Of a stretch of 64,000 bases of DNA, positions 1 through 64,000 are shown piece after piece; the first letter of the stretch is position 1, and the number at the start of each line of letters is the position of its first letter. Position numbers and translations under genes: made by a program. This stretch comes from Rhodohalobacter sp. SW132 (GTDB taxonomy: Bacteria; Bacteroidota; Rhodothermia; Balneolales; Balneolaceae), in assembly GCF_003390325.1 (NCBI RefSeq), contig NZ_QUOK01000006.1:124001-188000 (forward strand). The letters run 5' to 3'. The notes under the pieces are model-generated. The model ran no database searches. It was not told where the DNA came from and worked only from the letters and a program-made list of their open reading frames with translations.

Positions 1-1329
1 GTGATTCACGGCGGAATTTTGGCCAGAACCAGTCACGCTCCCGACCGTGAAGAACTGGAACGGCTGAATATCAAACCGATTGAATTGGTGGTTGTCAATC
101 TCTATCCATTTGCAGAAACGGTAAAGAAAGAAGGGGTCACTCCTGCCGAAGCCACAGAAAATATTGACATTGGCGGGCCGACCATGATCCGTGCTGCAGC
201 AAAAAACTTTGCCCACGTTACGGTGCTTACATCTCCGAATCAGTATAAAGAGTTTTCGGAAGAGCTTGAGGGTAGTGAAGGAATTTCTTTCCCTTCACGG
301 CGCAAATTTGGCCGCGAAGCATTTGAACATACCGCCGCTTACGATACAGCCATCAGCAATTTTTTTAGTAGGATTGAAGATTTGGAAGTGCCGGGTCAGC
401 TATCCATAGCCCATCAAAAGTCGGGAGATTTGCGTTATGGAGAAAATCCGCATCAAAAAGCAGGCGTATACGGAAACCAGGATCAATTCATAGACTGTTT
501 TCACGGGAAGCAGCTCAGCTACAACAATTATTTGGATGTGGATGCAGCTCTGAAACTGATGGCCGATTTCCCTGAAACTGACACAACCATCGCTATATTC
601 AAGCATACGGTTCCTTGCGGAGTTGGAATATCCGATACGCTTGCCGACGCGTACAAAAAAGCGTTCAGTACGGATACAGTGTCCCCTTTTGGCGGAATTG
701 TGTGCAGCAACAAAACACTGGATATCAACACAGCCAGGGAAATTGATACGATTTTCACGGAAATCATCATGGCTCCGGATTTCACAGAGGAGGCGAGAGA
801 GCTACTCCAACAGAAAAAAAACCGGCGTCTGATTCAAATCAAAAAGTGGCCGGATAGCACTACAGAATTTGCATTTCGATCCATTTTTGGCGGCGCGCTG
901 CTGCAACAGGAGAACCATTTGTTAATCCCGGATCAAAAACTCACGATACCAACCAAGCGGAAACCTACAGACAGTGAACTGAAAAATCTTCACTTTGCCT
1001 GGAAAGTTGTGAAACATATTAAATCAAATGGCATTGTATTTGCTAACGATTTAAAGACGATCGGTATTGGAACAGGTCAAACGAGCCGGGTGGACAGTTC
1101 CGAAATTGCGATACTAAAAGCTCAGAAAGAAGGTCTTTCGGTTCAGGGATCTGTAGTTGCATCCGATGCTTTTTTCCCTTTTGCAGATGGCGTTGAAGCA
1201 GCAGCTGAGGCCGGAGCAACAGCAATTATTCAGCCCGGCGGCAGCATTCGCGATGAAGAAGTTATCAAAGCTGCCGATAAACATAACCTGGCGATGATCT
1301 TTACAGGAACACGCCATTTTCGTCATTAA
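1..1329 (+). CDS. purH: Bifunctional purine synthesis protein PurH (5'-truncated by window edge)
   Basis: PurH carries out the last two steps of IMP synthesis in the cytoplasm: formylation of AICAR with 10-formyl-THF, then cyclisation of FAICAR. The visible 442 codons begin inside the IMP cyclohydrolase domain (HGGILARTSH, then VVNLYPF), so roughly 65-70 N-terminal residues of the usual ~510 lie upstream; the GTG at base 1 is not a start. The AICAR transformylase domain follows, with LRYGENPHQ, YNNYLDVDAA, KHTVPCGVG (bacterial proteins usually have Asn where Val stands; this loop is variable in the family), SDAFFPFADG and the C-terminal FTGTRHFRH. It ends with TAA about 100 bases before mreB, with no clear terminator between them. 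Family assignment is firm. Confidence 0.97.
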   Translation: MIHGGILARTSHAPDREELERLNIKPIELVVVNLYPFAETVKKEGVTPAEATENIDIGGPTMIRAAAKNFAHVTVLTSPNQYKEFSEELEGSEGISFPSRRKFGREAFEHTAAYDTAISNFFSRIEDLEVPGQLSIAHQKSGDLRYGENPHQKAGVYGNQDQFIDCFHGKQLSYNNYLDVDAALKLMADFPETDTTIAIFKHTVPCGVGISDTLADAYKKAFSTDTVSPFGGIVCSNKTLDINTAREIDTIFTEIIMAPDFTEEARELLQQKKNRRLIQIKKWPDSTTEFAFRSIFGGALLQQENHLLIPDQKLTIPTKRKPTDSELKNLHFAWKVVKHIKSNGIVFANDLKTIGIGTGQTSRVDSSEIAILKAQKEGLSVQGSVVASDAFFPFADGVEAAAEAGATAIIQPGGSIRDEEVIKAADKHNLAMIFTGTRHFRH

Positions 1330-1429
1330 AAAAACAGTGCGGATTTAGGCAAACTATCGTTCGCAAATAGAAGCTCAAACTCGTATTTTCGAGAGTTGAT
1401 CCTCATAACAAAAAATCTATCTCAATTAG

Positions 1430-2494
1430 ATGTCCGACATTTATACCCAGACAAAAACCAAGACATCAAAAGACCAACGAAAAAAGGGGCTTTTTGATTT
1501 TCTATATACAGATATCGCCATAGATCTTGGAACTGCCAATACGCTTATCTACGCAAAAGACCAGGGCATCGTTTTAAATGAGCCTTCAATCGTTGCCCTC
1601 AACAACCAGAATACCCCGGTTGCAACCGGCCATGAAGCCCGGCTGATGCACGAAAAAACCCACCGTAACATCCGCACCGTGCGGCCGCTGCGTGATGGAG
1701 TCATAGCTGACTTTGAGGTTGCCGAGCAGATGATTCGCGGTATGATTAATAAAGTGAAAGTTAAATGGTACTCCTCTACTCGCCAGATGGTGGTTTGTGT
1801 TCCCAGCGGAATTACCGAGGTGGAACGACGTGCCGTGCGCGACAGTGCTGAACACGCAGGTGCAAAAGAAGTGTATCTTGTCGACGAACCGATGGCTGCA
1901 GCAATTGGTATTGGACTTGATGTTCATGAACCGGTAGGTAATATGATTGTTGATATCGGGGGCGGAACAACAGAAATTGCGGTTATAGCCCTCTCAGGAA
2001 TTGTATATGCGCAGTCCGTCCGGCTTGGTGGTGATGAGCTTAATGACGATATCATCAATTATTTCAGACGCAATCACAACCTGTTGATTGGAGAGCGTAC
2101 CGCTGAAAAAATTAAGTGCGAAATCGGAAGTGCAGCGCCCCTCGACGAAGAGCTTGAAATGATCACCAAAGGTCGCGACCTCGTAAACGGCGTACCGCGC
2201 ACCCGCCAGGTAACTTCAAAAGATGTACGCGAAGCGATCTCCGAATCCGTTAACACTATTGTGGAGTCGATTACAAAATCGCTCGAGCAGACACCTCCCG
2301 AACTCTCCGCAGACATTCTCGATCGTGGAATTATGCTGACCGGTGGCGGTGCTCTCCTCAAAAATCTCGATAAACTGATCATGGAAACAACCGACCTTCC
2401 CGTTCATATCGCTGAAGATCCGCTCACAGCAGTGGTACGCGGAACCGGTTCAATTCTTGAAGATCTTGAGTATTACAAAACTGTGGTCTCCTAA
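1430..2494 (+). CDS. mreB: Rod shape-determining protein MreB (actin homologue)
   Basis: MreB is a bacterial actin that polymerises under the inner membrane and positions the elongasome. The 354-aa protein has an N-terminal extension of about 20 Lys/Thr-rich residues before the family core begins (DIAIDLGTANT, Asp32 in the phosphate-1 loop). The second phosphate loop VDIGGGTTE is at about residue 175, and the adenosine motif (LTGGGALL) is near residue 300. The ATG at 1430 gives the extended form; no later Met lies close to the core. It is the first gene of the mreB-mreC-mreD-mrdA-rodA cluster, with mreC 17 bases downstream. Identification is secure. Confidence 0.97.
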   Translation: MSDIYTQTKTKTSKDQRKKGLFDFLYTDIAIDLGTANTLIYAKDQGIVLNEPSIVALNNQNTPVATGHEARLMHEKTHRNIRTVRPLRDGVIADFEVAEQMIRGMINKVKVKWYSSTRQMVVCVPSGITEVERRAVRDSAEHAGAKEVYLVDEPMAAAIGIGLDVHEPVGNMIVDIGGGTTEIAVIALSGIVYAQSVRLGGDELNDDIINYFRRNHNLLIGERTAEKIKCEIGSAAPLDEELEMITKGRDLVNGVPRTRQVTSKDVREAISESVNTIVESITKSLEQTPPELSADILDRGIMLTGGGALLKNLDKLIMETTDLPVHIAEDPLTAVVRGTGSILEDLEYYKTVVS

Positions 2495-2511
2495 ATAGCT
2501 TTAGTACATAG

Positions 2512-3339
2512 ATGCGACGCTTATCAGACGCGAAAGATTATATTCTGACAGCCATTTTGCTTCTGTTAGCCATCGCCATGATGATTAACAGGCATGATGG
2601 AGGTCTGCAAAATGCACGCATCGCATCTATTACCGTTCTCAGTTATCTCGAGCAGCCTCTGTCTGTTATCCGTGTCTATCGCCAGGCACTTACAACCAAT
2701 ACCTATCTGCACCGGCAAAATATTCAGCTTCAGGATGAGCTAAGCAGACTTCGATCAGTTGAAGAGCAAAATCGTATTCTAAGAGATCTGCTGGAATTAC
2801 GTCAGAATGAATCAAACCCGGTAATTCCGGTACGAATCGTCGCAAAAGACCTCACCGGCCTGAATAATACTCTAACGATAGATGCCGGTACAGATGACGG
2901 CGCCAAAGTGGGAATGCCGGTAATAAATTCCGATGGCCTGATCGGACAGATTATTTTGGCAAATCGAAACTTTTCTCAGGTATTACCTTATTCAAATTCA
3001 CTTTTCAGAGTAAGTGCCAATGTTGCAGAGTCAAGGGCCTATGGGATTGTATCATGGCCTGCCACAATGCATAATGAACTTGTATTGAACCATATTCCAC
3101 AAACAATTCCGGTATCCGAGGGTGATGTGGTCGAAACCTCTGGATTTAGCAATCAATTTCCCGGTGGCATACCCATTGGTGAAGTGACTGCAATTGAACC
3201 GGGAGACGGTATTGAGACCCAAACAATTCGCCTGCGTGCCTTTGCAGATCTTTATACCGCTGCAGAAGCCTTCATAGTTGCTTTTGAGCCCGACAGTCTC
3301 ATCCAGGAACTCGAAATTGAGCAGCAGGAGTTGTTTTGA
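2512..3339 (+). CDS. mreC: Rod shape-determining protein MreC
   Basis: MreC is an inner-membrane protein with a periplasmic body that links MreB to the penicillin-binding protein of the elongasome. The 275-aa product shows one N-terminal membrane helix (about residues 10-26), a helical coiled-coil stretch (about 65-95, rich in Leu/Glu/Gln), and the two-part beta domain typical of the family (RIVAKDLTGLNNTLTIDAGTDDGAKVGMPV). The C-terminal tail is acidic. It follows mreB in the same direction, and its TGA stop overlaps the TTG start of mreD. Confidence 0.95.
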   Translation: MRRLSDAKDYILTAILLLLAIAMMINRHDGGLQNARIASITVLSYLEQPLSVIRVYRQALTTNTYLHRQNIQLQDELSRLRSVEEQNRILRDLLELRQNESNPVIPVRIVAKDLTGLNNTLTIDAGTDDGAKVGMPVINSDGLIGQIILANRNFSQVLPYSNSLFRVSANVAESRAYGIVSWPATMHNELVLNHIPQTIPVSEGDVVETSGFSNQFPGGIPIGEVTAIEPGDGIETQTIRLRAFADLYTAAEAFIVAFEPDSLIQELEIEQQELF

Positions 3340-3809
3340 TCCGATCAGATGTAGTGCGTTTCCTTCTGTTTGGACTGGGGGCTGTTTTCATTCAGGTGGT
3401 GCTGTTGCGGCATCTTACTATTTTTAATGCGCAATCCGACCTCGTGCTGATTTTTGTTTTGTGGCTGTGCACAAAGCGCTCAAAAACGGAGGCAATTTTA
3501 ATTACCGGTTTTGTTGCTTTTTTCCAGGACGCACTCACTGATTTGTGGGGAGTAAATCTTTTTTCAAAAGTTCTTACTGTTTTTATACTACACAACTTTT
3601 TAAATCGTACATCAGAAAACAGTTTTCTGGTCTGGCAGATTTTTTTAATCATAGCCGGGGCATCATTATTGCATAATCTTTTCTTTTACATCGTTAGTTC
3701 TCTGTCGGGATTATACGCCAGTGAATATGTTGTGGTCAGCCTGCTGATCGTTAGCACTCTGTTCACCGCACTTCTCGGCGGGTTTCTACACCTCGTACGT
3801 TCAAGATAA
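3336..3809 (+). CDS. mreD: Rod shape-determining protein MreD
   Basis: A small integral membrane protein (157 aa, about five hydrophobic segments) of the MreD family, the least conserved elongasome component. Recognition rests on size, hydrophobicity and position between mreC and the PBP2 gene. The start is TTG at 3336, whose last two bases are the first two of the mreC TGA stop (TTGA overlap), with a purine-rich GCAGGAG just upstream; translation is therefore probably coupled to mreC. The stop lies two bases before the mrdA ATG. Confidence 0.88.
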   Translation: MIRSDVVRFLLFGLGAVFIQVVLLRHLTIFNAQSDLVLIFVLWLCTKRSKTEAILITGFVAFFQDALTDLWGVNLFSKVLTVFILHNFLNRTSENSFLVWQIFLIIAGASLLHNLFFYIVSSLSGLYASEYVVVSLLIVSTLFTALLGGFLHLVRSR

Positions 3810-3811
3810 CT

Positions 3812-5734
3812 ATGGCAAACAGACTACAAATTCAAAATGTGCAGGCAGCTGTCCGAATATTGCAGGGTATTATTGTAATCGGACTGCTGATTACTCTCGG
3901 GCGGGTATTCCAGCTGCAGATTCTGGATTACGAAGAGTATGCTCCGTTAAGCCGTCAGAACAGCATCCGAATGAATGTTGTAAATCCCGCCAGAGGACTT
4001 ATTCTCGACAGAAACGGCAAAATCATTGTAGAAAACCAGCCAATTTACTCTGTCACCATCACTCCGGCAAAGTTCAAGATGGAAAACCTGGATGTGCTGG
4101 CTGAACTGCTCGATATGGAACAGGAACTGGTTCTCGAAAGAATTACGGAAGCGCAGCGCTTTTCATGGCACCGAACATCACGGCTCTTTACCGAGGTTCC
4201 TTTTGAAACGTTTTCTGTCATTGAGGAAAATTTGTGGAGATTGCCCGGGATAGGTCATCAAATTGAAAGTAAAAGACATTATCCCCTGAATTTTTCAGCA
4301 TCGCATATACTCGGCTATCTGCGAGAAGCTTCACCCGAGGATTTTGTTCGGGATGAAACACTCCGGCTCGGTGATCGAGTGGGTAAAAGTGGTATAGAGA
4401 TGGTTTACGATCAGCATTTGCGCGGAGAAAAAGGAACCCATTATCTCACGGTAAATGCATACGGCCAGGCATTGCGCAGTTACGATAATGGCAACCTGAA
4501 CAACTCTCCAAAAAAAGGTGCCGATCTGATTACAACCATCGATGCTGACCTTCAGGAGCTGGCCGAAACACTCATGACCCGAATGACCGGCGGCCTGGTT
4601 GCGATGGATCCGAATACGGGTGAAATTCTGTCGATTGTAAGTTCTCCAAACTATGACCTTGACCGCCTTGCGGGCAAAATGGATCGTGAATACTGGGCAT
4701 CTGTAAACAGCGACTCACTCCGCCCGCTTTTTAACCGGGCCATTTCATCACGGCAACCTCCGGGTTCTACTTTTAAGCCGTTTATGGGACTTTACGGCCT
4801 GCACACCGGTCTCATCACACCAAGAACCGAGATTGTAAGCACCGGGGCATATCGTCGGGGACGACTTTACGGGGATACTGCCGATCCGGGCGTTTACGAT
4901 CTGAGAAAAGCTCTGGCTTTATCCAGTAACTACTACTTTTTCTGGATGATGGATGAGATTGCAACAAACGGCGGGCTTGATGATTGGGCAGAAAAAATGA
5001 GAGATTTTGGAATGGGCCCAAATAATAATATTGACCTCCCCTTTGAAACCCGGGGCATTATGCCGGATACGGACTACATGGAACGTACTTTCGGTGATCG
5101 TTATTGGGGCGTGGGTGACCTGATGAGTCTTGGTATTGGCCAGGGAATGATTTCAGTCTCTCCCTTGCAGATGGCAGTAGCTACATCTGTTCTTGCCAAT
5201 GGCGGCTACAGAGTTCAGCCCCATATCGTAAAAGAGGTTCATCATAACGATAATACGGTGAACTACACACAACCCTATAAAGATAAAATTGAATGGATTG
5301 AACCGTCGTATCTTTCCGCTGTTCACGAGGGAATGCTTGATGTAGTAACAGAAGGCAGCGGCCGATTTTATGCGCAAATACCCGGCATTACCACTGCAGG
5401 AAAAACCGGTACATCACAAAATCCGCACGGAAATAATCACGGTTGGTTTATCGCATACGCTCCTGCTGAAAATCCACAAATTGCCGTTGCTGTGTTGACC
5501 GAAAATTCAGGATTTGGCTCAATATCTGCAACCCCTGTAGCCTCTCTCCTCATTGAAAAGTACCTGACGGGTGAAATCAACAGAAATCACATACTCGATG
5601 TAGTCTTAAATTTCACCCCTCGCCCGTCACGAACTCAGACCCAGGTTCAAAATCAGACACAGCAACAGGCTGAAGAGCAGATTGAAGAAAGTACCGGGGA
5701 TGTAAACCTACCGGAGGACGGTACAGATGATTAA
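3812..5734 (+). CDS. mrdA: Penicillin-binding protein 2 (elongasome transpeptidase)
   Basis: A class B PBP that cross-links peptidoglycan during lateral growth. The 640-aa protein has an N-terminal membrane helix (about 16-36), a PBP dimer/pedestal domain (about 50-230), and a transpeptidase domain with all three active-site motifs: S319-T-F-K322, S371-S-N373 and K531-T-G-T534. The C-terminal 40 residues are a Gln/Glu-rich low-complexity tail. It sits two bases after mreD, and its last eight bases overlap rodA, its polymerase partner. Confidence 0.97.
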   Translation: MANRLQIQNVQAAVRILQGIIVIGLLITLGRVFQLQILDYEEYAPLSRQNSIRMNVVNPARGLILDRNGKIIVENQPIYSVTITPAKFKMENLDVLAELLDMEQELVLERITEAQRFSWHRTSRLFTEVPFETFSVIEENLWRLPGIGHQIESKRHYPLNFSASHILGYLREASPEDFVRDETLRLGDRVGKSGIEMVYDQHLRGEKGTHYLTVNAYGQALRSYDNGNLNNSPKKGADLITTIDADLQELAETLMTRMTGGLVAMDPNTGEILSIVSSPNYDLDRLAGKMDREYWASVNSDSLRPLFNRAISSRQPPGSTFKPFMGLYGLHTGLITPRTEIVSTGAYRRGRLYGDTADPGVYDLRKALALSSNYYFFWMMDEIATNGGLDDWAEKMRDFGMGPNNNIDLPFETRGIMPDTDYMERTFGDRYWGVGDLMSLGIGQGMISVSPLQMAVATSVLANGGYRVQPHIVKEVHHNDNTVNYTQPYKDKIEWIEPSYLSAVHEGMLDVVTEGSGRFYAQIPGITTAGKTGTSQNPHGNNHGWFIAYAPAENPQIAVAVLTENSGFGSISATPVASLLIEKYLTGEINRNHILDVVLNFTPRPSRTQTQVQNQTQQQAEEQIEESTGDVNLPEDGTDD

Positions 5735-6977
5735 TATTAAGGATTTCAGCTGGTCTGTTATATTCATCTGGCTTGCAATAGCAGCTATTGGTCTTGTGGC
5801 AATCTACAGCGCCACCCTTGGCGAAGTTTCTCAATTTTTACCCGCTGCCATTCAGAATAATTTTTTCCGGCAGAGTACCTGGATTGGAATTTCTATTGTA
5901 GCCCTCATCACCACCCAGTTCATCTCACCCAGGGCTTTTCAAAGTTTATCCTACGTGATATATGCGATTTGCCTTGTTTTAGCAATCGTTACAATTTTTG
6001 TTGGGATTGAAGTTGGGGGCGGCCGTCGCTGGCTTTCCATATTCGGTTTCCGGCTACAGGTTAGTGAATTCCTGAAACTTGCGACTATCCTTGCCGTTGC
6101 TAATTACCTCACCCATAAACGAAATATGTCCGTTGGCAACGTGAAGACCGCAATCACAACCGTTGGATTAATCTTGCTGCCGGTAGCCATCATTATTTTG
6201 CAGAATGATACCGGAACCGCACTCATTTTACTCACGCTGATTCCAGTTGTACTGTTTTGGTCGGGCTTGCCATACGGTCTCTCACTGCTGATGATCTCAC
6301 CAGCAATTATCGGCTATTTTTCTGTCATTGGATTAACGTTTGGTGCTATCGCTGCCCTTATTATCACCATTTTTATCTTTTTTCTTCAGCGCCAAAAATG
6401 GCTCACCGTATCAGCAGCAATACTTGGACTTCTTGTGGTTGTGGGTACCGAAGTAGCCCTTCAGCAAATTTTACAGCCTCACCAGCGCGCAAGAGTCGAA
6501 GCCTTTGTGAATCCGTCGCTTGATCCCCATGGCGCCGGATGGAATGTTCTTCAGGCAAAAACGGCGATCGGATCAGGCGGTTTAAGCGGGAAAGGATTTA
6601 TGGAGGGAACGCAAACACAGCTCCGGTTTCTTCCGGAACAATGGACGGACTTTGTATACTGTGTAGTTGGCGAAGAATTTGGATTTCTCGGTTCATCACT
6701 GCTCATTATCCTCTACGGATTTCTATTCCTAAAGCTGCTTTCAATGGCCGGAGCTCACAAGCATCCTTTTGCCCAACTTGTTTTGGTATGCGTGACCTTT
6801 ATCTATTTTGCCCACTTTATTGTAAATGTAGGCAGCGCCACGGCTATGCTGCCGATTATGGGAGTTCCGCTGCCGTTCGTGAGTTACGGAGGATCTGCAT
6901 TTTTAGCCAATACGCTGATGCTTGCCGTCTGTCTGAATCTTGATCTTTATAAACGCTCTTTCAGTATATACCGGTAG
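5727..6977 (+). CDS. rodA: Rod shape-determining protein RodA (SEDS glycan polymerase)
   Basis: RodA is the SEDS-family peptidoglycan glycosyltransferase that pairs with PBP2. The 416-aa protein has about ten membrane segments, the early GGGRRWLSIFGFRLQVSEFLK block, HQRARVEAFVNPSLDP in the large loop, the QTQLRFLPEQWTDFVYCVVGEEFG region and the C-terminal GVPLPFVSYGGSA, all diagnostic of FtsW/RodA/SpoVE proteins. FtsW is excluded mainly by context next to mreBCD-mrdA. The start overlaps the mrdA stop. This is the last gene of the shape operon; the next gene is convergent 37 bases away. Confidence 0.96.
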   Translation: MINIKDFSWSVIFIWLAIAAIGLVAIYSATLGEVSQFLPAAIQNNFFRQSTWIGISIVALITTQFISPRAFQSLSYVIYAICLVLAIVTIFVGIEVGGGRRWLSIFGFRLQVSEFLKLATILAVANYLTHKRNMSVGNVKTAITTVGLILLPVAIIILQNDTGTALILLTLIPVVLFWSGLPYGLSLLMISPAIIGYFSVIGLTFGAIAALIITIFIFFLQRQKWLTVSAAILGLLVVVGTEVALQQILQPHQRARVEAFVNPSLDPHGAGWNVLQAKTAIGSGGLSGKGFMEGTQTQLRFLPEQWTDFVYCVVGEEFGFLGSSLLIILYGFLFLKLLSMAGAHKHPFAQLVLVCVTFIYFAHFIVNVGSATAMLPIMGVPLPFVSYGGSAFLANTLMLAVCLNLDLYKRSFSIYR

Positions 6978-7014
6978 TGAAATCGAATTTTCCAGTTTAG
7001 CGTTATAGCCAATT

Positions 7015-7743
7015 TCAATCAATCCGGTTATCCAGATCTCTCATAAACCGATCGATACGGTCTGCATTTACACCGATGTCACTCCGCCCGATTCTCGATT
7101 TTGAACGCATATCCACGCGTGTACCGCTGTCGGTTTCAGTAATTCGAAATACCACATCATCTTTAAATCCAAACCAGGCGAGTTTTTCTGTGGCTTCCAC
7201 ACGCCCATCCTGCCGGTTGATACTAACCATATCCCACCCGCGAGAACCGATCAGGCTCACGATCTCGTCAATCACTTCCTGCTTCGGAGTGTTCAGCGTC
7301 AGCGGTTGTACATTGGGATACGCCTCACGCTGGGCATCGGCCGACTCTTCCCTGTTGTATTCCGGTGGATTCGGAGCATCAGCCCGCAGCCTGATCAGAG
7401 CCACAAATTCAGGCGGAGAATCGATATCTGTAGTAATATCGTGAATCGGCGGCACGCTCTGAGCTTTATACTGCCAGTAGACACCAACTGCAGTCACGCC
7501 AAGCGTCAGCAGAAAACCGGTTAGCACCATCGCTTTCGTTTTTATCCGGATCTCTTTCATGAAAAAAAACAGAATCGTTTGTATGGCAAGCAGGCCAATC
7601 GCCACATACGCACTGTATCGAAGCAGCGTAAAACCTGTGCCCAACCCCCAAATACCCCATTGATACCCGTATCCGGATAGGATAAAAACAGCTGTAGTTA
7701 GCAGCGAGAGATAGAATAATATTTTAGCAAGTCCCCTTTTCAT
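7015..7743 (-). CDS. DUF1499 family membrane protein
   Basis: A 242-aa protein of unknown biochemical function. The first 100 residues hold three to four hydrophobic segments. The C-terminal half carries the DUF1499 signature, including GRVEATEK, a WFGFKDDVVFRI core and the closing SRIGRSDIGVNADRI. DUF1499 proteins occur widely in Gram-negative bacteria without an agreed role. It is convergent with rodA and divergent from gltX, so it is probably a single-gene unit transcribed from the 7744-7906 gap. Confidence 0.85.
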   Translation of the reverse strand: MKRGLAKILFYLSLLTTAVFILSGYGYQWGIWGLGTGFTLLRYSAYVAIGLLAIQTILFFFMKEIRIKTKAMVLTGFLLTLGVTAVGVYWQYKAQSVPPIHDITTDIDSPPEFVALIRLRADAPNPPEYNREESADAQREAYPNVQPLTLNTPKQEVIDEIVSLIGSRGWDMVSINRQDGRVEATEKLAWFGFKDDVVFRITETDSGTRVDMRSKSRIGRSDIGVNADRIDRFMRDLDNRID

Positions 7744-7906
7744 AGCCAGTCTGAATTAATTTGCAGTTCAAATATAGTGTACAACATTTGTATCGGATTT
7801 GGAATTCACATCTACAGATTAAAACAAGATTTCAATTAGCCTCCCAACTCATTAACTCTTATTTTGCAAAGTTACATAATTATAAAAAAAACAATCAACA
7901 CTCAGC

Positions 7907-9397
7907 ATGGAAGGCACCGTACGCGTACGATTTGCACCCTCACCTACCGGATTTCTTCATATTGGCGGATTACGAACCGCTCTTTACAATTATCTCTTTG
8001 CCAAACATCATAAAAACGGTTCATTCATCCTCAGAATCGAGGATACCGACCAAAGCCGTTACGTGGAAGAGGCTGAAAGTGATATTATCCGCTCTCTTGA
8101 GTGGTGCGGAATTGAAATTGATGAGGGGCCAAAAAACCCTGGTGAATATGGGCCATACCGGCAGAGTGAACGCAAAGATCTGTATCGTAAATACGCAGAA
8201 CAGCTGATTGAAAGTGGTCACGCTTATTACGCTTTCGATACGACCGACGAACTCGATCAGATGCGTGAGCGGCTTCAAAAATCCGGCAATCCGTCACCAA
8301 AGTATGACTCGGTGACCCGTCAGTCTATGAAAAACAGCCTCACCCTTTCGCAGGATGAAGTCACCAAAAGGCTGGAAGAGGGTGATGAGTATGTCGTTCG
8401 TCTTAAAGTACCGCGCAGAGAAACGGTGCGTTTTGAGGATATCATCCGGGGACACGTTTCGTTTGAAACCAAAGGGCTTGATGACCAGGTGCTTCTGAAA
8501 TCAGACGGAATGCCAACCTATCACCTGGCCAATGTTGTGGATGATCACCTGATGAAAATCACGCATGTAATTCGCGGTGAAGAGTGGCTCAGCAGTACGC
8601 CGAAGCATATTCTGCTCTATAACGCTTTCGGATGGGATGCTCCTGAAATGGCACACCTGCCTCTGATTATGTCACCCACCGGCGGTAAACTTTCAAAAAG
8701 AAAAGCCGAGGAAGAAGGAATTCCGGTGAATACAAAAGATTATATCAAAAACCATTATGAGCCGGAAGCCTTGGTGAATTTCCTTGCCTACCTGGGCTGG
8801 AGCCCCGGTGACGACAGCGAAATCCATTCGCTGGATGAGCTTTGTGAGCTCTTTACACTCGACCGTGTAAGTAAAGGCGGCGCTGTGTTTAATCACAAAA
8901 AATTACTCTGGTACAACGAGCACTACCTGCGCGAGCAATCAGATGAAGATATTGCCGCTAAAGTCAGGTCAATCGCGTCAGAACAAAAGGTAAAGCTTCC
9001 CGACGAGGATTTTCTGATTGAGGCAGTTTCGCTTCTGAAAGACAGGGTCAGCAAGGTGGACGAACTGCTTACCATGGGTGATTTCTTTTTCAAGGATCCG
9101 GAGGAGTACGACGAGAAAGCACTGAAGAAATGGAAGAGCGACAGTCCGGCACTGGTTTCTGACTACAGGGATTCAATCTCCGGACTTTCAGAAGATCAGT
9201 TTGATGCAGCCACACTCAAATCACATCTTGAAAGTGTGATTGAAAAACATGACGTGGGCTTTGGAAAACTGATGATGCCGCTGCGTATTGCGGTGACGGG
9301 ACAAGGTTTTGGACCGGATCTTTTTGCTTCCATGGAGCTTCTCGGAAAAGAGATTGTTCTTCGAAGAATTGATACTGCCCTTAATAAGCTGGTATGA
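7907..9397 (+). CDS. gltX: Glutamate--tRNA ligase
   Basis: A class I aminoacyl-tRNA synthetase charging tRNA(Glu), and possibly tRNA(Gln) if the GatCAB route is used. The 496-aa protein has the HIGH-type motif as HIGG (H18-G21, after APSPTGFL), the glutamyl-specific insert RIEDTDQSRYVEEAE, and the KMSKS-type loop as K261-L-S-K-R265. The C-terminal third is the anticodon-binding helical domain. The ATG at 7907 places the Rossmann start only six residues in, as expected. An overlapping frame starting at 7761 is a shadow. Confidence 0.97.
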   Translation: MEGTVRVRFAPSPTGFLHIGGLRTALYNYLFAKHHKNGSFILRIEDTDQSRYVEEAESDIIRSLEWCGIEIDEGPKNPGEYGPYRQSERKDLYRKYAEQLIESGHAYYAFDTTDELDQMRERLQKSGNPSPKYDSVTRQSMKNSLTLSQDEVTKRLEEGDEYVVRLKVPRRETVRFEDIIRGHVSFETKGLDDQVLLKSDGMPTYHLANVVDDHLMKITHVIRGEEWLSSTPKHILLYNAFGWDAPEMAHLPLIMSPTGGKLSKRKAEEEGIPVNTKDYIKNHYEPEALVNFLAYLGWSPGDDSEIHSLDELCELFTLDRVSKGGAVFNHKKLLWYNEHYLREQSDEDIAAKVRSIASEQKVKLPDEDFLIEAVSLLKDRVSKVDELLTMGDFFFKDPEEYDEKALKKWKSDSPALVSDYRDSISGLSEDQFDAATLKSHLESVIEKHDVGFGKLMMPLRIAVTGQGFGPDLFASMELLGKEIVLRRIDTALNKLV

Positions 9398-9858
9398 TCA
9401 GCAAAAGGGTTTAATCAACGGTGCGGATACACTGAGCGCGAACATTACACCAAAGGAATGTCTGCGGCACTATTCTAATCTTGCAGTAAGAAGTTAAAGC
9501 TTGCGTTCTAACGGTGATACCGCACCGGGACGTGGCAGATGGTGGTACTGAAAATGGATTTCCTTATTGGAGGTCCTTTTTTGATAGCCTCATGATTTAC
9601 GATTTTTTTTCCTCTCATCTTCTATGCCGCCTTGATAATTACTCTCAAGCCTGCTCATTAATTTCTGCGAACGAAACCCTGTCCTATCGGATCCCGTTTC
9701 ATGCTCCATAATAGGTAACACAACCATTTCTTGTAATCGGATCAACACCGGTTTTTTTATTTGCTCATCAATCGGGACACAGGATATCACACAGGGTATC
9801 GAATATTGCCTGAAACATATTATCTTATAAACTGTTCATTCACATAAAAAGGACTTCT
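9398..9858. other. Intergenic stretch, 461 bp, no supported gene
   Basis: Between gltX and the AsmA-like gene. Short open frames are present (for example 9514-9711), but their translations show no recognisable motif, no good ribosome site and ordinary intergenic composition. I see no tRNA-like fold and no strong terminator. The promoter of the downstream gene should lie in the last 100 bases. Confidence 0.5.
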
Positions 9859-12800
9859 ATGAAACTCTTTCTCAAGATTTTAGCCGGTATCCTCATCTTT
9901 TTTATCGTGCTGATCATCGGCCTGAATCTCTATTTTACCGATGATCGCCTCAAATCGATGATTTTACCACAGGTTCAGGAGACGGTTGGTACGGACGTGC
10001 AGGTCGAACGGATGTCGCTCACTTTTTTCAGAACGTTTCCGCAGTTCGGTGTTGAACTCGACACCTTTGTGCTTCCCGATCCCGACGGTGCACCCGTCGT
10101 TACATTTGATCAACTCCTGGTTGGCGTGGAGCTTTTTCCGCTGCTTCGTAATGAAGTTTCCATCTCTCAGCTGCGGATGAACCGTCCCGAGCTTTTTTAT
10201 CACGTGTATGAAGATGGCACCAGCAATATCGATTTTCTGCTGGAGCTTGCTGATGAAGAGGCAGATCCGGCTGAGGATGAGGACGGATATGCGATCACAA
10301 TTCCAAGGTTTACAATCGAATCGGGTGCCGTAAATTACAGGGATGATGCTGATACCACCCTCGTAACGCTTTCCGGCCTCGATGCAGATATTTCACTTCG
10401 GTTTGATGAGCTCATTGAAAGTATTGTGGATGCGGAACTGCAATCCCTTACGGCATCCGTTGGCGGCACCACCTATATCGATAACCTGGCAATGAGCCTG
10501 AACCAGACCTCCACGATTGATCTTGAAAACGAACTTCTCACCCTCACCGAAGGCGTCCTTTCCATCCGCGGACTCGGACTGAACCTTGCCGGAACGGTTT
10601 CGCAGTGGAGCAGTGAGGCTCCTATGCTCGATATTCAGTTTAATTCCAGTTCCGAAAACTTTGGTGAACTGCTTCGGCTGGCTCCTCCGGAATATGATGA
10701 ACAACTTGCCGGACTGGAAACCCGCGGCTCGCTCCAGCTCGAAGGTTCTGTTTCGGGCACGATGACCGAAGATGAACTTCCGCAGTTTGAGTTACTCCTG
10801 AACGTTGCCGATGGATATGTTCAAAATCCCGATCTGCCCCAGGCCATCGAAGATATCTTCATCTCCTTAACAGTAAATAACGAGCTTGCAACGCTGAGTG
10901 AATTCAACGCCCGCGCTGCCGACAATACTGTCACGGCATCCGGAACCGTTGAGCGTCCGCTTGATGATGACGCCGTATTCTCCATTGCTTTTGACGGGGA
11001 TGTAGACCTGGCAACCGTGAGCAGTTTCTATCCTATTGAAGAGTTTGGGATTGAGGATCTGAGCGGACTTTTAGCGGCGGATATGACCGCAAACGGACGA
11101 ATTGATCTTCCGGAAGAGGCTACCTTTTCAGGCAATTTTATTCTCACTGACGGTTCACTGAAATATATTGATGTACCCCGCCCCATTGAGCAGATTAACG
11201 CCAGAATTCAGGCCAGTCAGGAGCAGATTTTAATTGATGAATCGGGTTTCAGGGCCGCATCAAACCGGTTCCGGATGAACGGTTCGATAACCAATCCGCT
11301 CGATGAGGATACCCGGAGTGTTGATCTCTCAGCTGGATTGAATTTCGACCTCGCAACCATCAAGGAGTTTTACCCGATCGATGAGGATACCCTGGAACTG
11401 AGGGGGCAGCTTGATGCGGATGTTACCCTTCGCGGTACAGTGGACCCCGACCAGCCGGAACTTTTGCTGCAGCAAAGCACAATCCAGCTCCGGGATGGCT
11501 TTATTGCACATCAATCCATGGGGCAGCCGCTGGAGAATATCACTTTCGAAGCGGAAGCTTCGGGGACCGAGCTTTCCATAAGTACAGCACGCTTTACGAC
11601 CGGACAAAATTCCCTTTCCATGAACGGTACGGTGCGTCAGTATCTGAGTGATGATCCCGACTTAGATCTTACGATCGACGGTAACGCCGTTTTCAGCGAT
11701 ATCAGTAACTTTTATTCACTCGAACCTTGGATCCAGGAGCTGACCGGTGATGCCGTCATGAACCTGAATGTGCGGGGGCTGGCCGGAGATCCGCAGCAGC
11801 TTGCACTGAATGGCTCACTCGAAGTGAGCAATGTGAACGCAACCGGGGATTCTATCCCGCTGCCCATCACCGATCTGAATGGAATTTTAAATATCACTCC
11901 GGAGGAGATGAACCTCGAAGAGTTTGTGATGAACTACGGCTCATCCGATATCGGGCTGGAAGGAAGAGTCCGGAATTACCTCGGTTTTCTTGAAGAGAAT
12001 CACAACGATACATCCACCATGCCCTCGATTACCGGTTCGTACAGGAGTCAGCTTTTGGATATGGATGAAATGATCGACTGGGATGAGGAGGCCGATCCCA
12101 CTGAGCCGATTCCGATCGAGCTGCCCAATATTGTATCAGAGGTAACCGCACAGATCGACCGGCTGATCTTTTTCGGAATCTCCATCACCGACATTACCGG
12201 GTCAGGCCGAACCACACCTGACCAGATTATACTTGATGAAGCCGACGCCTCACTATTTGACGGAACAGCGACCGGCCGGATGGTCTGGAATGTGCCGGGA
12301 CCGGATCGAACAGACATCTCATTTGAGGGAAGTCTGGAAGGACTGACCGCCGAGGCTTTTTTCAGGGATACCGGCTTTTTAGGTGAAAACAGTACATTCC
12401 ATGAATATGTAAGCGGTGAATTCAGCACCGATATCTCCTATTTCACGGAGATGGATGAAACGGTAACTCCCGATCTGACCACAACAAATTCCAGCGGTAC
12501 TTTTGGGATGACCCGTGCACGTCTTCGCGGCCATCCAATCCAGGAGAGAGTCGCTGATTTGTTTAATGTGAGTGAATTCAGAAATCTCGCCCTGGACGAG
12601 TGGACCGCAACATTTTCGATTCAGGACACAGTTCTCACGTTTGAAGATTTCAGGCTGACAAGCGAAAACATTGGCCTGGAACTGGAGGGAACTCAGCATA
12701 TGATTACCGACCGGATCAATTTCCGGGCGACCATGCTGCTTCCGGAGCGATTCAAGCGGGGTATTGCAAGTGTAATTTCTGAACGAGCTGCCAATGCACT

Positions 12801-12957
12801 GCAAACAGAAGACGGAACCCTTGCCGTGCCGATTCTTATCACCGGAACAGCCTCGAATCCACAGGTTCGTCCGGATACCAGTGTCATTGAAGATATCATC
12901 CGTGATGCTGTCCGTGACGGCGCCGGCGATGTGCTGAGGCGTTTGTTTGGAGGGTAG
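9859..12957 (+). CDS. AsmA-like family protein (large periplasmic/outer-membrane biogenesis protein)
   Basis: A 1032-aa protein anchored by one N-terminal membrane helix (about residues 4-26), followed by the AsmA N-terminal block (the helix end, then VQETVGTDVQVERMSLTFFRTFPQ) and a very long beta-rich periplasmic part made of repeating GSL-type and RGxV-type strands. A C-terminal AsmA_2-like segment is present (about 880-1000, with FRATMLLPERF). AsmA/TamB/YhdP relatives form lipid-conducting or assembly bridges between inner and outer membrane; that role is inferred here from the family. It is about three times the length of minimal AsmA proteins. Monocistronic, with a hairpin terminator just downstream. 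Confidence 0.85.
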   Translation: MKLFLKILAGILIFFIVLIIGLNLYFTDDRLKSMILPQVQETVGTDVQVERMSLTFFRTFPQFGVELDTFVLPDPDGAPVVTFDQLLVGVELFPLLRNEVSISQLRMNRPELFYHVYEDGTSNIDFLLELADEEADPAEDEDGYAITIPRFTIESGAVNYRDDADTTLVTLSGLDADISLRFDELIESIVDAELQSLTASVGGTTYIDNLAMSLNQTSTIDLENELLTLTEGVLSIRGLGLNLAGTVSQWSSEAPMLDIQFNSSSENFGELLRLAPPEYDEQLAGLETRGSLQLEGSVSGTMTEDELPQFELLLNVADGYVQNPDLPQAIEDIFISLTVNNELATLSEFNARAADNTVTASGTVERPLDDDAVFSIAFDGDVDLATVSSFYPIEEFGIEDLSGLLAADMTANGRIDLPEEATFSGNFILTDGSLKYIDVPRPIEQINARIQASQEQILIDESGFRAASNRFRMNGSITNPLDEDTRSVDLSAGLNFDLATIKEFYPIDEDTLELRGQLDADVTLRGTVDPDQPELLLQQSTIQLRDGFIAHQSMGQPLENITFEAEASGTELSISTARFTTGQNSLSMNGTVRQYLSDDPDLDLTIDGNAVFSDISNFYSLEPWIQELTGDAVMNLNVRGLAGDPQQLALNGSLEVSNVNATGDSIPLPITDLNGILNITPEEMNLEEFVMNYGSSDIGLEGRVRNYLGFLEENHNDTSTMPSITGSYRSQLLDMDEMIDWDEEADPTEPIPIELPNIVSEVTAQIDRLIFFGISITDITGSGRTTPDQIILDEADASLFDGTATGRMVWNVPGPDRTDISFEGSLEGLTAEAFFRDTGFLGENSTFHEYVSGEFSTDISYFTEMDETVTPDLTTTNSSGTFGMTRARLRGHPIQERVADLFNVSEFRNLALDEWTATFSIQDTVLTFEDFRLTSENIGLELEGTQHMITDRINFRATMLLPERFKRGIASVISERAANALQTEDGTLAVPILITGTASNPQVRPDTSVIEDIIRDAVRDGAGDVLRRLFGG

Positions 12958-12967
12958 AATTTTATAA

Positions 12968-12990
12968 TGGGAGGCTCAATCAGCCTCCCA
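12968..12990 (+). terminator. Hairpin terminator after the AsmA-like gene
   Basis: A perfect 9-bp stem (TGGGAGGCT / AGCCTCCCA) with a 5-base loop lies 10 bases after the stop codon and is followed by ATTTTAT. The T-run is short, so efficiency is uncertain. Confidence 0.75.
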
Positions 12991-13123
12991 ATTTTATCCC
13001 TGTATCCGATATTATGATGGCTAATCTCATCCTGATTATTCTCCTAAAATCTTGCATCGATTACCTCAGAACTTTCCCTTCTGCTTTTGTATTTTAGGTC
13101 TTCAATTTTAATCAATCCGCTAT

Positions 13124-14149
13124 ATGAACAGCAGTAATCATCTGACCTGGGGGCCAAGCCCCGAAATTTTCACCATTCCCGAATTTTATCTCCCCTTTTC
13201 AGTATCCATATTCGGCCTGATTTTAACCGCAATTCTCTTCTACCTTGGCTGGCAGAAAATAAAACCGCCAAAAGGCGAACATATGGAGGAGCCCTGGAAA
13301 GGTTGGGCGCTTGGTGCCGTAGCCTTTATCGTGGGGCAAATTCCGTTTCTTTTTATCGGCTCGCCCACACTTGATACCATCGGGCCGCTTGAACCGCGAT
13401 GGTACGGCCTGTTGTTTGCTTCTGCGTTTATTTTCGGGTACATGATAACCTACCGGATGTTCAGCATTGCAGGGCGTTCGCAGGAGGATATGGACCGTCT
13501 GCTGATCTATGTGCTGATTGCCACCGTCATTGGGGCACGGCTGGGGCACGTTATCTTTTACGATCTCGACTATTACATGCGAAATATTCACCTGGTTCCA
13601 CAGGTATGGACCGGCGGACTTGCCAGTCACGGCGCCGCTATTGGAATTATTATTGCGATGTATCTTTACGTTAAAAAAACACCCGGCATGACCTTTTTCT
13701 GGCTGGCCGATCGCGTAGTGCCTGCCGTTGCGATTGGCGGAATGTTCATCCGGATCGGAAATTTTATGAACTCCGAAATCCTGGGGAAAGCCTCCGATCT
13801 TCCGTGGGCCGTCATTTTTGAAGTATCCCCTCATCTGACAGCAACGGAACGGGCCATCCCGCGCCATCCTTCCATGCTTTATGAAGCTCTTCTCTGCCTT
13901 GTTGTGTTAGGTGTGCTCTGGTCGATTTATAAGAAATATCAAAACAGACCCCCTGAAGGTTCACTCTTTGCCACATTTCTTGTGATGCTCTTTACCGGTC
14001 GATTTCTGATCGAATTCACCAAACTTGCCCACTCCGATATTGAAGCAACCTGGACGCTGAATATGGGGCAATGGCTCAGTATTCCGCTCGTAGCTTATGG
14101 AATCTGGGTGCTTGTGAAGCAGGTGAATTGGAGTAAGCAGGGAAAGTAG
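13124..14149 (+). CDS. lgt: Prolipoprotein diacylglyceryl transferase Lgt
   Basis: Lgt attaches diacylglycerol from phosphatidylglycerol to the lipobox cysteine of prolipoproteins in the inner membrane; the many lipoproteins in this window depend on it. The 341-aa protein has seven or more membrane segments and family landmarks GGLASHGAAIG, RIGNFMNSE and RHPSMLYE, the last with the conserved HPS-Q/M-LYE arrangement. It is about 50-70 residues longer than typical bacterial Lgt, mostly as N-terminal extra sequence before YGLLFASAF. It ends convergent to the porin gene, separated by a bidirectional hairpin. Confidence 0.93.
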   Translation: MNSSNHLTWGPSPEIFTIPEFYLPFSVSIFGLILTAILFYLGWQKIKPPKGEHMEEPWKGWALGAVAFIVGQIPFLFIGSPTLDTIGPLEPRWYGLLFASAFIFGYMITYRMFSIAGRSQEDMDRLLIYVLIATVIGARLGHVIFYDLDYYMRNIHLVPQVWTGGLASHGAAIGIIIAMYLYVKKTPGMTFFWLADRVVPAVAIGGMFIRIGNFMNSEILGKASDLPWAVIFEVSPHLTATERAIPRHPSMLYEALLCLVVLGVLWSIYKKYQNRPPEGSLFATFLVMLFTGRFLIEFTKLAHSDIEATWTLNMGQWLSIPLVAYGIWVLVKQVNWSKQGK

Positions 14150-14180
14150 GTGTGAGATATGAGGCAATTGATATAAGAGA

Positions 14181-14209
14181 AGGGAAAAGTGAGAAGTGAG
14201 AAGTGAGAT
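14181..14209 (+). repeat. Purine-rich heptamer tract (GGGAAAA/GTGAGAA units)
   Basis: Units GGGAAAA, GTGAGAA, GTGAGAA, GTGAGAT run head to tail just after lgt. The same unit family, reversed, appears at 63672-63719, and related tracts follow the stop codons near 16934 and 20294. The last units merge into the left arm of the hairpin terminator. Confidence 0.65.
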
Positions 14210-14231
14210 TTTGTCTCAAATCTCACTTCTC
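14198..14231. terminator. Bidirectional hairpin between lgt and the porin gene
   Basis: A perfect 14-bp inverted repeat (left arm 14198-14211, right arm 14218-14231) with a 6-base loop separates two convergent genes. The arms contain TTT and AAA near the loop rather than after the stem, so it may act as a structural barrier or mRNA 3'-end stabiliser as much as a classical terminator. Confidence 0.75.
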
Positions 14232-14249
14232 TTGTCTTAATTCTCCTGC

Positions 14250-15275
14250 CTAAAACTGGAACTGAAAGTTTGCAGCAAGTCCGAAGCTTTCATCACCGTC
14301 TCCAGTCAAACCAAGCGCATTTAGCTGAACGCTGATCAACGAAGTTACCTGGCGGTTCCAGCCCAGAATAAACAACTGGGTAGACGAATCGATTTCGTTA
14401 TATCCGATATGATCCACACGTGCAAGCAGTTCATCTCTGTCCGTTACTTTGTTACCGATCGTTACATACGCACCGGTGATGGTTTCATCACCCACACCCG
14501 GGGTATCAAAGGAGGTCATCAACAGTTCTGCAGCGCCAAACCAGCTTTCGCTGTCGTACTTGGCAAACGCGCCGTAAATCAGACGGTCTTCCCTGGAAGT
14601 GAGTCCCGAATTGCCAACTGAGGCACCCTGAGTAGTGTTTAATGCACCATTCGCACCCCAATAGAGTGACCGGTTGTTGCCCATATCCACGTTGTATCCA
14701 AATTTTGCGAGATACATAAACCGATCATCATTGTTCAGGCTGTATCCCGTTCCGTTAAATATCGCTATGTTGTAATCGAAATTATCAAAATTACCGGATG
14801 CGGAGACCCCGACCTCTCGTGTATTCAGCATCACACCAATCAGCCGTGCACGGCTTATAAAATCGGTACGGCCGGGATTAGGTGCCAGGTCGAGCCCGAT
14901 ATCCGGCTTCTGAAGACCGGATTTGATGTAGAATTGTTCAGATGACCTGTAACCCACTGCCGCATCTACCACGCTTGATGTTCGGCGAAAATCCATCTGC
15001 AGAACATAATCAAAGCCGCCGTCAATGGCCCCGCCAAATCGCAAACGGGTAGCGCCAAGTCCGAATCGCCGGCCGCCGTTGAAACCATCGTCAGTCAGTG
15101 AAAAATTTGCGGTTGATTGAAGAAGAAGCCCAACATTAAACGGTTCGCTTTTTAGCAGATTCTGCATTTCGTTTGTTAATGGTTCCTGATCCTGGGCCTG
15201 TACCGTTCCAAACGACAAAACCATTACCAGGATGAATAAAATTATACCACGCATGCTATTTTGTATCATGATCAC
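14250..15275 (-). CDS. Outer-membrane porin of the phosphate-selective OprO/OprP type
   Basis: A 341-aa beta-barrel protein. A signal peptide is clear from the internal Met at residue 8 (MRGIILFILVMVLSFG, cleavage after VQA), so the true start may be 15254 rather than 15275. The mature part shows alternating amphipathic strands, many aromatic/Gly turns and a final FQFQF strand typical of outer-membrane insertion. The pattern FDYVLQMDFRR...DAAVGYR and the later REVGVSASG resemble the OprO/P porin family. Selectivity for phosphate cannot be read from the sequence; no pho genes are nearby. Confidence 0.75.
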   Translation of the reverse strand: MIMIQNSMRGIILFILVMVLSFGTVQAQDQEPLTNEMQNLLKSEPFNVGLLLQSTANFSLTDDGFNGGRRFGLGATRLRFGGAIDGGFDYVLQMDFRRTSSVVDAAVGYRSSEQFYIKSGLQKPDIGLDLAPNPGRTDFISRARLIGVMLNTREVGVSASGNFDNFDYNIAIFNGTGYSLNNDDRFMYLAKFGYNVDMGNNRSLYWGANGALNTTQGASVGNSGLTSREDRLIYGAFAKYDSESWFGAAELLMTSFDTPGVGDETITGAYVTIGNKVTDRDELLARVDHIGYNEIDSSTQLFILGWNRQVTSLISVQLNALGLTGDGDESFGLAANFQFQF

Positions 15276-15519
15276 ATTTGCTTTTAGATAACCGGTATTT
15301 CTTCCGGTTAATTTAGTTTTATTTAAAGTAGAAGATCCCTTCCGGGAACTTCATTTGATAGCTCCGATTACTGATATCCATATCTAAACATTGGCGCCAA
15401 TATAGCCATGAATGAAGAAGATCTCAGGAAAAAAGGAAAATTGATCTACAATTAGATTCTGTAATGAGTGTATCGTACCTTTGGTCAAATTTCTTAACCT
15501 GTTGAGCAGAGTAAATCCT

Positions 15520-16926
15520 ATGAAGAAAATCTCCTTTGGAACAGATGGCTGGCGCGCCATTATCGCTGATGATTACACATTCGAAAACCTGACCATCGTT
15601 GCACAGGCAACTGCGCGCTGGATCACCGAGGAAAACATCACCTCAAACGGCGTAGTTATCGGCTACGATGCCCGTTTTATGGGGCGTGAGTTTGCCGAGC
15701 ATACCGCCGCCGTTTTTTGTGCGATGGAAGTGCCGGTTCGCCTCTCTTCGTCCATCTCCCCCACGCCGGCAATAAGCTGGGCTGCAAAACATTACGATGC
15801 CGTAGGAATTGTGATTACTGCCAGCCATAATCCACCCAATTATAACGGGTTTAAAATTAAAGCTCCGTTTGGAGGATCGGCAACTCCGGATCAGATTGCA
15901 GGCGTTGAATCCCGTCTTTATCAGGAGGAATCAGTTCCGAATATTCCATCGTTCAAAAGCTGTCTGAAAGCCGGCATTATCCGTGAAATTACGGTGACTG
16001 AGCAGTACCTGAATGTACTTCGGGAAAAAATTGATATTGAAGCTATAAAAAAGAGCGGCATCCGAATTGGCCATGATCCAATGTTTGGATCGGGGATGGG
16101 AGCAATCAAAAAACTACTCGGCGAGCAGGTATTTGAACTCCACGGAGAGGTGAATCCATCGTTCAAGGGAATTCCGCCTGAACCGATCGAAAAAAATCTG
16201 GCGGAGTTTTCTGAGTTCATTCCCAAGAACAACTGCCAGATAGGGATTGCAAATGACGGCGATGCAGACCGGATTGCATTGTTTGATGAAAACGGCACAT
16301 TTGTAGATTCTCATCGCATTCTGAGTCTGCTCGTCAAATATCTCCACAAAGAAAAAGGACTTTCAGGCACCATCGTTAAAACATTTTCAACTACGGATAT
16401 GCTCAACAAACAGGCCAGCGAATACGGCCTGCCGATTGAAGTAACCCCGATCGGTTTTAAATATATTGCCGAGCTTATTGTGAACGGAGATGTGATTGTG
16501 GGCGGTGAAGAATCGGGCGGACTTTCCGTGAAAGGGCATCTCCCGGAGCGGGACGGACTTTACATCGGCCTGCTGATGACCGAAATGATGGTAAAATCAG
16601 GAAAAAAACTGAGCGAGCTGGTGCAGGAGCTGTTTGATGAATTTGGTGATCACGCCTACTATCGCAATGATCTTCACACCGAAGAATCCAAAAAACAGGC
16701 AATGATTAAACATTGCAAAGATAAGAAACTCACCAAAATTGACGGAAAGAACGTAACTGAATGGCAGTTTACGGACGGCATCAAACAGATTTTGGAAGAT
16801 GGATCCTGGCTGCTGGTTCGTCCTTCAGGCACAGAGCCGGTACTCCGAATCTACGCGGAAGCGCCTTCGGCTGAACAGGCAAAAGCAATGGTTGAGGATG
16901 TGACGCAGATGGTGGATCAGTTTTAG
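15520..16926 (+). CDS. Phosphoglucomutase/phosphomannomutase family protein
   Basis: An alpha-D-phosphohexomutase interconverting hexose 1- and 6-phosphates. I place the start at the ATG at 15520 (MKKISFGTDGWR), giving 468 aa; an upstream in-frame TTG at 15481 only adds unlike residues. Motifs: catalytic phosphoserine loop ITAS102HNP, metal-binding D246-G-D248-A-D250-R, sugar specificity loop GGEESGG, and phosphate-binding R434-P-S-G-T-E-P. The short TDGWR N-terminus is typical of the archaeal/Bacteroidota-type PGM/PMM group. Substrate (glucose or mannose) is not decidable by eye. Confidence 0.93.
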   Translation: MKKISFGTDGWRAIIADDYTFENLTIVAQATARWITEENITSNGVVIGYDARFMGREFAEHTAAVFCAMEVPVRLSSSISPTPAISWAAKHYDAVGIVITASHNPPNYNGFKIKAPFGGSATPDQIAGVESRLYQEESVPNIPSFKSCLKAGIIREITVTEQYLNVLREKIDIEAIKKSGIRIGHDPMFGSGMGAIKKLLGEQVFELHGEVNPSFKGIPPEPIEKNLAEFSEFIPKNNCQIGIANDGDADRIALFDENGTFVDSHRILSLLVKYLHKEKGLSGTIVKTFSTTDMLNKQASEYGLPIEVTPIGFKYIAELIVNGDVIVGGEESGGLSVKGHLPERDGLYIGLLMTEMMVKSGKKLSELVQELFDEFGDHAYYRNDLHTEESKKQAMIKHCKDKKLTKIDGKNVTEWQFTDGIKQILEDGSWLLVRPSGTEPVLRIYAEAPSAEQAKAMVEDVTQMVDQF

Positions 16927-17683
16927 TTCGTGAGTGAAAAAGTGAAAAAGAAAAAGTTTTGACTAAGCCAATGCTCCGTTGAGTAAGTAATATTTTAGAA
17001 GGGATTAGACGGGAGGCAGATGACGGAGGCCCGGATTTTGGTGATTGCTCGTGCCGTTGTAACAGACTCCTGAATTCGACTTAAGGATAATCAAAGATTG
17101 TGCTGGATAACTTTGGGCAAATGCATCTGAGATCACTTTTTGATAGATCAGCTTTTCTCAACAATTTTCGATGAAATTGACTCTTTTAACACCCTTGCTT
17201 ATCAGCGCGCATAAACTGCCAGGTAAATAATTGCTTCTCATTCTTACCTGATTGCCATCGATGTATTGATCAAACAGGTCATGAAACTAATCATGATTAG
17301 ATATCTCTAATAAAATAATAGCCTGCTATTAAATTGATTAAAATAGAATGTTGCATTAATTGTTTATGAAAACACATTATACAGGTATTGTATTAAAATG
17401 ACTGTAACCGAAATTGCATCAAATTTCGCGTTGAAACATCGACTTTTGCAATATTAATTTCTGACTAACAATTTAATGAATCAGATATAGTGTTAATCAT
17501 ATCTAAATCATAAAACAGGGTTTAAGATACCCTCAGTTACTGTTTTCTCACTGATATTTAGCTACACAACTCTGGATTTAAACCATAAATGAAACCTTCT
17601 TTTTTGTTGAGATTTATCTCTTCGAAAAAAATTCAACGAGCGATGCAATAGTACTCAGTTTTTAAATATGTGGTGTAAAGGCC
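16927..17683. other. AT-rich intergenic stretch, 757 bp, with degenerate purine repeats at its start
   Basis: The first ~110 bases continue the purine-rich repeat theme: GTGAAAAA twice from 16934, then an AGAAGGGATTAGACGGGAGG segment from about 16997 whose start and end resemble the tract after the next gene (20309-20336). The remaining ~600 bases are strongly AT-rich with no convincing ORF, RNA fold or known repeat. Promoter elements for the lipoprotein gene at 17684 presumably lie at its right end. Confidence 0.5.
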
Positions 17684-20293
17684 ATGAAAAAATTCCAGAT
17701 TACTCTCCTGATATTTGCCCTGGCTATTTCTATGGGGTGCGATTCAGGTCCATCATCATTTGAGGATTCAATCCCTGTTTACTCATTGGAAACCACTTTA
17801 ATTCCGGAAGGGAGTGGCTCCGTACATCCATCTGGCGGAGAATATTCCTCTCGCGACAGAATTGAAATTGAAGCACAACCTGCAGAAGGCTTTGTTTTTT
17901 TGAAATGGGATGGCGACATCACAGGCAACATCAATCCCGAATTACTTTTATTTGATTCAGATAAAAATGTGAGGGCTCACTTCACTGAAAGAGATTATAC
18001 CCTGAATATTGAAATTAGCGGAGAGGGTTTTATACGGGAGACAGTTATAGAAGCTGGTTCAGATGCTAACGAAGACTCTTTGAGCACATCCGGCAGGAAA
18101 GTACGATTGGAAGCCGTAGCTGCAGAAGACTGGATTTTTGATCATTGGGAAGGGGATTTAACGGGTACTGAAAATCCCGAACTAATTTCTGTTGACGAAG
18201 AAAAGAGTATTACTGCTGTTTTTGATCGAAGCTTGTCCAATGGCTACACAATAACAATCAATACCGAAGGTGAAGGTACGGTAGAGAGAGATCCTAACAG
18301 AGATAATTTTGTTGATGGAGATGTAGTCTTATTGACAGCTTTACCCGAGTCTGGCTGGACATTTTTTGAATGGCAGGGTGATTTATCAGGGGATCAACCA
18401 TCACAGGAAATCACTATTTCAGATAACGTTGAAGCAACTGCCATTTTCCGTGAATTTACCAGTCCTCTACTCAATATAACTGAGCAACCCTCTACAGGTG
18501 AAGCAGGCAGCAGAATTTCACCATATCCTGCAGTGAAATTAACAGACAATCTGGGTGATCCTGTTCAAGAGGCGACAATTCATGTCTCATTAAACCAACA
18601 CTCTTTTAACTCCCCGAGTACAACTGAAGTCATAACTGACGAGAATGGTATAGCCACTTTTGATAATCTCATCATAGAAAGGGCTTCAAGCGATTACAGC
18701 CTTTCTTTCAGCACTGATGATTCCGATGTTCAAACAACACATTCAAATTCATTTGAAATAGTTGCAGCAGAAGCTGATCCTCAAACGAGCAGAGCCGAGA
18801 TTAATGAAGAAGGTTCAGTTGGAGAATCAGTAGATATTACGATCATATTAGAAGATAGTTTTGGAAATAAAGTTAAAGATGCCGCCAATAGTCTTTCGGT
18901 TGAAGTAAGTGGTGTCAATAGTGCAACACCTTCGGTATCTGAGGCTGGAGATGGCCGTTACGAGACAAGTTACACACCCTCTCACTCAGGTACTGATTTG
19001 GTATCTGTAAGGCTCAATGGAAATCAATTATCAGATAGTCCTTATTCCATTGATATTCGTGCCGGATCCCCTTCAGAAATTATTATTACTCAGCAACCAG
19101 GGAACGTCACTGCCGGCTCTGCAATATCCTCTGCTCCGGCTGTACGTGTAGTTGATGGTTTTGGGAACGCACTTGAAGATGTAGATGTGCTTGTTAGATT
19201 GAACGAAAATACATTTAGCGGTTCCAGCTCTACAACCGCAGTTACGAACAGCAGCGGGGTAGCGCAATTTAGTAATTTGATCATTTATACAGCTGGGTCA
19301 GATTATGCTCTGATATTTCAGATTGATGACTTGCGTACAACCTCAAATTCGTTCGACGTGCTGGCTGCATCAGCTGATATGTCCACGAGCAGTGCAGATG
19401 TACCCAATGGAACTACCGGTGAGGAAACCACGATTACGATTACCCTGCTTGATCGCTTTGAAAATGCCATTTCTGGCGCAGAAGATGATCTTTCTGTCGA
19501 CGTCAGAAGAACAAATCTGAGAAATCTATCTGTCGATTCATCGGAAAATGCAGGAGTATACTTTGCAATATATGTACCGGTTAGCAAAGGATCTGACCAG
19601 GTAAACGCCTGGTTCAACGGGGCACGTTTAGGTGAGAGCCCCTACACAAGCATCGTATCTCCAGCAGAGGCCAGTCCATTTAATTCCTCCGTTACAGCTT
19701 CACCGGAAGTCCTTCAATCGGGTGAAACATCCGTAGTGACAGTTGAATTACGAGATGACTATGGAAACCCAATCGGTGGATTAGAAAATGTAGATTTTAA
19801 TATAAATCTGGACGGAAATGCATCTGCCGGGTCAATCACTGAATCATCAACTCCCGGAACATACAGCTTTAACATATCAAGTATCTCTGTAGGTGTTGTA
19901 GCAGTAAGTATCTCAGCAAATGGAGTTTTACTTGATGATTCTCCGGTCATCACATTTGAACCTGGTAATCCCAGTGAAATGACTATAGTGGTTGAACCTG
20001 AAGATTCCCGAAGCGGGCAACCTATTGAAGGCCCGCCAACCGTTCGTGTCACTGACACGTATGGCCATAACATACCTGGTGTAATAGTTAGGGTACGGGA
20101 ACTTGGAGGAAATGAATTTTCGAGTGGAAATCTCGAAGTAGCTACGAATCAGTCAGGTCTCGCTGTTTTCGATGATCTTGTAATCGAAACGAACATAAGG
20201 TGGTTTAACCTCGTTTTTTCGGTTGATGGCATTCGGGACGAAGTTTCTGACCGCTTCCGTGTATCTTCCGTTAACAGAAGTTCCGGAAATTAG
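17684..20293 (+). CDS. Surface lipoprotein built of InlB B-type repeats and Ig-like/filamin-like domains
   Basis: 869 aa, with a lipoprotein signal peptide and lipobox ending at Cys19 (ISMGC). Residues about 33-257 hold three divergent InlB B-repeat-like modules, each ending in a Trp-x-GD(I/L)(T/S)G motif and an AxF strand (KWDGDITG, HWEGDLTG, EWQGDLSG). Residues about 260-865 alternate two Ig-like types: one opening with QP...AG and carrying (V/L)xDxxGxx(V/L) and GxAxFxxL, and one resembling filamin/invasin repeats (LEDSFGN, YETSYTPS, SDSPY). The order is A-B-A-B-B-A. No type IX secretion tail is seen. Adhesion or matrix interaction is inferred from domain type only. Monocistronic. Confidence 0.75.
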   Translation: MKKFQITLLIFALAISMGCDSGPSSFEDSIPVYSLETTLIPEGSGSVHPSGGEYSSRDRIEIEAQPAEGFVFLKWDGDITGNINPELLLFDSDKNVRAHFTERDYTLNIEISGEGFIRETVIEAGSDANEDSLSTSGRKVRLEAVAAEDWIFDHWEGDLTGTENPELISVDEEKSITAVFDRSLSNGYTITINTEGEGTVERDPNRDNFVDGDVVLLTALPESGWTFFEWQGDLSGDQPSQEITISDNVEATAIFREFTSPLLNITEQPSTGEAGSRISPYPAVKLTDNLGDPVQEATIHVSLNQHSFNSPSTTEVITDENGIATFDNLIIERASSDYSLSFSTDDSDVQTTHSNSFEIVAAEADPQTSRAEINEEGSVGESVDITIILEDSFGNKVKDAANSLSVEVSGVNSATPSVSEAGDGRYETSYTPSHSGTDLVSVRLNGNQLSDSPYSIDIRAGSPSEIIITQQPGNVTAGSAISSAPAVRVVDGFGNALEDVDVLVRLNENTFSGSSSTTAVTNSSGVAQFSNLIIYTAGSDYALIFQIDDLRTTSNSFDVLAASADMSTSSADVPNGTTGEETTITITLLDRFENAISGAEDDLSVDVRRTNLRNLSVDSSENAGVYFAIYVPVSKGSDQVNAWFNGARLGESPYTSIVSPAEASPFNSSVTASPEVLQSGETSVVTVELRDDYGNPIGGLENVDFNINLDGNASAGSITESSTPGTYSFNISSISVGVVAVSISANGVLLDDSPVITFEPGNPSEMTIVVEPEDSRSGQPIEGPPTVRVTDTYGHNIPGVIVRVRELGGNEFSSGNLEVATNQSGLAVFDDLVIETNIRWFNLVFSVDGIRDEVSDRFRVSSVNRSSGN

Positions 20294-20342
20294 AATAGAA
20301 GTTAGAAGGAAAAAATAAGAAGGGAATTGACGGGGGACCGGA
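20294..20342 (+). repeat. Degenerate purine-rich tract after the surface lipoprotein gene
   Basis: Directly after the stop codon comes a run of A/G-rich near-heptamers (GAATAG, AAGTTAG, AAGGAAA, AAATAAG, AAGGGAA) ending in GACGGGGGACCGG. It resembles tracts at 16934-17040 and 14181-14209 in composition and placement. Confidence 0.5.
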
Positions 20343-20454
20343 GTTTGTTTGAAAACCGATAACAGAAGATGATTTTTTTCTGGGTAGTGCAAATTATCGT
20401 GGCAACACCTTTAATTATTAAAATATCCCAGCATCGGCAATAATTGAACCTTCA

Positions 20455-21006
20455 ATGCAACTATTTCGTCTAACTAACACCACTCTCTTTATTAGTTATT
20501 GGGTGTTTATGATCGTCACCTACCCTACTTTACCTGATCAGATCCCCATGCACTTTGGGGCAAACGGAGAGGCTACCCGTTTTTCCGAAACGTCCATATT
20601 CAGCTGGTTTCTGGTACCGATAATTATTTCCATTATTTTGCTTCCCATCCTATATCTCATCAGAAATACTCAAACCTTACCGATCGATTCACCCTGGTTC
20701 AATTTCCCTTTTAAAGAGCACATTTTAGAACTCGAAAAGGATCAACAAGAAAAATTTCAATCCCTTGTAAGCAGATATACAGGCCTGCTACTACATACCG
20801 CGTTTTTCTGGATGATTATTTTGTTTTTAGCTGTCGCGATGTATAACTACATATACGCAACCACTGAATATTCTATTCCTTTATTTCCTTTTTTGATGGT
20901 ACACTTGCTATTGATGGGCGTGCACGTAGGGTGGATAGTTGTTCGATTTAAGAAAAGAGTTGGATTGAAGCTAACCGGGATTGATGGGAATTCTTTGGAG
21001 GGGTAG
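20455..21006 (+). CDS. DUF1648 domain-containing membrane protein
   Basis: A 183-aa membrane protein with about four hydrophobic segments. The N-terminal part has the DUF1648 hallmark LPDQIPMHFGANGEATRF between two membrane segments, as in the SdpI/YhfL-like families. DUF1648 is found in immunity and sensor proteins such as SdpI of Bacillus, but also in many uncharacterised transporters and membrane regulators, so no role is assigned. It stands alone between the surface lipoprotein and the toxin-antitoxin pair. Confidence 0.8.
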   Translation: MQLFRLTNTTLFISYWVFMIVTYPTLPDQIPMHFGANGEATRFSETSIFSWFLVPIIISIILLPILYLIRNTQTLPIDSPWFNFPFKEHILELEKDQQEKFQSLVSRYTGLLLHTAFFWMIILFLAVAMYNYIYATTEYSIPLFPFLMVHLLLMGVHVGWIVVRFKKRVGLKLTGIDGNSLEG

Positions 21007-21046
21007 TGGCTGCATAATTGAAGGATTATATTTCTATACAAACCAC

Positions 21047-21361
21047 TCAGGGACTGTTTGCATTATTTATTTTCTTCTGTAGTTGCGCCGGATTTTGTCG
21101 GTTATCCCAAACCAGAAGGATTTTAATGTAGTTAGAATAGTTTCTATAAAACAGTGAGACAGATTTATGAATATACAGTTGACGAAACTCACTATTGTTG
21201 AAAGGTGGAGCCAGTTCTGGATTGCTTATTATTTGTTCAATTCGAAAATCTAATTGATTCAGAAATTCATCGATCACATGTTCATCCCAAATTTCTCCGA
21301 TGAAATTCGTGGTCTCCCGTAAAGATTCTCTTGCTGTTGGCGTCCAAATTACTTTCTTCAA
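21047..21361 (-). CDS. ParE/RelE-type toxin
   Basis: A 104-aa member of the ParE/RelE plasmid-stabilisation fold. Typical features are KKVIWTPTARESL at the N-terminus, a helix pair and the closing strand IKILLVWDNRQNP (the usual I-x-I-x-x-(V/I)-(W/F)-(D/H)-x-R-Q-(D/N)-P). I place the start at TTG 21361 rather than at an ATG 42 bases upstream, because the TTG overlaps the antitoxin TGA stop as TTGA and the product then begins exactly where family members do. Target (gyrase or ribosome) is not predicted. It is the downstream partner of the 69-aa antitoxin. Confidence 0.85.
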   Translation of the reverse strand: MKKVIWTPTARESLRETTNFIGEIWDEHVIDEFLNQLDFRIEQIISNPELAPPFNNSEFRQLYIHKSVSLFYRNYSNYIKILLVWDNRQNPAQLQKKINNANSP

Positions 21362-21567
21362 TGCCTTTTGAGAATATCCCGGGAGTTGGTGTGCTCGATG
21401 CAATCGTCATGTTTTTCGGAATCTGAAATGCTAAGTAATTCAGCAATCTCCTTGGGAAGATCATCCAATGAGGATTTACGAAGTCCTTCAATCTGATCAA
21501 TTACGCTTTCATCTTCAAGGTTCGTAATCCAATTGATAATGGATATTTTTTTCTGATCAATTGTCAT
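21358..21567 (-). CDS. Antitoxin of the ParE-type pair
   Basis: A 69-aa acidic protein opening with MTIDQKKISIINWITNL and carrying IDQIEGLRKSS, the pattern of short addiction-module antitoxins that precede ParE-like toxins in Bacteroidota. The C-terminal part would wrap the toxin. Its TGA overlaps the toxin TTG, pointing to coupled translation. The ATG at 21567 fits the family length. Promoter and operator should lie in the 180 bases between this gene and the divergent ATPase gene. Confidence 0.8.
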   Translation of the reverse strand: MTIDQKKISIINWITNLEDESVIDQIEGLRKSSLDDLPKEIAELLSISDSEKHDDCIEHTNSRDILKRH

Positions 21568-21746
21568 GAACTTAAACTAATGAAATTCCAATTTGAACAC
21601 AATTTATGCCAATGACCTTAGCCGCATCAAATACGGGATTTTACTGTAAACCATTAGGTGAGACATTCTATACCAACGTTTATCTTGTCTGCCAACTTCG
21701 TATCTTAGGTATAAATCAATGATCATCGAACGAACCTTTCACTGCG

Positions 21747-23657
21747 ATGGCTCAAAATCATTCCCACGGCCCTTCCGAGATTACGCTTACTATAGTCTGT
21801 GCCGTCTCCCTTTCGCTGGGCGCCATTTCCGATTACACGCAGCTTCTGCCGGATTCGTTCTCGATCTATTTTTATATCATCTCCTATATCAGCGGCGGAT
21901 ATTACGGGACGAAGGATACACTAAAGCAGCTTGCCCGCTTTAAAATTGATATCCATTTTTTGATGATCAGCGCCGCCATCGGAGCCGCGGTTCTGGGTCA
22001 GTGGATTGAAGGTGCCATTCTGCTGTTTCTCTTTTCGCTCAGTGGTGCCCTCGAACATTATGCGCTGGACAAAAGCCGGACAGCCATTCACTCGCTTCTG
22101 CAGCTTCGCCCCTCGCAGGCACTCCGTATCAATCCGGATGAGAGCGAGGAGACCGTACCTATTGAAGAGCTGAAAATCGGGGACAAAGTTATCGTTAAAC
22201 CGGGCGAGCACATTCCGATTGACGGAAAAATCATCAAAGGAGAAACCACGGTCGATCAATCCGCCATCACAGGTGAGAGCGTCCCTGTTTCAAAATCTGC
22301 GAATGACACCGTTTTTGCAGCCACGCTGAACGAAAACGGTGTGATTGAGCTGAAAGTGACCAAACGGCCGGAGGATACGACGGTTTCCAAGATCATAGAA
22401 CTGGTGGAAAAAGCGCAGAAAAACCGGGCCAAAACCCAGCGCTTCCTCGACTCATTTGAACCCAGGTATGCCGTGAGCATTGTGCTGTTTGTGATCGGTT
22501 TGATATTCATCCCCTGGCTGATTTTCGGGCACGAATTCGATCCCACATTCTACCGGGCCATGACCGTGCTCGTGGTGGCCTCGCCCTGCGCGCTGATCAT
22601 CAGCACTCCAGCATCTATTATCTCTGCAATTGCGAACGGTGCAAAAAAAGGCGTGCTTTTCAAAGGCGGTGCCTATGTGGAGCAGACCGTGGAAATCGAC
22701 ACCATCGCTTTCGATAAAACCGGAACGTTAACCGAAGGCAAGCCTGCAGTTACCGACCTCTGGGCCTGGAATGATATAGATTCAAATCTATCGAACCGCC
22801 CATCCGACACCCAAACCATGCTGGCAATTGCGGCCGGCTGTGAAATTCACTCCGAACATCACCTCGCGTCTGCCATCGTTGATAAAGCAGCCGAAATGGA
22901 AATTGTGCCACAAAAAACAGAGCAGATGCAGGCCGTTCCGGGGAAAGGCGTAACGGCTCAGCTCGAAGGCTCCTTCGTTTCAGTAGGAAACCTGAAGATG
23001 TATGAGGATGTAATTCCGAAATGGGATTCTCAGTTTCGAAGCAAAGCAGAAACTCTTCGAAATGAAGGCAAAACGGTGGTTTTTGTGGTGCGTGATGATA
23101 GCCCGATCGGACTCATCGCCCTGGCTGATCAACTTCGTCCGGCTGCCGCTCAAACCATCAAAGAGCTGCGGGAGCTCGGCATCAAAAAAATGGTGATGCT
23201 CACCGGCGACAATCGCGGCGTTGCTGAGTCGATCGGGGCACAGCTCGGCCTGGATGAAATTCATGCTGATCTGCTGCCTGAACAGAAGGTAGATGTCATC
23301 GAAAAACTAAAAGCTGTCGGAACGGTTGCTATGATCGGGGACGGTGTGAACGACGCTCCCGCGCTTGCGATAAGTCATCTCGGCATTGCCATGGGCGCCG
23401 CGGGAACCGACGTTGCTCTCGAAACAGCCGATATAGTACTGATGGGAGACGATCTCACCAAACTCCCCTACCTGATTTCTCTCTCCCGAAAATCAAAAAA
23501 AGTAGTCTGGCAGAATATCCTGTTCAGTATGGCAATCATCCTGATGCTGCTCCTTGGCGTATTCCTGATCGACCTGCCGCTTACGCTCGGCGTGATTGGC
23601 CACGAGGGCAGCACGCTGCTTGTGGTTCTGAATGGCCTGCGGCTGTTGTGGAACTGA
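21747..23657 (+). CDS. P1B-4-type metal-transporting ATPase (CoaT/CtpD/PfeT-like)
   Basis: An inner-membrane heavy-metal efflux ATPase of 636 aa. It has no CxxC metal-binding N-domain, only a short His-containing start (MAQNHSHGPSE). Motifs: TGES in the actuator loop, membrane motif S279-P-C281, phosphorylation site D323-KTGTLTEGK, TGDN and GDGVNDAPA. The last helix holds H619-E-G-S-T623 followed by LNGLRLLWN. SPC plus HEG(G/S)T defines the P1B-4 group, linked to Fe(II)/Co(II) export; the metal here is inference. Oddity: the nucleotide-domain His-Pro signature reads SEHH (H371-H372). The final 56 coding bases are duplicated at 34445. Confidence 0.92.
   Translation: MAQNHSHGPSEITLTIVCAVSLSLGAISDYTQLLPDSFSIYFYIISYISGGYYGTKDTLKQLARFKIDIHFLMISAAIGAAVLGQWIEGAILLFLFSLSGALEHYALDKSRTAIHSLLQLRPSQALRINPDESEETVPIEELKIGDKVIVKPGEHIPIDGKIIKGETTVDQSAITGESVPVSKSANDTVFAATLNENGVIELKVTKRPEDTTVSKIIELVEKAQKNRAKTQRFLDSFEPRYAVSIVLFVIGLIFIPWLIFGHEFDPTFYRAMTVLVVASPCALIISTPASIISAIANGAKKGVLFKGGAYVEQTVEIDTIAFDKTGTLTEGKPAVTDLWAWNDIDSNLSNRPSDTQTMLAIAAGCEIHSEHHLASAIVDKAAEMEIVPQKTEQMQAVPGKGVTAQLEGSFVSVGNLKMYEDVIPKWDSQFRSKAETLRNEGKTVVFVVRDDSPIGLIALADQLRPAAAQTIKELRELGIKKMVMLTGDNRGVAESIGAQLGLDEIHADLLPEQKVDVIEKLKAVGTVAMIGDGVNDAPALAISHLGIAMGAAGTDVALETADIVLMGDDLTKLPYLISLSRKSKKVVWQNILFSMAIILMLLLGVFLIDLPLTLGVIGHEGSTLLVVLNGLRLLWN
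23599..23654 (+). repeat. Left copy of a 56-bp direct repeat (3' end of the ATPase gene)
   Basis: These bases encode HEGSTLLVVLNGLRLLWN plus the base pair before it, and recur at 34445-34500 in the same orientation with 53 of 56 identities. This copy is the functional gene end. The similarity stops abruptly before the first base and after the stop codon. Confidence 0.9.
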
Positions 23658-23839
23658 TTTCCCGATCAAAAACGGTGATCGTTCAATATATCTGCTCCCT
23701 CATTCGTCAAATTCTATGTCAACCAAAGACTCTCTTCTTCAAGATTTTTTGAATTCTGATATAAATATGAACTGAAATCAATCAATATATATCCTATAAC
23801 ACCATATCCGGTATTTCTTCTTTTTTTTGAAAGTGCTTA

Positions 23840-23868
23840 GGGGTAGGCCACCCATTCAACTGTAGAAT
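23840..23868 (+). promoter_or_regulatory. Predicted ECF-sigma promoter of the poly-Asp lipoprotein gene
   Basis: GGGGTA (23840-23845), 16 bases, then GTAGAAT (23862-23868), 37 bases before the ATG at 23906. The -35 word and the 16-base spacing match three other sites in this block; the -10 word differs in its second half. The sequence CTACCCC at 23881-23887 forms an inverted match to the -35 region and could be incidental. Confidence 0.65.
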
Positions 23869-23905
23869 AGGTACATACACTACCCCAAAACAAAAAACAA
23901 AAACT

Positions 23906-24631
23906 ATGAAGAAGCAAATATACACAATCTTAAATCTGGTTCTGATATCCACAATCCTATTTGTGGGTTGCGATATCATGCAATCAAGTACAGACGCCCC
24001 TTCTGAAGTTCAGATTCGAATGCAGGTTAATGCAACCACATCCTCATCTGCGGCCAAACAGATGATGGGTTTGAACCAGGAAGAGGGAATTGTCATTGAA
24101 GAGGTTAAACTTTTCATTGAAGAGATGGAGCTCGAGAGCATTCAAAACGATTCTCTCGACTTCGAAATTGAAAACTTTATCGTAAACCTTCCGCTTGATG
24201 GTTCTCCGCTGATCATCACGGAAAGGGAAATACCGGCCGGACTTTATGATGAGTTTGAACTTGAAATCGAAAAACCAGATGACGACGATATTGTAGTTAA
24301 CGACCCCGATTTTCGTGATGAAACCGGTAGTTATTCCCTGGTGGTAAAGGGTTTATATAACGGCGAGGAATTCACTTTCCGCTCATCCGAAGATTTTGAA
24401 ATCGATATCGATCTGAATCCACCGCTTGAAATCTCTGAGTCCGGAAATTCTGTACTCGTTGTTTCAATTGACGTAAACAGTTGGTTTAAAGGCGATAATG
24501 GTGAAGATCTTGACCCTAAAGATTTTCAAAATACGGAACGAATCAACGAAAACATCGAGCACTCATTTGAAGGATTTGAAGAGATGTTTGACGATGATGA
24601 CGATGACGATGATGATGATGATGATGATTAA
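23906..24631 (+). CDS. Acidic lipoprotein with a C-terminal poly-aspartate tail (DUF4382-like)
   Basis: A 241-aa secreted lipoprotein: signal peptide MKKQIYTILNLVLISTILFV, lipobox Cys22 (LFVGC). The body has an amino-terminal beta-strand/Glu-rich region (QEEG, VIEEVK, FIEEMELES at about residues 57-79), then ITEREIPAGLYDEFELEIEK, a strand pattern like DUF4382 proteins of Bacteroidota, though I hold that match loosely. It ends in an unbroken run of 13 Asp, coded by a GAT/GAC microsatellite. Cation binding is a plausible guess. A predicted ECF promoter precedes it and a terminator follows. It is next to a gamma-carboxylase homologue read from the same promoter type. Confidence 0.75.
   Translation: MKKQIYTILNLVLISTILFVGCDIMQSSTDAPSEVQIRMQVNATTSSSAAKQMMGLNQEEGIVIEEVKLFIEEMELESIQNDSLDFEIENFIVNLPLDGSPLIITEREIPAGLYDEFELEIEKPDDDDIVVNDPDFRDETGSYSLVVKGLYNGEEFTFRSSEDFEIDIDLNPPLEISESGNSVLVVSIDVNSWFKGDNGEDLDPKDFQNTERINENIEHSFEGFEEMFDDDDDDDDDDDDD
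24588..24630 (+). repeat. GAT/GAC trinucleotide microsatellite coding poly-Asp
   Basis: About 14 consecutive GAT or GAC codons end the lipoprotein gene; the last six are pure GAT. Replication slippage would change the tail length by whole Asp residues without shifting frame until the TAA at the end. Confidence 0.85.
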
Positions 24632-24662
24632 TCCTTCAGATGTATAATACCCTAAACCAAAA

Positions 24663-24694
24663 AAAGCCTGTCCCAAAATGTGACGGGCTTTTCT
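24663..24694 (+). terminator. Rho-independent terminator after the poly-Asp lipoprotein gene
   Basis: A 10-bp stem AAAGCCTGTC / GACGGGCTTT with one G-T pair, a short A-rich loop, and TTTTCT after it. It lies about 30 bases after the stop codon and directly before the next predicted ECF promoter, so the two genes are probably separate transcripts. Confidence 0.85.
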
Positions 24695-24698
24695 ATTA

Positions 24699-24727
24699 GG
24701 GGTAATCCGGGAGTATGATTGTACTAT
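24699..24727 (+). promoter_or_regulatory. Predicted ECF-sigma promoter of the gamma-carboxylase-like gene
   Basis: GGGGTA (24699-24704), 16 bases, GTACTAT (24721-24727), 33 bases before the ATG at 24761. It agrees with the consensus built from the sites at 23840, 31815 and 34258. Confidence 0.75.
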
Positions 24728-24760
24728 AATTGAAATGGTTTTCTATATGAATTCAATACT

Positions 24761-26227
24761 ATGTTTCACTATAAAAAATGGATTTCGCGGCTAAATCAAC
24801 CGGTTCACGCCGGCAGCCTGGCAGCATTCCGAATTTTGTTCGGCCTTGTAATGCTTTGGGAGGTTTACAGATATTTCGACAGGGGCTGGATTGAACGCTA
24901 TTGGGTAGATCCCGTTTTCAATTTTAAGTATGAGTGGTTTGAATGGGTCCATCCCCTATCTGCCGATGGGATGACGTTGCTGTTTTACCTGCTTGGTATT
25001 CTTTCAGTTACCATAACCATCGGTCTCTTTTACAGAGTCAGCGCAACGCTGTTTTTCCTGATTTTCACCTACACATTTCTCCTGGAACAGGCCCGCTATC
25101 TCAACCACTTTTATCTCGTTATCCTCATCAGTTTTCTGATGGCAATATTACCAGCTCATCGCGGATATTCAGTTGACGCCTGGCTTTTCCCGAAACTTCG
25201 AAAAGCAGTTGTTCCGTTCTGGACGGTTTGTCTGATGCAGTTTCAGATTGGAATCGTCTACTTTTTTGGAGGAATTGCCAAACTGAATGCTGACTGGATC
25301 ACCGGATCGCCCATGGACGCCTGGCTTCCACGAAGATCCGATTTCCCCGGAGTGGGTGAGTATTTTGCAGTACCGGAGGTTGTATTCTTTATAAGTTATT
25401 CCGGTCTGCTGCTTGATCTTTTAGCACTGCCGCTTCTGCTCTACCGCAAAACACGACCCTATATGGCTGCCGCTCTCGTGATGTTTCATCTCACCAATGA
25501 TCGGCTATTTACCATCGGCATTTTTCCGTGGTTCATGATTGCGGCCTTAACCATCTTTCTACCGCCCTCCTGGCCCCGTAACCTCAGAAACTATCTTACG
25601 CGGAAGTCTCTCAATCAAAAACTATTTCTCACGGCTATCGGCCTTGCGGGAGCTTTTGTAGGCATATGGTTTCATGAGGGATATAGCACTCTTCCATTCC
25701 TTACTGCTTTTATGATTACAATCGTGCTGGTTTGGGATTTTCATAAAAATCCGGCAGTGACAAAAGATTTGTTCAAAGAGCCTGTCGCTGGAAAAGTGGG
25801 TTCACTCGTTGTGGCCGGACTCTCTATTTGGATCTTGATTCAGCTTCTGGTGCCGATGCGCCATGTGGTTATACCCGGCAATCCGAGCTGGACCGAAGAA
25901 GGGCATCGGTTTGCCTGGCACATGAAACTGCGAAGTAAATCGTGCAATGAACAATTTTATGTTAAACATCGCGATACAGGCGAGAAAGTTGCCATACAAG
26001 GTATGCCGTTTCTTGAAAACTGGCAGCGGCGAAAGGTTTCAGCACGTCCCCAGTTGGTGATTCAATACGCTTCATTTCTCAGTGAAGTCAATCAAGGTCA
26101 GCCGGTGTATGCGGATATTGAGTGTTCACTGAATGGCGCATCCCACAGGCAGCTGGTTGATCCTGATGTGGATTTAACCGGGGTTGAATTCAGGGATTGG
26201 AAGAAGAATGACTGGATTTTAAGGTAG
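24761..26227 (+). CDS. Vitamin K-dependent gamma-glutamyl carboxylase homologue (HTTM family)
   Basis: A 488-aa membrane enzyme candidate with several helices in the N-terminal 300 residues and a soluble beta-rich C-terminus. It aligns by eye to animal GGCX over its whole length: NHFYLVILISFLMA (H116, matching human His160), YSVDAW, IVYFFGGIAKLNADW (K174, matching catalytic Lys218), the LDLLALPLLL helix, NDRLFTIGIFPW, WHMKLRSKS, and RQLVDPDVDLTGVEFRDW near the end. The 58-residue spacing between the two key residues equals that of the human enzyme. GGCX turns Glu into gamma-carboxyglutamate using reduced vitamin K; whether this bacterial protein does so is unproven. It has its own predicted ECF promoter. 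Confidence 0.85.
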   Translation: MFHYKKWISRLNQPVHAGSLAAFRILFGLVMLWEVYRYFDRGWIERYWVDPVFNFKYEWFEWVHPLSADGMTLLFYLLGILSVTITIGLFYRVSATLFFLIFTYTFLLEQARYLNHFYLVILISFLMAILPAHRGYSVDAWLFPKLRKAVVPFWTVCLMQFQIGIVYFFGGIAKLNADWITGSPMDAWLPRRSDFPGVGEYFAVPEVVFFISYSGLLLDLLALPLLLYRKTRPYMAAALVMFHLTNDRLFTIGIFPWFMIAALTIFLPPSWPRNLRNYLTRKSLNQKLFLTAIGLAGAFVGIWFHEGYSTLPFLTAFMITIVLVWDFHKNPAVTKDLFKEPVAGKVGSLVVAGLSIWILIQLLVPMRHVVIPGNPSWTEEGHRFAWHMKLRSKSCNEQFYVKHRDTGEKVAIQGMPFLENWQRRKVSARPQLVIQYASFLSEVNQGQPVYADIECSLNGASHRQLVDPDVDLTGVEFRDWKKNDWILR

Positions 26228-26300
26228 TAAATTGAATTTGAAGCCTCAGTTTGAGCTCAGAAGTTGAATATTAAACATATCCCTTAGAGATATTGTGGAT

Positions 26301-26400
26301 TTCACCACGAGGACACGAGGACTCGAAGGTTCACGAAGATCAACCTTTTGATTCTGTTATACTTAGTGAAGTCTCGTGACTTTGTACCTTCGGGGTAAAA
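26301..26400. repeat. Degenerate CACGAGGA-type octamer repeat
   Basis: In the 274-base gap between the two convergent genes, CACGAGGA repeats twice followed by CTCGAAGG and TTCACGAAG. About 50 bases later GTCTCGTGA...ACCTTCGG gives partial inverted matches. This style of CACGAAGA-like intergenic repeat is common in Bacteroidota-type genomes. No clean terminator is seen in the gap. Confidence 0.5.
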
Positions 26401-26501
26401 GTATACGGCTGATATTTTTTATCATGTATTTCCTCTCAATCTTTCGAAGGCGGACACTTCTGAAATAGTTCCTACATCGAAATCAGCATAAAATAGAACA
26501 C

Positions 26502-29177
26502 TCAAAAAGTATACTTCACGCTAAAGGATGGCTGAAATCCGAGGTCCAGAACATCCACCGGGAGGGGACGAAGGCGGGGAATGGAACGGGTCTCATCAAA
26601 ACTGAACGCGTAATTCCGGTACCAGACGTTATCACGGTTTAGGAGATTGAAGACTGAGAAACTGACCTCAAGACTCGATGTATTCTGAAACTGATGATGA
26701 TACTCAATCGTTGAATCGAGGCGGTAGTAGGCATCGAGACGCTCTTCTGTATCATTTCCGAATGAAGCCAGGGAATTTGGAGCTCCACTCATCATCACCC
26801 AAGACAAGTACATTTTTAGTTGATCGCTGAACGCGGTTTCGAGCACTGCGCTGTATGTGTGAGTTCTGTCCCACTCGGCAAAAAACTCTTCTCCATCCAA
26901 CAGTTCAGGATTGCTGAAGACCATTCGCGACAAGGTATAACTTTGCGTTAGTGAAAAACGACTAAACCGATTGCGCAGAATCATCTCAACTCCCTTCGCA
27001 TCACCATTATTTTGAGTAAACCAGGGTGCTCCCAGAAAAGTATTTTCAAGGGTTTGGGTATTCAGTTCGTGAATTCTGAGGTCTTCGTACGTTTTCAGGT
27101 AAGCTTCTACTTTCAGATATACGGACGGATCAGGAATAAACTCAATTCCTGCAGAAAACTGCTCCGATGAAGCGGGAGGCTGCTCATCCGTGGAGAGAAT
27201 CCAGACGTCAGCTGTAGTCGCATTTTCGAGAGAAATCCGGTGTAAAAATTGATGGTTTACAGAGTATCCGCCAAAAAAGGCCACTGATGAAACCGGTGAA
27301 AATCGAGCCTGCAAGCGCGGTGCAAATAAAAACCGATCACCCGAACTATAATAATAGCTGCGAATTCCTGCATTCAGTTGCAGCTGGTTAATTGGATTCC
27401 ACTCGGTTTGAAGATAGAGATCCGCAAGATGTGCGTTGGTTTCGGTAAAGAAGGCAGGCCGGTCGAATGAAGATTCACTGTACTCTCCCCGGTAATATCG
27501 CCAGGTACCACCGAGAATTACGGATGCACTCCTGCCTTTAAATTCAACATCCTGATTTATCTTCAGTTCATTCATCGAACTGCGATTTCTGAACGGATAG
27601 GTAAAGATAGAAACTGATTCGTTGCCCGATTCGAACGATATCCTGCTGTAAACAAAATCACCCTTTTCGAACTCTGTTTCATAGGAGCTGAACCCCGCAG
27701 TGGTTGAGCTGTAAATTGAATTGAACAGCTCCCGTTCGTATTTGATACTGAATAGTGCATTTCCCCACAAATTTGAGGTCTCTACCTGCTGAAATGTAAA
27801 CTCCCCTTCGCTGCCTGCCGATCTTGTTCTTCGGCCGGCTTGTTGTGATGTTCGGTCTCCGCCAAAATATCCGCTCAGAATGAATCGTCCGGCATTTGAC
27901 GTTTCGTGGTACAATTTTGCATGCAGATCCAAAAACTCTGCACTTGCATCACCAGGCTGCAGCACCAGGTCGGTAAAATCGGGCTCATCGGACGCAACCC
28001 GCCTCGGACGATCAATATCAAGGCCCCACTGAACCAGGTTGGAGTTGTTGAACCAGGTCAACTGATCCATATAGGAAGTTCTGGCAGATAGCAGCCAGCT
28101 GCTGCGTTCTCCGATAGGCCCTTCAAGTGTACCATTTATAGCAGTATTGCTGATACCAATACTGCTTCGGAACTCATTAAGTGAACCGGTTCGGGTAATC
28201 AGGTTGAGCGTGCCGCCGGTCGGGGTGTCGATATTGGCCGGAGTAATTCCAAAGTAGTAACCGGATGACTGTATCGCATCCGAATTAAAACTATCGAGTA
28301 GTCCAAACAGGTGACTTTGGTTAAAGATGCTCATCCCGTCGAGAATCACCAGAAATCCGTCTGGAGTGCTTCCCCTTACATTTAGTCCGTTGTTCAGAGC
28401 GGTACCTTTCGATACAGATGGATGCGCCTGCAGTGCCCGTATGGTATTTGACTCCCCGAGAGGACTAAACCTTCCGGCGTCGATCATTCCGGTGAGCAGA
28501 GTATCGGATGGATTGGAGCCGGTGAATCCCGCCACGATGATTTCATTGCTTCGTATGGTCTCCGGTTCAAGACGCACGGTGATATCAGCAATCCGGTTCG
28601 ATGAAGTAAGATCTATCTGAACATCCCGTTCTCTATATCCGATATAACTGACTGTCAGGTTCATGTTTGAACCCATCGTTCTGCTTCGAAGAGAAAATTG
28701 GCCGGATGCATTTGAGGCAACCCCTTTCAGATTCTCGACTTCATTCCATCTAACCGTTGCAAAAGGCAGACGTTCGCCCGAGGAAGCATCTACAACCTGA
28801 CCTGATACGTATACCGTTTTCGTTTGCGTCTGTGGCTGTTGAGGTTGAGGTTCTGGCTGCGAACGAATGAGTAAAACCTGGCCGCGTTCAAAATCCGCCT
28901 TTAAGTCAATATTATACTCCAGAAGAATCTGCTCCAGTTCGTCCAATATTTCCTCTTCACCCGTTTGCAGGGTAATTCTGATATCAGCAATTTGTGCTTC
29001 CCTGTAGAGGAAATAAAAGTCCGTTTCGGATTCAATTTGACGAATGACTTCCCTGAGCTGAGTGTCATTGAAAGAGAAATTAGCCAGTAATTGACCGGGA
29101 ATCAGTAAAACAAGAAAAGCACCCGGTAGGAATGCTTTTCTTAAAATTCGATATGAGGATAAAAAAAATTTCTGCAC
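26502..29177 (-). CDS. TonB-dependent receptor with N-terminal STN signalling domain
   Basis: An 891-aa outer-membrane receptor. After a signal peptide (cleavage near residue 32) comes a secretin/TonB N-terminal (STN) domain, about 33-110, which in FecA-type receptors contacts the anti-sigma FecR in the periplasm. Then a Gln/Pro-rich linker, a carboxypeptidase-regulatory-like domain (VYVSGQVVDASSGERLPFATV, about 126-210), a plug (VRGSTPDGFLVILDG) and a 22-strand barrel ending in FSVKYTF. The start is GTG at 29177, directly abutting the fecR TAA. The ligand is unknown; no transporter or siderophore gene is alongside. It ends the sigma-lipoprotein-fecR-receptor row. Confidence 0.9.
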   Translation of the reverse strand: MQKFFLSSYRILRKAFLPGAFLVLLIPGQLLANFSFNDTQLREVIRQIESETDFYFLYREAQIADIRITLQTGEEEILDELEQILLEYNIDLKADFERGQVLLIRSQPEPQPQQPQTQTKTVYVSGQVVDASSGERLPFATVRWNEVENLKGVASNASGQFSLRSRTMGSNMNLTVSYIGYRERDVQIDLTSSNRIADITVRLEPETIRSNEIIVAGFTGSNPSDTLLTGMIDAGRFSPLGESNTIRALQAHPSVSKGTALNNGLNVRGSTPDGFLVILDGMSIFNQSHLFGLLDSFNSDAIQSSGYYFGITPANIDTPTGGTLNLITRTGSLNEFRSSIGISNTAINGTLEGPIGERSSWLLSARTSYMDQLTWFNNSNLVQWGLDIDRPRRVASDEPDFTDLVLQPGDASAEFLDLHAKLYHETSNAGRFILSGYFGGDRTSQQAGRRTRSAGSEGEFTFQQVETSNLWGNALFSIKYERELFNSIYSSTTAGFSSYETEFEKGDFVYSRISFESGNESVSIFTYPFRNRSSMNELKINQDVEFKGRSASVILGGTWRYYRGEYSESSFDRPAFFTETNAHLADLYLQTEWNPINQLQLNAGIRSYYYSSGDRFLFAPRLQARFSPVSSVAFFGGYSVNHQFLHRISLENATTADVWILSTDEQPPASSEQFSAGIEFIPDPSVYLKVEAYLKTYEDLRIHELNTQTLENTFLGAPWFTQNNGDAKGVEMILRNRFSRFSLTQSYTLSRMVFSNPELLDGEEFFAEWDRTHTYSAVLETAFSDQLKMYLSWVMMSGAPNSLASFGNDTEERLDAYYRLDSTIEYHHQFQNTSSLEVSFSVFNLLNRDNVWYRNYAFSFDETRSIPRLRPLPVDVLDLGFQPSFSVKYTF

Positions 29178-30161
29178 TTACGGTAGCGGTCTGAATTGAT
29201 AGGTTTGATCATCAACTTGAATAAACTCACCACCAAGAACCGTGCCGAGATCCTGCAGAGATTGCTCCGGGGTTTCAAGAGCAACAGATCCGCCGAGAGC
29301 AATTTGTTCTGATTCATCATCAACACGAATGGTAATATTGTAGTGAAACTCCAGTTCAGACACAATTTCTGCCACCGGCCTGTCGCGGAATATAAGCCTG
29401 CTTTCAGTCCATCCTGTGATCTCTTCAGGCTCAAACGTGAACGGTTCGTCAAGAGTATAATCGGAACGGATGGCGGCCCCTTCTCCGGCATTCAGGCTTA
29501 TGGACCTTGTCATGTCAGCCGTTTCAAAAATCACCGAGCCTTCCAGCAGGTGAATGGTTGACCGTTCATCACGGTCGGATAGATTGAACCTTGTGCCTGT
29601 AACCACTACCCGGCCGGGGCCTGCTTCAACAGAAAATGTTCTGTCTTGATTAGATTCTACCTCAAAAAGTGCTTCTCCGTTCAGTGAGTAGCTCTGCAGA
29701 TGATCCGTTGAAGTAACTTCATAAAGCCTTGAATTTGGACGAAGGGTCACGCTGCTCCCGTCGGCCAGTTCAACAACAGAAATCGCTGAGCCCGATTCAG
29801 CTAAGAGTTGAGGCGCCGGATCTACCGCATGACGGAGCAAAAACAGAGATCCGAAGGCGATCAAAACAACAGCAGCGGCAGCCCAATACCATCTCTTCGC
29901 TGAAGAAATTGGCCGGATGACAGCCCGATCTGTTTCACTATCCCCGTTGATATTTCTCTCAATCTGTTGCCAGGAGCTATCCGCTGAACCCAAAGGAATG
30001 TCCGCCTCAGACTCATTCGCTGCATCTCTTGCCTGAACCAGCATTCTGAACATCGGATCTTGGATATCCTGAATTTCTTGCTCACCGGTCAGTACCTTTC
30101 CGTACTGCCTGGCAAGTTTCAGATCAGGGTCATTGTCCGGTATGTTTTTTAAATCAGCCAT
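29178..30161 (-). CDS. FecR-family anti-sigma factor / sigma regulator
   Basis: A 327-aa inner-membrane regulator. The first 85 residues would be the cytoplasmic sigma-binding part, residues 91-109 a single membrane helix (WYWAAAAVVLIAFGSLFLL), then the periplasmic FecR domain (about 118-220, with ELADGSSVTLRPNSRLYE and VVVTGTRFNLS) and a DUF4974-like C-terminal domain (about 250-325), whose fold matches the receptor STN domain it would meet. It lies between the DUF5666 lipoprotein (8 bases) and the receptor (0 bases). It probably relays receptor occupancy to the ECF sigma factor at 31860. Confidence 0.92.
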   Translation of the reverse strand: MADLKNIPDNDPDLKLARQYGKVLTGEQEIQDIQDPMFRMLVQARDAANESEADIPLGSADSSWQQIERNINGDSETDRAVIRPISSAKRWYWAAAAVVLIAFGSLFLLRHAVDPAPQLLAESGSAISVVELADGSSVTLRPNSRLYEVTSTDHLQSYSLNGEALFEVESNQDRTFSVEAGPGRVVVTGTRFNLSDRDERSTIHLLEGSVIFETADMTRSISLNAGEGAAIRSDYTLDEPFTFEPEEITGWTESRLIFRDRPVAEIVSELEFHYNITIRVDDESEQIALGGSVALETPEQSLQDLGTVLGGEFIQVDDQTYQFRPLP

Positions 30162-30169
30162 TCATCTAA

Positions 30170-31783
30170 TTAATCAAAAAATTCCACCTCAATCGCAATC
30201 CAGAAGCCGGTTAAAGGGTCATAATAAAACTCACCTTCTGCTCCCACTTCCTCCCCGTCATCCAGGGCTTCTGCCACTTCTTCGAGTGTAAAGAAATCTC
30301 CATCGTCGTCAATCAAGGTGTTTTCTGTAATTTGAACAACCTTTCCATCTTCGAGAGTGAAAGTATTTTCTTCAATGTTTACTGAGATGATATGCTCGTC
30401 AAATTCATCGAAGTCGAATTCAAATTCCACTTCCTTCACGATGCGGTTACCGGTTTCAATATCAATATAAAAATCACCTTCCGCTTCAACCGGCATACCT
30501 GCCTCAACAGCTTCAGCAACTTCCTGAAGTGAACTCAGATCATCTTCAAACTCTATCTCACTCTGGTCCGTCAAAGTAAATTGGTCACCATTTACCAGTG
30601 TAAATGTGTTTTCGGTAAGATTCACTGAGGCTACGAGACCTTCAAATTCATTCGATTCCAGTTCAAACTCAACTTCAGTAGCAATCCAGAGATTCACATT
30701 TTCATCCGGATGAACATAATCACCCTCCGCTGTCACCCGTACGCCGTTTTCAACCGCGAGAGCGACTTCTTCAAGAGTACGAAAATCTTCAACATCGATC
30801 TCCGTTTGTTCATTGATTTGAATTCTTTGTCCGTTGGCAATGGTAAAAATTTGATCTTCAATATCTACTTTAGTGACTCTGCCCTCAAACTCATCCTCAT
30901 CAAAAACCTCGCCGTTTGCAAGCCTGAGTCTGAAGGTGTCGAACTGCTCCCGGAATTTCAGCAGCGCTGTTCCATCGCCGTTCAATTCTACAGTTCCGTT
31001 CACAATCTTGGTTTCCTGCCCATCACTTCCGTTATTCGTTTGACGGATCGTATTTTCATAACTAAAAGCCCCATTCACACCGCTTCGAAAATTGCGGTTT
31101 CTGAGTACAACAGGTTTGTTGATTTGGATATTGAGATAATTGAGGTCGAGAATATATTCCCGTTCAAGCTGAGTTCCATCCATTCGAATTTGTGTAAAAA
31201 GTCCCTCTCCGGAGTGATATCCGTCAATGGATAAAATATCTGCAGACTCGGAAATTCCGTCGATAAACAGCCTGTCGGTCCGGGTGTAGATAGATCGCTT
31301 GGATGAAGTTTCTATTTCACCATTGCGTACTGCCCTGAAATCAACGGCTTCAATTTCTTCATTCTGATTATTCGGGAATTCAAGAGTCTCACCGTCAGAA
31401 TCAAGAAATCTGTAGTTCAATGAATAATCGGTTTGTGTGCTGATACCCTCAGATATTGATTGCTTTGTAAACGTTGCGGAATGATCTCCTGTCTCAGGGT
31501 CAAAACTGTACGTATAGTTTTCAATATTCCTGAAACTTCCGGTTACAATGGCGGAGGGACCGTCGGTAAGTCCGGATGGAGTGGTAATGGCAAAAGCTTC
31601 CGAAAAACTTGAAAGAAGGCCACTCTGGTTTTCTGAAATAGATTCTCCGACAATCTGCCCCGTAATGAGCGATTCTTCTGTTGATAGTGAGCTATCAGTT
31701 TGATCATATCCATCTACCGAACAAGCCTGCAACAGGATTTGTGCGCCAACGATGATCAGAGTTACTATTAATCTGTATTTCAT
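30170..31783 (-). CDS. Lipoprotein with three tandem DUF5666-like repeats
   Basis: A 537-aa lipoprotein with lipobox Cys21 (LLQAC). Residues about 22-300 form an N-terminal region with no match I recognise. The C-terminal 235 residues are three ~78-residue repeats (about 302-379, 380-457, 461-537), each running V-x-(I/L)-x-(E/N)xxFT(I/L)xxG, then a Q(I/L)(T/N)(E/D)(Q/N)(T/S) strand, then LEEVAxAVExG and VxAEGxxYxD...(A/V)xEVEFE. This matches the small beta-barrel DUF5666 fold. The protein is very acidic. It is transcribed from a predicted ECF promoter and precedes fecR, so it is likely part of the signalling or uptake unit rather than a bystander. Confidence 0.75.
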   Translation of the reverse strand: MKYRLIVTLIIVGAQILLQACSVDGYDQTDSSLSTEESLITGQIVGESISENQSGLLSSFSEAFAITTPSGLTDGPSAIVTGSFRNIENYTYSFDPETGDHSATFTKQSISEGISTQTDYSLNYRFLDSDGETLEFPNNQNEEIEAVDFRAVRNGEIETSSKRSIYTRTDRLFIDGISESADILSIDGYHSGEGLFTQIRMDGTQLEREYILDLNYLNIQINKPVVLRNRNFRSGVNGAFSYENTIRQTNNGSDGQETKIVNGTVELNGDGTALLKFREQFDTFRLRLANGEVFDEDEFEGRVTKVDIEDQIFTIANGQRIQINEQTEIDVEDFRTLEEVALAVENGVRVTAEGDYVHPDENVNLWIATEVEFELESNEFEGLVASVNLTENTFTLVNGDQFTLTDQSEIEFEDDLSSLQEVAEAVEAGMPVEAEGDFYIDIETGNRIVKEVEFEFDFDEFDEHIISVNIEENTFTLEDGKVVQITENTLIDDDGDFFTLEEVAEALDDGEEVGAEGEFYYDPLTGFWIAIEVEFFD

Positions 31784-31814
31784 GGATATTCAGCTATAAG
31801 AGAGTCCGTTTTCT

Positions 31815-31843
31815 GTAGTACAGCTAAGGGCATGTCCTACCCC
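31815..31843 (-). promoter_or_regulatory. Predicted ECF-sigma promoter of the DUF5666 lipoprotein-fecR-receptor operon
   Basis: On the minus strand: GGGGTA (31843-31838), 16 bases, GTACTAC (31821-31815), 31 bases before the ATG at 31783. The -35 word lies 17 bases after the sigma gene stop. It is nearly a copy of the site at 34258-34286: identical -35 and -10 words and spacing, plus matching bases around them. Confidence 0.8.
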
Positions 31844-31859
31844 CAATCAATTAGCCGGG

Positions 31860-32462
31860 TTATTTTAAAAAACGGTCCGATAATTCTTTACCGTATACAT
31901 CAACCAAGGCTGTCCGCATGTCCTTAAATGCAAGAGCCATGTGATTTTCAACAGTTTTAACACTCACATCCATAGTTTCTGCGGTCTCCTTGTAGGTAAA
32001 CTGTTTCATAAAACAGAACTCAAACACCATGCCTCTTTTTTCAGGCATGGAAGCAATAATTCTTTTTATATGAGCTACCAGTTCTGCATAATCGGTATCC
32101 GTCTCTGGATTCTTCACACTTATATCTTCTTCCGGAGGATCATCGTCTTTAAATTTAGAATGATAATCAACATGATTGAGCATGCGGGAGTATGCAATCT
32201 GAAAAAGATAAGCACGGAGCGATTTGGTCTCGTCAATTCCGGAACGTTTATCCCATATCATCACAAACGCTTTCTGCACCAGGTCTTCAGCCTCATCATG
32301 GCTCATTCCCCGGCTTCGCATAAACCGATAAAGAGCCGGGTAGTGTTTATCAAAAAATGCCCTGAACGCTTTTTGATCACCGTTTTTGATGCTGATTGAT
32401 AGCTGTACATCATCCAGTGAGGAGCTTTTTGACAGGGCAAAGAAAAGCAGTAAAAATTCCAA
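31860..32462 (-). CDS. ECF RNA polymerase sigma factor (FecI/RpoE type)
   Basis: A 200-aa ECF sigma factor: region 2 at about 22-95 (NGDQKAFRAFFDKHYPALYRF, EAEDLVQKAFVMIWDKR, AYLFQIAYSRMLNH) and region 4 at about 130-190 with the helix-turn-helix FTYKETAETMDVSVKTVENHM. It is expected to be held by the FecR protein encoded two genes later and to read the GGGGTA-N16-GTA promoters of this block. The start is uncertain: the frame is closed by a TGA just upstream and the first candidate is TTG at 32462. An ATG at 32478 opens a separate 22-codon frame that overlaps the sigma N-terminus and ends at 32410. Confidence 0.88.
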   Translation of the reverse strand: MEFLLLFFALSKSSSLDDVQLSISIKNGDQKAFRAFFDKHYPALYRFMRSRGMSHDEAEDLVQKAFVMIWDKRSGIDETKSLRAYLFQIAYSRMLNHVDYHSKFKDDDPPEEDISVKNPETDTDYAELVAHIKRIIASMPEKRGMVFEFCFMKQFTYKETAETMDVSVKTVENHMALAFKDMRTALVDVYGKELSDRFLK

Positions 32463-32534
32463 ATCCGAGTGCTTTCATTAATTTCGTATAATCAGGATTA
32501 ACTTACCGCGATATAACCTAAATGAAAAGCATCA

Positions 32535-33662
32535 CTATTTCTGAGATACCCCTGAATATATCGTACGTGCAGGAATAATTTCCATACCCGTAAGGCGATC
32601 CGGTTCATGTTCGCGGGCATTCACGACATCGCGAATAATTATTTTCTTTACCTGCTCAGGATACCGCTCTCTCATGGCCGAATAAATTTCAGGGTCCTTC
32701 TCGCCGGAATCGCCAACGAGTATAAACCGGCGCTCTGGAAACCTCTCTAAAAGTGTGGTTATTTGTCCTGTTTTTTGATTTTTGGTCACATTTTTGCCAA
32801 ACAATAACTTACCGAAATCGGCCCATGTCCCGGGGTTAAAAAAACTTTTTCTTACCGTTTTCATATGAAATGAACCTTTTGGATACAAACTCTCTCTTTC
32901 CACATCAAACAGAAAGGATGTGATCGGGTCATATAGCTGCCAGGGAGCGCCGGATACATAATGGAATGCAGCGTTATTTTCTTTCCAGATATCGTACAGA
33001 CTATACATTCCGGGTGCAGCCTCAAAATCTTTAAAAAATGTATTTCGAATCACCACATCAGAACCGGCAGGAAGTTCCGTTACTTTAATCGTGTCATCAA
33101 TATCCGAGATTACCGAAACACCTTCAGGTTCCAGTAATTGAATTTTTCCGTTCCCATCGTGAAGGTTCGAAACCGCCTGAATATCCAGCCAGTTATCCGT
33201 TGTTTGTTGATAGTGTAAAAGCGAATCGGCCCGACTGACCGGAATCCGGATATACCCCTCTTTTAATCCATCAAAATCCGTTCTCAGCACCTTTCCGTTT
33301 TTGTTTTTAATTCGATAGGCTCTGTTTTCCGGGTCTTTTGCAAACACAAATTCCACAACTTCCCTCCATTCTCCATCCGCAACAAAATCGTCAGCTCTTG
33401 TTTTGAAAAGCTCTTTTTCATAGTCGTTCAATCCGTATCTTCTGGCTGCAAAAGAAGCTGCAACTCCCTTGGTTCTGTTTCTTTGGCGGTGAACAAATAC
33501 ACGCATGGGAATCACCCACTCATCTCCCTGCTGAAAACCGTATGTAGTATAAAAAAGAACTTCTTTTTGATTTTGCTGCGATACCAGTGACTGTACAGTC
33601 GTGCAGCCTGAGGTTATCATAAACATCAAGCATATAAAAATCAGTAGTTTACTTTTCATCAC
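32535..33662 (-). CDS. Lipoprotein with App1-type phosphatase domain (DUF2183)
   Basis: A 375-aa lipoprotein (lipobox Cys20, ITSGC). The C-terminal two thirds form an App1-like HAD phosphatase domain, named for the yeast phosphatidate phosphatase App1: nucleophile motif D187-I-D189-D190-T191, FHYVSGAPWQLYDPI, FHMKTVRKSFFNPGTW, and FILVGDSGEKDPEIY as the acidic motif. A secreted, membrane-anchored form would work on the periplasmic face, perhaps on phospholipids; substrate is inference. It lies 72 bases upstream of the sigma gene and 77 bases after the receiver gene, all in one direction, so the three may be one transcript. Confidence 0.85.
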   Translation of the reverse strand: MMKSKLLIFICLMFMITSGCTTVQSLVSQQNQKEVLFYTTYGFQQGDEWVIPMRVFVHRQRNRTKGVAASFAARRYGLNDYEKELFKTRADDFVADGEWREVVEFVFAKDPENRAYRIKNKNGKVLRTDFDGLKEGYIRIPVSRADSLLHYQQTTDNWLDIQAVSNLHDGNGKIQLLEPEGVSVISDIDDTIKVTELPAGSDVVIRNTFFKDFEAAPGMYSLYDIWKENNAAFHYVSGAPWQLYDPITSFLFDVERESLYPKGSFHMKTVRKSFFNPGTWADFGKLLFGKNVTKNQKTGQITTLLERFPERRFILVGDSGEKDPEIYSAMRERYPEQVKKIIIRDVVNAREHEPDRLTGMEIIPARTIYSGVSQK

Positions 33663-33739
33663 ACACGTATAATGTTGTCAATCGTGAAATCTGAATTCTC
33701 AATTTCCTTAAACTGTATTACCGGGATGTAATGGCTTCA

Positions 33740-34102
33740 TTAATTGTAGCTGCCAGTTAAGGGAATACACTTTTTAAGTCTGCCTAATGACACTGGTTTG
33801 GAAATGAAATCGTGAAAACCTATTTCTTCAGCCCTGTTTTTTGTCTGGTGATCAGAGTTCCCCGTAACGTAAACGATAATCGGGTTATACACTTTTTTTA
33901 TCTCTCTGGCCACGCAAATACCGTCAAAACTATCCGTTAACATAATATCCAGAAATACAATCGCTGGCTTTTTCTCAATGATTTGAGTTACAGCTTTATT
34001 CCCGTTCTCTTGCATTCCAACAAGTTGGAGCCCAAGCTTGTTGAGTAACATTTTAAGCACCAAACATTGGATTGCGTTATCCTCTACAATAAATGCAGTC
34101 AT
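33740..34102 (-). CDS. Stand-alone response regulator receiver protein
   Basis: A 120-aa single-domain CheY-like receiver. Acidic pocket E7-D8, phosphoacceptor D52 (VFLDIML), Thr at about 80 and conserved K102 (FISKPVS). There is no output domain and no histidine kinase in the window, so it must act through another protein. It is the first gene after the predicted ECF promoter at 34258 on the minus strand, upstream of the App1 lipoprotein and the sigma factor. Confidence 0.9.
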   Translation of the reverse strand: MTAFIVEDNAIQCLVLKMLLNKLGLQLVGMQENGNKAVTQIIEKKPAIVFLDIMLTDSFDGICVAREIKKVYNPIIVYVTGNSDHQTKNRAEEIGFHDFISKPVSLGRLKKCIPLTGSYN

Positions 34103-34257
34103 AAAAAAGCTTTTTTTAAGTTAGCAGAACAACCAATTTAGATTCACCGCCTTCAGTTATTTCTGACGTTCAGCCGCTGTATCGTTCGTGTACTAAATGG
34201 CATTTTAATAATGACAAAACACCAAAATTCATATCAAATTTTCAGGTTCATTCGTAC

Positions 34258-34286
34258 GTAGTACAGATAATTACCTGTCTTACCCC
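34258..34286 (-). promoter_or_regulatory. Predicted ECF-sigma promoter upstream of the receiver-App1-sigma genes
   Basis: Minus strand: GGGGTA (34286-34281), 16 bases, GTACTAC (34264-34258), 156 bases before the receiver ATG at 34102. If the receiver, App1 and sigma genes form one transcript, this gives sigma autoregulation. The long leader is unusual compared with the other three sites (31-37 bases). Confidence 0.7.
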
Positions 34287-34444
34287 TAATCAATCTCATA
34301 AAAAACTTAAAGTCTCTCTCATCTGGATTTGAACTCTAACTTTTCACTGAATGCAACTAAGCACTTCGCATTGATATGAACTCATTTATATTTGTGAGGC
34401 TTTGTACATACAGATCAACCTTATGCATTTAACCGATGGGAATT

Positions 34445-34503
34445 GCCACGAGGGCAGCACCCTTCTTGTGGTTCTGAATGGCTTGCGGCTGTTGTGGAAC
34501 TAA
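34445..34503 (+). pseudogene. Truncated 3' end of a P1B-4 ATPase gene (right copy of the direct repeat)
   Basis: The stretch codes HEGSTLLVVLNGLRLLWN followed by TAA, identical in protein to the end of the intact ATPase at 23657. There are three base changes in 56, all synonymous (ACG to ACC, CTG to CTT, CTG to TTG), and TGA became TAA. No ATPase sequence precedes it. The silent changes show that it diverged while under protein-level selection before being cut off, so it derives from a real gene, not a recent copying artefact. Confidence 0.88.
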
Positions 34504-34671
34504 TCGGATAAATTTACATTCAAATAATCTCAGGCTGGTAATCCGGCTTTCTAAAATCACAATTGGTTTCAATCTGATCAAAGAATTTCATTTCTTATTT
34601 ACACTCAAGATCAGTTCAGCTCGTTGTGAGCAGGTGTCTGCCGAATAACTCTATCTGAAAAATAATTTTCT

Positions 34672-36921
34672 ATGCGATTATCTGTTACGTGTAAATCAAT
34701 TTTCAGTATCCTGATTCTCTTTATCTGCTTCTCTGCTTCCGGCGTTCAGGGGCAGAACCAGGATGAGACTCTCCACTATCAGAGTCTGCAGCATGCGCTG
34801 TTTTCCGCCGGTCAGCTTTCCGGGCTTAGTGGTCCGCAGAATGTAACATGGATTGATGGCGGTGAGCGCTACTCCTACATGATTCAGGATCCCGAAACCC
34901 GCACCACAGAAATTCGGGCATACAACCCGACTGACCAGTCTGATGAACTGATCCTGAACACCTCCGGCCTGACCTTCCCCGATAGTGATCGTCAGTTCGA
35001 ATTCCGCTCATTCCAGTGGTCTGCTGATTTCAGGTATCTCGTATTTCAATCAAATTTCAGCCCCATCTACCGGTATTCCGGCACGGCCGATTATTACTAC
35101 TACTCAATCGAAGATGAATCCCTTGATTTGATCGCCGGTGCAGCCTTCACGGCAGAACTATCACCGGACGGCAGAAAAGTTGCCTATCACCGCGATGGCG
35201 AAATGTTTGTTTTTGACCTGGAATCGGGTGAAGAAACCCAGCTTACGTTCGATTCAGAGGAGAATCTTTATAACGGACGTTTTGGATGGGTGTATGAAGA
35301 GGAGTTCGGACTGGTGCAGGCGTGGAAATGGTCGAACGACAGCCGCTACATCGCCTACTGGCAGAGTGATGAAGATCATGTGGAACGGTTTGTTTCCACC
35401 GACTACGAAGGTAGCTATCCCGAATATACAGATATCCCCTACCCTAAAGTCGGCTCAGAAAACCCGGTTGTGAACATCGGAGTGATAGATACCGAAACCG
35501 GCGAAAACCGTTGGATGGACCTTGACATCGGAGATGGCTTGATCCCAAGAATCTACTGGACCAGCAACGACGGTGAACTGGCCGTTGTGTGGATGAATCG
35601 TCAGCAAAATCAGCTTCAGCTCCACTTTCATGATGCTACAAACGGCAGCGGTGAGATGGTGATGGAGGAAAAGTCGGATGCCGGCTGGATTGATGTCTAT
35701 GATTTTTTTGCCGGAATTGATGACTACTTTTTCTTCCCGGAAAATCGCGACGAGTTTTTATGGATATCCGATCGAAATGGATATAAACATCTCTATCGCT
35801 ACAGTTACAGCGGTGACCTGATGAACCAGGTTACAGATGGTGATTGGGAAGTAACCAACGTTTTTGCCGTGAACTCCGATAAGGAGCGCATCTATTATGA
35901 ATCTACTGAAGAAAGTCCGCTGGAAAGGCATCTCTATTCAATCCGGTTTGATGGCAGCGGCAAAAACAAATACACGGAAACTGCGGGCCGCCACTCAATC
36001 AGCATGGGACCTGACGGCAAATATTTTATTGATACATGGTCAAATGTGGAGACACCAACACAGGTTGAGCTCCGCACAACGGAAAATGGCGGTGATCAGC
36101 TCGAAATGCTGGTAGCCAATGAACGGGTGAAGCAGTACATCGAAGAGTATAACTATTCACCGCGCGAACTTTTCAGTTTCACTACGGAAGACGGTCAGGA
36201 ACTGGATGGTTATATGATCCGCCCGCCCGATTTTGACCCCGAACACGCTCACCCGCTCATTATGATGATTTATGGCGGTCCGAGTTCACAAGGTGTATAC
36301 AATCAGTTCGAAACGAACGCCTGGGTGCAGTACCTCGCCCAGGAAGGATTTGTCATCGCCAATGTGAATAATCGCGGAAGCGGCGGATATGGCCGTGATT
36401 TCGAAAAGGTAGTGTATGAAAACCTCGGAGAATGGGAGACTTATGATGTGGTTCAAACTGCAAAGTATCTCGGTTCCTACGACTGGGTGGATCAGGAGCG
36501 AATGGCTATCCGCGGCCACAGTTATGGCGGGTATGTTGCCGCGCTCTCTATGGTGCTTCATCCCGGCGTGTTCCAGGTGGGCCTGGTTGGTGCGCCGGTC
36601 ACCGATTGGCGGCTCTACGACACCATCTACACCGAACGGTACATGGGCCTTCTTGAGGAAAATGAAGAGAATTATACCAACAGTTCCGTAATGGAACACG
36701 CACGGAATTTTACCGGAAATATGCTTGTGGCACACTCCTCAATGGACGAAAACGTGCACATTCAAAACACCATGCAAATGCTTACCGCGTTCACGAATGC
36801 CGGAAAAGATATTGATGTTAGAATTTATCCTCCCGGAGCTCATGGCGTGGCGTATAATCAACAAAGCTACCTGCTGCTTCACCAGGTGTATACACGATAT
36901 TTGAACAGGCATTTGAAGTAG
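34672..36921 (+). CDS. S9 family dipeptidyl peptidase IV-like serine peptidase
   Basis: A 749-aa secreted peptidase with signal peptide (cleavage near GVQG, residue 27), an eight-bladed propeller N-terminal domain (about 40-490; includes FGWVYEEEF, the Glu pair that binds the substrate N-terminus in DPP-IV) and an alpha/beta-hydrolase domain. The catalytic triad is S617 (GHSYGG), D692 (SMDENVH) and H724 (GAHGVA). It releases dipeptides or tripeptides with Pro at the penultimate site and probably serves periplasmic peptide feeding. Its stop codon abuts a heptamer repeat tract. Confidence 0.93.
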   Translation: MRLSVTCKSIFSILILFICFSASGVQGQNQDETLHYQSLQHALFSAGQLSGLSGPQNVTWIDGGERYSYMIQDPETRTTEIRAYNPTDQSDELILNTSGLTFPDSDRQFEFRSFQWSADFRYLVFQSNFSPIYRYSGTADYYYYSIEDESLDLIAGAAFTAELSPDGRKVAYHRDGEMFVFDLESGEETQLTFDSEENLYNGRFGWVYEEEFGLVQAWKWSNDSRYIAYWQSDEDHVERFVSTDYEGSYPEYTDIPYPKVGSENPVVNIGVIDTETGENRWMDLDIGDGLIPRIYWTSNDGELAVVWMNRQQNQLQLHFHDATNGSGEMVMEEKSDAGWIDVYDFFAGIDDYFFFPENRDEFLWISDRNGYKHLYRYSYSGDLMNQVTDGDWEVTNVFAVNSDKERIYYESTEESPLERHLYSIRFDGSGKNKYTETAGRHSISMGPDGKYFIDTWSNVETPTQVELRTTENGGDQLEMLVANERVKQYIEEYNYSPRELFSFTTEDGQELDGYMIRPPDFDPEHAHPLIMMIYGGPSSQGVYNQFETNAWVQYLAQEGFVIANVNNRGSGGYGRDFEKVVYENLGEWETYDVVQTAKYLGSYDWVDQERMAIRGHSYGGYVAALSMVLHPGVFQVGLVGAPVTDWRLYDTIYTERYMGLLEENEENYTNSSVMEHARNFTGNMLVAHSSMDENVHIQNTMQMLTAFTNAGKDIDVRIYPPGAHGVAYNQQSYLLLHQVYTRYLNRHLK

Positions 36922-37075
36922 TTCAGGGTTCAGGGTGCAGGGCGCAAGGTACAGGATTCAGGGTGCAGGGCAACCTGGCAGAGTGCTGAGCGAAGCGAAG
37001 TTCCTGCCAGAATTGTCGGTACAGGGTGCAAGGTGCAGGGTACAAGGTTCAGGGATCAGGGATCAGGGTTCAAGA
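36922..37075 (+). repeat. Heptamer repeat array (TTCAGGG/TGCAGGG type), left of the four-helix-bundle gene
   Basis: Starting on the base after the peptidase stop codon: seven 7-base units (TTCAGGG, TTCAGGG, TGCAGGG, CGCAAGG, TACAGGA, TTCAGGG, TGCAGGG), then a 49-base interruption (36971-37019), then eight further units. The interruption holds a 7-bp perfect inverted repeat CTGGCAG / CTGCCAG (36975-37010). The array is matched in reverse at 37541-37582. Confidence 0.9.
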
Positions 37076-37166
37076 TGTAGATTAAAAGTAATTTGGACAT
37101 TTAGTGTAAGGTATCTTGAGATTTTTACTCTTACTTATATAATGAGTAAATAAAAGTTCTCTTGAT

Positions 37167-37526
37167 ATGAGCTACAAAAAGTTAAAAATCTGGCAATTAG
37201 CTAAAGAGCTATCCGTAGAGATTCATACGATGACAATGCAGCTGCCAAAATTTGAATTGTACGAAACGGGCAGTCAAATCAGAAGATCATCAAAATCCAT
37301 TCGTTCAAATATTGTTGAGGGCTATGGACGAAGGAGATATAAAGCAGATTTTATTCGATTTCTGGTTTATGCTCATTCATCCGTTGATGAAACTCGAGAC
37401 CACCTAGAAACACTTATTGAAACAGGCTCATTTAACGATCAAACAGAATTCAAAAGAATTTCGGAAAAACTGGATCAAACTGGCAGAATGATCTACAAAT
37501 ATATACAAAGCGTAGAACAGCGATAA
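37167..37526 (+). CDS. Four-helix-bundle protein of the S23/23S-rRNA intervening-sequence family
   Basis: A 119-aa helical protein with the family pattern [35 protein letters not shown] and [20 protein letters not shown]. First described as an ORF within intervening sequences of Leptospira 23S rRNA, the family is now widespread in bacterial chromosomes; its biochemical role is not settled. Here it sits in a cassette with heptamer repeats in opposite orientation at both ends, wedged between the peptidase stop codon and the deaminase start codon, and has its own short leader (37076-37166). Confidence 0.9.
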
Positions 37527-37540
37527 GTATAAATCTTCGA

Positions 37541-37582
37541 TCCTGCGCCCTGCACCTTGAACCCTGAACCTTGAACCATGAA
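37541..37582 (-). repeat. Heptamer repeat array, right of the four-helix-bundle gene (inverted)
   Basis: Six 7-base units (CCCTGAA/CCTTGAA/CCCTGCA type), the reverse complement of the left array. The last unit, CCATGAA, contains the ATG of the deaminase gene, so the array ends inside the next coding sequence. Confidence 0.88.
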
Positions 37583-38012
37583 ACCACATCTACCACACAT
37601 GAACGCAGCAATTGAAATTGCTGAAAAATATCAAACTCCTTTTGGAGCGGCATTGGCGATGGGTGACCAGCTTTTTGTTACGGCGGCCAATCAGACCAAA
37701 GAGCTGAACGATCCCACCGCGCATGCTGAGATCATGGCCATTCGTAATCTTGGGGAGCACATCAAAAAAACGGACCTCTCCGGTTTTACACTCTATACAA
37801 CCTGCGAGCCGTGCCCGATGTGCATGAGCGCGGCTATTTGGGCAAAAATTGAAACCATCTTTTTTGGATGTGACATCCCGACGATCTCGCGGTTTATGGA
37901 TCAGATCGACCTGAGCTGCCGGGATATAAATCAGCACAGTTTCCGGCGTGTTGAAATTGGAGAGCCAGTCATGCCGGAGGCTTGTCTGGAACTGCTTAGA
38001 AAGTTCTCTTAG
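37578..38012 (+). CDS. Nucleoside/base deaminase of the CDA superfamily (guanine deaminase-like)
   Basis: A 144-aa zinc deaminase: H49-A-E51 supplies a Zn ligand and the proton shuttle, and P78-C79-P-M-C82 the other two ligands. GCDIPTISRFMDQID and the C-terminal part resemble GuaD-type guanine deaminases more than TadA, which would have a longer RNA-binding tail. It may deaminate guanine or a related base. The start at 37578 falls inside the repeat array; an ATG at 37599 (MNAAIEIAEKY) is an alternative that matches family N-termini equally well. Confidence 0.85.
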   Translation: MKPHLPHMNAAIEIAEKYQTPFGAALAMGDQLFVTAANQTKELNDPTAHAEIMAIRNLGEHIKKTDLSGFTLYTTCEPCPMCMSAAIWAKIETIFFGCDIPTISRFMDQIDLSCRDINQHSFRRVEIGEPVMPEACLELLRKFS

Positions 38013-38223
38013 ATGACGTATTAATTCTACGTAAAAAAACAGCGTACATATAAACTTCGAGTCATTTCCCTACTGTTCAAAGATTTGACTGGTGATGAAA
38101 ACCATATTATTTATCCGTGATGTGCGTAAGTTTGTTTTCTTTAAAATGTGGCTCACAGCGACTATTTGATTTAGATATAAATAGTTATAGTTTAGCCCTG
38201 ACTTCAAATGCAGATGAAATGTT

Positions 38224-39570
38224 GTGAAAATACTTATTGCTGGTGCCGGTGAAGTGGGATTTGAGCTTAGTAAAATCCTTTCTGAAGAACAACACGATGT
38301 AACCGTTCTTGACCAGCGCCAGAGATGTTTACAGCGGGTTATTGAAAACCTGGACGTACTTACCGTTCAGGGTAATGCCACCTCACCCCATGCCCTCGTC
38401 GACGCCGGTGCCAAACAAGCCGACATGATGGTTGCTGTTACAAGTGTTGATGAAGTTAATATTATCGCTTCTATGATGGCAAAACGACTGGGAGTAAAAA
38501 GAGTTATTGCACGTGTGCGCAACGACGAACTTTCCCGAAAAGATGCTCCTATTCCCCCTTCTGAGCTCGGAATTGATGTTCTCATCCACCCGGAAGAGAG
38601 TGCGGCCAACGAAATCTTTCAGCTGGTTAAACGTGCGTCTGCCAGCGACGTCGTCCCATTAGCTGAGAACCGCCTGCAGATGATCGGTTTGCGGGTTGAA
38701 AGTCAATCTGAAATCGCTAATAAGACATTAGTTGAAGTTGCCAGTATCCTCGAAAACATCGATTTCAGGGTTGTTGCTATTTCCAGGCGGGGATCTACAA
38801 TCATTCCCAGGGGAAATAACCGGTTGGTACCATTGGATCATGTTTTTTTGATCACACGAACTGAACACGTGAAAAAACTGGTCATGTTAACCGGGCATGA
38901 TGATATTAAACTTCGAAAGGTAATGATTGCCGGCGGAAGTGAGGTTGGCAGATTACTTGCAAAAAAATTATCTGCCGATCAAAAACGGTGGCAGGTTAAA
39001 CTAATTGAACCCGATAAAGAACTTGCCAGTAGCATCGCCGGGGCACAAAGAGAGATTCTCGTACTGAATGGTGATCCTACCGACCCAAACTTGCTGGTAA
39101 TCGAAGGGGTACAAGAGATGGATGCCTTTATTTCCGTTACGGAAGATGAGGAGTCCAACATCATTTCCTGTTTGATGGCCAAACACCTGGAGGTGCAAAA
39201 AACAGTAGCGCTGGTCTCAAAATCACAATACGTTCCACTCAGCCAAACTATTGGGATTGATGCAATTGTAAATGTAAAAGCCTCTGCATCCGATGAAATT
39301 CACCGACAAATCCGGCAAGGTATGATGCTTACCGTAAAAGCACTTACCGGGATTAAGGCAGAGGTAATTGAAGTTATTGCCGGGGAAAACTGCCAGATCT
39401 TAAATACACCCATCCACTCGATGAAAATTCCCGATGGAATCGTTATTGGCGGAATTGTTAGTGGGGATAACGTGGAAGTCGCAACCGGAAGTTCAGTCAT
39501 CCGGAAAGATGACCGGGTTATAATTTTTGCGCTGCCGAAAGCCATTAAAGAAGTAGAAAAAATATTCTGA
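38224..39570 (+). CDS. trkA: Trk system potassium uptake regulator TrkA
   Basis: The peripheral NAD-binding gating subunit of the Trk K+ importer. The 448-aa protein has two RCK repeats: a Rossmann fold starting at residue 1 (KILIAGAGEVGFELSK) and a second at about 233 (KVMIAGGSEVGRLLAK), each followed by a TrkA-C domain (about 140-220 and 365-448). The start is GTG at 38224, placing the nucleotide-binding glycine loop at residues 6-11 as in homologues. Its TGA overlaps the trkH ATG (TGATG). Confidence 0.95.
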   Translation: MKILIAGAGEVGFELSKILSEEQHDVTVLDQRQRCLQRVIENLDVLTVQGNATSPHALVDAGAKQADMMVAVTSVDEVNIIASMMAKRLGVKRVIARVRNDELSRKDAPIPPSELGIDVLIHPEESAANEIFQLVKRASASDVVPLAENRLQMIGLRVESQSEIANKTLVEVASILENIDFRVVAISRRGSTIIPRGNNRLVPLDHVFLITRTEHVKKLVMLTGHDDIKLRKVMIAGGSEVGRLLAKKLSADQKRWQVKLIEPDKELASSIAGAQREILVLNGDPTDPNLLVIEGVQEMDAFISVTEDEESNIISCLMAKHLEVQKTVALVSKSQYVPLSQTIGIDAIVNVKASASDEIHRQIRQGMMLTVKALTGIKAEVIEVIAGENCQILNTPIHSMKIPDGIVIGGIVSGDNVEVATGSSVIRKDDRVIIFALPKAIKEVEKIF

Positions 39571-41084
39571 TGATTGATCAGCTTAAACAGAGTAAAAACA
39601 GGCCGAGAATAGATTTTAAGCTGGTTAGCGGAATTCTTGGCGGGTTGATTTTCTTCCTTGGTTTTGCACTCCTTCTGCCTTTTCTGATTGCATTGATTTA
39701 CAATGAGCCTTCCTGGGAAGCCTTCCTGATTACCGCAACCGGATCGATGGCAGCCGGTTCAGCGCTATATTTCATCTATCGTCCGGTAGAAGAACTAAGA
39801 ATGAGAGAGGCATTTTTAATTGTTACTCTCACCTGGTTCATCGGGTCTTTAATCGGTGCTCTTCCGTTCACATTATCCGGCACCCTGGAATCGTATACGG
39901 ATGCCGTATTTGAAACCATGAGCGGACTGAGCACTACGGGAGCTACTATTCTCGGCGGGGAAACACCGGCCGGAATTATAAATCCCGCGATTGAAGACCT
40001 TGACAATAGTCTGCTGTTTTGGCGATCGCTCGCCCACTGGCTTGGCGGCATGGGGATTATTGTGCTTACACTTGCTTTGTTGCCACTGCTCGGTATTGGT
40101 GGTATGGAGCTTTTTCGGGCGGAATACTCCGGGTCCACCTCCGATAAACTCACGCCACGCATCAGGGAAACAGCGCTCCTTCTCTGGACCGTGTATTTGG
40201 GAATGACCGCTATACAGTTTCTGCTGCTATGGCTGCATCCCGCCATGGATTGGTTTGATGCTATCAATCACGCCTTTTCTACCCTCGCCACCGGTGGGTT
40301 TTCAAATCTAAACGACTCGGTTGGCGGTTTCGACTCCGTTTATATTGATGTAGTGATTACCATATTTATGTTTCTCGCGGGTATCAACTTTGCCATGCAT
40401 TTCAGACTATTTACCGGGGATCTGAAAAGTTTTTTGGGCAACAGAGAAATACGTTTCTATACGCTGCTAACGGCTTTGTTTATTGTGGGTGTATCAGGTG
40501 GCCTTTGGCTGATAGACCACTACTCGTTTGGTGATGCCCTGCGGTATGGATCATTCCAGGTGCTCGCCATCCTGACGACCACCGGTTTTGGAACAGACGA
40601 CTACGCACTCTGGATGCCTTTCACCTCATTTCTGCTGTTTCTATTATTTTTTACTGGTGGGTGTGCAGGGTCAACCGGTGGCGGAATCAAAATGATACGC
40701 CTTTTGATTATCGCAAAAAACGTGGGCCGCGAATTCAAACAAATTATCCATCCGCATGCTGTGCTGCCGGTACGGGTCGGAAACAGGGTGATCGATTCAG
40801 GAATTCTGAAAACCATTCTCGGTTTTTTTGTCGTTTATTTCCTCATTTTTTTAGCCGGGGCATTAATTATGAGTTTCATGGGCTACGACTTTATGTCTGC
40901 AATGGGTGCCAGCATCGCCTGTCTTGGCAATATCGGACCCGCCTGGGGGGATTTTGGGCCTACCGATGAGTATGCGCATGTACCGATCCTGGGTAAGTGG
41001 GTTTTACTCATTCTGATGATGATTGGCCGGCTGGAGCTCTTTACCGTGCTCGTGATTTTTACTCCTTGGTTCTGGAAGAATTAG
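39570..41084 (+). CDS. trkH: Trk potassium uptake channel subunit TrkH
   Basis: A 504-aa integral membrane K+ transporter with four M1-P-M2 repeats. Filter-like loops are visible: TMSGLSTTGATIL, FSTLATGGFS, AILTTTGFGTDDY and ACLGNIGPAWGDFG, plus the family GGCAGSTGGGIKM. TrkH works with TrkA above it to import K+, a first response to salt stress. The start codon overlaps trkA. A hairpin between it and the convergent channel gene probably ends the transcript. Confidence 0.95.
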   Translation: MIDQLKQSKNRPRIDFKLVSGILGGLIFFLGFALLLPFLIALIYNEPSWEAFLITATGSMAAGSALYFIYRPVEELRMREAFLIVTLTWFIGSLIGALPFTLSGTLESYTDAVFETMSGLSTTGATILGGETPAGIINPAIEDLDNSLLFWRSLAHWLGGMGIIVLTLALLPLLGIGGMELFRAEYSGSTSDKLTPRIRETALLLWTVYLGMTAIQFLLLWLHPAMDWFDAINHAFSTLATGGFSNLNDSVGGFDSVYIDVVITIFMFLAGINFAMHFRLFTGDLKSFLGNREIRFYTLLTALFIVGVSGGLWLIDHYSFGDALRYGSFQVLAILTTTGFGTDDYALWMPFTSFLLFLLFFTGGCAGSTGGGIKMIRLLIIAKNVGREFKQIIHPHAVLPVRVGNRVIDSGILKTILGFFVVYFLIFLAGALIMSFMGYDFMSAMGASIACLGNIGPAWGDFGPTDEYAHVPILGKWVLLILMMIGRLELFTVLVIFTPWFWKN

Positions 41085-41102
41085 GTTCGCCTTCGAAAAA
41101 TA

Positions 41103-41127
41103 CTCCAAGGGTTCGAAACCCTTGGAG
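41103..41127. terminator. Bidirectional hairpin between trkH and the K+ channel gene
   Basis: A perfect 11-bp stem CTCCAAGGGTT / AACCCTTGGAG with a 3-base loop, 19 bases after trkH and in front of the convergent channel gene's end. No T-run follows closely on the plus strand, so the strength is uncertain. Confidence 0.65.
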
Positions 41128-41211
41128 GGTTGCAAGTAACAAGAGCTCATAAAAAACATCCTGTACCGCACAACCTAATAATGCCAATATGTTTAATCAG
41201 GTTGTATGATA

Positions 41212-42912
41212 TCATGAGGAATTTTTCTCGAATTTATGGGTAAACTCACTCTCCCCATCAGGTGAACCAATTAAAATAATCTCCTGATCCATTTTCAAAA
41301 CCCGGTCAGGTTTTGGACTAACAACCATTCCTTCATCTTTACATTTTATAGCCATCACAGTACACCCGGTTTTTTTCCTGATTTCCGATTTGATTAAACT
41401 TTTGCCGGCAAGATTTTGATTAACCTTATGATTAAAAACATTCAAGCCCTCTGCTAAAATTAATACGTCCTGGCCCTCCAGAATATTAAAGATGGAGTTT
41501 GCCCCCATTGTAGCATAGGACATCACAAAATCTGCTCCTGCCCGGTGAAGAGTATTTATATTTTTTTCAAACGTTGCCCTGCTTACAATTTCCATTTTTG
41601 ATGAAAGCTGCCGGCAATAAATGGTCAGATATATATTAATATCATCATCATGTGTAGTTATTAATGTGGTATGGGCCTCATGCAGGCCTGCTTTTTCCAG
41701 AACTTTACTATCTGCAGCATCACCTAAAATATATTTATCTTTATTCCGAATACGTTCCGGATTCTTATCAATAATACGATAGTCAATTCCACGTTCTTGC
41801 AGCGATCTCGCTGCTGCCCGGCCTACCCGACCTGCTCCAATAATCACTACAGGCCGGTCTGATACGTGATAGATGCTAACCAGTTCATCATATGCCCTTA
41901 GCTGTTCAACAGAACCTGCAAGTACCAAAACTGTCTTTTCTGTAATAACAGACTCAGGCAGCGCCTGTTTAAACTCCCCACGCTCCCATATACCTACAAC
42001 CGATACACCCGTTGCCTCACGAAGACCACTTTCTCTTAATGTTTTTCCTATTAATGGGGTTTCCTGCGCAGTTGCTTCACCTATTACTAATTGATCAATA
42101 TGTCCAATTACATGTACACGGGCATTGCCACCGAGTGTACGTCGTGCCAGAGCACGCCCAAGAATCTCACCCATCTGCAATACATGATCAGCCCCGGCAA
42201 GCTGTAAAATATCTACTGAATCTGCAGACGCAGCTGTAGCCACAATTTTTATTTCCTTGTTGAAATCTCTAACTGTAAAAGCAACATTCGTATTTGCAGT
42301 ATCTGCCCCTGAAGCTACTACAAGGCTCGCCTCTTCAATGCAGAGATTTTTATATGTATCAAAATCCGTGGGATCATTATTTACTACATTGTAGTCAAGA
42401 TCTGCAAGATCGAGTGCTTTTTGAAGGTCCGGTTCCAAAATAGCATACTCTATCTTGTAAGATACGAGTTTTTTGATCAGAGCATCCGTTATGGGGTTAA
42501 GTTCCGTAATAATCACATGATTGCTGGTTCCTTCAGGCAGCTTTTTGGGAGCCTTGGCTTGATTGATTGCTTTCATCCAGGGTGCATAGAAAAATTCAAT
42601 AAATGTGAATGGCAACATCACTAAAAGAAAAAGAACGCCTGAAAAAAGAACCAACATCGAAAATGAGCGACCCAAGTCTGATGAGAAAACTATATCCCCA
42701 AAACCAAGAGTGCTCATGGTAACTAATACCCAGTAAAACCCGGTCATCCATGAGTGCTCCTGACCCTCGTATAAAGCTACGTAGTGGAAAAGAACAGAAT
42801 AACTTACGTACATTAAAAAAAGTACACCAAGAAATTTTAGCAGCTTTTTAACATTGGTACGAGTTCGCCTGTTTGCAAAAAAATAAGAGAGCTGTGATCC
42901 TAAAAACTTCAA
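41212..42912 (-). CDS. Two-RCK potassium channel family protein
   Basis: A 566-aa channel subunit. Two membrane helices (about 25-45 and 85-107) flank a pore loop with filter T68-L-G-F-G-D73, a K+-channel-type sequence with Leu in place of the usual Val/Ile. Then come two RCK/TrkA-N domains: one near 130-250 (HVIITELNPITDALIKKL, with a weak glycine loop) and one near 350-470 (VVIIGAGRVGRAAARSL), and a TrkA-C-like domain after each. Probable K+ efflux or leak channel gated by nucleotide. It is convergent with trkAH, so import and release systems share one locus. Confidence 0.9.
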   Translation of the reverse strand: MKFLGSQLSYFFANRRTRTNVKKLLKFLGVLFLMYVSYSVLFHYVALYEGQEHSWMTGFYWVLVTMSTLGFGDIVFSSDLGRSFSMLVLFSGVLFLLVMLPFTFIEFFYAPWMKAINQAKAPKKLPEGTSNHVIITELNPITDALIKKLVSYKIEYAILEPDLQKALDLADLDYNVVNNDPTDFDTYKNLCIEEASLVVASGADTANTNVAFTVRDFNKEIKIVATAASADSVDILQLAGADHVLQMGEILGRALARRTLGGNARVHVIGHIDQLVIGEATAQETPLIGKTLRESGLREATGVSVVGIWERGEFKQALPESVITEKTVLVLAGSVEQLRAYDELVSIYHVSDRPVVIIGAGRVGRAAARSLQERGIDYRIIDKNPERIRNKDKYILGDAADSKVLEKAGLHEAHTTLITTHDDDINIYLTIYCRQLSSKMEIVSRATFEKNINTLHRAGADFVMSYATMGANSIFNILEGQDVLILAEGLNVFNHKVNQNLAGKSLIKSEIRKKTGCTVMAIKCKDEGMVVSPKPDRVLKMDQEIILIGSPDGESEFTHKFEKNSS

Positions 42913-43125
42913 GTCTACAATCTTTGATTAAATTTCGATCTAAATTATCCACCCATTTACACAATTCCTAACAACCCGGGCAGATATATATAGTATCCCG
43001 AATATTCTGATTCCGTAGAAAGAAAATATTTACATTAGATTCAGTGGAATTTCATCAGGTGAAATGATTATTTTTAAGACTTTCTAATATTTAGGATTCC
43101 TAAATTAAATTAATCAACTAGATTT

Positions 43126-44376
43126 GTGAATCGATCCGCGGCCGGGCTACTTTTCTTATTGATGTTTTTCTACTCTCAGAGCCTCTATGCACAAAGTGGA
43201 AGCCTGGAGCCCATTCCAAATGTGTACCTGGATTGTAGTTCCTGTGATGTTACCTACATCCGTTCCAACGTTACGTTTGTAAATTATGTACGTGATCAAT
43301 CAGACGCTTCTATTTATCTGAACATTACGGATCAGCGTACCGGTGGTGGCGGCCGCGAATACACACTTGTTTTTTCTGAAATTGGTGTGCCTGAAGGACG
43401 GGTTGATACCCTCCGTTACACTTCACCAAGTTCCGATAGCAGTGATGAGCGAAGAATCGGGCTGAATCGCTACATAAAAATTGGCCTGGTCCCATATGTC
43501 AGCCAGACGGTTGCTATGCGTGCACTTGATATTTTCTATGAAGCCCCTGAAACCGATGAGGACGAGGAAGAGATTGATGATCCATGGGATAACTGGATTT
43601 TTGATTTGAACCTGCGCTCAAATTTAAGTGGTCAGGATACGGAGACTAATTTCGGTCTCTACAGCGGATTTGAAGCCGAACGTACGACACATGACTGGAA
43701 AATCAGGGCTCGGATGCGTGGAGAAATTCGCCGCCGAACGGTTGAGCTTACAAACCGAACACTTAATGTAAATCGCGACTGGGGTGATTACTGGGGAATG
43801 GTCGGGTACAGCCTGACAAGCCATTCCACCGTGGCTCTTTTCTCTTATGTAGGATTTAACCGAACCAATAATATTGCGCTGCGTACCTACCTGGCGCCCG
43901 CTATTGAGTATAATTTCTTTCCTTACGATGAATTTCAGCAGCGGCGTTTTATTGTTCAATACCAGGTAACCCCAACCTACCGCAGATACTACAACACAAC
44001 TATTTTCCTGCAGGATTCAGAACTTATTATGTCGCAGGAACTCTCTACCCGTCTGCGCTACGATCAGCGATGGGGACGTATTGATATCCGGCTGTCGGGT
44101 ATGCACTTTTTTCATGACTCCAGTATCAACCGTTTTGAAGTGAATCCATCCTTCAACATTCGAATAATTCGCGGGCTATCTGTCAGCCTTTCTGGCCGGT
44201 ACCGAATCATCAACGACCAGTTATCGCTCGAACTGCCTACAGATGTTGACCCCAACGATCCCGAATCCATCATCCGCGGTGTTCAGCGCCCCACTTCTTT
44301 TGATTATTCAATCTCATTTGGCTTATCGTACACTTTCGGTTCCATTTACAACAATATTGTGAACCCAAGGTTTTAA
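43126..44376 (+). CDS. Outer-membrane beta-barrel protein of unknown function
   Basis: 416 aa with GTG start at 43126 and a clear signal peptide (cleavage after YAQ, residue 23). The mature N-terminus carries VYLDCSSCDVTYIRSNVTFVNY and ITDQRTGGGGREYTLVF, a conserved soluble domain I have seen in hypothetical proteins but cannot name. It has two Cys four apart that could form a disulfide. An acidic stretch (DEDEEEIDDP, about 145-155) precedes about 14 barrel-like strands with Arg/Tyr/Thr alternation. Divergent from the channel gene; downstream gene is convergent. Confidence 0.6.
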   Translation: MNRSAAGLLFLLMFFYSQSLYAQSGSLEPIPNVYLDCSSCDVTYIRSNVTFVNYVRDQSDASIYLNITDQRTGGGGREYTLVFSEIGVPEGRVDTLRYTSPSSDSSDERRIGLNRYIKIGLVPYVSQTVAMRALDIFYEAPETDEDEEEIDDPWDNWIFDLNLRSNLSGQDTETNFGLYSGFEAERTTHDWKIRARMRGEIRRRTVELTNRTLNVNRDWGDYWGMVGYSLTSHSTVALFSYVGFNRTNNIALRTYLAPAIEYNFFPYDEFQQRRFIVQYQVTPTYRRYYNTTIFLQDSELIMSQELSTRLRYDQRWGRIDIRLSGMHFFHDSSINRFEVNPSFNIRIIRGLSVSLSGRYRIINDQLSLELPTDVDPNDPESIIRGVQRPTSFDYSISFGLSYTFGSIYNNIVNPRF

Positions 44377-44770
44377 GGCCGGTTCATTTTATTTACTGAG
44401 TCACATTCGAAGAGAATCCTGTCCAAAACTTTTAGAAAATGTGATCAAATATCTTCGTTTCTGTTCATTCGGAATAGATATTTTTATAGATCATAAATCG
44501 ATCCCCTGCTTTTTTATCGCAGAGTTACGGGGATGAATTCGCTGATTCCCGAAGATTTTCTGCGCATTTCGGCAATAAACTCAGCGATAATCTGAGAAAA
44601 GAAGAACAGATCGTATTCAGGGTTTCAAACTTCTTTCAAATTCATTTATCGTTTTGGACAACTGAAAACTGTCACCTATAAATCCAACCTATCCTTCAAT
44701 AACTCAGAATAATCCGGTCAGATATACAATCGCAAAGAACGCTATTTTTATTTGAGATGAGTAAATCCCA
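44377..44770. other. Intergenic stretch, 394 bp, no gene; one distant inverted repeat
   Basis: Convergent gap. GTCCAAAAC (44421-44429) is matched in reverse by GTTTTGGAC (44651-44659), 9 bp perfect, 239 bp apart. No ORF, RNA or terminator hairpin of note. Confidence 0.45.
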
Positions 44771-45340
44771 TCACACATAAGCATTCAGTACAAAAAAGAT
44801 CACCACTCCGGTTATGGAAACATACAGCCATATCGGAAATGTCCACCTGGATACTTTCCTGTGGGTTTTAAATTTACCGGAAAACGCAAAATAGTAGCTG
44901 GTTAACACGAGCGGCACGACAAAAGCAGACAGAATGATATGCGTTATGAGTATTGTGAAATAGACCGGCCGAATCCAGCCTTCCCCTGGAAATGGAGTGT
45001 GACCCACAAAATTGTGATACACCAGGTAGCTTATCAAAAAAAGTGCTGATGTAACAAAAGCAGTGAGCATCAGCTTCATGTGAGTGATATATTTTTTCTT
45101 TTTTATCGCTACAAAACCAGCAATAATAAACGCCGTACTTGCACTATTGAGCAGTGCATTGAGCGCAGGAAGCTGATCAACCCAGCCCGCTGTAGTTTCG
45201 GCAGCCTCTTTGAAATAGAGCAGCCAGATCAAGAACAGAAAAGCTGCTGCACTGATAAAAAGAATTAAACCGATCGCCTTTGCAATGCTTACCTCTTTCA
45301 GAAACTGAACGGTAATTTTTTCATCGAGAGATTTTTCCAT
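44771..45340 (-). CDS. DUF420 membrane protein (possible heme-copper oxidase helper)
   Basis: A 189-aa membrane protein with five hydrophobic segments. I take the ATG at 45340 (MEKSLDEKI) as start; the longer frame back to 45502 adds Cys-rich, non-family residues. The core YHNFVGHTPFPGEGWIRPVYFTILITHIILSA is the DUF420 signature with conserved His residues. A DUF420 protein (CtaM) is needed to assemble aa3 oxidase in Staphylococcus; a similar role is suggested here by divergence from the ACIII/caa3 operon. Confidence 0.85.
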   Translation of the reverse strand: MEKSLDEKITVQFLKEVSIAKAIGLILFISAAAFLFLIWLLYFKEAAETTAGWVDQLPALNALLNSASTAFIIAGFVAIKKKKYITHMKLMLTAFVTSALFLISYLVYHNFVGHTPFPGEGWIRPVYFTILITHIILSAFVVPLVLTSYYFAFSGKFKTHRKVSRWTFPIWLYVSITGVVIFFVLNAYV

Positions 45341-45780
45341 GCTTACAGTAGATGTGATGATATAATTAAATTTGACGCACAAAATTACAGATTTGCGGAG
45401 TTCCTTACCTAATAAAAACCAAGATAAAAACTTTTTACGTCGGCCTTTAAAGATACAAGAACATACGCCGATACATTCCCCATGCATGTAACTACCTAAC
45501 ATGCAGTAATTTTTGTTTTTACTTTCACATTAAAGGAATGCTTGCAATTTCTAAATTAGAAAGTTGAGCTTTTTTTAGGCATTTATATCATTAGGATGCT
45601 ATCTTAGTCCACCTAAAATGGAGCGCATCCCTCTTTTAATGGGCTTCTTATTTAGAACGATTTTAAATACGATTGGCCTGCCGACTTTGGTATGTTCATT
45701 TCGATATTTTCGGTACTTTCTGTCCAACTTAACGTAGGGCAGGTTTACTAATAAATAACAGGTAATACTTATAACCTTTT
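45341..45780. other. Divergent regulatory gap between the DUF420 gene and the ACIII operon
   Basis: 440 bp without a supported gene. It must carry the promoters for actA and for the DUF420 gene. I do not see a sharp operator or a GGGGTA-N16-GTA site here. Confidence 0.5.
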
Positions 45781-46425
45781 ATGGCTCAGATTTTCCCAAA
45801 GTGGACAAATGAAGCTCCACGCAGAATTCTTATCGGCACAATTATCCTTTTAAATGCAATCGTATTCGGGGTATGGTACTTTTTCTCTCCCGAATTTACC
45901 CAGGTTGGTTACGCTCCGGAACAACCCGTTCCCTTCAGCCACCAGGTGCACGCAGGTCAGCTCGGGCTTGATTGCCAATACTGCCACACGCAGGTAACTG
46001 AATCTAAATATGCTAACATACCTGCAACACAAACCTGTATGAACTGTCACAACCAGATTCAAACCGACAGTGACGATCTTGCCCTTGTACGCGATAGCTG
46101 GGAAACCGGCGACCCTATTGAATGGGTTCGTGTACATATGCTCCCCGACTATGCTTATTTCAACCATGCCGCTCACGTGAATGTGGGTGTTGGTTGCGAA
46201 TCGTGTCACGGACGAGTGGACAGAATGGAAATAGTATACCAGGCTGAGCCACTCAGTATGGGCTGGTGTCTGGATTGCCACCGCGAACCTGAAAAACATG
46301 TGCGCCCCGTTGAGGAGGTTACCACCATGGGTTACCAGGTTGAAGACCAGCTTGATGTTGGCCGCGATCTTGTTGCCAAACAGAATATTAAAGCGCCAAC
46401 GTATTGTCAGGCATGCCACTTCTGA
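45781..46425 (+). CDS. actA: Alternative complex III subunit ActA (pentaheme cytochrome c)
   Basis: A 214-aa membrane-anchored cytochrome with one N-terminal helix (about 15-35) and five CxxCH heme sites: C65QYCH, C86MNCH, C139ESCH, C163LDCH and C209QACH. ActA is the electron exit side of ACIII, the quinol:cytochrome c/oxidase reductase that replaces the bc1 complex. It is the first gene of the operon. Confidence 0.95.
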   Translation: MAQIFPKWTNEAPRRILIGTIILLNAIVFGVWYFFSPEFTQVGYAPEQPVPFSHQVHAGQLGLDCQYCHTQVTESKYANIPATQTCMNCHNQIQTDSDDLALVRDSWETGDPIEWVRVHMLPDYAYFNHAAHVNVGVGCESCHGRVDRMEIVYQAEPLSMGWCLDCHREPEKHVRPVEEVTTMGYQVEDQLDVGRDLVAKQNIKAPTYCQACHF

Positions 46426-46486
46426 CACATCTCAATGGCAATGATCGAATCTACGTACGTTTTTCAATTTAATTTTTCCACAGAGA

Positions 46487-49400
46487 ATGAGTGATCAACA
46501 AACCAAAGAAAACACTTACTGGAAAAGCCTCAACGAACTCGCAAAGAATAAGGAATACAAAAAGTATGCTGAACGCGAGTTTCCTGAAGATGCATCTGAA
46601 TTAACCGACCAGGTTTCACGGAGAAGTTTTCTGCGGGTAATGGGCGCTTCCATCGCACTGGCCGGTTTTGCATCCTGCCGGAAACCGGTTCAAAAAATTC
46701 TTCCATATTCACAACAGCCTGAAGACAAAGTTCTGGGTGTTCCTGATTTTTACGCTACAAGTATGCCATTTCAGGACGCCGTTACCGGTCTGCTGGTGAC
46801 CAATAATGAAGGGCGTCCCACAAAACTCGAAGGAAACGAAGATCATCCTTCAAGCCGTGGGAAAACAAGTATTTACCATCAGGCTGAACTGCTGGGAATG
46901 TATGATCCCGACAGGTCACGCTCCCCGCGCCATAACGATCAGTCAACTGATTTTGATGCATTTGTTACTTTTGCCGAATCACATTTTGAAGATACCGGCC
47001 GAAATATTCTTTTTATCAGCGAAGCCAATTCTTCACCTACCTATAACAGGTTGAAGAGTAATGCTCTTGACCGATTTCCAAACGCCCGGTGGGTCACCTA
47101 TGAAGCATTTGGTGATAACAACCGCGTGGAAGGTGCTCAACTTGCATTCGGGCAGCGCCTTCGTACGGTAAACCATTTTGATGAAGCTGATCTTGTTGTT
47201 TCGTTTGATGATGATTTTATGACCCCATCGGAGGACAAAAACAGCGTAGAAAATGCGCGCCGCCTCACCATGGGCAGGAATGTACGAAGTACGGATGATG
47301 AGATGTCACGTCTCTACTCCATTGAAAACTCTTACACGATCACCGGTTCATATGCCGATCACAGACTTCGACTGAAGACTTCTGAAGTTGAGGCGATGAT
47401 TTATGCACTGGCTGCACGTCTCTCGAATGACCTTTCCATACTTTCAGGTTATGCCGGCCACACAAATCAACTCAGCGGACACGAGTGGATTGATGTGCTT
47501 GCAGGTGAACTCCTGTCAAACCGGGGCTCATCTATCGTAACTGCCGGCGCCAGCCATAAACCAGCTGTACACGCAACAGTTGCCGCCATCAACCAGGCAC
47601 TTGATAATACCGGGGAAACGGTAACCTACCACAGAGTTCCGTTTCAGGAATCTGAAAATTCACAAACCGCATTTGCCGAGGCTGTATCCGAAGCTTCTGC
47701 AGGTGTATACGATAGTGTAGTCATTATTGGAGCAAACCCGGTTTTCACTGCGCCCGCAGACCTACAGTTTGAAGAAGCTCTTGCAAATATCGATACCAAA
47801 ATTCATCTCTCTAATTATATAGATGAGACATCCCGCCTCTGCGACTGGCATATCAACCGGGCTCATTTTCTTGAAGCCTGGGGTGATGGATTTTCTTACA
47901 CAGGTGAGCGATCGATTATTCAGCCACAGATACTTCCTCTATTCAATGGTGTGAGTGAAATTGAATTTTTACACACCATTATTAACGGAGAAAGCGGGTC
48001 CGGATATGATCTCGTTCAGGAAACCTGGCAAGAGTATTCGAACGGCAACTTCACCCACTATTGGGAGCAGGTTCTCCACGATGGAATTGAAGAGGGAACC
48101 GGATTTGAATCGGCATCTGTTGCTCTGCAAGGTAATTTTGTATCTGAATTTGAAGCTGATCTTGAGATTTCCTCCCAGAATGATATTGAAATCACATTAA
48201 AAGCAGACCCGACAATTTTCGACGGTCGATACGCCAATAACAGCTGGCTGCAGGAACTGCCTGATCCGATGACGAAAATCACCTGGGACAACGTGGCACT
48301 GATGAGTCCTGCCACGGCAGAATCGATTGGTATCAGCCCTGAAAGAAGTTTTCGCAGCAATGATGTACCTGTTGTTCGAATATCTGCAGCCGGTGAAACC
48401 ATCGAAATTGCCGCCTGGATTCAGCCCGGCCATGCGGATAACTCCATTACACTTTATACCGGTTATGGAAGACAAAATATTGGGCGTGTAGCCGACGGTG
48501 TGGGTGTGAATACCTACCCTCTCCGAACAACCGACGCAATGCTTTACCGAAATGCAGAAGTTGAAGCTACCGGTCAGAAGTATGAAGTAGCCTGTGTGCA
48601 GGATCATCACAATCTCGAAGGCAGAGATATGGTACGGTCCGCTTCGCTCGAAGAGTACCGGGAGAATCCTGAATTCTCATCTTTCGAAAGTTTCCATGGG
48701 TTTGAAGTTCCCGGGATGAAAGAAGCCCGTGCTAAAGGAGACGACAGAGGACCTATATCTCTTTTTACAGAACAATATGGCCCTGATCACCAGCCTCAAT
48801 GGGGCATGGCTATTGATCTGAATGCATGTTTTGGCTGCGGAGTTTGCACCATTGCCTGTCAGGCAGAGAACAACATTCCCGTGGTAGGTAAGCGGGAAGT
48901 CGGCCGAAGACGTGCCATGCACTGGATCAGAACGGACCGTTATTTTGAAGGTGACCGGGATAATCCAAAAGTGTATCATCAGCCCGTTCCATGTATGCAT
49001 TGCGAACTTGCGCCATGTGAAGAAGTGTGCCCGGTAGCAGCAACAGTTCACAGTGAAGATGGGATGAACCAGATGACCTATAACCGCTGTATCGGAACCC
49101 GGTACTGTGCTAACAACTGTCCGTTTAAAGTTCGCCGATTTAACTTTTTCAACTACACTAAAGAATATTTAACCACCGGCGACGATCCCGAAGTGATCCA
49201 AATGGCTATGAACCCCGAAGTTACAATCCGTTTCCGCGGAGTGATGGAGAAATGCAGTTACTGCGTACAGCGGGTTAACCGGGCCAAAATCAATTCAAGA
49301 ATCAATACCGGATCAAGAAAGCCCGCCGATGGCACTGTCAAAACGGCTTGCCAGCAGGCATGCCCTTCTGATGCCATTAGTTTTGGCGACCTGACAGATC

Positions 49401-49525
49401 GTGAAAGCGTTGTATCTCAAAACAAAATGAACGAGCGTAACTACGTGATGCTCGAAGAGATAAACGTACGCCCGCGGACCTCCTATTTAGGAAAATTGCA
49501 TAACACAAATTCTGAATTAGCCTAA
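46487..49525 (+). CDS. actB: Alternative complex III subunit ActB (Fe-S/molybdopterin-like fusion)
   Basis: A 1012-aa protein with a Tat signal (S44-R45-R46-S-F-L) ending in a lipobox (C64), so it is probably a Tat-exported lipoprotein, as in known ACIII. Residues about 80-700 are the molybdopterin-oxidoreductase-like domain, which in ACIII lacks the cofactor. Residues about 775-980 hold ferredoxin-type cysteine clusters ([44 protein letters not shown]) for three [4Fe-4S] and one [3Fe-4S] cluster. Confidence 0.95.
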
Positions 49526-49559
49526 TTCAAAACGTTATATTAATCGCAACGAATACAAC

Positions 49560-50990
49560 ATGAGCAAAACGTACGAATACGTTCCTGAACCGGCTTTGGT
49601 GAAGGGGAATCACGATTTTAGCAGTATCACCTCCCTCATCACGGATATTAACATGAGACCCACGCCCCCGCTTTGGTATGTGGCGTTCGGTCTCTCGAAT
49701 ATCCTGTTGTTTGTCCTGTTATTTGCAATCGCCTACCTGATCTGGGAAGGAACCGGTATTTGGGGATTGAATCAGCCTGTTGGATGGGGTTGGGCCATCA
49801 TTAACTTTGTATGGTGGGTAGGTATTGGTCACGCCGGAACCCTGATCTCAGCGATCCTGTTTCTGTTTCGCCAGGGATGGAGAACGGCAATTAACCGTTT
49901 TGCGGAAGCGATGACAATTTTTGCCGTTATGTGTGCCGGTATCTTTCCGGCAATTCACGTTGGCCGTATTTGGGTGATCTACTGGGTGTTTCCGGTTCCT
50001 AACTCCATGGCAATGTGGCCTAACTTTAACTCTCCCCTGCTTTGGGATGTATTTGCAGTATCAACCTATTTTACCGTATCCCTTCTGTTCTGGTATGTAG
50101 GTCTCGTTCCGGATCTCGCAACTCTGCGTGACCGGGTGAAAAGTAAATTCGGGAAAATAATTTACGGTATCGGCGCACTTGGATGGAGAGGAAGTAACCG
50201 CCACTGGTGGAATTACGAGAAATCGTATATGATCCTTGCCGGCCTTGCCACACCGCTTGTTCTCTCAGTACACACCATTGTTTCTTTTGACTTTGCCGTC
50301 TCCATCATTCCAGGCTGGCATACAACCATTTTCCCTCCGTACTTTGTTGCCGGTGCGGTTTTCTCAGGATTTGCCATGGTGCTTACCCTGATGATCATCT
50401 GCCGTAAAATTTACGGCCTTGAAGATGTGATGACGGATGACCACATCGAAAAAATGAACCTTATTATTCTTGTTACCGGTTCGATGGTTGGCTTTGCTTA
50501 CATTATGGAGTTCTTCATCGCCTGGTATGGACAAGTTGAATATGAAAAAGCGATCTTTATTATCCGGGCTACAGGGCCATATGCGTGGGCATACTGGATT
50601 ATGATTGCCTGTAACGTACTATCCCCACAGTTTTTCTGGTCTAAGAAATTAAGACGAAATGTTACGTTCACGTTTATTATCTCTATTATTGTAAATATAG
50701 GAATGTGGTTCGAACGGTTTGTAATTACCGTTACATCGCTTTCAACTGATTATCTCCCCTCATCCTGGGGCTATTACTCCCCAACCATCTGGGACGTACT
50801 GACCTATGTTGGTACATTTGGACTCTTTTTTACCAACTTCCTGCTTTTTCTCCGGTTCCTCCCTATGGTTGCTGTTGCTGAACTAAAAGGGGCTATGCCG
50901 GAAGCAGATCCGCACAATTACGATTCTGAAACCGGTGATTATGCACCAAAACAGATTGAGATTCCTGAACCCAATAAAGAATCCGTATAG
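49560..50990 (+). CDS. actC: Alternative complex III subunit ActC (NrfD/PsrC-like quinol subunit)
   Basis: A 476-aa integral membrane protein with about ten helices, of the NrfD/PsrC family. [21 protein letters not shown] and the [10 protein letters not shown] region are typical of the quinol-binding ACIII subunit. It works with ActB and ActF to oxidise menaquinol. The gene follows actB by 34 bases and is followed by actD two bases after its stop. Confidence 0.95.
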
Positions 50991-50992
50991 AT

Positions 50993-51553
50993 ATGAGTAC
51001 TGAATCTTCAAATGACAATGAAAAAGTATATGGTATCCTGGCTGAGGTCAGAAATCCAAAAGAATTGATCGATATCGCCCGTACCGTGAACAAAAGCGGC
51101 TACAAAAAATTCGATACCTTCAGCCCGTTTCCAATACACGGCATGGACAAGGCTATGAGCCTTCCAAAGTCTAAACTCGGCTGGATTGTATTTGGTCACG
51201 GCATTGTCGGGTTTACAGGTGCTTTTGCCATGATCTACTACATGATGGTTGTTGATTACCCACTGATCATTGGAGGGAAGCCTCTTCTTAACATTCCGGC
51301 CTGGATCCCGGTAATATTTGAACTTACCATATTACTTTCAGCTTTTGGTGCTGTATTTGGCATGTTTTTCCTGAACGGCCTCCCCAAGCTAAATCATCCG
51401 CTATTTACATCTGAAAACTTTAAAAAAGCCACCGATGACGGCTTTTTTATCTGCATTGAGGCTGACGATCCTCAATTTGAACCTGAAAAAGTAAGTAAAT
51501 TGCTTGCTGATGCCGGAGCCACCAATATCGAAGAGATCCGTGATGACTCTTGA
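50993..51553 (+). CDS. actD: Alternative complex III subunit ActD (DUF3341)
   Basis: A 186-aa protein with a soluble N-terminus (YGILAEVRNPKELIDIARTV, FSPFPIHGMDKAM), two membrane helices (about 60-85 and 98-125) and a soluble C-terminal tail. DUF3341 defines ActD. It helps hold the complex together; its N-terminal domain has no known cofactor. Confidence 0.93.
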   Translation: MSTESSNDNEKVYGILAEVRNPKELIDIARTVNKSGYKKFDTFSPFPIHGMDKAMSLPKSKLGWIVFGHGIVGFTGAFAMIYYMMVVDYPLIIGGKPLLNIPAWIPVIFELTILLSAFGAVFGMFFLNGLPKLNHPLFTSENFKKATDDGFFICIEADDPQFEPEKVSKLLADAGATNIEEIRDDS

Positions 51554-51594
51554 TTTAAACCGATTATTTTTACTAAGAAGACCTTTTTAAAATT

Positions 51595-52581
51595 ATGAGA
51601 TTGTCAATTACACATATCGCATCGCTTGTTCTTTTGTCGTTGCTGCTTATGGCATGCCGGGGACAAACAACGGATAAGCCCCCTATCAGCCCGCAACAAA
51701 ACATGCAGTTTCAGGAGCGGTTTAATGCCCAGCAGGAAAATCCTTTTTTTGAAAATAATATGGCCATGCGTCCGCCGGTTGAAGGAACGGTTTCACGCGG
51801 AGGATTACGCCATGATACGGCCCTGTTCGAAGGTGTGAACGAAAACGGCGATTATGTTACCGAAAACCCGATGGATGTCACTCGATCGTTCATGTATCGC
51901 GGTAAAGATCGGTATGATATTTTTTGCGCCACGTGCCACGGTGCCACCGGGGACGGTCAGGGAATCATCATGACTGGCCAGTATGGATATGTACCTGCCC
52001 CCACTTTTCATCGAAGTGCAAGTTATGAAATGACCGACGGTGAAATTTACTCTGCCATCGCGAACGGTATTCGGAACATGCCGGCATATAACACTCAAAT
52101 TAAAGTAGAAGACCGATGGGCAATTGTGGCCTATATTCGCGCACTGCAGCGCAGCCAGAACGTACCTCTCGATGAAATTGAAGAGTATGATGTCGATATT
52201 GCCCAGCTTCAGGCTGAATACGAAGAAGAAAGAGCCCGCCAGGAAGCTCGGGCTGAAGCTGCTGCGGCTGCTGCAGGTGAAGAAGAAGTTTCAGCAGAAC
52301 GAGGTGAGCGACACTACACCGCCTATGCCTGCCATACCTGCCACTCCCTTGATGGCACAGACCTCGTAGGTCCCACATTTGCAGGACTTTATAACAGTGA
52401 AAGAAATTTAGAAGATGGTACATCAGTAGTAGCTGATGAAGAATATCTCATAGAATCAATTGTATACCCAAGTGAAAAAATAGTTGAAGGCTACAACGAC
52501 GTAATGCCGGCCTACGACTATCTCTCAGAAAGTGAACTGCAGTCGCTTGTGGAATTTATTAAAGCACAATCAGATAACTAA
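51595..52581 (+). CDS. actE: Alternative complex III subunit ActE, fused to a second cytochrome c domain
   Basis: A 328-aa lipoprotein (lipobox Cys21, LLMAC). The first heme is at C111-ATC-H115 with a likely Met ligand at M162, which is the normal monoheme ActE domain. A Glu/Ala/Arg-rich helical linker (about 190-235) leads to a second heme domain, C246-HTC-H250, ending in VMPAY and FIKAQ. This second domain is strikingly like the cytochrome c tail of CoxB in the same operon (CHSxDGT, VGPxFxGL, EKIxEGYxxVMPxY). It could pass electrons directly to the caa3 oxidase. Confidence 0.92.
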   Translation: MRLSITHIASLVLLSLLLMACRGQTTDKPPISPQQNMQFQERFNAQQENPFFENNMAMRPPVEGTVSRGGLRHDTALFEGVNENGDYVTENPMDVTRSFMYRGKDRYDIFCATCHGATGDGQGIIMTGQYGYVPAPTFHRSASYEMTDGEIYSAIANGIRNMPAYNTQIKVEDRWAIVAYIRALQRSQNVPLDEIEEYDVDIAQLQAEYEEERARQEARAEAAAAAAGEEEVSAERGERHYTAYACHTCHSLDGTDLVGPTFAGLYNSERNLEDGTSVVADEEYLIESIVYPSEKIVEGYNDVMPAYDYLSESELQSLVEFIKAQSDN

Positions 52582-52604
52582 AGAACAGCGAAAGACCTTA
52601 TTCA

Positions 52605-53804
52605 ATGGCTTCAAACAGTCCAAAATTAACAGATTCTGTTCAGCTACCGGCCCAGGTAGATCTCACAAAAACCTTTTACGGTTTAGGTGTTGTGGGATTA
52701 ATTGCAAGCGGTGTCGGCTATTTTCTGAACTCAGAGCAGTTTTTCTACTCCTATCTGACCAGCTATTCCTTTTTTACCAGTATTGCACTGGCCTCCATGA
52801 TTTTGGTGATGATACATCATATCACAAAATCCTCCTGGGGAACCGTTATCCGAAGAATACCTGAGGTTTTTTCAGCCAATATCTGGATTTGGGGGATTTT
52901 CTTTATTCCTATTTTACTTGGTATGTCCAGCCTTTACCAGTGGACAAATACGGAGTATGTATTGGACGACCCGATTATGCTGGGCAAAGTACCATATCTG
53001 AATGAACCATTCTTTGTTATTCGCCAGATTATTTACTTCGGGGTTTGGGGCTATTTTGGATACAGACTACACAAAGTTTCAGTTGAGATGGACCGAACGA
53101 ATGACTGGGGACTGACCGTTCTACTCAGAAAAATCAGTGCACCCGGAATTCTCATTTTTTCACTAACCCTGGCCTTTGCAAGTTTCGACTGGCTGATGTC
53201 TCTCGATGCTCACTGGTTCTCAACCATGTTTCCGGTTTACTTCTTTGCGATGAGTTTCCAGGCGCTGTTTCCGGTACTTATCCTGTTTGTATTTTGGATG
53301 CATAAAAATGGGATTCTTAAAAACACGGTCACTCAGGCGCATATATATGATCTTGGCGCATGGTTCTTTGGATTTACCGTATTCTATGCATATATCGCAT
53401 TCTGTCAGTTTCTTCTGCAATACTACGCCAATATTCCTGAAGAAACCCTCTGGTTCTATTTCAGACTTGAAGGAAGCTGGGCATATATCACATACAGTTT
53501 GATAATATGCCGGTTCCTCATTCCGTTTGTACTACTGTTGAACCGGGACCGAAAACACAATAAAAAATTGCTAATATTTACTTCCGTGCTGATCATTGTC
53601 ATGCATTTAATTGAAATGCACTGGATTGTAATGCCGGTTCTGCATGCCAGCGGCATCTCCATTAGCTGGCTCGATATTACCACACTGATCGGATTAGGCG
53701 GAATTTTCATGGGGCTCTTTTTCAGCACGTTGAAAAAAAATAACATCGTACCGGTGAACGACCCCACACTGCCGGAATCGTTAAATAAGCACTATCACCA
53801 ATAA
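52605..53804 (+). CDS. actF: Alternative complex III subunit ActF (second quinol-type membrane subunit)
   Basis: A 399-aa integral membrane protein with about ten helices, paralogous to ActC. Landmarks are FYGLGVVGLIASGVGYF, SFDWLMSLDAHWFSTM and HLIEMHWIVMP. ActF lies beside ActC in the membrane arm. Followed 24 bases later by the 175-aa gene. Confidence 0.94.
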   Translation: MASNSPKLTDSVQLPAQVDLTKTFYGLGVVGLIASGVGYFLNSEQFFYSYLTSYSFFTSIALASMILVMIHHITKSSWGTVIRRIPEVFSANIWIWGIFFIPILLGMSSLYQWTNTEYVLDDPIMLGKVPYLNEPFFVIRQIIYFGVWGYFGYRLHKVSVEMDRTNDWGLTVLLRKISAPGILIFSLTLAFASFDWLMSLDAHWFSTMFPVYFFAMSFQALFPVLILFVFWMHKNGILKNTVTQAHIYDLGAWFFGFTVFYAYIAFCQFLLQYYANIPEETLWFYFRLEGSWAYITYSLIICRFLIPFVLLLNRDRKHNKKLLIFTSVLIIVMHLIEMHWIVMPVLHASGISISWLDITTLIGLGGIFMGLFFSTLKKNNIVPVNDPTLPESLNKHYHQ

Positions 53805-53828
53805 CTTTTTGATTTTTAGATAACTCCC

Positions 53829-54356
53829 ATGAGTACAGATCCAAAAGAACTTAGAGCTGAAGAGAAGACAAGAATTCTTGAAGAAGCATTAGATGGCGAT
53901 AAGGAGCATGTTAAAGAAGTTGCTGAAAAGTACGATCTGGATGTTGAACTTCTCGAAACATGGATACGTGAAAAAGATGTAACATATGTTGAGCCCAAAA
54001 AAGATCACGTAGAAGACCAGGAGAATGTAGATTTACAGGTTACAAAAGAGTTCGCAGACGATTACGAATTCGGAGCTACACCTGATAATCTGAATTATCG
54101 TACACTTTTCTTTTGGTCGGCTTTTGGAACTACTGTTATAGTGTTGTTCATCGTAGCTATATTTTTTGTTTATGAATATACATACCAGGGTATGGGCCAG
54201 CAAAGTGCTGATCGAAGCCACTTTTATGAAATTGAGCAACAACGAGAACAAGATAGTGCCCATTTGAACTCTTTTGGAGTAGTTGACCTTGATGAAAATA
54301 TCTATCGCATACCTATAGACAGTGCGATTACACGTTTAGCTCAGGATACTGAATAG
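53829..54356 (+). CDS. Single-span membrane protein with an HTH-like N-terminus (ActG-position gene)
   Basis: A 175-aa protein not assigned to a named family. Residues 10-48 (EEKTRILEEALDGDK, VAEKYDLDVELLETWIRE) read like the helix-turn-helix of IS3-type transposase OrfA proteins. Then an acidic linker, one membrane helix (about 93-117) and a ~58-residue periplasmic tail ending YRIPIDSAITRLAQ. It sits between actF and sco1 with tight spacing. In Rhodothermus the seventh ACIII gene (actG, a small membrane protein) is at the end of the act cluster, so this may be its counterpart; no sequence proof. Confidence 0.65.
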   Translation: MSTDPKELRAEEKTRILEEALDGDKEHVKEVAEKYDLDVELLETWIREKDVTYVEPKKDHVEDQENVDLQVTKEFADDYEFGATPDNLNYRTLFFWSAFGTTVIVLFIVAIFFVYEYTYQGMGQQSADRSHFYEIEQQREQDSAHLNSFGVVDLDENIYRIPIDSAITRLAQDTE

Positions 54357-54368
54357 AAGTAAAATATT

Positions 54369-55202
54369 ATGAAACACACACTGAACCTGATCATTGTGGT
54401 TTCAGTGTTTTTTGTTGCAGATTTGGCCTATGGTCAGCTCAACAGAGAAAAACCGGCAATACTTGAAGATGTTGGTGTTGAAGAAAAACTGGGAGATTAC
54501 ATCCCAATGGATCTTACATTCGCCACTTCTGAAGGCGATTCCGTAACCATCGCAGAGTTAATGGAAGATGGCAAACCGGTTTTACTGAACCCACTTTATT
54601 ACGACTGCCCTACTTTATGCGGTATCGTACTCGATGCGGTATTTAACGTAGTACACGATCTCGCATGGAGTCCCGGGAGTGAGTACACCATTATTTCATA
54701 TAGTATCGATCCTAAAGAAACCTCTGAACTTGCTGCCGAGTCAAAAGCTGAAATTATGGCTGACCTCGAACGCAGAGGTGCAGATGAAGGATGGCACTTT
54801 TTAACCGGGTCTGAAGAAGCCATTACTGCACTTTCAGAAGCAGTTGGTTTTAAATACAAATATGATGAAAAGACAGGTGAATACCTTCACCTGGCAAGTA
54901 TTATGATGATAAGCCCTGAAGGTAAAATTACCCGTTACCTTTACGGACTGAACATGAGTGAATTTGATCTTCGGAACGCGCTCTACGAAGCTGCCGACGG
55001 AAAGATCGGTTCTACCCTCGAAAGAGCTGTTTTATACTGTTTTACCTACGATCCATCCTCGCAAAGTTATGTGCCCGTTGCGGTCAACATAATGAAACTT
55101 GGCGGCTTGGCTACCATGCTGATTCTGGGTATATTTCTAACTATTTTATGGAGGCGCAACAGCGGTTCTTCACAACCACCTAAAATTGAATTTCAGAAAT
55201 GA
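54369..55202 (+). CDS. SCO1/SenC family copper chaperone
   Basis: A 277-aa thioredoxin-fold protein that delivers copper to the CuA site of cytochrome oxidase. Signal peptide at 1-22 (cleavage near AYG), copper ligands C80-PTL-C84 and H174 (EYLHLA), and a C-terminal membrane helix (about 240-260), an addition often seen in this group. Its TGA overlaps the coxB ATG (ATGA), tying its translation to that of its client. Confidence 0.93.
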   Translation: MKHTLNLIIVVSVFFVADLAYGQLNREKPAILEDVGVEEKLGDYIPMDLTFATSEGDSVTIAELMEDGKPVLLNPLYYDCPTLCGIVLDAVFNVVHDLAWSPGSEYTIISYSIDPKETSELAAESKAEIMADLERRGADEGWHFLTGSEEAITALSEAVGFKYKYDEKTGEYLHLASIMMISPEGKITRYLYGLNMSEFDLRNALYEAADGKIGSTLERAVLYCFTYDPSSQSYVPVAVNIMKLGGLATMLILGIFLTILWRRNSGSSQPPKIEFQK

Positions 55203-56140
55203 ATAGACTTACCGAATTCATGCTCCCACCGGCCCGGAGTACCATGGCCGGGGAAACGGATGCATTGTTTCATTTCATAAATGTTACCAGCATCATTCTC
55301 CTAACCGGTATCACCATTGCGATTATCTATTTCTCCTGGAAATATCGCAGAAGGTCCGATGATGATGTAACGCCGGTTATCACCCACAATAGTAAACTTG
55401 AAATTACCTGGTCCGTCATTCCCCTTATTTTGGTAATGATCGTCTTTGGATGGGGATTCACCGGGTACATGAATCTCACCACAGCTCCCGATGATGCCTA
55501 CGAAATTCGTGTTGTTGGAAAGAGCTGGTTATGGGAATTTCATTATGATAACGGTGCAGTAAGTATTAATGAGCTCAACGCTCCTGTTAACCGCCCGGTA
55601 AAACTTGTGATGAACTCCGATGATGTCATTCACTCCTTTTTCATACCGGATTTCAGAATCAAGCGTGATGTACTGCCAAACCGCTATACCAGCGTGTGGT
55701 TTGAAGCCACTGAGATAGGTGAGTCTATTATTTTCTGCACTGAATACTGCGGAACCCAGCACTCCAACATGGACGCCACTGTAAATATTCTAACCCAGGA
55801 AGAGTTTGACACCTGGCTTGAAGAAGGTGACTCAATCGATGAAGATATGCCGCCCGCTGAGCGTGGTGAAGCTCTTGTTACACGTAATGGATGTACAGCA
55901 TGCCACTCTGCTGACGGTACAAGCGGAGTTGGCCCTTCTTTCGAGGGACTCTGGATGAGTGACCGAACCATGCAGGACGGGGAAGTAATTACAGCTGATG
56001 AAAATTACATCCGTGAAAGTATCCTTGAACCAAATGAAAAAATTACAGAAGGCTACGACCCGGTGATGCCTTCCTACCAGGGAGTCATCAGTGATCGCCA
56101 GATCGACGATATTATTGAGTATATCAAATCATTAGAATAA
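55199..56140 (+). CDS. coxB: Cytochrome c oxidase subunit II with C-terminal cytochrome c domain (caa3 type)
   Basis: A 313-aa subunit with two N-terminal helices (about 25-47 and 70-92), a cupredoxin domain with CuA ligands H145, C180-x-E182-x-C184, H188 and M191, and a fused cytochrome c domain (C232-TAC-H236, VMPSY). The fused domain accepts electrons for the CuA centre and is paralogous to the second domain of ActE. Confidence 0.96.
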
Positions 56141-56144
56141 GAAT

Positions 56145-57890
56145 ATGCCTAAATCTGAAACACCTCAAAACATAGTTAAGATTAATGTCAAGCGGTTCAA
56201 GCCGGAAGAAAATCCGGAGCACCACTACCTGAATGCCGAAAAAGGTATCTGGGCATGGCTAACCACTGTTGACCATAAGAAAATAGGGCTGATGTATCTT
56301 GGATCCATCACCTTTTTCTTTTTGATTGGCGGTATCCTGGCACTCCTCCTTCGTACAGAATTGTTAACGCCTGCCCGGTCTTTTATGGATGCAGACGTCT
56401 ACAACCAGATTTTTACTCTGCACGGGGCAATTATGATTTTCTTCTTCCTTGTGCCGTCTGTACCGGCAGCGCTCGGAAACTTTATTCTGCCGTTGCAGCT
56501 TGGAGCAAAAGATGTAGCCTTCCCCAGGCTTAACCTCGCAAGTTTCTATATCTATGCTATTGGTGCCATATTTACACTGATCGCGATTTTTACCGGTGGT
56601 GTGGATACCGGCTGGACGTTCTACACTCCCTTCAGCATCGAAACCGGCGGAAATATCATCATGATGACGCTGGGAATTTTTATACTTGGATTCTCGAGTA
56701 TATTAACCGGTGTTAACTTTATTGTTACCATTCATAAGATGCGCGCACCGGGGATGACCTGGAACAAACTGCCGCTGATGATGTGGGCACTTTACGCGAC
56801 CAGTATTATTCAGATTCTTGCAACTCCTGTGCTTGCCATCACCGTTCTCTTGCTTACAATGGAGAGGGCTCTCGGAATTGGAATTTTTGACCCGGCCATG
56901 GGTGGTGATCCGGTTCTGTTCCAGCACTTTTTCTGGTTTTATTCACACCCTGCCGTATATATTATGATTGTTCCCGGCTTCGGTGTGATATCTGAAGTTA
57001 TATCCACTTTTTCCCGGAAAACGATTTTTGGATACTGGGCTATTGCACTCTCATCACTGGCAATTGCATTTATCGGTTTCCTGGTTTGGGGCCATCACAT
57101 GTTCACAGCCGGTCAATCTTCCCTGGCAAACATGGTGTTCTCATTCCTCACATTCCTGGTAGGTATACCAACCGGTATTAAGATCTTCAACTGGCTTGCC
57201 ACAATGTATAAGGGGTCAATCGATATGAAAACCCCGATGCTCTACGCCATGGTCTTCCTCTTCCTCTTTACGATTGGAGGATTTACAGGAATCATGCTGG
57301 GTGCACTGGTTGTAGACATTCACCTTCACGATACATATTACGTTGTCGCCCACTTTCACTATGTAATGATGGGTGGAATGGTTATGGCATTTCTCGCAGG
57401 CGTTCACTACTGGTGGCCCAAAATGTTCGGAAAAATGTACAGTGAGTTCTGGGGAAGGATTACATGTGTGATCATTTTTATCGGTTTCAACATGACCTTC
57501 CTCCCACAGTTTATTATGGGGGCCCAGGGAATGCCTCGCCGCTATTTCAACTACATTGATCAGTACCAGGGCTTCCACCAGTTTTCTACGATGGGATCCT
57601 ACGTTTTAGGTATTGGATTTCTTATCATGGCAGCCTACTTGATTCACTCCCTGCTGAGAGGCAAAAAAGCAGGGCCGAATCCATGGGGAAGCCGTGCTCT
57701 TGAATGGCAAACACCATCGCCGGCACCGCACCATAATTTTGAGCATACTCCGGTTGTCATCAACGGACCGTATGACTATCATAAGCCAATGTCGGAATTC
57801 CAGCTTGGAATTGCACACTCTCATAACGGACACCACGACGAAGGGAAAGAAGTGGATGTTGAAACAGGAACAGCTACAGAAAAAGCTTAA
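56145..57890 (+). CDS. coxA: Cytochrome c oxidase subunit I (A2-type heme-copper oxidase)
   Basis: A 581-aa catalytic subunit with about 12 helices, binding heme a, heme a3 and Cu[12 protein letters not shown] holds a heme a His, and [10 protein letters not shown] and [14 protein letters not shown] hold CuB/heme ligands. Helix VI reads Y266-S267-H-P-A270-V-Y272: the D-channel Glu of A1-type enzymes (HPEVY) is replaced by Ala and the Tyr-Ser pair of the A2 group is present, as in Rhodothermus caa3. K-channel Lys is in PTGIK. The C-terminal tail is His-rich. Confidence 0.96.
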
Positions 57891-57905
57891 ACTCTAAACG
57901 TACAG

Positions 57906-58562
57906 ATGTCTGAAACTTCTGCTGCTAATAAGACACAGGAACACGTTAAACATTATTTTGTTGATTCCGATCAACAATTCGATGCATCCAAAATGGGGAT
58001 GTGGGTGTTTCTTGTAACTGAAATCCTATTTTTTGGCGGCCTTTTCGCCGCTTACATTGTCTACCGGTCGTGGTACCCCGAACTCTACCTTATGGCATCA
58101 ACCGAGCTTGATGCCTTCTGGGGAACCGTGAATACCGCCGTACTGATCGGTAGTTCACTTACCGTAGCCATGGCCATACGGTCTGCCCAGCTGAACCAAA
58201 TTAAAGGGCTGATTATTAATCTCTGGATTACCATTGGTCTGGCCTGTGTTTTTATGGTGATTAAGTTCTTCGAATACCAGGAGAAGTTCGCCAAAGGGAT
58301 TATGCCCGGTAACTACTACAACTACGAAGGAATAGCCCACGATCAGGCAAACATTTTCTTCAGCATCTACTATATGATGACAGGCCTCCACGGAGTCCAC
58401 GTCATTATCGGTATCGGTCTGATGCTCTGGCTCGTTGCTAAAGCCAAAAAAGGAGTATTCAGCAACAAATATTACACTCCTGTTGAGATCACAGGCCTCT
58501 ACTGGCACCTTGTTGACGTGATCTGGATCTTCCTGTTCCCACTGTTATACTTAATTGACTAA
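57906..58562 (+). CDS. coxC: Cytochrome c oxidase subunit III
   Basis: A 218-aa membrane subunit with about five helices (KMGMWVFLVTEILFFGGLFAAYIVYR, HGVHVIIGIG, YWHLVDVIWIFLFPLLYLI), all standard subunit III motifs. It is 15 bases after coxA and 18 before the subunit IV gene. Confidence 0.95.
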   Translation: MSETSAANKTQEHVKHYFVDSDQQFDASKMGMWVFLVTEILFFGGLFAAYIVYRSWYPELYLMASTELDAFWGTVNTAVLIGSSLTVAMAIRSAQLNQIKGLIINLWITIGLACVFMVIKFFEYQEKFAKGIMPGNYYNYEGIAHDQANIFFSIYYMMTGLHGVHVIIGIGLMLWLVAKAKKGVFSNKYYTPVEITGLYWHLVDVIWIFLFPLLYLID

Positions 58563-58580
58563 CCAACAACTTATTTTTCC

Positions 58581-58883
58581 ATGAGCGGACATCATATATC
58601 ATCAGCTAAATTTCTTTGGGGAATAGCAATCACTCTCTTTTTCCTCACGTTCGTTACGGTTGCCGTAACCTGGATCGAAATTCCCGGTCCCTGGAACGTG
58701 GTTGTAGCAGTAGCAATTGCAGTTGTAAAGTCTCTGATTGTGGTTGCCTTTTTTATGAACCTGTGGTGGGACAGCAAATTTAATACCCTGCTTTTTATCA
58801 TGTCCATTGCATTTTTCATACTTCTGATCGGAATTACCCTGCTGGATACACTTTTCCGATCCGATCCGATACCCGGTTTTTAA
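58581..58883 (+). CDS. Cytochrome c oxidase subunit IV (prokaryotic COX4 type)
   Basis: A 100-aa protein with three hydrophobic segments and the family pattern VKSLIVVAFFMNLWWDSKFN in the middle. It is the last gene of the act-sco-cox operon and is followed directly by a strong terminator. Confidence 0.9.
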   Translation: MSGHHISSAKFLWGIAITLFFLTFVTVAVTWIEIPGPWNVVVAVAIAVVKSLIVVAFFMNLWWDSKFNTLLFIMSIAFFILLIGITLLDTLFRSDPIPGF

Positions 58884-58903
58884 TACAACCACAAGTTTTC
58901 CTG

Positions 58904-58936
58904 AAAGCCGGATTCTACCAGAATCCGGCTTTTTTT
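58904..58936 (+). terminator. Strong Rho-independent terminator of the respiratory operon
   Basis: A perfect 13-bp stem AAAGCCGGATTCT / AGAATCCGGCTTT with a 3-base loop, followed by a run of seven T, 21 bases after the stop codon of the subunit IV gene. Confidence 0.95.
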
Positions 58937-59253
58937 ATATCCCCTTCTAAACCCTATTTTACAGGAGAATGCTTACTTAAATTCTGAATTCAATTAATGT
59001 GATACTGTCCGAAAAAGGCGTCATCGAGTACTTTCCCGCGATTGATCCCTTCGGGGGATGCGGGATCTCCAATCCCTGATACGTGCAGGAGATGCTACGC
59101 CGGGGCTTGGTTTGATGGTTCTTGTGATAAATCCCTTGTTGTACGCCTTATTTTTGGACAGCATCAGTCACATATTTAAAATTTTTTAAAATCGAACTCA
59201 GGTTTAAAACGATATAGAAAGCCCGGTTTAATCCTAAACTCATTTAAAGACTC
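58937..59253. other. Intergenic stretch holding a MITE-like element
   Basis: Between the operon terminator and the MBL-fold gene. The central part (59001-59165) is an inverted-repeat element described separately; the last ~90 bases are AT-rich and should carry the promoter of the next gene. Confidence 0.6.
59001..59165. mobile_element. MITE-like element with imperfect terminal inverted repeats
   Basis: The 165-bp unit starts GATACTGTCCGAAAAAGGCGT and ends with the reverse complement of GATGCTGTCCAAAAATAAGGCG. The ends agree at nearly all bases apart from two substitutions and a short indel. It has no ORF; inside, ATCCC-TTCGG-GGGAT forms a hairpin. I see no second copy in the window and no clear target duplication, so mobility is inferred from structure alone. 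Confidence 0.55.
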
Positions 59254-60147
59254 ATGGCAGATCAAGCCACTTCAATCCGTCCTGTTAACATTGGAAACCT
59301 GGAACTCTACAGTGTAGAGACGGGCCGTTTTATGCTTGATGGAGGTGCTATGTTTGGTGTTGTGCCTAAAACCTTGTGGAGCAAAAAAATTACTCCGGAT
59401 GATAAAAACCGGATTCCCATGGCTGCTCGCTGTCTGCTGATACGTTCAAAAAGCACCGATCGGCTCTACCTTGTAGATAACGGCTGCGGTGATAAGTTTA
59501 ATGAGAAAATGAGCAGCATCTACTCTCTTGATTTTGAGCATAGCGATCTGGAGCGTTCCCTCGATCAAATTGGTGTTCAGCCCGAAGATGTCACCGACCT
59601 GGTATTTACCCATCTCCATTTTGATCATTGCGGCGGAACAACAACATATAATGCCAAAGGAGATCTTGAGCACCGGTTCAGCAACGCAATCTATCACGTG
59701 AATAAACGGCACTGGGAAACAGCAACGCACCCGAATGCCCGGGAAAAGGCGAGCTTCCTTAAAGAGAACATTCAGCCGATTTCAGAGTACGACAAACTGA
59801 ACCTTGTTGATGACAGGCATGTTTTTGAGGATGGATTTTCCATGTTGCCCTTCGACGGACATACCATCGGCCAGCAGCTTCCGTTTATTTATGATGATGA
59901 ACGTTCACTGGTCTATGCTGCCGATTTGATTCCCACATACGCCCACGTGCCCCTGCCCTGGGTGATGGGATATGATATGCATCCGCTGCAAACACTGACT
60001 GAGAAAGAACCTTTTTTGAATGAAGCCGCAGAAAATGGCTGGTACCTCTATCTCGAACATGACGCAAATCATGAAATAATCACGATACAAAAAGAAAACG
60101 GTAAATTTTCCGTTGATAAAACCTTACGTATTCGTGATCTGGTATAA
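59254..60147 (+). CDS. MBL-fold metallo-hydrolase
   Basis: A 297-aa metallo-beta-lactamase-fold enzyme with the metal motif H120-x-H122-x-D124-H125 (FTHLHFDHCGG), a second region DGHTIGQQLPF with a His ligand and VYAADLIPTYAHVPL. Cytoplasmic (no signal peptide). It resembles lactonase or glyoxalase II-like hydrolases, but the substrate is not evident. It stands alone between the MITE-like element and the DUF4175 gene. Confidence 0.88.
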   Translation: MADQATSIRPVNIGNLELYSVETGRFMLDGGAMFGVVPKTLWSKKITPDDKNRIPMAARCLLIRSKSTDRLYLVDNGCGDKFNEKMSSIYSLDFEHSDLERSLDQIGVQPEDVTDLVFTHLHFDHCGGTTTYNAKGDLEHRFSNAIYHVNKRHWETATHPNAREKASFLKENIQPISEYDKLNLVDDRHVFEDGFSMLPFDGHTIGQQLPFIYDDERSLVYAADLIPTYAHVPLPWVMGYDMHPLQTLTEKEPFLNEAAENGWYLYLEHDANHEIITIQKENGKFSVDKTLRIRDLV

Positions 60148-60210
60148 TTAAATTTCACCTGGTTGGTTACACATGTTCATCTACGATATTAACTTCACAA
60201 ATTTCAGCGG

Positions 60211-63200
60211 ATGAAACCGGATTACGATCAACATTCAGGCGACAAAGCCGCACAAATTAAAGAATTGCTGAGCAATGCCTGGAAAAAATCAGGCCGGGGA
60301 AGAATACTCTCCCTCGCGTTCATCTTTTTATCACTTCTCTTGCTGTTATTCGCAAGCATTACGGCGGCTGAATCAGCGTACTTTCTGCCCTCAGCCTGGA
60401 AAATTGGTGGTCTGCTCACCGGTTTAGCTCTCTCAATAGCCATTACCTATCTCTTTTCACGCCAGATCAGTGACAGCTCATTCGACGTTTTTGTTAAGCG
60501 CTACCTGAAAACAAGACCCAAAGATGGCGAAAATATTCAGAGTGCCATTGATCTGTATGAAGACCAAAACAGAGATCAATCCCTGTTTTACGAAGCTGCA
60601 CTGGAATCAAATCTCGAAAAAGTAAAACCGGATGAACTGAACCGGGATCTGAAATCGTATCTTGGCAGACATCACACCATTAAATCTGCGACGCGCTCGT
60701 TTGGTGCTCTTCTCCTGGCACTTGTAGTTTTTTCGTTGACAATCTTCCAGAATCCGGACGGTTTTGAACGTACGATGACCTTCTGGCAAACCTTCGAACA
60801 GCCCAACCCCTATCAATACGCAATTTCCCCCGGAGATACTACGATCGAGCAGGGGCAATCGATTCAACCCACCATCGAGTTCAGCGGCGACCGTCTTCCC
60901 GAGACCGTGACGTTTCTCTATAAAACTGATGTTGAGGAAAATTACAGGGAACGGCCCATGCAGCTCTCTGAAGGCACCCGTTTTCAGCCGCGTGAATTTG
61001 AAATCTCCAGCTCCGTCAGTTACCATGTGGTGATGGATGGATTCAGATCTGAGTCGTATCGCCTCAGCGTGCAGGTGCAGCCCCGGTTTGATGATCTCAT
61101 CGCACGTATCACTCCTCCCTCCTACACGAATCTGCCCGAAAGTGAGCACGAATACCCATTTTCTGCCTTGCGATTTTATCCCGGTTCAGAAATCCATTTT
61201 GAAGGTGAACTGAACAAAGAAGTAGATCAGATTGAGTTGCTATCATCCGGCGAACCGTTAGAGATGACTTTGACTGAAAGCGATTCACGTTTGACCTACT
61301 TCGCAACGATTACGCCTGAAACTACTGATACGCTTACATTTCAAATGACAGATCACGACGGGCTTTCTAACCGAAACCCTTTCAGAACAATTCTTCGGAT
61401 GACAGAAGATGAGCCTCCGGTAGTGGTTATCCGGGAGCCGACAGGAGTTGTCATGGAAAATGAACCCCGGGACCTTGATATCCTCTACCAGGCCACCGAT
61501 GATTTCGGAATCGAGCGGGCTGAGCTTCAATGGAGTATCTATCGCTCTTATGTGGATGAGCCTCAGCATGGAGCTCAACAGCTATCCACCCCGGAAAATG
61601 GCAGAAACACACGCATAAGCTGGGATTTGACCGAGCTGGAACTGCGGCCGCGCGATGAAGTGCGATTCAGAATTCGCGCACTCGACAACGATGCAGTATC
61701 GGGCGGAAAATGGGGTGAATCACAGGAAGTTGTGATCCGAAGGCCTTCAATGGCAGAGTTTTTTGAAGAGATTGATTCAAAAGAGAGAAGCGTTCAGGGT
61801 GAGCTCGATCAGGTATCCGACGAATTTGAACAGATGGAACAGGAGTATGAACGGTTCCTGGAACGGCTGCGTCAAAACCCTGAAGGTGGTTTCGAGGAAC
61901 AGGAGATGCTTGAAAGCGTTTCGGAACAACAGCAGAGAATTGACGAAACCGTTGAACAGCTTAAAGAGCAGTATGAGGAGCTTCGCCGCGAAATGGAAGA
62001 GAGCAGCAGCATTTCGGATGAAACACGCGAATCGTACAGGGAGCTTCAGCAGCTGATGGAAGAGCTGGATGATCCGGATCTTCAAAATGCACTCCGCGAG
62101 CTTCGGGAAGCGATGGAGAATATGAACCCCAACCAGATTGAACAGGCGCTGGAAAATGTAAGTTTCAACGAGGAACTCTACAAAGAGCGTCTTGAACGTA
62201 CCAAGGAGCTGTTTAAACAGCTTAAAATGAACAGCGATTTGGATAAACTGGCTCAGCAATACCAGGATTTGTCTGAACGGATGCGTGAACAGCCTGAAGC
62301 AACGCTTGAGCAGCTTAAATCGGAAATGGAAACTGCCCGCGACGATATGGATTCACTTTCAGATCAGCTGGAGCGGCTGGATGATAACCCTCCCAGACGT
62401 TCTGAAGAGAAGCTCAAAGAACTGAAAGAGCAGGCCCAGGAGCGACTTCAGGAGATTCAGGAGCAGATGGAACAGCTCGGCCAGGAGATGGATGGCAAAA
62501 TGGAGGATGGCGAAACGAGCCCCGACTCCCAGATGCAGCAGCAGCAACAGCAGATCAGTGAACAACTCCAGCAGGAGGCTGATAATATGCGGGAAATGCG
62601 CCAGGAGATGGGCGGTCAGCAGTTACAGGTAAATATACTTGGCCTGCAGTGGGCTCTTTACACGCTGCTTGAACTTTCTGAAACGCAGGAGTTTCTCACA
62701 AAAGATTCGCAGGAGACCGCCAACCGAAGTGCCGGCTTTGTGAATTTAGCCCGCCAGCAGAATTATGTCAGGGGTCAGTTTTCTGCAGTTGCGGATACCA
62801 TATTTCAAATCTCATCGGAGATACCGGGTGTTCCCAACCGGATCAACCGGAAAAAAGCTGAAGTTGAACGCACACTCCAGCGGGCTGTAGATGAGATGTC
62901 TGAACGCAACCAGCGAAGTGCTATGATCACATCGCGGGAATCTCTGGGCGGCATAAACGATCTCTCTTCCACGATTGCATCCCTGATTGAACAGCTTATG
63001 GATCAGGATGGAGATGGCGGCGGTGGCGGCGGGATGTCGATGCAGCAGATGATTGAACAGATGCAGCAAATGTCGGGCGACCAGGAGCAGCTAAATCAGC
63101 AGCTTCAGGAAATGGTGAATGATATGCAGGGGGATCGCCTTAGCCGTGAGCAATCAGAACGACTGGACGAGATGGCCCGTCAGCAAAATGAAATTCGGCG

Positions 63201-63600
63201 TCAGCTCCGAGAACTCCAGAGAAGCGGAGCTCTGCGTGAAGGCGACCAGGCACTGAGTGAACTCCAGCGGATGATTGACGAGATGGAAGACAGTATTAAC
63301 GACATGCGCGGCGGCGTGACCGACCGGATGATGATTGAACGCCAGCAAAACATACTCTCCCGGATGCTGAGCGCCGAAGAGGCGATGGAGCGGCGCGGTG
63401 AGGAGGAAGAACGCGAAGGCCAGCTTGCCGAACCGTTCGATAGTGAACTACCGCCTGACCTCACTCTCGAGGAACTCCAGCAGGAGATCCGCTCAAGATT
63501 ACAAGACCCTAACTACACCCGGTTCAGCGAAGAGCACCAGCGGCTGATTGAGCGCTATTTCGAGATGCTGCGCCGCATGGATGATGCCGCTATTCAATAA
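60211..63600 (+). CDS. DUF4175 family membrane protein with long Gln/Glu-rich coiled coil
   Basis: An 1129-aa protein. Two membrane helices near the N-terminus (about 28-52 and 62-84) and a third at about 165-182 are followed by beta-rich Ig-like segments (about 195-510). From about 515 to 870 the sequence is almost wholly Glu/Gln/Leu/Met/Arg coiled coil (EQMEQEYERFLERL, QEQMEQLGQEMDGK). A Gly-rich break (GDGGGGGGMS, about 933-943) precedes another coiled coil to the end. DUF4175 proteins occur next to envelope genes in Bacteroidota and Alphaproteobacteria; function unknown. A structural or scaffold role is a guess. Confidence 0.8.
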   Translation: MKPDYDQHSGDKAAQIKELLSNAWKKSGRGRILSLAFIFLSLLLLLFASITAAESAYFLPSAWKIGGLLTGLALSIAITYLFSRQISDSSFDVFVKRYLKTRPKDGENIQSAIDLYEDQNRDQSLFYEAALESNLEKVKPDELNRDLKSYLGRHHTIKSATRSFGALLLALVVFSLTIFQNPDGFERTMTFWQTFEQPNPYQYAISPGDTTIEQGQSIQPTIEFSGDRLPETVTFLYKTDVEENYRERPMQLSEGTRFQPREFEISSSVSYHVVMDGFRSESYRLSVQVQPRFDDLIARITPPSYTNLPESEHEYPFSALRFYPGSEIHFEGELNKEVDQIELLSSGEPLEMTLTESDSRLTYFATITPETTDTLTFQMTDHDGLSNRNPFRTILRMTEDEPPVVVIREPTGVVMENEPRDLDILYQATDDFGIERAELQWSIYRSYVDEPQHGAQQLSTPENGRNTRISWDLTELELRPRDEVRFRIRALDNDAVSGGKWGESQEVVIRRPSMAEFFEEIDSKERSVQGELDQVSDEFEQMEQEYERFLERLRQNPEGGFEEQEMLESVSEQQQRIDETVEQLKEQYEELRREMEESSSISDETRESYRELQQLMEELDDPDLQNALRELREAMENMNPNQIEQALENVSFNEELYKERLERTKELFKQLKMNSDLDKLAQQYQDLSERMREQPEATLEQLKSEMETARDDMDSLSDQLERLDDNPPRRSEEKLKELKEQAQERLQEIQEQMEQLGQEMDGKMEDGETSPDSQMQQQQQQISEQLQQEADNMREMRQEMGGQQLQVNILGLQWALYTLLELSETQEFLTKDSQETANRSAGFVNLARQQNYVRGQFSAVADTIFQISSEIPGVPNRINRKKAEVERTLQRAVDEMSERNQRSAMITSRESLGGINDLSSTIASLIEQLMDQDGDGGGGGGMSMQQMIEQMQQMSGDQEQLNQQLQEMVNDMQGDRLSREQSERLDEMARQQNEIRRQLRELQRSGALREGDQALSELQRMIDEMEDSINDMRGGVTDRMMIERQQNILSRMLSAEEAMERRGEEEEREGQLAEPFDSELPPDLTLEELQQEIRSRLQDPNYTRFSEEHQRLIERYFEMLRRMDDAAIQ

Positions 63601-63671
63601 ATTCCGGGGTTATGATGGGATAAAAAGAATTTCATCATACCCTCAAATACGCTGACAGCACGGTACCTCCT

Positions 63672-63719
63672 TTTTTCACTTTTCACTTTTCCCTTTTCAT
63701 CACTTTTCTCCCTTTTCCC
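63672..63719 (-). repeat. Pyrimidine-rich heptamer tract (reverse of the GGGAAAA/GTGAAAA family)
   Basis: Units TTTTCAC, TTTTCAC, TTTTCCC, TTTTCAT from 63673, then CACTTTTCTCCCTTTTCCC. On the minus strand these are GTGAAAA and GGGAAAA units, the same family as the tract at 14181-14209. Confidence 0.6.
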
Positions 63720-63791
63720 ACAGGCACGATTCTCTTCATTTTTGTATGTTTGGGTCAACCCGACAACCATCGCTAAAACCACATCTTTTTT

Positions 63792-64000
63792 ATGAAACGC
63801 ACTCTCCAATCCCTTCTCACCCTACTGTTTTTTCTCGCCTGGCAACCCGCAATTTTTGCCCAGGAAGCCGTTCCGGAAAATTTCGGCCAATGGGTTGAAG
63901 ATGGATTGGAAGAATGGGGAATTCCGGGAATCACAGTCGGTTTGGTGAAGGATGGAGAGGTGATTCTTACACAGGGTTACGGCATCAAAAAACTGAGCAG
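63792..64000 (+). CDS. Beta-lactamase-family serine hydrolase (3' end outside window)
   Basis: Only the first 69 codons are present. The ATG at 63792 opens a signal peptide (MKRTLQSLLTLLFFLAWQ, cleavage after FAQ). The start of the mature protein (WVEDGLEEWGIPGITVGLVKDGEVI, then GYGIKKLS) is typical of class C beta-lactamase/D-aminopeptidase-like hydrolases, in which the SxxK motif would come about 30 residues later, beyond the window edge. Function within the family cannot be told. Confidence 0.8.
   Translation, partial: MKRTLQSLLTLLFFLAWQPAIFAQEAVPENFGQWVEDGLEEWGIPGITVGLVKDGEVILTQGYGIKKLS

Follow-up and report, generated by a model that had tools for sequence, protein, structure and literature searches.

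The 64,000-nucleotide stretch of Rhodohalobacter sp. SW132 DNA analysed here (the window) carries four copies of a short two-part word within a 10.4-kb block, and the question is whether these are promoters and, if so, which sigma factor reads them. The original prediction was that GGGGTA, followed after exactly 16 bases by GTA, marks a local regulon of an extracytoplasmic function (ECF) sigma factor. A pattern count located all four sites where they had been proposed, each with exactly that spacing, against 0.16 matches expected in the window; none of 100 shuffled sequences reached four. The words in the −10 position are GTAGAAT (23840), GTACTAT (24699), GTACTAC (31843, minus strand) and GTACTAC (34286, minus strand), the set originally listed, although in a different order along the map. 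The start codon follows 31–37 nt after the end of sites 1–3; for site 4 the distance to the receiver gene is 155 nt. On the sequence evidence set out below, we consider it highly probable that GGGGTA and YTGTANWAY are the −35 and −10 elements with which promoters are recognised by the ECF sigma factor whose gene lies at 31860–32462, and that this factor has a surface-signalling regulon (Table 1).

Table 1. Putative promoters and genes of the block (coordinates refer to the window).
Feature	Coordinates	Strand	Basis and remarks
Site 1, putative ECF promoter, GGGGTA-N15-TGTAGAAT	23840–23868	+	Exact motif; upstream of DUF4382-like lipoprotein gene
DUF4382-like lipoprotein with 13-Asp tail	23906–24631	+	PF14321 at 23 bits, just below the cut-off of 25; lipobox-like VGC read from the sequence
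Intrinsic terminator between DUF4382 gene and site 2	24662–24692	+	Hairpin of −15.4 kcal/mol, z −5.3, then T-rich tail
Site 2, putative ECF promoter	24699–24727	+	Exact motif; upstream of HTTM gene
HTTM and vitamin-K-dependent gamma-carboxylase lumenal-domain protein	24761–26227	+	PF05090, E 2e-91; PF22777, E 8e-37
TonB-dependent receptor with N-terminal STN-like signalling domain	26502–29177	−	CarbopepD_reg, weak Plug; STN-like by predicted fold
FecR-type sigma regulator	29178–30161	−	PF04773, E 2e-15; PF16344
DUF5666 lipoprotein, first gene of the operon	30170–31783	−	PF18914, E 8e-10; position shared by most orthologous loci
Site 3, putative ECF promoter of DUF5666-fecR-receptor operon	31815–31843	−	Exact motif
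ECF sigma factor, TTG start, hydrophobic N-terminus MEFLLLFFALSK	31860–32462	−	PF04542/PF08281; TIGR02985 score of 125.5 bits (cut-off 126.4); orthologs
APP1 phosphatidate-phosphatase-like lipoprotein	32535–33662	−	PF09949, E 1e-40
Single-domain response-regulator receiver	33740–34102	−	PF00072, E 9e-19
Site 4, putative ECF promoter	34258–34286	−	Exact motif; upstream of receiver-APP1-sigma

Could the four words be alike by chance within a local block? GGGGTA alone is as frequent in the window as chance predicts (18 versus 16.8 expected), and pattern searches of the 5.08-Mb genome found 20 copies of the bare N16 motif, 16 of them elsewhere. Those 16, however, predict only about 0.03 copies within 10.4 kb, where four are found. 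The strict form GGGGTA-N14-YTGTANWAY has four perfect copies in the genome, all of them these sites, a uniqueness that is partly post hoc because the form was fitted to the same four sites; relatives provide the independent test. Chance is contradicted by the lack of any other strict copy, by conservation of the sites at orthologous positions and by the co-occurrence of motif and sigma orthologs, both described below, and is almost certainly not the explanation. The genome-wide scan for clustering that the original prediction had called for singles out this block. Ten one-mismatch copies of the strict form also occur in the genome; most lie within a long open reading frame and none has the look of a good promoter, and the idea of further strong sites elsewhere in the genome was rejected. 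Around site 1, GGGGTA is opposed by TACCCC on the other strand at 23881–23886, an inverted pair spanning 23840–23886 that may be fortuitous.

Pfam searches bore out the gene identities anticipated downstream of the sites (DUF4382-like, HTTM with a gamma-carboxylase lumenal domain, DUF5666, FecR, receiver, APP1 and ECF sigma), and the sigma gene is, as had been stated, the only one of its kind in the window: a single gene there encodes sigma region 4, among 36 matches in the genome, 34 of them above the cut-off. The strong terminator hairpin ahead of site 2 is in keeping with the HTTM gene having a promoter of its own. The HTTM/gamma-carboxylase gene adjoins a gene for an Asp/Glu-rich lipoprotein, and the same pair is adjacent in two loci of relatives (L111 and L115). 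In these two loci the APP1 gene (L111:2884-3996, nearest relative) and the HTTM gene (L115:3028-4476) are each represented by two open reading frames, reflecting broken genes or assembly errors.

The sigma factor contains only sigma regions 2 and 4 (PF04542 and PF08281) in 200 residues, the hallmark of ECF factors, and it has fold matches to sigma E, SigW, SigK and CnrH as well as profile matches. The FecR-family regulator expected of a surface-signalling system is likewise present, with PF04773 and PF16344 above their cut-offs, and is kept in orthologous loci. For the receptor, the Pfam STN model gave no match in ten receptors, so the N-terminus was examined by fold. The structure model of residues 29–119 (pLDDT 87) matches the signalling domains of FpvA (Z 8.8), FoxA (8.8), PupA (8.6) and FecA (8.2); secretin N0 domains score equally, because the fold is common to N0 and signalling domains. 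A search of PDB sequences with a profile of the STN region returned chance matches only. An STN-domain receptor of the FecI-FecR-FecA kind is therefore indicated by the modelled fold, and not by Pfam. Because this STN-like fold occurs together with FecR, the predicted proteins constitute a FecI-FecR-FecA-type surface-signalling module.

If the sites are promoters of such a module, they should be retained in relatives, and a comparison of the same regions, as the original prediction had proposed, shows that some are. Orthologs of the sigma factor (∼40–80% identity) are present in about half of 92 family genomes, and the named genomes that carry one belong almost all to Balneolales or Rhodothermales. 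In most orthologous loci the gene order is sigma, DUF5666, fecR and receptor. When the stretch from the sigma stop codon to just past the DUF5666 start was searched in each locus, a GGGGTA-N14/15-TGTANTA-like site with at most two mismatches was found in 56 of 59 distinct loci, whereas ∼2.5% of random stretches from the same loci reached this level; the loci share descent and are not fully independent. The sites lie mostly ∼10 nt past the sigma stop and 30–50 nt ahead of DUF5666. In five loci (L120, L122, L124, L125 and L126) sigma and the operon are set apart by a gene or a gap; there the site is found near DUF5666 and not near sigma, as expected of a promoter. Site 3 is, by this comparison of sequences, the most conserved of the four. 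Among DUF4382 genes in the loci of relatives, 12 of 13 have a site upstream (null 5%). Four genomes (G044, G045, G048 and G069) each encode two sigma orthologs, one 54–79% and the other 44–48% identical to that of the window, which suggests two paralogous sigma lines.

Across the 42 sites that were aligned, GGGG and TGTA are invariant and the spacing is 14 or 15, an invariance partly due to construction because the sites were chosen by motif match. The base preceding TGTA tracks the spacing: C accompanies 15, and G accompanies 14 or, less often, 15. A palindromic GGGGTACCCC lies at the −35 position in some relatives (L104, L107 and L116), as it might in an operator, so that the sites could be targets of a DNA-binding regulator, or a leader RNA element, and not promoters read by a sigma factor. 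This palindrome is not general, though, and the four sites of the window lack it; no dedicated DNA-binding regulator gene common to the loci was seen. An ECF promoter would account for two blocks spaced by 14–15 nt that lie 30–50 nt ahead of starts in a sigma-FecR locus, and we judge the operator or RNA reading very unlikely.

Granted that the sites are promoters, they might serve another ECF factor, with the sigma gene of the window merely a member of that regulon. The genome has enough region-4 proteins to supply such a reader, and the sigma gene itself lies downstream of site 4. The distribution of the motif argues otherwise. Of 45 genomes with an ortholog of this particular sigma factor, 34 contain GGGGTA-N13/14-STGTANTA (65 matches), as against 4 of 45 without one (4 matches); the count leaves out two genomes in which the sigma match was partial. 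The associated Fisher P of ∼9e-11 is nominal, as the genomes are related. A reversed-pattern control gave 24 and 27 matches in genomes with and without an ortholog, respectively. In orthologous loci, moreover, it is this sigma gene that adjoins the sites, and no other ECF sigma gene lies beside those of the window. Control by a different ECF factor is thus unlikely, and we retain the sigma factor encoded at the locus as the reader of the sites.

The motif also points to targets far from the sigma gene. Twenty sites in relatives were picked by eye as strong, most of them distant from the sigma gene and one cut by a contig end. In 14 of the 19 intact cases a gene begins within ∼110 nt downstream (45–110 nt for distal sites) whose product, judged by a signal-peptide-like start, is apparently exported. 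The genes found there encode DUF4382-like proteins (two, in L221 and L222, named by eye because Pfam gave no score), the diheme peroxidase CCP_MauG, CotH kinase, YHYH protein and PD40 propellers. Sites ahead of CCP_MauG, CotH, YHYH and PD40 lipoprotein genes (L213, L224, L226, L229, L223 and L215) would make for a wider regulon than that of the present genome. Some distal matches (L212, L220, L228 and L230) are away from gene starts.

The comparison was less favourable to two parts of the proposed regulon. None of the three relatives that have the HTTM gene carries a site upstream of it. A site directly upstream of sigma was found for 2 of 66 orthologs, which equals the null level, and general autoregulation of the sigma factor through such a site was rejected. 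In this genome, autoregulation through site 4 and the receiver-APP1-sigma genes is nevertheless probable from the sequence; the nearest relative has a one-mismatch site ahead of its APP1-sigma genes (L111:2813), and in two further loci (L092 and L106) a site is followed by DUF4382 and sigma. Because an upstream site is known only from these cases, autoregulation is apparently a trait of certain lineages. The local regulon of the original prediction therefore holds up in its core, with conserved sites at the sigma/DUF5666 junction and at DUF4382 and with co-occurrence of motif and sigma factor, while the HTTM site finds no counterpart in the three relatives with that gene and autoregulation is not general.

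The system shares with FecI-FecR-FecA systems (E. coli fec; Pseudomonas fpv, fox and pup) an ECF sigma factor, a FecR-family regulator and a TonB-dependent receptor with an STN-like domain, and a receptor gene driven by the sigma factor, a feature of those systems, is proposed here too. It differs in the DUF5666 lipoprotein gene placed between sigma and fecR, in the predicted location of fecR within the sigma-dependent operon, in several further (lipoprotein) targets, in the probable autoregulation of sigma and in the GGGGTA/TGTA promoter. The fecIR genes of E. coli lack autoregulation, and FecI acts at a single promoter (PMC9249621). The present block departs from this narrow pattern, with four exact sites of which one lies upstream of the sigma operon and one upstream of the fecR operon; absent autoregulation and a single promoter are a trait of E. 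coli fec and do not define all surface-signalling systems.

A second comparison is with the Bacteroidota ECF factors of the TIGR02985 type (Sig70_bacteroi1), where the sigma factor has relatives at 31–37% identity, often likewise followed by fecR and a receptor gene. In this outgroup, by contrast, a GGGGTA site after sigma occurs only at the null level, no DUF5666 gene was found and the hydrophobic N-terminus is mostly missing. As for the promoters themselves, canonical ECF promoters have AAC in the −35 and CGT in the −10 element (PMC8103513). The sites described here are also composed of two short elements ∼16 nt apart, but have no AAC at −35 and carry TGTA in place of CGT at −10; with GGGGTA and TGTANTA in the 42 aligned sites, they fall outside the canonical class.

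Taken together, the data are consistent with a circuit in which the outer-membrane receptor would bind a ligand and its STN domain would signal through FecR, activating the sigma factor. The latter would transcribe the DUF5666-fecR-receptor operon, a positive feedback on its own sensor, as well as the gene for the Asp-rich DUF4382 lipoprotein and, in this species, the HTTM/gamma-carboxylase gene; through site 4 it would transcribe its own operon. The overall theme is a guess; most likely, the cell surface would be remodelled when the receptor takes up a substrate or metal complex.

The N-terminus of the sigma factor may add a further level of control. A hydrophobic stretch of ∼10–14 residues (window 32427–32462, minus strand) is present in all ∼60 distinct orthologs, whereas the next-nearest Bacteroidota ECF factors mostly lack it and start ∼9 residues before region 2.1. 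Starts of the orthologs were called mechanically, and the stretch is nonetheless conserved in frame. The AlphaFold model has an N-terminal helix with pLDDT of about 46–57, and because these values are low it speaks neither for nor against a membrane anchor. It is possible, if doubtful, that in this Balneolales/Rhodothermales clade the hydrophobic N-terminus tethers the sigma factor to the inner membrane or to the cytoplasmic part of FecR, so that membrane release, and not only anti-sigma binding, would gate the GGGGTA/TGTA lipoprotein regulon. If the N-terminus proves to be a membrane anchor, this would be an unusual way to control a sigma factor.

Literature searches on Balneolaceae sigma factors, DUF5666, DUF4382 and CotH with YHYH found nothing on this system. 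For a bacterial group in which no such study was found in the literature searched, our results would supply the promoter code and a defined set of targets of a surface-signalling sigma factor, and the sites appear specific enough for target prediction across genomes. They would also link proteins of unknown function (DUF4382, DUF5666 and YHYH), together with lipoproteins of the CotH and MauG families, to one signal.
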